Assembly: GCA_031276515.1 (NCBI GenBank)
Contig: JAISMX010000044.1
Span: 1-34,256 of the forward strand
Origin: Eubacteriales Family XIII. Incertae Sedis bacterium
GTDB lineage: Bacteria; Bacillota; Clostridia; Peptostreptococcales; Anaerovoracaceae
Direction: 5' to 3'
DNA: 34,256 nt
Every line of letters starts with the position of its first letter. The stretch's first letter is position 1. The notes beneath the pieces are model-generated. The model searched no databases, was not told the DNA's origin, and worked only from the letters and a program-made list of their open reading frames with translations. Of this stretch, positions 1 through 34,256 are shown one piece after another. Both the position numbers and the translations under genes were made by a program.

Positions 1-117
1 GACGAGAAGGAGCGGGCGCACTACCGCTCGCGCAAGATGTTCCTCATGGACATGGAGCACGCCATGGCGGTGGCGCGCGACGAGGGCCTTGAGAAAGGCA
101 TCGAACAAGGCATCGAG
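1..117 (+). repeat. Direct repeat, left copy (partner 1630-1746)
   Basis: Bases 1-117 equal bases 1630-1746 except at positions 88 and 90. The repeat is the shared part of the two Rpn-family genes and it brackets the AT-rich nuclease gene. The left copy may extend beyond the window. Recombination between the copies would delete the intervening gene; that consequence is inference. Confidence 0.9.
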
Positions 118-324
118 AAAGGCATTGAGAAAGGCATCGAACAGGGCATTGAGAAAGGCATCGAACAGGGCATCGAGAAAGGCATCGAACAGGGCATTGA
201 GGAAGGCAAGATCAAAGTTGCGAGGGCCGCGTTGGCCAAAGGTTTTTCCGTGGCCGATGTGGCTGACATAACCGGTCTCGACGAAGAAAGCGTGAAGAAA
301 CTGGAGACCGAAGCGGTCATGTGA
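1..324 (+). CDS. Rpn family recombination-promoting nuclease / PD-(D/E)XK transposase, C-terminal part (5' end outside window)
   Basis: The reading frame is open from base 1 and ends at TGA 322-324, so only the last 107 codons are visible. It begins in the segment DEKERAHYRSRKMF, typical of the region after the nuclease core in Rpn/PDDEXK_2 family proteins. It continues into a run of G-I-E-Q/K tetrapeptides (about residues 29-68 of the visible part) and a short tail containing SVADVADITGL, a usual ending for this family. The family encodes PD-(D/E)XK DNA nucleases related to transposases; the catalytic core itself lies upstream and cannot be assessed. Bases 1-117 match 1630-1746 with two mismatches, so a second copy lies 1.6 kb downstream. 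Whether this copy is intact is unknown. Confidence 0.8.
   Translation, partial: DEKERAHYRSRKMFLMDMEHAMAVARDEGLEKGIEQGIEKGIEKGIEQGIEKGIEQGIEKGIEQGIEEGKIKVARAALAKGFSVADVADITGLDEESVKKLETEAVM
85..204 (+). repeat. 12-nt tandem repeat coding for GIEQ/GIEK units
   Basis: Ten consecutive 12-base units of the form GGCATCGAACAG or GGCATTGAGAAA, the first (85-96) degenerate. They encode repeating Gly-Ile-Glu-Gln/Lys tetrapeptides, probably a charged helical or coiled-coil linker. The related copy at 1714-1761 has four units, so copy number differs between paralogues, as expected from slippage or unequal recombination. Confidence 0.9.
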
Positions 325-375
325 GGCTCTCTCTTCTGGCTGGAAATGCTGCCTCCGTCGGATGACGGGCGGTCG

Positions 376-408
376 ACTCCAACCGGCCAAAGGCCGGGGA
401 GTTTTCCT
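376..408 (+). terminator. Rho-independent terminator after the first Rpn gene
   Basis: A hairpin with arms ACTCC+CCGGCC (376-388) and GGCCGG+GGAGT (392-402), a two-base bulge and an AAA loop, followed by TTTTCCTT. It lies 52 bases after the stop codon and should end the Rpn transcript before the next gene. Confidence 0.65.
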
Positions 409-468
409 TCACGTTCGTTCAGGACGCGTCGCAGATGGCAGTCATAAATTTTGAAAGGCAGACAAATA

Positions 469-1398
469 ATGAACAGACCATCTGAACAAGAATTGAAGTC
501 ATTTTCCGCATATTATAAACAAGATACGGATTTTGCGGCGTATGCTCGTTTATTGCAATCCAAATGGCGAAAAGGAAAAGGTTATCCCATAGGAAAATCA
601 CAAAATGGAACAATATACGGTAATTATGTTGAGGAGGAATTTGCCCGGAAGAGAGGCTGTAATTTTTTGACACAAAAAATATGGGATATTGCTCGAAAAG
701 AAATGGAAATGGCAAAAACCAGAGGGGGTCTATATCAAGAATATAGGTTTATTTGCAATCTATTGACATCACAATCGATGTGCTTTAATTTGTTTGGTGA
801 ATTTTTTGAAGAAAAAAATACTTTATTAAATATATTCAACGAATTAAAACCAGGTCTAATGGATAAAATCACAGAAATTAGATTTGAATACCCTTATAGA
901 CGTGCTGATAAAAAATACCTTGGTGATCGCACAGCATTTGATGTTTTCATTGAATATGAAAAAGATGGTGAAAAATCATTTTTGGGAATTGAAGGGAAAT
1001 ACGCTGAGGCATTGCGAGAAGAATCAATGGCACAATCTGAGATTAATTACGAAAATCACATACAGTATAAACAAATAACAGAAAGTTGTGGTTTGTTTAA
1101 GCCGGAAATAATCAACGAAATAAAAAAACCTCCATATTCCCAGATGTGGCGTGATCATCTTTTATCTATTTCTCTTAAAAACAGTGAAAGTAAATATAAT
1201 AATGGGTACTTTGTCTATTTGTATCCATTCAATAATTTGGAATGTCGGACTGGAATAAAAAATTATTTGCTTTTTTTACAGGATCCCGAAAAGAGTGTAT
1301 TTGAAATATATGTCGAAGATTTAATAAGAGCAATACAAAAAAATGTAAATAAAGATTGGACAAATGAATTATGTGACAGATATATAAAGGGATTGTAG
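469..1398 (+). CDS. Putative type II-like restriction endonuclease, PGN_0703 / PD-(D/E)XK family
   Basis: A 309-residue protein. I see a likely PD-(D/E)XK core: Asp158 in TAFDVFIEY, then Glu175-Gly-Lys177 in FLGIEGKYAE (the D...ExK pattern). Upstream, YRFICNLLTSQSMCFNLFG (about residues 92-110) resembles the conserved N-terminal block of PGN_0703-like putative restriction endonucleases. By family it would cleave DNA; specificity is unknown and no methyltransferase lies beside it. ATG 469 is preferred over the in-frame TTG at 451 because GAAAGG (453-458) sits about 10 bases upstream. The gene is strikingly AT-rich (some 60-base lines are about 20-30% G+C by eye), unlike every chromosomal neighbour, which indicates recent horizontal acquisition. 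It is flanked on both sides by Rpn-family copies. The family assignment rests on recalled motif patterns, so it is moderately sure. Confidence 0.7.
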   Translation: MNRPSEQELKSFSAYYKQDTDFAAYARLLQSKWRKGKGYPIGKSQNGTIYGNYVEEEFARKRGCNFLTQKIWDIARKEMEMAKTRGGLYQEYRFICNLLTSQSMCFNLFGEFFEEKNTLLNIFNELKPGLMDKITEIRFEYPYRRADKKYLGDRTAFDVFIEYEKDGEKSFLGIEGKYAEALREESMAQSEINYENHIQYKQITESCGLFKPEIINEIKKPPYSQMWRDHLLSISLKNSESKYNNGYFVYLYPFNNLECRTGIKNYLLFLQDPEKSVFEIYVEDLIRAIQKNVNKDWTNELCDRYIKGL

Positions 1399-1485
1399 GA
1401 TTTGCTGAAAATGGCGGTACTTTTGGCAGTGCAGACTGCGTGAATCCGCATGTGAGGGGATGACGACCGACGCATTGCCGGCGCG

Positions 1486-1908
1486 GTGGTCAGGAACAGC
1501 GAGTTGCCGATATCGAGAATAAGCGAGAAACGCGAGCGCTTCGACGTAAATTGCAGGACGGAGGACGGCAGACAGATCGACGTGGAGGAGATCAAAATGG
1601 CGAGCGAACTGTTGATGAGCATAAGCCAAGACGAGAAGGAGCGGGCGCACTACCGCTCGCGCAAGATGTTCCTCATGGACATGGAGCACGCCATGGCGGT
1701 GGCGCGCGACGAGGGCATCGAGAAAGGCATCGAACAAGGCATCGAGGAAGGCATCGAACAGGGCAAGATCGAGGTTGCGAGAAACGCTTTTGCGATAGGC
1801 CTTTCCGTCGATCAAATCGAGAAGCTCACAGGCCTTTCCCGCGCGGAACTCGAAAGTCTGCGCGAATTTCGCGAACGACGCGCTCTTTCCGGCGTTGGCG
1901 CCGAGTAA
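1486..1908 (+). pseudogene. Second Rpn/PDDEXK_2 family copy, truncated and internally deleted
   Basis: The frame is open from 1456 and runs to TAA 1906-1908. The start (RNSELPISRISEKRERFDVN) and the following EDGRQIDVE match the PD-(D/E)XK core of Rpn-family nucleases. The sequence then jumps within a few residues to EIKMASELLMSISQDEKERA, which in intact members lies roughly a hundred residues further on. The N-terminal part before the core is also absent: there is no plausible upstream start, and TGA stands at 1453. I therefore read it as a nonfunctional remnant with an N-terminal truncation and an internal in-frame deletion. Four GIEx units and a family-type tail (LSVDQIEKLTGLS) follow. A short expressed protein starting at GTG 1486 cannot be excluded, but it would lack much of the nuclease domain. 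Confidence 0.7.
1630..1746 (+). repeat. Direct repeat, right copy (partner 1-117)
   Basis: Near-identical to bases 1-117 (two mismatches), within the second Rpn-family copy. See the left copy for context. Confidence 0.9.
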
Positions 1909-2057
1909 AAGCGTTTTGTCTCGGCGACTTTGTTTTTTCGGCAATGGCAATAATAATGAAGTTTTCCTCAATCGATTTGTGACACAGCACAGTTGCCCGT
2001 GGCTCATGGATAACGGGCGGTTGTTTTCGACAAAACGCGCCGACCACATATTGATAA

Positions 2058-2222
2058 TACAGGGTAAATGTAATAATAGCGGAAGAGGCGCTCGCGCAGA
2101 TCGGCGAAAAAGGCTGCGCGATTCCATACGATGCCGTCGCGCGCAGGGTCGTGAAGATCGGCGCGGAGTTTGACAAGGGCGAGCGGAACATCGGGCGCCG
2201 GCTTGTGGATTTCGAACGGTAA
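2058..2222 (+). pseudogene. C-terminal remnant of an AAA-ATPase-like / PD-(D/E)XK_9 (DUF1703) protein
   Basis: A short open stretch with no start codon of its own (TAA stands at 2055-2057 in frame) encodes about 54 residues ending at TAA 2220-2222. The pattern EEALAQIGEKGCA, a Pro-Tyr pair, VVKIGAEFDKGERNIGR and a terminal VDFER resembles the last 50 or so residues of the large AAA-ATPase-like proteins carrying a C-terminal PDDEXK_9 domain. These are common multi-copy genes in gut Clostridia and Bacteroidetes. The rest of the gene is missing. The match is by eye and from memory of the family, so moderate confidence. Confidence 0.55.
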
Positions 2223-2240
2223 AATTTACCGGTTGCGTTA

Positions 2241-2280
2241 AAAATCGCGATATTTTGACCGCGCGATTTTGCGTGTTTTA
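2241..2280 (+). terminator. Probable terminator of the remnant gene
   Basis: Nine-base perfect arms AAAATCGCG (2241-2249) and CGCGATTTT (2262-2270) with a 12-base loop, followed by GCGTGTTTTA. It sits 18 bases after the remnant stop codon and would insulate the heat-shock promoter from upstream transcription. Confidence 0.5.
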
Positions 2281-2320
2281 ATTTCAAACATATGGGTAAG
2301 AATAAAATTGAAAAACACTG

Positions 2321-2349
2321 TTGACATTGCCCGTCGACAGTGTTAAATT
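2321..2349 (+). promoter_or_regulatory. Housekeeping promoter of hrcA-grpE-dnaK-dnaJ
   Basis: A perfect -35 TTGACA at 2321-2326, a 17-base spacer, and -10 TAAATT at 2344-2349 preceded by TG (extended -10). The CIRCE operator begins 12 bases downstream, so transcription would start just upstream of or inside it. Confidence 0.75.
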
Positions 2350-2360
2350 AAGACTATAAC

Positions 2361-2387
2361 TTAGCACTCAACAAGCAAGAGTGCTAA
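2361..2387 (+). promoter_or_regulatory. CIRCE operator (HrcA binding site)
   Basis: TTAGCACTC (2361-2369), nine-base spacer, GAGTGCTAA (2379-2387): an exact match to the consensus CIRCE inverted repeat. HrcA, encoded immediately downstream, binds this element and represses the operon until heat or unfolded protein titrates GroEL/HrcA (known for the family). It can also fold as a hairpin at the 5' end of the mRNA. Confidence 0.98.
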
Positions 2388-2389
2388 CA

Positions 2390-2473
2390 CCGATTCGCAA
2401 TGAATGGAATGACAAAGAGCGAATCGGCATAACAACCCGGAAAAGCCGCGCGCCCGCCGGCTTGGACGCGCGG
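2390..2473 (+). promoter_or_regulatory. Structured hrcA 5' untranslated region (two hairpins)
   Basis: Between CIRCE and the hrcA ribosome binding site are two GC-rich inverted repeats: CCGATTCGC (2390-2398) with GCGAATCGG (2419-2427), and CCGCGCG (2446-2452) with CGCGCGG (2467-2473). They may stabilise the transcript. The pairing is visible; the function is inference. Confidence 0.5.
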
Positions 2474-2499
2474 TTCACAATGGATATGGTGGAATCGAC

Positions 2500-3525
2500 A
2501 TGGAGCTTACGGAAAGAAAATTGAGAATATTGCAAGCCATCGTCTCCGACTTCATAACGTCGGCGGAGCCGGTGGGCTCAAGGACGCTGTCGAAAAAATA
2601 CGATATGGGCGTCAGCCCCGCCACCATCCGAAACGAAATGTCGGATTTGGAGGAGCAGGGTTATCTGACGCATCCGCACACATCCGCGGGACGCGTTCCC
2701 TCGGACAGGGCCTACAGGCTCTACGTGGACAGGCTGATGGATCGCGTGGAGCTCAGCGAGAGCGAGAAGCGGCGCATCTCCGAACACCTTGCGGGCAACA
2801 TCATCGAGTTGGACAGGACGATAGAGCACGCCGCCAACATACTCTCGGAGATCACGAACCTCACGTCCTTCGCCATAACGCCCAAGCAGGATGAGAACAA
2901 GCTCAAATACATCAACATCCTGCCGGCCGACGAATCGACGGTCGTGCTCATGATCGTCGCGGAGAGCGGCAAGGTGAAGAACACCGTGCTGCAGCTCAAG
3001 GCGCCCTATCACGAGGAAAGCCTGTCGCTGCTCTCCAAGGCCATGACCTACAATTACAGGGGAAAGACGATTTCCGACATCATGACCATGGATATCATAC
3101 GCAATTTCGAAACGGACATAGAAGCCATGAGCAGGCTGGCCGAAAGCATTATGCCCAACTTCGTCAAGACGCTCGAGAGCATGCTCGACATCAACCTTTA
3201 TCTCGACGGCCTGACGAACATATTCTCCATCCCCGAGTACAACAATCTCGAAAAGGCAAAGACCTTCCTCGAAATGGTCAACCGGAGAAACAATTTCAAG
3301 GACGTGCTCGTGAATCGCGACGAAGGGGTGGTCATAACGATAGGCGCGGAGAACAGCGAAGACCTCATGCGGGATTGCAGCCTGATCACGGCCACCTATC
3401 ACATCAACGGAAAATTAGTCGGAAAGCTGGGCGTCATCGGACCCACGCGCATGAAGTACGACAAGGTGACGTCGGTGATCGAATACATCACGGACAATCT
3501 GAGCAGGAGCTTTACCCTGCCTTAG
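2500..3525 (+). CDS. hrcA: Heat-inducible transcription repressor HrcA
   Basis: A 341-residue repressor of class I heat-shock genes, full length for the family. The N-terminal winged helix-turn-helix (about residues 1-75) has the characteristic ATIRNEMSDLEEQGYL and HTSAGRVPSDRAYRLYVD segments. The rest is the GAF-like and dimerisation region. Start ATG 2500 has GGTGGA (2488-2493) six bases upstream. It is the first gene of hrcA-grpE-dnaK-dnaJ, directly behind a consensus CIRCE, so it is autoregulated. Confidence 0.98.
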   Translation: MELTERKLRILQAIVSDFITSAEPVGSRTLSKKYDMGVSPATIRNEMSDLEEQGYLTHPHTSAGRVPSDRAYRLYVDRLMDRVELSESEKRRISEHLAGNIIELDRTIEHAANILSEITNLTSFAITPKQDENKLKYINILPADESTVVLMIVAESGKVKNTVLQLKAPYHEESLSLLSKAMTYNYRGKTISDIMTMDIIRNFETDIEAMSRLAESIMPNFVKTLESMLDINLYLDGLTNIFSIPEYNNLEKAKTFLEMVNRRNNFKDVLVNRDEGVVITIGAENSEDLMRDCSLITATYHINGKLVGKLGVIGPTRMKYDKVTSVIEYITDNLSRSFTLP

Positions 3526-3560
3526 CCGCAGAATAAGGAAAACGATGCAGGAGGAGACAC

Positions 3561-4289
3561 ATGACGACGAATAAGCCAAAACCCGGCGGCGCGCCGCAGC
3601 GAAAATCCGCGCAAGCTTCCGTGAACGGAGAGGCCGCCGGGCCTGAAAAGGAAGCGGGATCCGCACCCGGCGGCGCGCGGAAAGACGAGGGCAAGGAGCC
3701 CCACAAGGCGAGGGGAGCGCGGACCCCGGTCGACGCGGAGCAAGCCGCGGAAGGCGGCGCCGGGGCGCCGCCGCCGGACGACGCGGATCGGCGGGAAGCG
3801 ACCGGCGACGCGCGCCAAGCGGAGGAAGCGGACGGCCGTCCGGAGGCGCCGGGCGACAAGGCCGCCCAAGACGAAGGCCCGGACGCAAAATACATGCGCC
3901 TTGCGGCGGACTTTCAAAACTACAAGCGCCGCGTCGAAAAGGAAAAGAGCGAGATCTACGCCTACGCCAACGAGAAGATCGCCGTCGATTTGCTGGAAGT
4001 AATCGACAATTTTGAACGGGCGCTCGAAGCCGGCGGCGCGGAAGCCAAGGACGAAGGCTTCGCCAAGGGCATGGAGCTGATCTTCAAGCAGCTCTTGGAC
4101 ATCCTTTCGAAGAACGGCGTCGAGGAGATACAAAGTCTCGGCGAGGAGTTTGACCCCGCAATGCACCACGCGGTCATGATGGAGGAGACGGACGACCGGG
4201 AGAGCGGCAAGGTCAGCGCGGTGCTGAGCAAGGGATACAGGTTAAAGGACAGGGTTATTCGACCGGCGATGGTCAAGGTAGCCCAATAA
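3561..4289 (+). CDS. grpE: Nucleotide exchange factor GrpE with long disordered N-terminus
   Basis: GrpE releases ADP from DnaK. The conserved part starts near residue 108 (YMRLAADFQNYKRRVEKEK) with the long coiled-coil, then the NFERALE segment, and ends in the beta-wing (FDPAMHHAVMMEE and YRLKDRVIRPAMVKVAQ). At 242 residues it is longer than most GrpE proteins (about 180-210), because roughly the first 107 residues are a low-complexity Ala/Gly/Glu/Asp/Lys/Arg tail. Start ATG 3561 follows an AGGAGG-type site (3549-3556 region). It lies 35 bases after hrcA and just upstream of dnaK. Confidence 0.97.
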   Translation: MTTNKPKPGGAPQRKSAQASVNGEAAGPEKEAGSAPGGARKDEGKEPHKARGARTPVDAEQAAEGGAGAPPPDDADRREATGDARQAEEADGRPEAPGDKAAQDEGPDAKYMRLAADFQNYKRRVEKEKSEIYAYANEKIAVDLLEVIDNFERALEAGGAEAKDEGFAKGMELIFKQLLDILSKNGVEEIQSLGEEFDPAMHHAVMMEETDDRESGKVSAVLSKGYRLKDRVIRPAMVKVAQ

Positions 4290-4315
4290 GCGGTACATAA
4301 AAGGAGAAGATGAAG

Positions 4316-6190
<1,875 letters not shown>

Positions 6191-6193
6191 GAG

Positions 6194-7357
6194 ATGGCTG
6201 AAAAAAGGGATTATTACGATGTCCTCGGTTTGAAAAAGGGCGCGCCGGAGACGGAGATCAAGAAGGCTTTCCGCAAGCTGGCCATGCAATATCACCCGGA
6301 CAAGAATCCCGGCGACAAGGCCGCGGAGGAAAAGTTCAAGGAGGTCAACGAGGCTTACGGCGTGCTCTCCGATCCCGAGAAAAAGGACCGCTACGACAGG
6401 TTCGGTCACGCCGGCGTCGATCCGAGCGCGGGCTTCGGCGGAGGCGGTGCGGGTTTTGGCGGCTTTGGCGGGGGCGGAGGCTTCGAGGATCTCTTCGGCG
6501 ACCTCTTCGGCGGCATGTTCGGCGGCTCGTCCTCGTCGCGCAGCCGGCGAAGCGGGCCGCGAAAGGGCCAAGACCTGCAGAAGAACATACGCATAAGCTT
6601 CGAGGAAGCGGCCTTTGGCGTGAAAAAGCAGATAAAGCTCAACAAGCACGTTCCCTGTGACGCGTGCGGCGGCACGGGCGCGGCCGGCGGCGCGTCGCGC
6701 GTGAAGTGCCAGAGCTGCGGCGGCACGGGCGAGGTTCGGACGCAGCAGCGGACGCCTTTCGGGCAGTTTGTGAACGTCTCCCCCTGCGCGAAGTGCGGCG
6801 GCACGGGCGAGGTGATCGAAAACCCGTGCAAGGTCTGCGGCGGCAGCGGTAAGGTGCGCAAGGAAATCACGCTGTCCGTTGACATCCCCGCCGGCGTGGA
6901 CAACGATTCCGTCGTCAAGCTGGAGAGGCAGGGCGAGCCCGGCGCCTTGGGCGGCCCCGCCGGCGACCTCTACGTCGTGATCGCCGTATCCGAGCACAGG
7001 CTTTTCAAGCGGAAGGGCAGCAACCTGCTTCTCGAAATACCGATCACCTACATGCAGGCGGCCCTTGGCGACAGCATCACCGTCCCGACGCTTTCCGAGA
7101 GGGTGTCGTACAAGATCCCGCCGGGTACGCAGTCCGGCGCCGTGTTCAGGCTCAAGGGCAAGGGCATACGCTCCCCGCATACGGGCAAGACGGGCGACCT
7201 CTACGTTTCCGTAACGCTGGAGGTACCCACCAAGCTGAGCGGCGAGGAGAGGAAATTGTTAAAAAAATTGGATGAAGTATCCAAAAAAGAGAACGGCAAC
7301 GAGGCCTATTCCAAGCGCAGGGGGTTTATCGACGCGATGAAGGAGATGTTCAATTGA
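6194..7357 (+). CDS. dnaJ: Chaperone protein DnaJ (Hsp40)
   Basis: A 387-residue type I J-protein that stimulates DnaK ATPase and delivers substrates. Visible are the J domain (residues about 5-68, HPD in QYHPDKNPG), a long Gly/Phe-rich linker, four CxxCxGxG zinc repeats ([32 protein letters not shown]) and the C-terminal substrate domains. It begins three bases after the dnaK stop codon and closes the CIRCE-controlled operon. Its 3' neighbour is convergent; no clear terminator was found in the 37-base gap. Confidence 0.98.
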
Positions 7358-7394
7358 TTTTACGCGATCGATTTCGCACGAATCGGCCCCGGCC

Positions 7395-8183
7395 CTATAT
7401 CTTCACGAATTTGACCTCGCGATTTTCGAATGTCGCGAGGTATTTCATTCCCGCTTCCCGCGCCATGTGTACGGCGCGGTCGAACATGAAGCCCACGTCC
7501 GCGGCGCGGTGGGCGTCGGAGCCAACCGTCATGATCTCCCCGCCCGCGCGGGCGTAGAGCCGCAGCATTTCAGCCGTGGGCGTGGTTCTTTCGCCCATGC
7601 CGTAACGAAAGCAGGAGGTGTTGATCTCGATGCCCTTGCCGTCCGCGATCAGAAGCCGCACGATGTCCTCCACGAGATCGCGGTAGACCTCGTCGGCGGG
7701 GATGCTCGCCGCGTAGCGGTCGATCACGTTGAAGTGGCCCAGCACATCGTAATCTTTGTACAGCTTGAGGCATTGCAGCATGTAGCCGTAGAAACCTCGG
7801 TACAGTTCCTCCGCCGGCCTGTTCGCGTATTCGGGAGCATAGATTTCAAAGCCCTCCGCGCAGTGGAAGGAGCCTATGACGAAGTCGAAGGGATAGGCGC
7901 GGATCACGGCGAGGCGATCCTCGATCACGTCGTGCTGAATGCCGATTTCAATTCCCTTGAGTGTTTTTATTTCCGCGCCGTATTTTGCGGCGAGGCGTTC
8001 GAGCTCCTGCGCGTAGGCCGCGAGATCGAGTTCGAAGTCGTATTCCGCGTTGCGGTAATGCGGGTCGCAGTGATCCGTGACGGCGTATTCTTTGATTCCG
8101 AGCGATATGGCTCGCAACAGCATCGTTTCAAGCGCCTCGTCCGAATCGGCGGAGAAGGACGAATGCGTGTGATAGTCGTACAT
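7395..8183 (-). CDS. Histidinol-phosphatase, PHP family (HisJ/HisK type)
   Basis: A 262-residue PHP-domain hydrolase, probably dephosphorylating L-histidinol phosphate in histidine synthesis. Metal-binding motifs are visible: YDYHTHSSFS near the N-terminus, AVTDHCD, KGIEIG, GSFHCAEG, LGHFNVIDRY and a terminal GSDAHRAADVG. ATG 8183 is chosen over upstream in-frame codons because AAAGGAGG stands nine bases before it and HTH near residue 5 is the normal PHP start. It stands alone, convergent with dnaJ and divergent from the sigma factor gene. A PHP phosphoesterase with another substrate remains possible. Confidence 0.82.
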   Translation of the reverse strand: MYDYHTHSSFSADSDEALETMLLRAISLGIKEYAVTDHCDPHYRNAEYDFELDLAAYAQELERLAAKYGAEIKTLKGIEIGIQHDVIEDRLAVIRAYPFDFVIGSFHCAEGFEIYAPEYANRPAEELYRGFYGYMLQCLKLYKDYDVLGHFNVIDRYAASIPADEVYRDLVEDIVRLLIADGKGIEINTSCFRYGMGERTTPTAEMLRLYARAGGEIMTVGSDAHRAADVGFMFDRAVHMAREAGMKYLATFENREVKFVKI

Positions 8184-8186
8184 TTG

Positions 8187-8216
8187 TTTACAGCCTCCTT
8201 TAAGATGTGTTATAAT
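8187..8216 (+). promoter_or_regulatory. Promoter of the sigma factor gene
   Basis: TTTACA (8187-8192), 18-base spacer, and a perfect TATAAT (8211-8216) on the plus strand. The -35 box lies in the leader of the opposite histidinol-phosphatase gene, close to its ribosome binding site. The predicted leader is about 95 bases. Confidence 0.6.
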
Positions 8217-8272
8217 AGCCGCATGAAACGCGGCTGCCATAGGGTTTTAAACGCGCCGCGCAATCAAATCCC

Positions 8273-8302
8273 ATTATAGCACACATTTCGTTTTGTTCAC
8301 AA
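8273..8302 (-). promoter_or_regulatory. Promoter of the histidinol-phosphatase gene
   Basis: On the minus strand TTGTGA (8302-8297), 18-base spacer, and TATAAT (8278-8273). It faces the plus-strand promoter at 8187-8216, so the two leaders would overlap by roughly 40 bases in antisense. Confidence 0.5.
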
Positions 8303-8316
8303 GCGCGAGGGCCAAT

Positions 8317-8898
8317 ATGACATCCGAGGAAAGGCAATTGATAGAAGAAGCCAAGAACGGCAGCGAGGGCAGCTTCGAGGCTCTGATTTTGTCATGCAAA
8401 AAAAAGGCGTGGAACATCGCCTTTCAATACATGCGCAACGAGAACGACGCGATGGACGCATTGCAGGAAAGTTTTATAAAAATATACAGAAATCTGAACA
8501 ATTTCAAGGGCGACAGCCGCTTCGACACGTGGGTGCATCGCATCACGGTCAACACCTGCAAGGACATGCTGCGGAAAAACGAGAAATACAAGCTCAACGA
8601 CAGCCTATATACCGCCGGGGAGGACGGGGACTACCTGCGGGAATTTCCCGACGTCGATCCGGGGCCGGAGGAGACGGTCGTGATGTCGGAGCTGGCCGCG
8701 GAGCTGCTCTGCTGCGTGGATATGCTTCCTCCCGACCACAGGGACGTCATCATACTCAGGGACATACGGAATTTGAGCTACGAGGAGATCAGCGTGATTT
8801 TGGACGCCTCGCTCGGCACCGTCAAGTCGAGAATAAACAGGGCGCGCGGCAATTTGCGGCGCGTGTGGCTGGAACAAAAGGCTGAGAACGGCGTCTAA
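8317..8898 (+). CDS. ECF-type RNA polymerase sigma factor (SigW/RpoE-like)
   Basis: A 193-residue sigma-70 family protein with only regions 2 and 4. Region 2 includes AWNIAFQYMRNENDAMDALQ and GDSRFDTWVHRITVNTCKDM. Region 4 includes LPPDHRDVIILRDI and the helix-turn-helix LSYEEISVILDASLGTVKSR. ATG 8317 has GAGGG (8306-8310) six bases upstream; an in-frame TTG at 8293 lacks a good site. The next gene encodes a zinc-type anti-sigma factor, which supports an extracytoplasmic-function pair. The target regulon is unknown. Confidence 0.92.
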   Translation: MTSEERQLIEEAKNGSEGSFEALILSCKKKAWNIAFQYMRNENDAMDALQESFIKIYRNLNNFKGDSRFDTWVHRITVNTCKDMLRKNEKYKLNDSLYTAGEDGDYLREFPDVDPGPEETVVMSELAAELLCCVDMLPPDHRDVIILRDIRNLSYEEISVILDASLGTVKSRINRARGNLRRVWLEQKAENGV

Positions 8899-8957
8899 TC
8901 ATATCGAAAGAACAGGTTCCTATATGTGGAGTTGACTTGCAGAGGAGGACAACATCC

Positions 8958-9872
8958 TTGGAGCGCGAGAGAAAAATGGACTGCGACCAAGCTTTGGAGT
9001 TGCTTTCGCCATTTATCGACGATATGCTCGATCCGGAGGAGACCCGCGCGTTGCGCCTTCATCTTGAGGATTGCGCCGCGTGCAAGGCGGAATACGACCT
9101 GCTTGCGCGCATGCGAGAGGGGCTTTTGCGCGTTCCCGAGCGCCCGTTGCCGGCGGAGTTCGATGCGCGGCTCAAAGAGGCCATCGCGGCCTTGTCCGAG
9201 ACGGCGCCGCAAAGAGTCGCGCGGGCTTCGCGCGGGCGCCGCCGCGGGCTGAAGCCGGCGGCGTCGGTGGCGGCCGTGTTCGCGGTAGGCTTGCTGTCGC
9301 TGTTCCTTTACGCAAGGTCCGATATGTCCGGTCCCGCTTCCGGTCCGCTTTCCTCCGCGCGCGACGGAGCGGCCGTCTCGGAAGAGGCGCAAAGCGCCGC
9401 CTCCGCCGATGCGGACGCGCGCGCCGATTACGATTACGTCGCAGACGCGGAGGCCGCCTTGGATGAGGCGAAGAACGCCGCCGAAAGCGAAGGCGCCGCC
9501 GCCTTCGCGGATGTCGGGAAGGACGGCGCGTCCGGAAGCGCGCCGCCGGAGTTTTTTCCCGGCGCCGCCGATCTCCTGCGCCCGGAGGTTTACGAATTCC
9601 CGGACAGAACGGGCTATCCCGCGCGAGGAACGACGACGGGCGCGCACCGCTTGGATGAAAAAGCCGTGTGCGACGAGCTCTTGCGGGAGAAGTTAAGCGG
9701 CTGGACGTATAAAATCCTGAGCGAAGAGAAGCGTGACGGCGCCTTCGTCTACCGCGTGAATCTGATCGCCAACGAGGCCGGCATGGAGTTCAATCATGAA
9801 ATAGAGGTCGTCGTGACGGGGGCGAACAAGAAGGTGCGGGTATATTACGCGACGGAGTTCATGGGTCTTTGA
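8958..9872 (+). CDS. Zinc-finger (ZAS/zf-HC2) transmembrane anti-sigma factor
   Basis: A cytoplasmic ZAS domain with His35-x3-Cys39-x2-Cys42 (and Cys9) is followed by one transmembrane segment (about residues 101-119) and an extracytoplasmic part. It should hold the upstream sigma factor inactive at the membrane. The outer part begins with an Ala/Asp/Glu-rich low-complexity stretch (about 120-195) and ends in a small ordered domain (MEFNHEIEVVVTG, VRVYYATEFM). TTG 8958 is preferred because GAGGAGGA (8942-8949) is eight bases upstream; ATG 8976 is the alternative. The outer domain has no function I recognise. Confidence 0.85.
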   Translation: MERERKMDCDQALELLSPFIDDMLDPEETRALRLHLEDCAACKAEYDLLARMREGLLRVPERPLPAEFDARLKEAIAALSETAPQRVARASRGRRRGLKPAASVAAVFAVGLLSLFLYARSDMSGPASGPLSSARDGAAVSEEAQSAASADADARADYDYVADAEAALDEAKNAAESEGAAAFADVGKDGASGSAPPEFFPGAADLLRPEVYEFPDRTGYPARGTTTGAHRLDEKAVCDELLREKLSGWTYKILSEEKRDGAFVYRVNLIANEAGMEFNHEIEVVVTGANKKVRVYYATEFMGL

Positions 9873-9893
9873 ATCGACGGTACGGGAGCGTGA

Positions 9894-12638
9894 ATGGGAA
9901 ATAATACCATAATCATCATCGACGGAAACAGCTTGGTCAACAGGGCGTACTACGCCATACAGCGGCCGATGATCACAAGGGAAGGCGTGTATACGCAGGG
10001 TATATACGGCTTCCTCAATATGTTTTCCAAGCTCATGCGCGATCATGAACCCGGCTACGTCGCGGTCGCCTTCGACCGCAAGGCGCCCACATTTCGGCAC
10101 GAGGCCTACGCGGAGTACAAGGCGGGCAGAAAGAAGATGCCCGAGGAGCTCGTCATGCAGCTTGCGCCGCTCAAGGAGCTGCTCGCCGCGATGCGCGTCG
10201 GAATGCTGGAGCTCGACGGCTTTGAGGCCGACGACATCATGGGCGCGCTCGCGAAAAGGGCGGAGGAACAAGGATTCGAAGCGCTGATCATCACCGGCGA
10301 CAGGGACGCGCTGCAGCTGGTCGGCAAGAAGACGCGGGTGCTCATCACGAAGCGCGGCATCTCGGAATTCGAACTCTACGACGAGGCCGCCATGTTTGAG
10401 AAATACGGCTTCGGGCCGAAGGAATTCATCGATTTCAAGGGCTTGATGGGGGATCAGTCGGACAATATACCCGGCGTTCCCGGCGTCGGCGAAAAGACGG
10501 CTCGGAAGCTGATCGAGGAATTCGGCGACATCGAGAACCTATTGTCGAATCTAAAACGCGTTCCATCGGAAAATCTCAGGACACGACTGTCGGAAAACGC
10601 CATGCAGGCGCGCATGAGCCGCAAGCTGGCGGAGATCATCACCGACGTGCCGCTTGAAATCGACTTCGAGAGCTTTCGCGTCGCGGAACCGGACAACGAG
10701 CGCTTGGCGGAGCTTTACGCGAGGCTCGAATTCAACACGTTTTTGAAGAAGTTGAAATTGCCGGCCGGAGGGCCGAAAACCGCGACGGATCGCTTTGCCG
10801 GCGGAGAGGGCGCGGACGCCGAGGCGACTTTGGCGGGCGGCGCGCCCTTGTCCGCGGCGCCCGCGCTTCGCGTGCGCATCGTCGCGACGGAGGAAGACAT
10901 CGCGGACTTGGAACGGGCGGCCGCGGAGGCCGAATACGCCGTGATTCGCGGCTTCGGCGACAGGAGCCACGTGCGAAAGCCGCAGCTTTACGGCTTCTCC
11001 GCGCTGCTGGGCGACACTTGCTTCTATCTGCCCTTGGACGGCGCGACGGAGACTCTGCGCGCGGCGCTTTTCAGGGCGCTGAACGCGCCGCGCGGGGGCG
11101 TGGCCGGCCACAACCTGCTCGATGAATTCTACGCCCTGCGCGCCTTGGACGAGACCTTTGATCCGCCGGTTTTCTTCGATACGGCCGTCGGACAATACCT
11201 GCTCGAACCCACGCGCAGCGAATACGAACTCGGCGCCCTGATGATGGAATATTTTCGCGAAAATCCCATCGACGAAGAAAACCTCTTGGGCGAGGGGCGG
11301 CAGATGGACATGCTTTCGGACACGGACGAACAATACGCCGCCTGCGGCGCGGCGTGGTGCGGCGCCGCGGACAGGCTGATCGGCGTCATACGGGCGCGGC
11401 TCCGCGAGGAAGAGCTCGTGGACGTCCTCGAAGCCGCCGAGCTGCCGCTGATATCGGTGCTGTCCGATATGGAGACGGCGGGCTTTGCGATAGACGAAGA
11501 CGAGCTTCTGCGGGTCGGCGCCGCGCTGACGACCGACATAGAGACGCTCACGGAGAGCATCCACGAGGCGGCGGGCGAAAGCTTCAACATCAAATCCCCC
11601 GCGCAGATCGGCGTCGTGCTCTTTGAAAAGCTGGGTCTGCCCGCGTCGAAGAAGACCAAGGTCGGCGGCTACGCCACGGGAGCGGACATTCTGGAAAAAC
11701 TGCGCGACAAGCACCCGATAGTCGATCTCATACTCGCGTATCGCATGCTGACAAAGCTGAACGGCACCTATGTGGAGGGGCTTTTGCCGCTCGTGGGCGG
11801 CGACGGCAGGATCCACCCGCATTTCAAGCAGACCGTGACGGCGACGGGCCGCATAAGCTGCACGGAGCCGAATCTGCAAAACATCCCGATACGGCATGAG
11901 CTCGGCCGCTCCATTCGCAAGGCCTTCGTTCCGGAAAACGAAGAATTCGTTCTGGTCGGCGCGGATTATTCGCAGATAGAGTTGCGGGTGCTGGCGCATC
12001 TGAGCGATGATCCCGCGCTGACGGAGGATTTTCGCCAAGGGGCCGACATCCACCGCCGCACGGCCGCCCGCGTGTTCGGAGTCGCGGAGGAGGCGGTGAC
12101 GCCGCTTTTGCGGGGTCGCGCGAAGGCCGTGAATTTCGGCGTGATCTACGGCATGAGCGGTTTCGGCCTGTCGGAGGAGATCGGCATAAGCCGCAAGGAG
12201 GCCGAACGCTACATCGGGGAGTATTTCAAGACCCACGCCGCCGTAAAGGATTTCATGGACGGGCAGATACGATATTGCCGGGAGCGCGGCTGTGTGCAAA
12301 CCGTGCTCGGGCGCAAGCGGCGCATCCCGGAGATCACGGCATCCTCCCACACGGCGCGGCAGCTCGGCGAAAGGCTCGCGATGAACACCCCCATACAGGG
12401 GAGCGCGGCGGACATCATCAAGCTCGCGATGATCCGCGTGGCCGGCGCGCTGCGCGCTGCGCGGCTGCGTTCGAGGCTCATTTTGCAGGTGCACGACGAA
12501 CTGATCATCGAGGCGCGCGCGGACGAGCTCGACGCGGTCAAAGCGCTGCTGCGGGAGAATATGGAGCGAGCTTTTCCCTTGCGCGTTCCGCTCACGGTGG
12601 AATTGAATACCGGTAAAAACTGGTATGATCTAAAATGA
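9894..12638 (+). CDS. polA: DNA polymerase I
   Basis: A 914-residue family A polymerase for Okazaki fragment maturation and repair. The N-terminal 5'-3' exonuclease (about residues 1-295) shows IIIDGNSLVNRAYYAI, FEADDIMG, ITGDRDALQL and a DNA-binding helix-hairpin-helix (DNIPGVPGVGEKTARKL). The C-terminal polymerase has motif A (GADYSQIELRVLAHLS), motif B (RGRAKAVNFGVIYGMSGFG) and motif C (QVHDELIIEA). The middle 3'-5' exonuclease-like domain lacks its acidic catalytic residues: motif I reads YAVIRGFGD instead of a DxE, and motif III reads YAACGAAW instead of YAxxDAD. It is therefore probably a non-proofreading enzyme, as in Bacillus. The stop codon overlaps the coaE start. Confidence 0.97.
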   Translation: MGNNTIIIIDGNSLVNRAYYAIQRPMITREGVYTQGIYGFLNMFSKLMRDHEPGYVAVAFDRKAPTFRHEAYAEYKAGRKKMPEELVMQLAPLKELLAAMRVGMLELDGFEADDIMGALAKRAEEQGFEALIITGDRDALQLVGKKTRVLITKRGISEFELYDEAAMFEKYGFGPKEFIDFKGLMGDQSDNIPGVPGVGEKTARKLIEEFGDIENLLSNLKRVPSENLRTRLSENAMQARMSRKLAEIITDVPLEIDFESFRVAEPDNERLAELYARLEFNTFLKKLKLPAGGPKTATDRFAGGEGADAEATLAGGAPLSAAPALRVRIVATEEDIADLERAAAEAEYAVIRGFGDRSHVRKPQLYGFSALLGDTCFYLPLDGATETLRAALFRALNAPRGGVAGHNLLDEFYALRALDETFDPPVFFDTAVGQYLLEPTRSEYELGALMMEYFRENPIDEENLLGEGRQMDMLSDTDEQYAACGAAWCGAADRLIGVIRARLREEELVDVLEAAELPLISVLSDMETAGFAIDEDELLRVGAALTTDIETLTESIHEAAGESFNIKSPAQIGVVLFEKLGLPASKKTKVGGYATGADILEKLRDKHPIVDLILAYRMLTKLNGTYVEGLLPLVGGDGRIHPHFKQTVTATGRISCTEPNLQNIPIRHELGRSIRKAFVPENEEFVLVGADYSQIELRVLAHLSDDPALTEDFRQGADIHRRTAARVFGVAEEAVTPLLRGRAKAVNFGVIYGMSGFGLSEEIGISRKEAERYIGEYFKTHAAVKDFMDGQIRYCRERGCVQTVLGRKRRIPEITASSHTARQLGERLAMNTPIQGSAADIIKLAMIRVAGALRAARLRSRLILQVHDELIIEARADELDAVKALLRENMERAFPLRVPLTVELNTGKNWYDLK

Positions 12639-13228
12639 CGATCATCGGACTTACGGGCGGCATCGGCAGTGGCAAGTCCGCCGCCGGCGATTATCTCGTC
12701 GAAAAGGGATATGCGGTCATAGACGCGGACGCGCTCGCGCGCGAGGCCGTGGCCGTCGGCTCCGCGGGTTTGTCCGCCGTTGTGGCGCGCTTCGGCGAGG
12801 ATGTGTTGCTGCCGGACGGAAGTCTGGACAGGAAGGCTCTCGCGGCGCGCGTGTTTTCGGACGCGGACGCGCTCGCGGAACTGAACGCCATGCTGCACGC
12901 CGGGATTCTGCGAGAGATGCGCGCGCGCGCCGAGCGTCTGCGCGCGGAGGGCGCGAAGGCCGTGTTCCTGAACGTGCCGCTTCTGATCGAAACGGGCATG
13001 CAGTCCGAGGTGGACGCGGTGTGGCTCGTGGACGCGGACGAGGAGGAGCGCGTGCGGCGCGTCGTCGCGCGCGACGGCGCGAGCTCCGAAGAGGCGCGAC
13101 TGCGCATCGCGGCTCAGCTGCCGTCGTCCGAAAAGCGTCGCCACGCTTCTGAGATCATAGACAATTCCGGCGCGCTCTGCGACTTGCGCGCGGCGCTGGA
13201 CGCTTTGCTCGAAAAATACGGAATTTGA
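12635..13228 (+). CDS. coaE: Dephospho-CoA kinase
   Basis: A 197-residue kinase of the last CoA synthesis step. It starts with the P-loop GLTGGIGSGKS (residues 5-15), followed by VIDADALAREAV and the lid/CoA-binding region (FLNVPLLIETGM, VWLVDADEEERVRR). Length is normal for the family. ATG 12635 overlaps the polA stop in ATGA, indicating translational coupling. The polA-coaE order is common in Bacillota. Confidence 0.95.
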   Translation: MTIIGLTGGIGSGKSAAGDYLVEKGYAVIDADALAREAVAVGSAGLSAVVARFGEDVLLPDGSLDRKALAARVFSDADALAELNAMLHAGILREMRARAERLRAEGAKAVFLNVPLLIETGMQSEVDAVWLVDADEEERVRRVVARDGASSEEARLRIAAQLPSSEKRRHASEIIDNSGALCDLRAALDALLEKYGI

Positions 13229-13242
13229 GGACGGTCGCTCGC

Positions 13243-14970
13243 GTGGACACGGAAACGATACAGGAAACGGCACACGAAAACAGGGGAAAATCGCGCGGAC
13301 GCCGCCGGCTCTCGGCATGGGCTTCGACCCTCCTCTGCGCGCTGATCGCCGTGCTTTTGAGCGCCTGCGGCACGAGTGTGCGCGTCATGCTCGGCGGCGC
13401 CGAAAAGCCGGAAAACGTCTTGACGGCGTCCTCCGTCGTATTCCTTCCCATGGAGTCGGTGCGGACGCTGAATCCCATCCTCTCGAAGGATGAGGACAGC
13501 TATCGCATATGGAAACTCATCTATGACGGTCTGTTTGAACCGGGCGACGACTTGTCCATGACGCCCTCTCTCGCGGAGAGCTACGCCTATGACGAGAGCG
13601 GCCTTTCCATGAACATACGCCTGAAAAGCGGTCTGCTCTGGTCCGACGGCGAACCTTTGGACGCGGCCGACGTCGTGTTCAGCATCGACGCCTACGCCGC
13701 GGATCCGAATGCCCATCTCTACGGCGAAAACGTGCGCGGCATACGATCCGCCAAGGTCGCCGCGGAAGATCCCCTGTCGCTCGTCGTCTCGTTCAGGGAT
13801 GCCAAGGACGCGAGCGCCGCTTTGCTCACCTTTCCCATATTGCCCGCGCACCTCTATCGCAACCGCGGCGAACTGCGCGGGAAAGCGGAGGATTTCATTC
13901 CCGTGGGATCGGGCCCCTACGCCGTGAAGGAATTCGATCGCTATTCTCATTTGACGCTCGTGGGCAATCCGCATTTCTCCGGCGGCGAGACCCCTCGGAA
14001 CACATTGGAATTCAAGATGATTCCTTCCATGAACGACGCGCTGAACATGCTGGGCATCAACGCGATCTCGTACGCGGTCTCCAAAGAGGGCGACAGGGCC
14101 ACGATCTATCGCGACGCGAACATACGCGTGCGGTCCTTTCCCTCAAACGAAGCGGTCTGGATCGGTTTCAACTTCAACGGAGGGCCGCTTGCGCGCAAGG
14201 AAGTGCGGCAGGCCGTCGCTTTCGCCGTAAACAGCGAAGAGTTGCTGGAGGTTTGCTTCTTCAGCAGCGGCGTTCCGGCCGACAGCATCTACTATCCGGG
14301 CTTCCTCGGAATTGGAGAAAACGCGGATCCCTATCCCGTGAACATCGACAAATCGAATCTGCTGCTCTCTTTGGCGGGGCTTTCGGACGCGAACGGAGAC
14401 GGTTTTCGCGAATATTTTTCGGTCGAGGAAGGGGAGGAGGAGGGCGCGTTGCGCACGCTGTCGCTGCGCCTGCTCGTCAGAGGAGACGACGTTTCCGGGG
14501 TGTCGGCCGCGCAGATGATCGGGTCTTCGCTGAGCCGCGTCGGTCTCGCCTGCGAGCTCGCGGTTCTCGACGGAGAAGCGTATTCGGCGGCGCTCGCGGA
14601 GGGCGCTTACGATCTCTGGCTGGGGGGCGCCGTGATGAGCGAGCGTTACGACCTGAGATCGTTGCTGCATTCGGCTTACGGCAATCCGATAGCCTACGCC
14701 GATCCCGCCATGGACGCGCTCTTGGACGATTTCGCGGCCGCGAAATCCGAGGACGCGCGCCGCGAAACGTTCGCGGAGATACACGCGCGCCTCGTGGATG
14801 AGATTCCGTACTACTGCCTCTTCTACAAGACCTACGGCGCGGCGGCCTCTCCGGCGCTCGAAGGCGATCCGGACCCGCGTTTCGACGATATCTATCGCGG
14901 CTGCGAGTCGTGGCGGTGCGTATACGAGACCGCATCGAGCGCGGGCAAAACCGGCGCGGTGGGTGAGTAG
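13243..14970 (+). CDS. Peptide/nickel-type ABC transporter substrate-binding lipoprotein (SBP_bac_5)
   Basis: A 575-residue solute-binding protein. The N-terminus has a basic stretch (RGRRR), a hydrophobic segment and the lipobox LSAC with Cys42 as the lipidated residue. The mature part is a family 5 (oligopeptide/dipeptide) binding protein: NPILSKDEDSYRIWKLIYDGLFE, LKSGLLWSDGEPLDAADVVFS, PVGSGPYAVKEF and REVRQAVAFA-type segments are recognisable (here RKEVRQAVAFAVNSEELL). GTG 13243 follows GAGGACGG; TTG 13225, overlapping coaE, is the other option. No permease or ATPase genes follow, so it is an orphan binding protein within the window. The substrate is unknown. Confidence 0.87.
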   Translation: MDTETIQETAHENRGKSRGRRRLSAWASTLLCALIAVLLSACGTSVRVMLGGAEKPENVLTASSVVFLPMESVRTLNPILSKDEDSYRIWKLIYDGLFEPGDDLSMTPSLAESYAYDESGLSMNIRLKSGLLWSDGEPLDAADVVFSIDAYAADPNAHLYGENVRGIRSAKVAAEDPLSLVVSFRDAKDASAALLTFPILPAHLYRNRGELRGKAEDFIPVGSGPYAVKEFDRYSHLTLVGNPHFSGGETPRNTLEFKMIPSMNDALNMLGINAISYAVSKEGDRATIYRDANIRVRSFPSNEAVWIGFNFNGGPLARKEVRQAVAFAVNSEELLEVCFFSSGVPADSIYYPGFLGIGENADPYPVNIDKSNLLLSLAGLSDANGDGFREYFSVEEGEEEGALRTLSLRLLVRGDDVSGVSAAQMIGSSLSRVGLACELAVLDGEAYSAALAEGAYDLWLGGAVMSERYDLRSLLHSAYGNPIAYADPAMDALLDDFAAAKSEDARRETFAEIHARLVDEIPYYCLFYKTYGAAASPALEGDPDPRFDDIYRGCESWRCVYETASSAGKTGAVGE

Positions 14971-14977
14971 CAACCGA

Positions 14978-17557
14978 CTAACCGATCAGCTTCAGCTCAA
15001 GCGCTATGCGGATCACGTCCATGTTGTTTTCCGCGCCGAGCTTCGCGTATATGATCTGAAGCAGGGATTTCACCGTATTGATCGACAATTGCCGGTTGAC
15101 GGCGATCTCCGATCTCGAAAGCCCGTGATAGAGATCCGTCAGTATCTCGACCTCCCGCGGCGACAGATGTATCTCGTCGCCCAGATGGTTCGCCTTTCTG
15201 TATTCCGACACCACAAAGGCCAGCTTCTTCGCGTAGGTGGCCGATTTTTTGTTGATGCGCGCAAGCCATTCCGCCGGAATGCCGCAGCCCGCGGCCTTCA
15301 TGGCCGCGCGGCTGAGCGTGCGCATCTTGCTGCCGTATTCGACGAAGGGCATTTCGAAGGCGTTGGGGCGCGCCAGCTCGTAGGCCTCGGAGAACGCGGC
15401 GAAAGCGCCGGCCTTTTCGTGTAGTTGATATAGGCAGACCGCTTTCAGCAGTTTGAATTCGAGCCGCATGAGCAGAAGCATGCCCTCGGAATCTCGGCTG
15501 TCGAGGAAGGCAAGAAGCTCGTTGTACTTGTTGTCCGCCCAATGGCACCGCATGCGCACCGGTATTTCAAAATCGAGCATGACGGACGGCGTCACGCTGT
15601 CTTCGAAACCGCCCTTGAGCCAGTCGGCAATGCGCGCGTTCTGCCCGAGCTGCGCGTAGTACCAGCTCGTCACGAGATCGTAGTCCACGGGGCTTATGGG
15701 GTGTTCCGCGAGCTCCGTCGACATGTCGAGATGCTTCAGATGTCTCTGCAGCTTCGCGTAATCGCCCGCCTGCAAGCCGATGCGAAGCAGATAAAATACG
15801 GCGCGGCTTTCGATTTCGCGCTGATGGTTCTCCTTTGCCTTGTACATGGCTTGGTAAGCGAATTTCTCCGCGTCCTGCAATTCTCCGCGCATATAGGCGA
15901 GCTCCGCACGCGCCAAAGAATTCAAACCCTGCATGCAGCCGTTCATGGAATGCGCCGCATAAGGCGTCAAGCGGTCGAGGTTTTCGATGTACAATTCCAT
16001 CTCGCCGCTCTCCGCGCCGCCGGCCCTGCACGCGTAGGAGCCCAGGGTGACGCTGGTGACGGGTCCCCTGACCGCGTAGGGGCCGAAGGGGGCGCCGAGC
16101 TTGAAATACCGGTCGGCCCGCTCAAAGCAGCGCCACACTTCCCGATCCGGGCGCAGGGGATACAGCATCATGCGCGCAAAGCCCAGATTGTTGTAAGCGC
16201 CAAGCAGGACGCGGCAGTTGAATTTGGAAGGAGGAAGTTTCTCGAAGCGCTCTATGGTCTCATTCATCATGGCGATGGCGTCGTCGAAACGGCCCGCGCT
16301 CATGAGCAGTCGCATGTAGAGACTGTGCGATATGGGGTTCTCCCGGAAAAGCGCGTCGAGACCTTTTTCGATGGAGGCGAGTATGAACCTTGCGGTGTCC
16401 ATGGGAATCACCTGCGGGAGCATGTACGCTATGTTCACGATGGCGCGGTAGTCGCCGGCCTTTTCGTGATAGGCAATCGCGTCTATCCTGCGGTCGTTTT
16501 CCTCGAACCAGCGGGCGGCCGCGCTATAGGTCGCGCGCGTTTCCTCCTCGGACAGCGTGTCTTGCTTCCGCGTCAGGTAAGCGAGGAACAGATGGTGGAT
16601 GCGAAACGCGTTGATGTACGCGTCGTAGCGTATGAAGGAGCTGATCTCCGTCATCTCCTCGAGGAGGCGGGCGTCGTCGCCGGCCAGAAGCTTTGTGAGT
16701 TCGTGGGGAAGATGCTCTATGAGCGAAAGCCGGATCAGGAAGCGTCGCAGCTCCTCGGACATCGCCAGAAATATCTCGCTTTCGATCAGCTTGAATATAT
16801 TCTGCTTCATGGCGGATATGGCGAGATTGCCCTGCGTCGTCGGCGCGTGCATGAGGGAAAGTCCGATCAAATTGACCGCGAAGGCCCAGCCGCCCGTGTC
16901 GCGGTGGATGTCGGACAGCGCGCTCTGCGAAGGCTTTACGCCCAGCATGCGGAAATAGTCGAGCGTTTCATCCCTCGTGAAGCGCAGATCGTCCTCGTTG
17001 ATCTCAAAGAGCCAGCCCTTGGACGCCGGTGTGACCGTGTTGATGGCGGGCATGGTTCTCGATATGAGAATGGTCGTTCTGTTGGTCGCGGACTTGTGAA
17101 AGCGAAGGCGGACAATGCGCTCCACGAACGCGAGCAGGGCGGGATTGTGTATCAGATGGAAGTCGTCCAAGACGAAGACGTATTTTTTCTTGGGCGTCGC
17201 CTCGTCTTCGAGGGCGGACATCCATCGGTCGTACTGCGTTTCCGTTTCGGGGAAGCCGATCTCCGTCAGCTTCGCGGCGAGGTTTTCGTTGTGCAGCGAA
17301 ATGGTGTGCGTATAGTTTTCCCAGAAGCGCGAGGCGAGGTTGTCGCGCTCGGAAAGCTGTATCCACGTCGCGATGATGTCGCCCTGTCGCAGGAACGAAT
17401 ACACCGCCTGCGTTTTGCCGTATCCGGCGCCGGCCACGACCGTGATGAGCGGATACTGCAAACCCTGCCGCAGCAATTCCGAGATATGCGGTCTTTGCAG
17501 GTGATATCGCCTGTGGGAGATCACGGGCGCATTGCTGTGAAACGTTGTCTTTGGCAC
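14978..17557 (-). CDS. MalT-like LuxR family transcriptional regulator (STAND ATPase)
   Basis: An 859-residue regulator. A Walker A motif GAGYGKT (residues 43-49) and a Walker B-like YVFVLDDFHLI define an N-terminal STAND/NACHT-like ATPase. A long helical-repeat region follows, and a C-terminal LuxR helix-turn-helix is visible (HLSPREVEILTDLYHGLS, SEIAVNRQLSINTVKSLL). Such proteins switch on target promoters when a ligand binds the ATPase/repeat part. GTG 17557 is chosen because GGAGGG stands eight bases upstream; an in-frame upstream extension lacks a ribosome site and overlaps the promoter. It ends seven bases from the convergent lipoprotein gene. The ligand and targets are unknown; glgC lies upstream on the same strand. 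Confidence 0.88.
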   Translation of the reverse strand: MPKTTFHSNAPVISHRRYHLQRPHISELLRQGLQYPLITVVAGAGYGKTQAVYSFLRQGDIIATWIQLSERDNLASRFWENYTHTISLHNENLAAKLTEIGFPETETQYDRWMSALEDEATPKKKYVFVLDDFHLIHNPALLAFVERIVRLRFHKSATNRTTILISRTMPAINTVTPASKGWLFEINEDDLRFTRDETLDYFRMLGVKPSQSALSDIHRDTGGWAFAVNLIGLSLMHAPTTQGNLAISAMKQNIFKLIESEIFLAMSEELRRFLIRLSLIEHLPHELTKLLAGDDARLLEEMTEISSFIRYDAYINAFRIHHLFLAYLTRKQDTLSEEETRATYSAAARWFEENDRRIDAIAYHEKAGDYRAIVNIAYMLPQVIPMDTARFILASIEKGLDALFRENPISHSLYMRLLMSAGRFDDAIAMMNETIERFEKLPPSKFNCRVLLGAYNNLGFARMMLYPLRPDREVWRCFERADRYFKLGAPFGPYAVRGPVTSVTLGSYACRAGGAESGEMELYIENLDRLTPYAAHSMNGCMQGLNSLARAELAYMRGELQDAEKFAYQAMYKAKENHQREIESRAVFYLLRIGLQAGDYAKLQRHLKHLDMSTELAEHPISPVDYDLVTSWYYAQLGQNARIADWLKGGFEDSVTPSVMLDFEIPVRMRCHWADNKYNELLAFLDSRDSEGMLLLMRLEFKLLKAVCLYQLHEKAGAFAAFSEAYELARPNAFEMPFVEYGSKMRTLSRAAMKAAGCGIPAEWLARINKKSATYAKKLAFVVSEYRKANHLGDEIHLSPREVEILTDLYHGLSRSEIAVNRQLSINTVKSLLQIIYAKLGAENNMDVIRIALELKLIG

Positions 17558-17573
17558 GCGGGTTTCCCTCCGC

Positions 17574-17602
17574 AATAAAACAACCGAAGCTTTCGGCTTC
17601 GG
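17574..17602 (-). terminator. Terminator-like hairpin in the regulator leader (possible attenuator)
   Basis: Read on the minus strand: CCGAAGC, loop CGAAA, GCTTCGG (17602-17584), then TTGTTTTATT. This is intrinsic-terminator architecture placed between the promoter and the ribosome binding site of the LuxR-type gene. It may attenuate or delay expression; no alternative antiterminator fold was worked out. Confidence 0.5.
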
Positions 17603-17723
17603 CGGAAATGCGATCAAAACGAGTTCCTCTCGCGCAAATGAGATCGTATACGCTTCTTTTGCAACGGAGAGAAACGTCGAAAGGGATTCACGAGACGGTA
17701 GGATTCCCTTGGAAGCTATAAAT

Positions 17724-17752
17724 ATGTTATCATTGTATAATCGTTCAGTCAA
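17724..17752 (-). promoter_or_regulatory. Promoter of the LuxR-type regulator
   Basis: Minus strand TTGACT (17752-17747), 17-base spacer, and TAACAT (17729-17724). It gives a leader of about 160 bases containing the hairpin at 17574-17602. Confidence 0.6.
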
Positions 17753-17820
17753 GAAAAAACATTGATTATTAAACAAATTTTAACATAAAATACATCTCGG
17801 CGTAATAATTAATACCCAAT

Positions 17821-18035
17821 CGGTAAGGTTATCGATGCCCCGGAACTCGCCCGGCGAAAAGGCAGGCGCCCATATATATTAAATTAGCGGAATCCGCGCC
17901 CTTCGGACGTCGCCCCCCTTGCTTCGCCCGATTTGCGTAGCCACGCGAGGCTGCGGAGTTCCTATCCCTTTACCCCTGTAATTTGAAAACCCAATGCTTC
18001 GCCAAACAAGCCTCGGGGCATCGATAACCTTACCG
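17821..18035. repeat. 215-bp element bounded by a perfect 22-bp inverted repeat
   Basis: The left arm (17821-17842, beginning CGGTAAGGTTATCGATG) is the exact reverse complement of the right arm (18014-18035). The 171 bases between have no credible coding frame but contain smaller palindromes, e.g. GCGGAATCCGC near 17888 and GCGTAGCCACGC near 17935. It fills most of the gap between glgC (stop 18053) and the promoter of the LuxR-type gene. No target-site duplication is obvious. Candidates are a MITE-like non-autonomous mobile element, a structured noncoding RNA, or a large hairpin ending glgC transcripts. Confidence 0.8.
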
Positions 18036-18052
18036 TTCAAGTTTCGCTTTTT

Positions 18053-19330
18053 TTATGATCGCAATCCTTCCAAGACGAACTTTGTTCCGGCGCCGCAATA
18101 GGGCCGCGCGCGCTTGCCCGCTTCCACGCACAAGCCTTTCGGAATGTGGGAGCTCTTTTGCAATTTCACGTTTTCGAATATCCCGGCGCCGGGTCCGACC
18201 AGCGATACGCCGTTCGCGCACACGGAGTCCGACACGTACGCGTCCGTCCCTTCGTCGCTTCCGATTTCGACGCCGCCCATGATATTGGCGTCCGGCCCGA
18301 TGATGGTCTCGCGTATGCGAGCGTTCGGCCCGATGTACACGTTCGGCATGATGATGGAATCCAGCACCTCCGCTCCGTCCGCGACGATCACGGAATCCGA
18401 AAGCACGGAGCGTTCGATGCGCCCCTTGATGGAGTGAGCGCCCGACAGTACGCTGTTTCGCACCGACGCGTTCTTCGAGACGTTGCCGGGCAGACGCGGG
18501 CGGAAAGCCGTGAGGATGTCCCACGCATCGTCCCGAACGGAGAAACGGGGCGGATTGCGCAGAAGATCCATGTTTGATTTCCAAAGGCTTTCCACCGTGC
18601 CAACATCGCGCCAGTACCCGTGAAATCTATATGCAAACACCCCCTTTGGTGTTGTTAGCAGCGCCGGTATTATGTTGTGTCCGAAGTCATTTTTTGAGTT
18701 TCTCTCGTGACTGTCCTCTATCAGCCGCTTGCGCAGCACATCCCATTTGAATATGTATATTCCCATCGATGCCAGCCTGCTTTTGGGCCGGCGCGGTTTT
18801 TCTTGAAATTCGATCACGCGGTCGTCGCCGTCCGTACTCAAGATCCCGTATTCGGAGGCTTCGGCGAGCGGCGCTTCGATGGACGCGATGGTCATATCCG
18901 CGTTCTTCTTCACATGAAACGCCAGCATGTCGTTGTAGTTCATCTTGTATATGTGATCGCCGGAGAGAATGAGCACGTGCTTTGGGGAAAATCTCTCGAT
19001 GTAGTCCATGTTCCTGTAGACGGCGTCCGCCGTTCCCCTGTACTTTGTGCCTTTTCTCTCGGCCGGCAATACGCGCGCGCGGCCCGTCAGATTCCACGCG
19101 CTTCCGTCTCCGATGTAAGCGTGCAGTCCCGTGCTCAGGTGCTGCGTGAGTATGCCGACGGCATTTACTCTCGAGTGACAACAGTTGCTTAAAGTGAAAT
19201 CGATGATCCTGTAGTTTCCTCCATAAAACACCAGCGGTTTTGCCAATCTGCTCGTCAGCGATCCAAGCCTTTCGCCGCGTCCGCCCGCGAGAATCATGGC
19301 AATGCATTCGTTCGATTGTATTTCAGCCAC
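18053..19330 (-). CDS. glgC: Glucose-1-phosphate adenylyltransferase (ADP-glucose pyrophosphorylase)
   Basis: A 425-residue enzyme making ADP-glucose for glycogen. The N-terminal nucleotidyltransferase shows AMILAGGRGERLGSLTSRLAKP, YRIIDFTLSNCCHS, RGTADAVYRNMDYI, LILSGDHIYKMNYNDML and EFQEKPRRP. FHGYWRDVGTVESLWKSNMDLL follows, and the C-terminal left-handed beta-helix carries hexapeptide-like repeats (IMPNVYIGPNARI and others). The start is GTG 19330, preceded by a G-rich stretch. No glgD, glgA or glgB is adjacent, so it appears as a single gene here. Its stop lies 17 bases from the inverted-repeat element. Confidence 0.95.
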   Translation of the reverse strand: MAEIQSNECIAMILAGGRGERLGSLTSRLAKPLVFYGGNYRIIDFTLSNCCHSRVNAVGILTQHLSTGLHAYIGDGSAWNLTGRARVLPAERKGTKYRGTADAVYRNMDYIERFSPKHVLILSGDHIYKMNYNDMLAFHVKKNADMTIASIEAPLAEASEYGILSTDGDDRVIEFQEKPRRPKSRLASMGIYIFKWDVLRKRLIEDSHERNSKNDFGHNIIPALLTTPKGVFAYRFHGYWRDVGTVESLWKSNMDLLRNPPRFSVRDDAWDILTAFRPRLPGNVSKNASVRNSVLSGAHSIKGRIERSVLSDSVIVADGAEVLDSIIMPNVYIGPNARIRETIIGPDANIMGGVEIGSDEGTDAYVSDSVCANGVSLVGPGAGIFENVKLQKSSHIPKGLCVEAGKRARPYCGAGTKFVLEGLRS

Positions 19331-19610
19331 CCCCCATTACCGGTGCGCCATTTAAAGAAGTGTCGGGTTTCGCTGCTTGTGTCCGTGCGTCCGCGCGTTT
19401 CGCGAAGCTGCGCGCGCGGCGCCGTTTTTTTAATATACTAATCTTATCACGTACAGAATCGCAAAATACCCCCGGATTTGAGATATTTGCCGCAGAGGAA
19501 AATGAAGGCATTGATGAGAAGTGAAATAGACGGTTTACAATGGATGAGGTACGACGCGAAACGAATCCATCGAAGTTTTCCAAAATCGGTCTCGCTCGAT
19601 TCGTTTGCGC
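19331..19610. other. Intergenic region between glgC and spoVG
   Basis: About 280 bases without a gene; both flanking genes are on the minus strand. It should carry the glgC promoter. A possible -10 TATATT is readable on the minus strand near 19432-19437, but no convincing -35 box accompanies it. A GC-rich imperfect hairpin lies around 19388-19422. Confidence 0.35.
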
Positions 19611-19659
19611 GATAAAAAAGCGAGCGGTTTCGGCGGACTCAGCCGCCGAAACCGCTCGC
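19611..19659 (-). terminator. Strong intrinsic terminator of spoVG, overlapping its last codons
   Basis: A perfect 17-bp stem (19659-19643 with 19636-19620, arm GCGAGCGGTTTCGGCGG), six-base loop, then TTTTTT on the minus strand (19619-19614). The spoVG stop codon (19641-19639) lies in the loop, so the whole 5' arm is coding sequence. Confidence 0.95.
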
Positions 19660-19950
19660 GGGCGTGCCTTCGACGGGATTCTCGTCGAGCTTTTCTTCAA
19701 GCACTCGCTCGTATTCCGCGAAGATGGCTTCTTTGATTCTGTTTCGAGTTTCCGAAACGAGGGGATGCGCGATGTCTCTGAAATCCCCTTCGCCCATCTT
19801 CCGGCTCGGCATGGCGATGAACAGTCCGTTTTGCCCGTCGATGATCTTTATATCATGCACCACAAATTCATCATCGAAGGTTACGGAAACCACGGCTTTC
19901 ATCTTCCCCTCATCGCTGACCTTGCGAACTCTGACATCAGTAATTCTCAT
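19639..19950 (-). CDS. spoVG: Septation/sporulation regulator SpoVG
   Basis: A 103-residue SpoVG protein, a small nucleic-acid-binding regulator conserved in Bacillota. Diagnostic segments: [55 protein letters not shown] and [16 protein letters not shown] 19950 has GGGTGG about seven bases upstream. In many relatives spoVG is followed by glmU on the same strand; here it is turned away from murC-glmU-prs. Its C-terminal codons double as a terminator arm. Confidence 0.97.
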
Positions 19951-20011
19951 ATGAAAACCACCCTTTCTGCCGCATGAACGCGCACGATATAAAATTTGTT
20001 CGTTCGGTCTT

Positions 20012-20040
20012 ATTATATATTTATTTAAAATTTTTTACAA
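20012..20040 (-). promoter_or_regulatory. Promoter of spoVG
   Basis: Minus strand TTGTAA (20040-20035), 17-base spacer, and a perfect TATAAT (20017-20012) in a strongly AT-rich block. It predicts a leader of about 55 bases. Confidence 0.7.
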
Positions 20041-20149
20041 GCGCTTTTTAAAAATCGTTAAGCAACTATTCAAACTATTCAAACTGTAAAAATCGTGGCC
20101 GATTCAATTTATATATTTTCATCAAATTAGTGCCGCGGCGCTCGTTTTA

Positions 20150-20158
20150 TGGTATATT
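20150..20158 (+). promoter_or_regulatory. Extended -10 promoter of the murC operon
   Basis: TG at 20150-20151 plus TATATT at 20153-20158 give an extended -10 about 25-30 bases before the murC start. No good -35 is seen, as is usual for extended -10 promoters. Tentative. Confidence 0.4.
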
Positions 20159-20187
20159 ATTAGAGGAGAATCATTCGGGAGGAACGG

Positions 20188-21618
20188 ATGTCTGTTTTGA
20201 CGGGAAAGAAGCACGTGCATTGCGTCGGCATAGGCGGGATTGGACTTTCCGCGATCGCGGAGATACTGCTGGCGAGGGGCTTTGCGGTGTCGGGCTCGGA
20301 CATGAAGGAGAGCGAAATCACCGACAGGCTGATCGGCCGGGGAGCGGCGATTTATCTGGGACACAGGGGCAAGAACATAAGCGGCGCCGATCTGATCGTC
20401 TATTCGGCGGCGGTTTCTCCGGAGAATCCGGAACTCGCCTTGGCGGACAAACTGGGCGTCGAAACCGTGACGCGCGCGCAGGCGCTGGGCGCGCTGATGG
20501 CCGACTACGAAAACAGCGTCGCGATAGCCGGCACGCACGGCAAGACCACGACCACCTCGATGATTTCGCTCATTCTGAAAGAGAGCGGCAGGGATCCCAC
20601 GATACTCGTCGGAGGCAATCTGTCCGAGATCGGCGGCAACGTGGAGGTGGGCGGCGGCGATTGCTTCGTGACGGAGGCCTGCGAGTACATGGACAGCTTC
20701 CTGAGTTTGGCCCCCAAGTACGCCGTGATCCTCAACATAGATTCCGACCACCTCGATTACTTCATGGACATAGAGCACATCGCGCGCTCCTTCGAGCGCT
20801 TCGCCGGGCTGACGCCGCCGGACGGCGCGGTCGTGGCCTACGACGCAAATCCCTTTGTGAACGGCATCCTGAAAAACCTGAACAGGCGCGCGATCACTTT
20901 CGGCTTTTATGAGCGCTGTTCCTACGTCGCCGCCGACATCGCGTTCAATCAAGCCGGCATGCCGGGATTCACCGTCCTGCACGAAGGCAAGACGCTCTGC
21001 GACGTGCAGCTCGCCATACCCGGCGAGCACAACATCGCGAACGCGCTGGCCGCCTTCGCCTGCTGCCACGATATGGGCGTGGACGCGAAAGAGATTAAGC
21101 GCACGGTCGAGAAGTTCGAGGGTACGCAGCGGCGCTTCGACCCGCTCGGCGAGACGGAGAACGGCGTGCGCGTCGTGGACGATTACGCGCATCATCCCGC
21201 CGAGATCGCTGCGACGCTCAAGGCCGCCAAGAATATACCGCACGGCGAGCTCTGGTGCCTGTTTCAGCCGCACACCTACACGCGCACCATCGCGCTGTTC
21301 AACGAGTTCGTCGGCGCCTTCGCGGGGGCGGACAGGGTGCTCATGGCGGAAATTTACGCCGCGCGCGAAAAGAACATACACAGGATCAGTTCAAAGGCCA
21401 TCGTCGACGGGATCAAGGCCCTGCATCCCGAAAAGGACGCGCGCTACTTCGCGGGTTTCGACGAAATGGCCGCTTTCGTGCGCGAAAACGCGAAACCCGG
21501 CGATCTCGTCATCACGATGGGCGCCGGAGACATCTACAAGGTCGGGGAGATGATCCTCGACCTCGATCACGCGGTTGCGCCCTCGCAGGAGGTCACGCGC
21601 GGCGTGCCGATACGGTAA
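20188..21618 (+). CDS. murC: UDP-N-acetylmuramate--L-alanine ligase
   Basis: A 476-residue cytoplasmic ligase adding L-Ala to UDP-MurNAc in peptidoglycan synthesis. The N-terminal UDP-binding fold has HCVGIGGIGLSAIAE (about residues 11-25), and the ATP P-loop is AGTHGKTTTT (114-123). Further Mur ligase signatures are NIDSDHLDYF, GEHNIANALAAFA, FEGTQRRFDPLG and VVDDYAHHPAEI. GGGAGGAACGG precedes ATG 20188. First gene of the run murC-glmU'-prs-pth-mfd. Confidence 0.97.
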   Translation: MSVLTGKKHVHCVGIGGIGLSAIAEILLARGFAVSGSDMKESEITDRLIGRGAAIYLGHRGKNISGADLIVYSAAVSPENPELALADKLGVETVTRAQALGALMADYENSVAIAGTHGKTTTTSMISLILKESGRDPTILVGGNLSEIGGNVEVGGGDCFVTEACEYMDSFLSLAPKYAVILNIDSDHLDYFMDIEHIARSFERFAGLTPPDGAVVAYDANPFVNGILKNLNRRAITFGFYERCSYVAADIAFNQAGMPGFTVLHEGKTLCDVQLAIPGEHNIANALAAFACCHDMGVDAKEIKRTVEKFEGTQRRFDPLGETENGVRVVDDYAHHPAEIAATLKAAKNIPHGELWCLFQPHTYTRTIALFNEFVGAFAGADRVLMAEIYAAREKNIHRISSKAIVDGIKALHPEKDARYFAGFDEMAAFVRENAKPGDLVITMGAGDIYKVGEMILDLDHAVAPSQEVTRGVPIR

Positions 21619-21687
21619 ATATATACAAATCAAAACCGCTCGAACGCCGCGGTGTTTGAGAAACAACCGATAAAAAAGGGGTTTTGC

Positions 21688-22392
21688 ATGGATGATTTGC
21701 TGAAACACTACCAAGACAAGGCGGCCGAAAGGCTGCGCATAAACCTTCGCCACGCCGAAAACGGCGTGCTGTTCACCGACATCGACGCCGCTTACATCGA
21801 CGCGCGCGCGCGCATAGGCAAGGGTACGCGCATCGAACCCTGCGCGGTGATAGAAGGCGAGACGCGCATAGGGGAGGATTGCCTGATCGGCCAAAACACG
21901 CGCATCCGCGATTCGCGTCTCGGCAACGGCGTGCGCGTCGAGCAGTCCGTGATCGCCGAAAGCGATCTCGGCGACGGAGCGCGCATCGGCCCTTTCGCTT
22001 ACCTGCGCCCCGGCAGCCGCATCGGCGCGGGCGCCAAGGTCGGCGATTTCGTGGAGGTGAAAAATTCCTCGCTCGGCGCCGGCTCCAAGGCGTCGCACCT
22101 GACCTACATAGGCGATTCCGACATCGGCGAGGACGTGAACCTCGGCTGCGGTGTCGTGTTCGTGAACTTTGACGGCAGCGAAAAACATCGCTCCGTCGTC
22201 GGGAACGGCGCTTTCATAGGCTGCAATGCAAACATCGTTTCGCCCGTCGTCATCGGAGACGGCGCTTACGTCGCGGCGGGAACGACGGTGACCAAGGATC
22301 TGCCCTCGGGAGCGCTCGCCGTGGGCCGCGCGCGACAGCGGGTACTCGAAGGATGGGTAAAGAGACGCGGATTGATCAAACACAAAAAGTGA
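21688..22392 (+). CDS. GlmU C-terminal-type glucosamine-1-phosphate N-acetyltransferase (pyrophosphorylase domain absent)
   Basis: A 234-residue left-handed beta-helix protein matching the acetyltransferase half of GlmU: YIDARARIGKGTRIEPCAVI, IGPFAYLRPGS, FVEVKNS, SKASHLTYIGD, DGAYVAAGTTVTKDLPSGAL and VGRARQRVLEGW. Residues equivalent to the GlmU active site (Arg of YLRPG, Lys of EVKNS, His and Tyr of SHLTY, Asn of the NYDG motif) are present; the NYDG motif reads NFDG. Bifunctional GlmU is about 450 residues; the uridyltransferase half is missing with no sign of it upstream. ATG 21688 follows AAGGGG at six bases; an in-frame GTG at 21652 is less likely. Its place before prs-pth-mfd is the classic glmU position. 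Confidence 0.88.
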   Translation: MDDLLKHYQDKAAERLRINLRHAENGVLFTDIDAAYIDARARIGKGTRIEPCAVIEGETRIGEDCLIGQNTRIRDSRLGNGVRVEQSVIAESDLGDGARIGPFAYLRPGSRIGAGAKVGDFVEVKNSSLGAGSKASHLTYIGDSDIGEDVNLGCGVVFVNFDGSEKHRSVVGNGAFIGCNANIVSPVVIGDGAYVAAGTTVTKDLPSGALAVGRARQRVLEGWVKRRGLIKHKK

Positions 22393-22399
22393 GGTATGT

Positions 22400-23350
22400 A
22401 TGAAAAACGGTGTATTCTCGGATTTCAAAGTCTTTGCCGGAAACGCGCACACGGAACTCGCGGAGGAAATCGCTTCCATCATGGGCAAGCCGCTCGGACG
22501 GGCGTCCGTGACCAAGTTCAGCGACGGAGAGATATCGGTGAGCCTGTGGGAGACCGTCCGCGGTGTGGACGCCTATATCGTCCAGCCGACCTGCGGCCCG
22601 GTCAACGACAATCTGATGGAGCTTTTGATCATGATAGACGCGATGAAACGGGCCTCGGCGGGCCGCATCAACGCCGTGATTCCATATTATGGCTACGCGC
22701 GTCAGGACAGGAAGGCCAAAGCGCGCGACCCGATATCGGCGCGTCTCGTGGCGGATCTGCTCTCCGCCGCCGGCGCGGATCGCGTCGTCACGATGGATCT
22801 GCACGCCTCGCAGATACAGGGCTATTTCGACATCCCCGTCGATCATCTGCTGGGCATGCCGCTCCTCGTCAAGCATTTCCGCTCCAGAAATTTGGACGAC
22901 CTTGTCATCGTTTCGCCGGATCACGGCAGCGTCACGCGGGCGCGCAACATGGCTCACCTGTTGGACGCCCCGATAGCCATCGTCGACAAGCGGCGGCCCA
23001 AGGCCAACGTCAGTGAGGTCATGAACATCATAGGCGATATACAGGACAAGAACGCCATACTGGTGGACGATATGATCGACACGGCGGGAACGATCACGAA
23101 CGCGGCGAACGCGTTGAAAGAAATGGGTGCAAAGGATGTGTTTGCCTGCGCCACCCATGGCATACTTTCGGGTCCTTCCATAGAGCGCATCAGGGATTCC
23201 GCGATCCGGGAGATGGCGCTTTTGAATACCGTCCCCATTCCCAAGGAAAAGATGATCGACAAAATATCGCTGATCTCCGTGGCGCCTCTTTTCGCGGAGG
23301 CGATGGCGCGCATATTCACGAACGATTCCATCAGCCGGTTGTTTGATTAA
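22400..23350 (+). CDS. prs: Ribose-phosphate pyrophosphokinase
   Basis: A 316-residue PRPP synthase supplying nucleotide, histidine and NAD pathways. Visible are FSDGEISVSLWETVRG, YGYARQDRKAKARDPISARLVADLL, MDLHASQIQGYFDIPVDHL, VSPDHGSVTRARNMA and the PRPP-binding loop VDDMIDTAGTI. The length is typical of class I enzymes. It starts seven bases after the acetyltransferase gene with a GTGAGG site. Confidence 0.97.
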   Translation: MKNGVFSDFKVFAGNAHTELAEEIASIMGKPLGRASVTKFSDGEISVSLWETVRGVDAYIVQPTCGPVNDNLMELLIMIDAMKRASAGRINAVIPYYGYARQDRKAKARDPISARLVADLLSAAGADRVVTMDLHASQIQGYFDIPVDHLLGMPLLVKHFRSRNLDDLVIVSPDHGSVTRARNMAHLLDAPIAIVDKRRPKANVSEVMNIIGDIQDKNAILVDDMIDTAGTITNAANALKEMGAKDVFACATHGILSGPSIERIRDSAIREMALLNTVPIPKEKMIDKISLISVAPLFAEAMARIFTNDSISRLFD

Positions 23351-23353
23351 AAA

Positions 23354-24037
23354 ATGGATTATATCATAGTCGGCCTCGGCAACCCCGGCAAGCGCTACGA
23401 GAACACGAAGCACAATATGGGCTTTCTCGCGCTCGACCTTCTGGCGGAGCGGAACGGGATCAAGATCAACAGGCTCAAGCATCGCGCGCTGTGCGGGGAT
23501 GGCGCGGTCGCGGGGCGAAAGGTCATCCTCGTGAAACCCCAAACCTATATGAATCTGAGCGGCGAGAGCGTGCGGGCCGTCATGGAGTATTACAAGGCGC
23601 CTCCCTCCGCCTTGCTCGTGATCTACGACGACATCGACATACCCCTGGGCGACATTCGAATCCGAAAGAAGGGCAGCGCGGGTTCCCACAACGGCATGCG
23701 CTCCATCGTCGGCAATCTGGGTTATGACGATTTTCCGCGCATCCGCCTTGGCATAGGGGACGGGGAGCGGGCGCGCGGCGATTCCCTCGCCGGCTACGTG
23801 CTCGGCGGATTCCGCAAAGGGCAGGTTTCCGCAATCGAGGACGCGATAAGCAGAGCGGCCCTCGCCGCGGAATGCCTACTCGCGGACGGCGCGGACGCGG
23901 CGATGAACCGCTACAACGCGCGCGCGGAGAAGAAAGGCGAAAAGCCCGCCGGCGGCGCGGACGCGGAAAAAGGCGAAAAGTCCGCCGGCGGCGCGGACGC
24001 GGATACCGAAAAAGGCGGTGCGGATGAAAAACGATAG
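23354..24037 (+). CDS. pth: Peptidyl-tRNA hydrolase with repeat-bearing C-terminal tail
   Basis: A 227-residue hydrolase recycling peptidyl-tRNA dropped by ribosomes. The catalytic part (about 1-190) shows VGLGNPGKRYENTKHNMGF (with the catalytic His), KPQTYMNLSGESV, YDDIDIPLGDIRIRKKGSAG, NGMRSIVGNLG and FPRIRLGIG. The last 35 or so residues are an unusual low-complexity tail containing two EKGEK-x-AGGADA repeats. It starts three bases after prs and overlaps mfd. Confidence 0.96.
   Translation: MDYIIVGLGNPGKRYENTKHNMGFLALDLLAERNGIKINRLKHRALCGDGAVAGRKVILVKPQTYMNLSGESVRAVMEYYKAPPSALLVIYDDIDIPLGDIRIRKKGSAGSHNGMRSIVGNLGYDDFPRIRLGIGDGERARGDSLAGYVLGGFRKGQVSAIEDAISRAALAAECLLADGADAAMNRYNARAEKKGEKPAGGADAEKGEKSAGGADADTEKGGADEKR
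23930..24001 (+). repeat. 36-nt tandem repeat in the 3' end of pth
   Basis: Two near-identical 36-base units (23930-23965 and 23966-24001) followed by a degenerate partial third. They encode EKGEKPAGGADA/EKGEKSAGGADA in the peptidyl-tRNA hydrolase tail. Confidence 0.8.
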
Positions 24038-27000
24038 GGAAGCCATATGCGTTTCGGGTGCGACGGGAGAGCAGATCGCGCCGGTGGCGGCGCGCATTCT
24101 GCTTGAAAGGCGGCGGCAATGCCTCATAGTCACGGCATCCCTCGCAAAGGCCAACGCGCTTGCAAGGGCGCTTTCTTTTTTTATTCCTTGGCCCATACGC
24201 GTGATCCGGGAGGAAGAACCCTTTTTCGCGCAGTACGAGGCGAAGAGCCACGACCTCATGGACGACAGGCTGGCGGCCTTGAGCGAGCTGCGCAAAGGCT
24301 CGCTCTGCGTCGTCGTCGCACCCGCGTCGGGCGCCGTGAAACGCCTGCCGCCGCCCGCGATTTTCGACAGACACAAGCTGTCGCTGCGCGCGGGCGACCG
24401 CGTCGACGCGGAGGCGCTCAAACGCGGCCTGACGGCCATGGGCTTCGAGCGCGTCGCTTTCGTGGAGGCGAAGGGGCAGTACAGCTTTCGCGGCGGCATA
24501 TTGGATGTCTTCGCCGTGTCGGAACAAAGGCCCTGCCGCGTGGATCTGTTCGGAGACGAGATCGATTCCATCAAGGCCTTCGATCCGGAGACGCAGCGCT
24601 CGGAGGAGAGGCTGGACGCCGTCGAGATATGGCCCGCCGCGCAGATGATCGCGGACGAGGAGACCTTCCGCGCGGCCGCGCTGCGGATTGCGGATGTGCA
24701 CGACAGGCAGATCAAACGCTTCGGCGGCGAGCGCGCGGCCGCGCTGCGCACCAAGAAGGACAGGCTGCTCGACTGCGTGGAATCGGCGACGAATCTTCAA
24801 TTGCTCGAACAGTACATCGGATATTTCTATGATAATATATCCTATATTTGGGATTATATGAACGACGGTCTCGTGATGCTTGACGACCCGGACAGGCTGC
24901 GAGAGACGCTTTCGCTGCGCGACAGGGAGGCGGAAGAGGATTTCCGCGTCATGCTCGCGAAGGGTCACGCCACGCCGGACGATCACGACAACATCGAAGG
25001 GCTTTCCGTGTACGAAGCCCTGCTTTCGCGCGGCCCCATTTGGTTCTTTACGCCATTCGCGACCCTGCCCGCGGGCGCGGGCGAGCCGACGGCCAGGCAC
25101 AGCGTCGACGTGCGGCGTCCGCCGTCCGCCGGCGGGCGCATGGATTTTTTCGAAAGCGAGCTGCGCCGCTACTTGAAGCAGGGCTATGCGATCACCGTCG
25201 TATGCGCTTCGGATGAACGGCTTGCGAGCCTTGGGGAGTTTTTGAAAGCGGCGGAGCTTCATCAAGTCGCCTTGAAAAAAGGCGATCTCGGCTGCGGCAT
25301 GGAATTTCCAAAGGAGAAGACGGTTTACCTTTGGGAGGGCGACGTCTTTTCGGCGCGCAAGCGCCGGCGAAGCGAAGGAAGGCGCAGACGCGATGAAAAC
25401 GCCTCGCCCATACGCGCGTTCAGCGACATACAAAAGGGGGACTTTGTCGTTCACGAAAACCACGGCATAGGCAGGTTCATCGGCATAGAACAGCTGGAGA
25501 TACAGGGGATTCGCAAAGATTACCTGAAACTCAAATACGCGGGCGACGACATGCTCTACATCCCCGCGGAGCAGATGTCGCTGGTTCAGAAATACATAGG
25601 CGGCGGCGAGGACGAACCCAAGATCAGCAGACTTTCGAGCGGCGAATGGCGCAAGGCGAAGGCCAGGGCCAAGAAGGACATCGCGAACATGGCGCAGGAA
25701 CTCCTCGCGCTTTCGGCGGATCGCAAGGCCGCCGAGGGTTACGCCTTTTCCGCCGATACGGTCTGGCAGCGCGAATTCGAGGACAGCTTCCCCTACGAGG
25801 AAACGGAGGATCAGCTGCGCAGCATCGCCTCCATCAAGCGAGACATGGAAAAACCCGTACCCATGGACAGGCTGCTCTGCGGCGACGTCGGCTACGGCAA
25901 AACGGAGGTCGCGGCCCGCGCCGTGTTCAAATGCGTCGCGGAAGGCAAGCAGGCGGCCGTTCTCGTACCCACGACCATCCTCGCGAACCAGCATTACACG
26001 ACCTTCTCGCAGCGATTTGAGAATTTTCCGTTCACGGTGGAAATGCTGTCGCGCTTTCGCAGCGAGGCCCGGCAGAAGGAAATCGCGGCGCGCGTGAAGA
26101 GCGGAAGCGTCGATGTCGTCATAGGCACGCATAGGCTTCTGTCGCGGGATATCGGCTTCCGCGATCTGGGCTTGCTCGTCGTCGATGAGGAACAGCGCTT
26201 CGGTGTGCGCCACAAGGAGCGCATCAAGGCGCTGAAGAAAAATGTGGACGTCCTGACGCTGTCGGCCACCCCCATACCGCGCACGCTGCACATGTCGCTG
26301 ATCGGCGTTCGTGACATGGATCTGATCGAGGAACCGCCGGAGGACAGGTATCCCGTGCAGACCTACGTCATGGAGCAGACGGACGAAATCATCCGGGAAA
26401 CCGTCATGCGGGAGCTCGACCGCGGCGGACAGGTCTTTGTCGTGTACAACAGGGTCAAGGGCATAGGTCGCGTGGCGGCGGAGATCAAGGCGCTGACGCC
26501 GGAGGCGGAGGTCGCGGTCGGCCACGGACAGATGGACGAACGGGAGCTCGAAGACGTGATGGCGGACTTCATCGAGCGGCGCTACAACGTCCTCGTCTCG
26601 ACGGCCATCATCGAGTCGGGCATAGACATTCCGAACGCGAACACCATATTGGTCATGGACGCGGATCGCTTCGGCCTGTCGCAGCTCTACCAGCTGCGCG
26701 GCAGGGTGGGGCGCTCGAACCGCATGGCTTACGCCTATCTGCTGTACAGGCGCGACAAGGTGCTCTCGGAGGCCGCCGAAAAGCGCCTGCGCGCCATCCG
26801 GGAGTTCACGGAATTCGGCGCCGGCTTTCGCATCGCGATGCGCGACCTCGAGATCCGGGGCGCGGGCAATCTGCTCGGCACGGAGCAGCACGGCCACATC
26901 GTGGGCGTGGGTTACGAGCTGTACTGCAAGCTCGTGGACGAGGCCGTGCGGGCGCTGTCCGGCGAGCGCGTGAACCCGGAGGCGGAGGAGGTCTCGTTTG

Positions 27001-27437
27001 AGATCGGCGTCGCGGCTCACATCCCCGGCGATTACATCGAGGACGAGGTTCTGAAGCTGCACATGTACAAGCGGATATCTTTCATCCAAAGCGAGAACGA
27101 CGAGCGCGACGTCGTCGACGAGATGATCGATCGCTTCGGCGAGCCGCCGCGCGCGGCGCTGAATCTGATCGCCATCGCGCGGATACGCGCGGCCGCGAAG
27201 CTCTTGGGCGTCCTGCGCATCCGCGAGGCGCAGAAGCGGTACATTTTTGAAATGAGAGCGGACGCGGACATAGGCGAGGAGGGTCCCGCGCGCCTGCTCG
27301 CGCGCTACGGCGGCAATCTCGAGTTTCGAGGCGGCGCAAAGCCCTTCATCGCGCTGCGAACCTCGGGAGAAAAAAAGTCGGGCGAGGAAAAGCTCAAAGA
27401 CATCATGGATTTTTTGCGCTGCGTGACGGATTCTTAG
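24024..27437 (+). CDS. mfd: Transcription-repair coupling factor Mfd
   Basis: A 1137-residue SF2 translocase that removes stalled RNA polymerase and recruits UvrA. The N-terminal UvrB-like module includes FRGGILDVFAVSEQRPCRVDLFG. The RNA-polymerase-interacting CarD-like domain (about residue 465 on) has KGDFVVHENHGIGRFIGIE. Walker A is CGDVGYGKTEVAARA and Walker B DEEQRFGV, followed by SATPIPRTLHMSL and, in the second RecA domain, STAIIESGIDIPNANT and QLRGRVGRSNRMAYAY. A C-terminal TRCF domain closes it. ATG 24024 is preferred (AAGGCGG upstream); GTG 24018 is an alternative. It overlaps pth by 14 bases and ends six bases from convergent rqcP. Confidence 0.97.
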   Translation: MKNDREAICVSGATGEQIAPVAARILLERRRQCLIVTASLAKANALARALSFFIPWPIRVIREEEPFFAQYEAKSHDLMDDRLAALSELRKGSLCVVVAPASGAVKRLPPPAIFDRHKLSLRAGDRVDAEALKRGLTAMGFERVAFVEAKGQYSFRGGILDVFAVSEQRPCRVDLFGDEIDSIKAFDPETQRSEERLDAVEIWPAAQMIADEETFRAAALRIADVHDRQIKRFGGERAAALRTKKDRLLDCVESATNLQLLEQYIGYFYDNISYIWDYMNDGLVMLDDPDRLRETLSLRDREAEEDFRVMLAKGHATPDDHDNIEGLSVYEALLSRGPIWFFTPFATLPAGAGEPTARHSVDVRRPPSAGGRMDFFESELRRYLKQGYAITVVCASDERLASLGEFLKAAELHQVALKKGDLGCGMEFPKEKTVYLWEGDVFSARKRRRSEGRRRRDENASPIRAFSDIQKGDFVVHENHGIGRFIGIEQLEIQGIRKDYLKLKYAGDDMLYIPAEQMSLVQKYIGGGEDEPKISRLSSGEWRKAKARAKKDIANMAQELLALSADRKAAEGYAFSADTVWQREFEDSFPYEETEDQLRSIASIKRDMEKPVPMDRLLCGDVGYGKTEVAARAVFKCVAEGKQAAVLVPTTILANQHYTTFSQRFENFPFTVEMLSRFRSEARQKEIAARVKSGSVDVVIGTHRLLSRDIGFRDLGLLVVDEEQRFGVRHKERIKALKKNVDVLTLSATPIPRTLHMSLIGVRDMDLIEEPPEDRYPVQTYVMEQTDEIIRETVMRELDRGGQVFVVYNRVKGIGRVAAEIKALTPEAEVAVGHGQMDERELEDVMADFIERRYNVLVSTAIIESGIDIPNANTILVMDADRFGLSQLYQLRGRVGRSNRMAYAYLLYRRDKVLSEAAEKRLRAIREFTEFGAGFRIAMRDLEIRGAGNLLGTEQHGHIVGVGYELYCKLVDEAVRALSGERVNPEAEEVSFEIGVAAHIPGDYIEDEVLKLHMYKRISFIQSENDERDVVDEMIDRFGEPPRAALNLIAIARIRAAAKLLGVLRIREAQKRYIFEMRADADIGEEGPARLLARYGGNLEFRGGAKPFIALRTSGEKKSGEEKLKDIMDFLRCVTDS

Positions 27438-27443
27438 AAAAGG

Positions 27444-27701
27444 TCAGCGGGATATCGGCTCATACATGGAAGCGGCATCCTCCTTGCGCGCGGAATCCAA
27501 AAGGGCCGTGACGCGCACCTCCGTTTCGCCGTTTCCGAAGCGCACAAGCACCGTGTCGCCGATTTTGACCTCCGCGCCCGGCTTGGCGGGCCGGCCGTTG
27601 ATGAACACGCGCTCTCGGTCGCAGGCTTCCTTTGCGATGGCGCGCCGCTTGATGAGGCGCGAATTCTTCAAAAATTTATCTATTCTCACAATCAATACCA
27701 T
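27444..27701 (-). CDS. rqcP: S4-domain RNA-binding protein RqcP (YabO/Hsp15-like)
   Basis: An S4-domain protein of about 85 residues: RIDKFLKNSRLIKRRAIAKEA, then VFINGRPAKPGAEVKIGDTV. In Bacillus this family member (YabO) takes part in ribosome quality control with RqcH, binding obstructed 50S subunits. The position near hup and a YabM-like gene agrees with the Bacillus yabM-yabO neighbourhood. The start is uncertain: ATG 27701 or GTG 27689 both lack a clear ribosome site, and a terminator hairpin lies just upstream. Confidence 0.9.
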   Translation of the reverse strand: MVLIVRIDKFLKNSRLIKRRAIAKEACDRERVFINGRPAKPGAEVKIGDTVLVRFGNGETEVRVTALLDSARKEDAASMYEPISR

Positions 27702-27704
27702 ATA

Positions 27705-27741
27705 TAACAAAAGAACCGCTCCGCGCGGGAACAGTTCTTTT
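27705..27741 (-). terminator. Terminator hairpin between hup and rqcP
   Basis: On the minus strand the arms 27741-27728 and 27722-27709 pair over 14 bp (two G-U pairs) with loop CGCGC. The 3' arm ends in GTTCTTTT and is followed by GTT. It starts 28 bases after the hup stop codon and ends within ten bases of the earliest rqcP start, so rqcP may depend on readthrough. Confidence 0.65.
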
Positions 27742-27769
27742 AATCCTCTTGCAACTGCCAAAACGGGTT

Positions 27770-28048
27770 TTATTTGTTAACAGCATCCTTGAGTGCTTTG
27801 CCCGCCTTGAACACGGGCGCCTTGGCCGCGTCAATGTTGATCACCTCTTCGGGTTTTCTCGGATTTCTGCCCTGCCGTGCTTTCCTCTGACGCGTCTCGA
27901 AAGTGCCAAAGCCGATGAGCTGAACCTTGTCACCTTTCACCAATGCGTCTTCGATGCTGGAAATCGTCGCGTTCACCGCAACCTCCGCATCCTTCTTCGT
28001 CAAGCCTGCTTTTTCCGCGACACTTGCGATCAATTCTGCTTTATTCAC
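27770..28048 (-). CDS. hup: HU family DNA-binding protein
   Basis: A 92-residue histone-like protein: [47 protein letters not shown] and a terminal [14 protein letters not shown]. It bends and compacts DNA as a dimer; the beta-arm tip [11 protein letters not shown] is intact. GTG 28048 is supported by AAAGGAGG nine bases upstream. Confidence 0.98.
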
Positions 28049-28097
28049 GAAATTAAACCTCCTTTAAAAAAATAATTTCAGAACACATTACACTGTT

Positions 28098-28126
28098 AGC
28101 ATATCACGAATGACTCGTGGAAGCAA
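28098..28126 (-). promoter_or_regulatory. Probable hup promoter with a palindrome in the spacer
   Basis: Minus strand TTGCTT (28126-28121), 17-base spacer, and TATGCT (28103-28098) preceded by TG (extended -10). The spacer contains CACGA-5-TCGTG (28105-28119), a possible operator. A second -35-like TTGACA lies at 28218-28213 without a good -10. Confidence 0.45.
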
Positions 28127-28223
28127 GGACGTTCGGAATGTTCCGTAAGATTCGGAATGCGACGAGGCCTTCTTCTCTTGCCACTTCACATTTTCCCATT
28201 TCTCAACGACTTTGTCAATAGTT

Positions 28224-29882
28224 TTAATGTTTTCTTCGAAAAAAATATTGGTTTTTCCGCTTTCGCAGCGCGCGCAGCGGTTTCGCGAGGCGTTTTCCGC
28301 CCGGCAGGAGCAACAATTCCTCCTCGGTTATGGCGCCGCCGAAGAACAGCATGGACGCGTAGACGGCCGCGCCGGCGGCGATGGCGACGACGGTCGGAAT
28401 GGCGGCGCGCCCGGTCAGCGCGTGCAGCGCGCCGTACACGGCGAGCACCGCCGCGCTCATGGCGATCGCGGCCAGAGCCGGCTTGACATAGGTCAGCCCT
28501 ATGTCGAAGCGCGTACCCGTATGGCGGCGCACGGCCATCAGGTTCAGCGCGGCGGCCAAGACGTAGGCCGTGACGGTGCCTATGGCCGCGCCCTTGACGT
28601 TTATCGCGGGGATCGCCATCAGCGTCCACGTCACCGCTATCTTCGCGGCTGCGCCGACGCACAGGTTGCGAACGGGTATCATCTGCCGGCCTATCCCTTG
28701 CAGCACGCCGGTCAGCGTTTGCACGGTCGAGAGGAAGATGATGCCGAAGCCCAATATGAACAGGAAGGGCGCAGCGGAGATCGCGGCCTCCTTGACGGCC
28801 GGATAGAGCAGCAGCATGATCTGCTTCGACAGCGTCATCATGCCCAAGGCGCAAGGCAGTCCGATGATGATGGCCGTCCTGAGACCCAAGCTTATGTTGT
28901 GCCGCAGAAACGCGTCGTCGCCGCGCTTGTGAGCCGCCGCGACGGCCGGCACGAGGCTCATGGCCACGGCCTGCGTCAAGATCTGCGGCAGATTGATCAG
29001 GGGATTGACGAGGCCCGCGAGCTGCCCGTAGGTCTTTCTGATCTCCTCCGCGGCCCATCCGAGGTCGGACAGGCGATTCGTGATGATGGCGAGGTCTATG
29101 AAGTTCATGATGGGCATGATGGAAGCGCCTATCGTGATCGGCACCGCTATCAGGCATATCCGCAGCAGGATGCCTTGAACGGATTCCGGCGTCCGCGCGG
29201 AGCCTCCGCGCGCCTTGGCCTTTTCCTCCGCATGCCGCGCGCCGCGATTTCCTCCGCTGAGCGCGTAGATGACGACGACGGTGAGAAGTCCCGCCGCCGC
29301 GCCCGCCGCCGCGCCGAAGGCCGCGCCCGCCGCCGCGAACTGCTCGCCCCGGGGCAGCATGTACCAAGCCGCGCCAATGCCCGCGGCGACGCGAAAAAAC
29401 TGCTCCAGCACCTGCGAATTCGCCGTGGGCCGCATGTTCTGCTTGCCCTGAAAATACCCTCTGTAGGCGGCCATGATCGGCACGATGAGCAGCGCGGGCG
29501 CTATCGCCTTGACCGAATAGGACGAATTTTCCATATTGGGAAAATGATGCAACACAAGATCTGTCTTGAAGAAACAGAGGGAAGAGGAGACCAGTCCGAT
29601 AAGCAGGAGCAGGATGAAGGAAACGCGAAAAACCCTGTGCGCGTCCCACGGCCGCCCGACGGCTATGCGCTCGGACACCATGCGCGAGATCGCCACGGGT
29701 ATTCCGGAATTTGACAGCACGAGGAACATCACGTAGATCGTGTAGGCGGTTTGATAATAGCCCATGCCCGTATCGCCGATCATGTTCCCGAGCGGGATTT
29801 TGAAGACGGCGCCGAGAGCTTTGATGATCACGCCGGCGGCGGCCAGAACGACCGCTCCCTGCATAAATGTTCTTCTGCTCAT
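28224..29882 (-). CDS. MurJ/SpoVB/YabM-like polysaccharide flippase (MATE/MOP superfamily)
   Basis: A 552-residue integral membrane protein with about 14 hydrophobic segments. The N-terminus (FMQGAVVLAAAGVIIKALGA, then FKIPLGNMIGDTGMGYYQTAY) and YRGYFQGKQNMRPTANSQVLEQ are typical of the SpoVB/YtgP/YabM group, which flips lipid-linked wall precursors or polysaccharide. Position beside hup and rqcP matches the Bacillus yabM neighbourhood, so YabM-like is the best guess. ATG 29882 overlaps the stop of the upstream deaminase gene in ATGA. Whether it is the essential lipid II flippase or a sporulation paralogue cannot be told. Confidence 0.88.
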   Translation of the reverse strand: MSRRTFMQGAVVLAAAGVIIKALGAVFKIPLGNMIGDTGMGYYQTAYTIYVMFLVLSNSGIPVAISRMVSERIAVGRPWDAHRVFRVSFILLLLIGLVSSSLCFFKTDLVLHHFPNMENSSYSVKAIAPALLIVPIMAAYRGYFQGKQNMRPTANSQVLEQFFRVAAGIGAAWYMLPRGEQFAAAGAAFGAAAGAAAGLLTVVVIYALSGGNRGARHAEEKAKARGGSARTPESVQGILLRICLIAVPITIGASIMPIMNFIDLAIITNRLSDLGWAAEEIRKTYGQLAGLVNPLINLPQILTQAVAMSLVPAVAAAHKRGDDAFLRHNISLGLRTAIIIGLPCALGMMTLSKQIMLLLYPAVKEAAISAAPFLFILGFGIIFLSTVQTLTGVLQGIGRQMIPVRNLCVGAAAKIAVTWTLMAIPAINVKGAAIGTVTAYVLAAALNLMAVRRHTGTRFDIGLTYVKPALAAIAMSAAVLAVYGALHALTGRAAIPTVVAIAAGAAVYASMLFFGGAITEEELLLLPGGKRLAKPLRALRKRKNQYFFRRKH

Positions 29883-31177
29883 GCGCGATTCAGCTCTCCG
29901 CGTATGCGTTCGGTCGCCTTGTCCGCCGCAAACAGGGCTTTTTCGAGGTCTATGGTGGTGTAGACCCCGTCTTTGTACAGCACCTTGCCGTCCGCCATGG
30001 TCAGGCGCACGTCGCTTCCCGACGCGGAATAGACGACGTTGTTCGCGAGCTCGTGTACGGGCCGCATGTTGGGAAGCGACAGATCGAGGACGATCAGATC
30101 GGCCTTGGCGCCGACGCGGATCGCGCCGCAGTCCGTCCGTCCTTGGCTCTTCGCGCCGCTCGCGGTCGCGGCCCGTATGGTTTCGGCGGGGCTCACGAGC
30201 GTCGGGTCGCGGCGCGCGAGCTTGTTGGACAGCGCGAAGAACTTCATCTCCTCAATGAAATTCAAGCTGTTGTTGCTTGCGACGCCATCCGTGCCGATGG
30301 CCACGTTTACGCCCTTTTCGAGCAGGCGCGGCACGTCGCAGACACCGCTCGACAGCTTCATGTTGCTGATGGGGCAGCTTGCGACCGTGACGCCCTTGCG
30401 CGCGAGCGTGTCCATATCGTCCTCCGTCACGTGGACGCAGTGCGCGGCCGTGGTCCTCGTCTCGAAGAAGCCGAGAGAAGATAGATACGCGACGGGCGTT
30501 TTGCCGCCGCGCCGCGCCGCGCATTCGTCGTGCTCGGTCTTCGTTTCGGACACGTGGACGTGCATGCCCGCGCCGGCCGCGTTCGCGTATTCGGCCAGCC
30601 CCGCGGCGATCTTGGGGTTTGATGTGTATTCGGCGTGGAGCGACATTTCCACTTTTACGCGGCCTTCCGCGGCCCCGTCGTAGGTCTCAAAGAGGCGCTT
30701 GGCCTCCTTGAAGCCTTCCAAATCCGCAAGTTCCGCGTCCGTGAAGCAGGTGATGCCCCGGCTGACGTTCACCTTGGCGCCGCTCTCGATGAAGGCCCGC
30801 AGCATGTCTTCGCAGAAATAGTACATGTCCGTCGTCGAAACGATGCCGAAGCGCAGGGATTCCGCGATGGCCAAAAGCGTTCCGGCGTACACGTCCTCGC
30901 CCGTGAGCTTGTCCTCGAAGGGGAATATGCGCGTCGTCAGCCAGTCCTGCAGCTTGAGATTCTCGCCGTAGCCGCGCAGCAGCGTCATGGGAGAATGGGC
31001 GTGCGCGTTGAAGAAGGCCGGCATGAGCAGACGGCCCGCTCCATCGTAGACTTCGCCGAAGTCCTCGGCGGGCGCCTTCTCTCCGATGTAAGCGATGCGG
31101 TCGCCCGCCACGCCCACGCATCGCTTCGCTTCCGCCCTGCCGTCCTCCCGGAGCACGTCGATGTTTTTAAACAGCAT
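29879..31177 (-). CDS. mtaD: 5-methylthioadenosine/S-adenosylhomocysteine deaminase (amidohydrolase)
   Basis: A 432-residue metal-dependent amidohydrolase. Metal ligands are visible in FFNAHAHSP (His59, His61), HVHVSETKTEHDE, TAAHCVH and GTDGVASNNSLN. LLRGYGENLKLQDWL and ISNMKLSSGV are family features of MtaD/SAH deaminases. It would deaminate methylthioadenosine or SAH to the inosine derivative in methionine salvage. It overlaps hisC by 11 bases and the flippase by four, so it is inside one operon. Guanine or other nucleoside deaminase activity is less likely but not excluded. Confidence 0.88.
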   Translation of the reverse strand: MLFKNIDVLREDGRAEAKRCVGVAGDRIAYIGEKAPAEDFGEVYDGAGRLLMPAFFNAHAHSPMTLLRGYGENLKLQDWLTTRIFPFEDKLTGEDVYAGTLLAIAESLRFGIVSTTDMYYFCEDMLRAFIESGAKVNVSRGITCFTDAELADLEGFKEAKRLFETYDGAAEGRVKVEMSLHAEYTSNPKIAAGLAEYANAAGAGMHVHVSETKTEHDECAARRGGKTPVAYLSSLGFFETRTTAAHCVHVTEDDMDTLARKGVTVASCPISNMKLSSGVCDVPRLLEKGVNVAIGTDGVASNNSLNFIEEMKFFALSNKLARRDPTLVSPAETIRAATASGAKSQGRTDCGAIRVGAKADLIVLDLSLPNMRPVHELANNVVYSASGSDVRLTMADGKVLYKDGVYTTIDLEKALFAADKATERIRGELNRA

Positions 31178-32246
31178 TTTGTCTTCCTTTCCGCAAAAAA
31201 TCCGATACGGCTTCCAGCAGCCTGTCCATCTCCTCGTCCGTTCCGACCGTGACGCGCAGATGCCGCTCTATGCGAGGCAGCGCAAAATGTCGCACCAGGA
31301 TGCCGCGTTCCTTCAGATATTCAAAAAGCGCCGAAGCGTCCGCCTTCGCGTGCGTCACGAACAGAAAATTGGCGGCGCTGTCCGTCATGGAGAAGCCCAT
31401 GTCGCGCAGCGCGGCGGCGACGCGCTCGCGCGTCGCGATCACGCGAGCCCTGCGCTCTGCAAAATACGCTTCGTCCGCGATGGAGGCGACGCCGGCCGCG
31501 GCCGCGACGCTGTCCACGGGATAGGAGTTGAACGAGTTCTTGACGGCGCCGAGCACGGCGATCAGATCCGCGTGGCCGAAGGCCATGCCGAGCCTGAGCC
31601 CCGCCAGCGCGCGCCCCTTGGAAAAGGTCTGCGTGACCAGAAGGTTCTCATGGCGTGCCGTGAGCTCCACGGCGGAGCGCGCCCCGAAATCGACGTAGGC
31701 TTCATCCACGATCACCACGGATTCCGCGTTCGACGAGGCGATTCTTTCTATATCGGAAAGCGGCAGGGCGATGCCGGTCGGCGCGTTGGGATTCGCGATG
31801 ACCACACCGCCGTTTTCGCCGGCGTAATCCTCCGCGCGGATGCGAAAATCCTCGTCCAGCGCAATCCGCAAGTGGCTTATGCCGAAAAGCTCGCACCAGA
31901 CGGGATAGAACGAATACGTGACGTCGGGAAAGAGAACAGGCTTTTTCGAGTTGAAAAAAGCGCGAAACGCCAAGGCCAGAACCTCGTCCGAGCCGTTGGC
32001 GACGAAGACGGAGGAGGGGTCGAGCCCGTGTGCGTCCGCGAGAGCGCGGCACAGATCCGCGCCGTCCGCCTGCGGATATCGCCTGAGTCCGTCGGCGTCG
32101 ACGGCGCGAAGCAACGCCGCCACCCCGGGCGCCGGCGGATAGGGGTTCTCATTGGCGTTCAGCTTGATTGCGCCGCCGCTCTTCGGCTGCTCGCCGGCCT
32201 TATAAGGATTTACGCGTATGAAGTTTTCCTTCCATTTTTTGCTCAT
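31167..32246 (-). CDS. hisC: Histidinol-phosphate aminotransferase family enzyme
   Basis: A 359-residue class I/II PLP aminotransferase: KLNANENPYPPAPGV, RYPQADGADLCRALA, VANGSDEVLALAFRAF, IANPNAPTGIALPL, VDEAYVDFGA and the PLP-lysine segment QTFSKGRALAGLRLG. The last part RIERHLRVTVGTDEEMDRLL is HisC-like. It probably converts imidazole-acetol phosphate to histidinol phosphate. No other his genes adjoin, and it sits with mtaD, so a role on 2-oxo-4-methylthiobutanoate or aromatic amino acids is possible. It overlaps the foldase gene by four bases. Confidence 0.9.
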   Translation of the reverse strand: MSKKWKENFIRVNPYKAGEQPKSGGAIKLNANENPYPPAPGVAALLRAVDADGLRRYPQADGADLCRALADAHGLDPSSVFVANGSDEVLALAFRAFFNSKKPVLFPDVTYSFYPVWCELFGISHLRIALDEDFRIRAEDYAGENGGVVIANPNAPTGIALPLSDIERIASSNAESVVIVDEAYVDFGARSAVELTARHENLLVTQTFSKGRALAGLRLGMAFGHADLIAVLGAVKNSFNSYPVDSVAAAAGVASIADEAYFAERRARVIATRERVAAALRDMGFSMTDSAANFLFVTHAKADASALFEYLKERGILVRHFALPRIERHLRVTVGTDEEMDRLLEAVSDFLRKGRQNAV

Positions 32247-33346
32247 TCTTGCTCCTGCGCGCCGCCCGAACCGCCGGCGTCCGCGTCATCCGCCGTTGCG
32301 TCCGAATCGCCGCCGTCGCCCTCCGCGCCGCCGTCCGTCGTCGCGTCCGCGTTTTCCTCCGCCAAGGCCGCGCGGTCTTCGGGCGCGGGATATTTGTCGC
32401 TCGGATAGACCGCGCCGTATTCGTCCACGAGGGCCTGCAGCGTCAGCATGTAGCGTATGGATTCGCGCTGCGCGTCGAGCGAACGCGTGTTGCGAATGTC
32501 CGTGACCTTCAGCACGTGGAAGCCGAATTCCGACTCCACGACACCGCTCAATTCTCCCTGCGGCAGCGTGAAGGCGACGTCGCCGAAAGCCGGCACATAC
32601 GCCTCTCGTTTGGCATAGTCCAGATCGCCGCCCAATGCGCTCGTGCCGTCTTTTCCGTATTGCTTGGCCATATCCTCGAAGGTTTCGGCGCCGCTCGCGA
32701 TCTTTTCGCGTATCTCCTCGGCGAGTTGCCTGTCCGCATCGGCGTGGGTGTCGTCGCCAACCAGTATGTGGCTTACGCGCCGCTCTTCCTCGCCCGAGAA
32801 CTCCTGCTCGTGCGCCTTGTAATAGGCCTCTATTTCCGCTTCGGTCGGCGGGGTGCCGCCGCCATTCGCCACCTCCTCCTGAAATGCTTGAAAATAGAAC
32901 TGCGATTCTATGAAGTATCTGAGCGTGTCGTCCGTGATGCCCTTTTCTTTGAAGCCGGCCTCGAGGCCTTCCGTCTGCGCGATGCCGCTCTTGATCCGGT
33001 CGAGGTTTCCGTCGATGTCCTCGTCCTTCAGAATGTCCTTCCCCTTGAAGTGCTGTTCGAGCGCCGCGATTTGCACCATGGTGTCCAAGGTGTCGGCTTT
33101 GTACATGTTCTTATCGCTCTCCTCGAGACCCGAGAAATCGAGACCGTACATGGAGAACAAGAGCTCCGTGAACGCGTTCAGCCGATCCTCCGCGATCTCG
33201 ACATCGCCCACCTTGGCCACGACTTCGGACTTGTCGCCGCCGCCGGCGCCGCCGCAGCCCGAAAGCGACAGCAGCGCGCTCATGGCGAGGGCGAAAAAGG
33301 CCGCCGCCGCGCCGGTTTTTCCGATTTTCGCAATTCTGTTTTTCAT
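32243..33346 (-). CDS. PrsA/SurA-like peptidylprolyl isomerase lipoprotein
   Basis: A 367-residue exported foldase. It has a basic n-region, a hydrophobic stretch and the lipobox LSGC, with Cys about residue 31. A SurA-N-like helical region follows (VVAKVGDVEIAEDRLNAF), then a parvulin PPIC domain: RRVSHILVGDD, FEDMAKQYGKDGTSALGGDL, AFTLPQGELSGVVESEFGFH and VLKVTDIR. The last 40 or so residues are an acidic Ala/Asp/Gly-rich tail. It is expected to assist folding of secreted proteins at the outer membrane face. Four-base overlap with hisC downstream. Confidence 0.92.
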   Translation of the reverse strand: MKNRIAKIGKTGAAAAFFALAMSALLSLSGCGGAGGGDKSEVVAKVGDVEIAEDRLNAFTELLFSMYGLDFSGLEESDKNMYKADTLDTMVQIAALEQHFKGKDILKDEDIDGNLDRIKSGIAQTEGLEAGFKEKGITDDTLRYFIESQFYFQAFQEEVANGGGTPPTEAEIEAYYKAHEQEFSGEEERRVSHILVGDDTHADADRQLAEEIREKIASGAETFEDMAKQYGKDGTSALGGDLDYAKREAYVPAFGDVAFTLPQGELSGVVESEFGFHVLKVTDIRNTRSLDAQRESIRYMLTLQALVDEYGAVYPSDKYPAPEDRAALAEENADATTDGGAEGDGGDSDATADDADAGGSGGAQEQE

Positions 33347-33371
33347 CCGCTTTTCGTATTCCTTCCGTTTT

Positions 33372-34256
33372 TTACTTGATGTTGGCGATGTCCGGACCCG
33401 CGAACTCGACCGGCTTGCACTTCACGAACCCGCCGGCGCCCTTTTTCCCGAGAAATTTGCCGTCTTGATAGACGAGGGAACCCCTGCTGTAGGTCGCGAC
33501 GGGATAGCCCTTGAGCTTTACGCCCTCCCATACGGTGTGGTCGTTGTCGCCGTGCATCAGCTTGTTCTCTATCGTGAAGCTCTTCTTTGGATCGTAGAGC
33601 ACGATGTCCGCGTCGAGACCGACTTGAATCGCCCCTTTTTGCGCGGACAGCCCGAAGATCTTCGCGACGTTGGTCGCGCAGACCTCGACGGCCTTGTTAA
33701 AGCTGAGCCGCCCCTTGTTTGCCTCGGACAGGATGTAGGGGTACATGTTTTCGATGCCGGCGCAGCCGTTCGGAATCTTCGTGAAGTCGTCGAGACCCCA
33801 ATCCTTCTCCGCCTGCATGAAGGGGCAGTGATCCGTGGCCACCGTGGAGATGTCGCCGCGCAGCAAGCCCGCCCACAGCGCGTCTCGAGACTCCGCGCCC
33901 TTGATCGGCGGCGAGCATACCCAGTTTCTTCCGTCTTCCCGCTTGTAGACCTCGTTCGTGAAGTGCAGGTACTGCGGACAGGTTTCCGCGAAGATCGGGT
34001 AGCCCTCGTTTCGCGCGCGCGTGACCGCGTCCATGCCCTGCTTGTTCGCGAGATGGACGATGTAGAGGGGCGCGTTCAGGCTTTTTGCCCAGGCGATGGC
34101 CCTTTCGTCGGCCTCGCCCTCGACGAATTCCGGCCTCGACAGGTAGTGATGCCAAGCCGAGGTCTTGCCCTCCGCGAGGAAGCGCTTCACGAACATGTTC
34201 ACCATCTCGTTGTTCTCCGCGTGGACGGCGATCAGCGCGCCGATGCGCTTCGAGCG
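33372..34256 (-). CDS. Dihydropyrimidinase / D-hydantoinase family amidohydrolase (5' end outside window)
   Basis: The C-terminal 294 residues of a cyclic amidohydrolase; the frame stays open through base 34256, so the start lies outside. Visible: ALIAVHAENNEMVN, LYIVHLANKQGMDAV, AETCPQYLHFTNEVY, VCSPPIKGAESRDALW and STVATDHCPFM (metal ligands His/Asp), then NGCAGIENMYPYIL and GLDADIVLYDPKKSFTI. These are features of dihydropyrimidinase/hydantoinase (HydA) enzymes that open hydantoin or dihydropyrimidine rings. It is the first visible gene of the minus-strand run, 25 bases before the foldase gene. The exact substrate is not determined. Confidence 0.9.
   Translation of the reverse strand, partial: RSKRIGALIAVHAENNEMVNMFVKRFLAEGKTSAWHHYLSRPEFVEGEADERAIAWAKSLNAPLYIVHLANKQGMDAVTRARNEGYPIFAETCPQYLHFTNEVYKREDGRNWVCSPPIKGAESRDALWAGLLRGDISTVATDHCPFMQAEKDWGLDDFTKIPNGCAGIENMYPYILSEANKGRLSFNKAVEVCATNVAKIFGLSAQKGAIQVGLDADIVLYDPKKSFTIENKLMHGDNDHTVWEGVKLKGYPVATYSRGSLVYQDGKFLGKKGAGGFVKCKPVEFAGPDIANIK

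Follow-up and report, generated by a model that had tools for sequence, protein, structure and literature searches.

Phage defence may reside in a single nuclease gene, as it does in Shedu. The PDDEXK_13 family (Pfam PF20796) is widespread, yet in the literature library searched no paper turned up under the names PDDEXK_13, REase-ARP or PGN_0703. A rapidly evolving REase has been described from proposed anti-ADP-ribosylation (ARG-centred) systems and from anti-phage contexts (PMC9503650), and from name and context we infer that Pfam REase-ARP (PF22558) is the domain of that enzyme. Rpn proteins, meanwhile, have been argued to be toxin-antitoxin and anti-phage proteins for which a role as transposase is very unlikely. 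Their arrays have been argued to arise by tandem duplication, and Zhong et al. describe four-residue repeats as a hypervariable feature of the Rpn (RpnS) tails (PMC10327210).

The window analysed here, 34,256 bases long, is a whole contig (G000:C93:1-34256) of a 77%-complete draft genome in 169 contigs, the one genome of its species included in the analysis. Near its start lies a PDDEXK_13 gene flanked by Rpn fragments (Table 1). Its start codon is the ATG at 469, in agreement with the aligned start of a relative from Treponema. The reading frame has a G+C content of 31.6% (24.6% at third positions), against 54-62% (73-86% at third positions) in the flanking Rpn frames, hrcA and dnaK, and in the rest of the 34 kb no block of 500 bases drops under 47%. 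An earlier note on this DNA had singled out a 930-base gene sharply richer in AT than its surroundings, and these values agree with it. The composition reflects the origin of the gene.

Table 1. Features at the left end of the window
Feature	Position	Strand	Remarks
Rpn C-terminal reading frame, copy 1	1-324	+	cut by contig start; about ten GIEQ/GIEK four-residue repeats; TIGR01784 E=2.1e-14, model 217-273
Direct repeat, copy 1	1-136	+	129/136 identical to 1630-1765; left limit at contig start
Truncated two-hairpin element copy	367-440	+	similarity 369-433; cmsearch 35.9 bits, E=5.8e-6; second hairpin replaced by AT-rich segment
Foreign AT-rich segment, maximum extent	434-1481		left: similarity to two-hairpin element ends; right: Rpn homology begins at 1482
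PDDEXK_13 nuclease gene	469-1398	+	309 aa; Pfam PF20796, 2e-72; DNA match to L061 (Treponema) exactly 469-1398
Catalytic core codons	886-999	+	E140 886-888, D158 940-942, E175 991-993, K177 997-999
Rpn relic, copy 2	1482-1908	+	lacks N-terminus; in-frame deletion of 132 codons at GGAG; four-residue repeat present four times
Direct repeat, copy 2	1630-1765	+	129/136 identical (95%) to 1-136
PDDEXK_9-like nuclease gene, C-terminal relic	2076-2222	+	PF08011 E=4e-4, below cut-off

The 309-residue product matched PDDEXK_13 with 244.4 bits (E=2e-72; curated cut-off 27 bits) over model positions 2-289 of 290. Its second-best Pfam match was REase-ARP (3.2e-35), near whole length and at half the PDDEXK_13 score. 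None of the NCBIfam, PADLOC and PHROG models matched the protein, and neither did any solved structure searched by sequence. When the protein was aligned with eight distant homologues of 25-34% identity, E140, D158, E175 and K177 proved invariant, and the same held for a second set of homologues, taken from viral contigs. The earlier note had proposed a PD-(D/E)XK nuclease with a D158...E175-x-K177 core; the family match and the invariance of these residues, at just those positions, support both proposals.

Structure prediction from the single sequence was uninformative (pLDDT 38). With the alignment of viral-contig homologues, AlphaFold returned a model with a pTM of 0.72 and a pLDDT of at least 90 at 68 residues. 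In this model E140, D158 and E175 are carried by the predicted strands 133-141, 157-165 and 168-176, K177 follows directly after the last of these and a helix comes next, a predicted strand order that is as expected for the PD-(D/E)XK superfamily. Foldseek found no significant match to the model in the PDB, where the top non-significant matches were prominently PD-(D/E)XK enzymes (Shedu, N.BspD6I, FokI, MunI and BamHI), and a viral structure library yielded nothing decisive. The case for membership of the fold thus comes more from the PDDEXK_13 match and the residue conservation than from Foldseek.

The distribution of the gene is patchy. A PDDEXK_13 gene was detected in two of the 297 genomes of the taxonomic family, the source genome included, and in none of the four congeners; in a phylum-wide sample of 398 genomes, a single further genome passed the PDDEXK_13 cut-off. 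The protein alone, used as query, gave no match in genome contigs; a four-sequence alignment yielded matches, and 234 candidate PDDEXK_13 stretches were confirmed in this one genome scan. The nearest relative found lies in a Treponema bin, with 67% amino acid identity in the tblastn segment and 70-71% over the whole length. At the DNA level the two genes align exactly from start to stop codon (469-1398), with no similarity outside, and the Treponema gene is AT-rich there too (G+C 0.28, surroundings 0.42). In the family tree the two proteins are joined with a support of 100/100, and phyla are strongly mixed within the family. The substitution rates between the two genes (dN 0.19, dS 1.14, NG86; dS is near saturation, which makes the dN/dS value rough) indicate purifying selection.

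The origin of the nuclease gene is best read, from these sequence comparisons, as single-gene horizontal transfer. The earlier note had likewise taken the gene to be foreign, and the near-unique occurrence in the family and the start-to-stop match to Treponema bear this out. Rather than a conserved locus of matching composition, the outcome that the earlier note had set against its own reading, we found a gene absent from four congeners and at odds with its surroundings in composition. We regard this as a clean case of PDDEXK_13 transfer between distant bacteria, the source lineage and Treponema. As a separate observation, a Clostridia bin (L077) and a Latescibacterota bin (L080) that share the same CSMAG label encode very similar PDDEXK_13 proteins, a likeness across two phyla that reflects either recent transfer or binning contamination.

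Downstream of the gene come hrcA-grpE-dnaK-dnaJ and then ordinary housekeeping genes. In the three congeners with a region upstream of hrcA (G002, G003 and G004), similarity to the window ends at about 2303-2308 and other genes lie upstream, so that positions 1-2300 appear as a variable stretch with several accumulated wrecks. One of these is the PDDEXK_9-like relic, and copies of 2079-2209 occur on three other contigs of the source genome with 84-90% identity. Ahead of hrcA, at 2361-2387, the window reads TTAGCACTC-N9-GAGTGCTAA, a pattern in keeping with the CIRCE operator of HrcA. Judged from this stretch, regulation of the heat-shock operon seems normal in spite of the insertions upstream.

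Another wreck is the truncated copy of a dispersed, nearly genus-specific two-hairpin element whose full form measures about 91 or 116 bases and has six pairs with compensatory changes. When a covariance model was run on 41 genomes, five of the genus yielded between 1 and 18 copies apiece, and three other family members a single copy each. Full copies lie, for example, at 1793-1884 (-) in L155, 1570-2795 (-) in L160 and 1605-1695 (+) in L163, and copies adjoin one another on contig 71 of G004. Rfam, at gathering score, did not match the window copy; the element may be either a structured RNA or a REP-like DNA element. The AT-rich segment begins where the second half of the element should be, which places the left junction at about 434, and Rpn homology from 1482 places the right junction at or before 1481. 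A clean insertion into the element was considered and rejected, since no second half turned up on the right side of the gene. Between 400-480 and 1380-1500 there were no target-site duplications or terminal inverted repeats of at least 8 bases.

The earlier note had reported neither a methyltransferase nor another defence partner, and within the window we agree. No cognate methyltransferase gene of a type II restriction-modification system was seen in the window, which begins at base 1, and the PADLOC matches there are those expected from PolA and Mfd, both of which Pfam finds. Nor did a recurrent neighbour emerge among 78 PDDEXK_13 relatives, in which the largest neighbour cluster comprised five loci, all from Bacteroidales; this fits a self-sufficient gene. 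Among 112 genes adjoining relatives, no Pfam family occurred more than three times and most were unrelated ordinary genes. One relative (L140) adjoins a helicase matching DrmD/BrxH models, another on a Nocardioides plasmid is near drmC, and some are found on viral contigs.

Based on these findings, we postulate that the stand-alone PDDEXK_13 gene is probably a single-gene, restriction-like defence nuclease, a reading drawn from its family, its conserved catalytic residues, its foreign origin, the purifying selection on it and its solo organisation. The AT-rich gene, acquired singly by horizontal transfer, now lies among the remains of decayed nuclease genes in the intergenic space upstream of hrcA. 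The E140, D158 and E175-x-K177 residues would bind a divalent metal and cut DNA, and self could be told from non-self through recognition of modified or phage-specific DNA, or through activation during infection. The enzyme would thereby act as a one-gene, methylase-free defence, with the Rpn pieces as bystanders rather than its vehicle. The kinship with REase-ARP and the published anti-phage contexts of the latter count in favour of such a role; the lack of a significant Foldseek match and the mostly ordinary, unrelated neighbours of relatives count against it. The defence function put forward in the earlier note is plausible in that some relatives adjoin or lie near defence genes; that the protein cleaves DNA, defends its host and discriminates between DNAs is what we infer.

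The same solo organisation would also suit a self-spreading nuclease gene, selfish or toxic, that relies on homing-like cutting or encodes a toxin whose antitoxin went unrecognised, and that brings its host no defence. Its patchy occurrence, the mixing of phyla, the AT-richness in both hosts and the relatives on some viral contigs are all consistent with this. Against it stand the lack of any direct or inverted repeat of at least 8 bases between the segment edges and the defence genes adjoining or near some relatives, and we consider this explanation unlikely.

The earlier note had instead suggested a captured defence or selfish gene, a cassette lying between two copies of Rpn and excisable through their direct repeat. 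Rpn C-terminal frames do stand on both sides of the gene (TIGR01784 at about 2e-14 for both fragments), although neither is visibly intact. Copy 1 is the C-terminal part only, where the contig ends. Copy 2 aligns with the intact Rpn of a congener (G004:C182) in two pieces, of 89% and 83%, with the start missing, and no intact N-terminal nuclease domain was found in it, given this truncation and the in-frame deletion with its GGAG microhomology. The direct repeat of 117 bases with two mismatches was correctly recognised (mismatches in that part fall only at 88 and 90, and bases 1-87 match exactly), and it continues to 136 bases. As the window is an entire contig, Rpn copy 1 and the left repeat begin at a contig end, and the assembler may well have broken at the 87-base exact repeat. 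Contig 127 was considered for the place to the left of the window and rejected: the half Rpn at its end is of a different Rpn subtype and fits the beginning of contig 76. Past the repeat the two copies diverge, to 76% in the next alignable stretch, and this mosaic may stem from recombination or gene conversion.

The placement of the gene between direct repeats 95% identical favours such a cassette, as recombination between them would remove the gene, and a loss of this kind is possible in principle. The four-residue repeats of Rpn tails and the tandem duplication of paralogues (PMC10327210) nevertheless mark the direct repeat as coding sequence common to paralogous Rpn C-termini. Copy 2 is wrecked, copy 1 runs off the contig, the Treponema relative has neither Rpn nor any common flanks, no empty site was seen with one genome of the species covered, and a transposase role for Rpn is argued against in the same study. 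Rpn was therefore rejected as the vehicle of the gene, and the capture suggested in the earlier note is not supported; we hold an excisable Rpn cassette to be very unlikely. The case illustrates that direct repeats of Rpn tails can resemble transposon ends without being any. Many other matches to the Rpn model were C-terminal only (about 190-273), on contigs 14, 59 and 161 of the source genome and in G003, G005, G010 and G024; some of these are cut by contig ends, and others could be solitary RpnS-like frames. A further speculation, to which we give very little credence, is a modular defence locus kept by its repeats: the flanking Rpn C-terminal frames would still produce RpnS-like antitoxins, and Rpn arrays would serve as sites of docking and exchange where tails and unrelated nuclease genes are swapped.

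A part in an ADP-ribosylation-countering system, of the proposed kind to which the REase of PMC9503650 belongs, is very unlikely as well and was rejected: REase-ARP is the second-best Pfam match, and plasmids of Roseomonas and Pimelobacter carry distant relatives at 3-4 kb from ADP-ribosylglycohydrolase genes, but PDDEXK_13 scores twice as many bits, and no such gene was found in the source genome (77% complete), in the window or in the Pfam families matched by at least two of the 112 adjacent genes.

The single-gene defence nuclease that we favour can be set beside several known systems. Type II restriction-modification differs in its cognate methyltransferase gene, which is missing from the window. 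The Rpn fragments are members of TIGR01784/PDDEXK_2, RpnS-tail repeats included, and belong to a different PD-(D/E)XK family from the nuclease between them. Shedu, a one-gene PD-(D/E)XK nuclease, serves as a works-like comparison; it was the top Foldseek match, not significant (E=0.09), no sequence similarity to it was found, and we do not claim the protein as a member. REase-ARP is homologous over almost the whole length, with half the PDDEXK_13 score, and its system differs in the ADP-ribosylglycohydrolase partner missing here from window and genome. The closest likeness is to PDDEXK_13 itself, in the whole-length match, the catalytic residues, the size, the solo gene and the patchy spread across many phyla. 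Nothing sets the 309-residue protein apart from this family, and on its sequence we read it as a clear member and an ordinary example of a family already catalogued.
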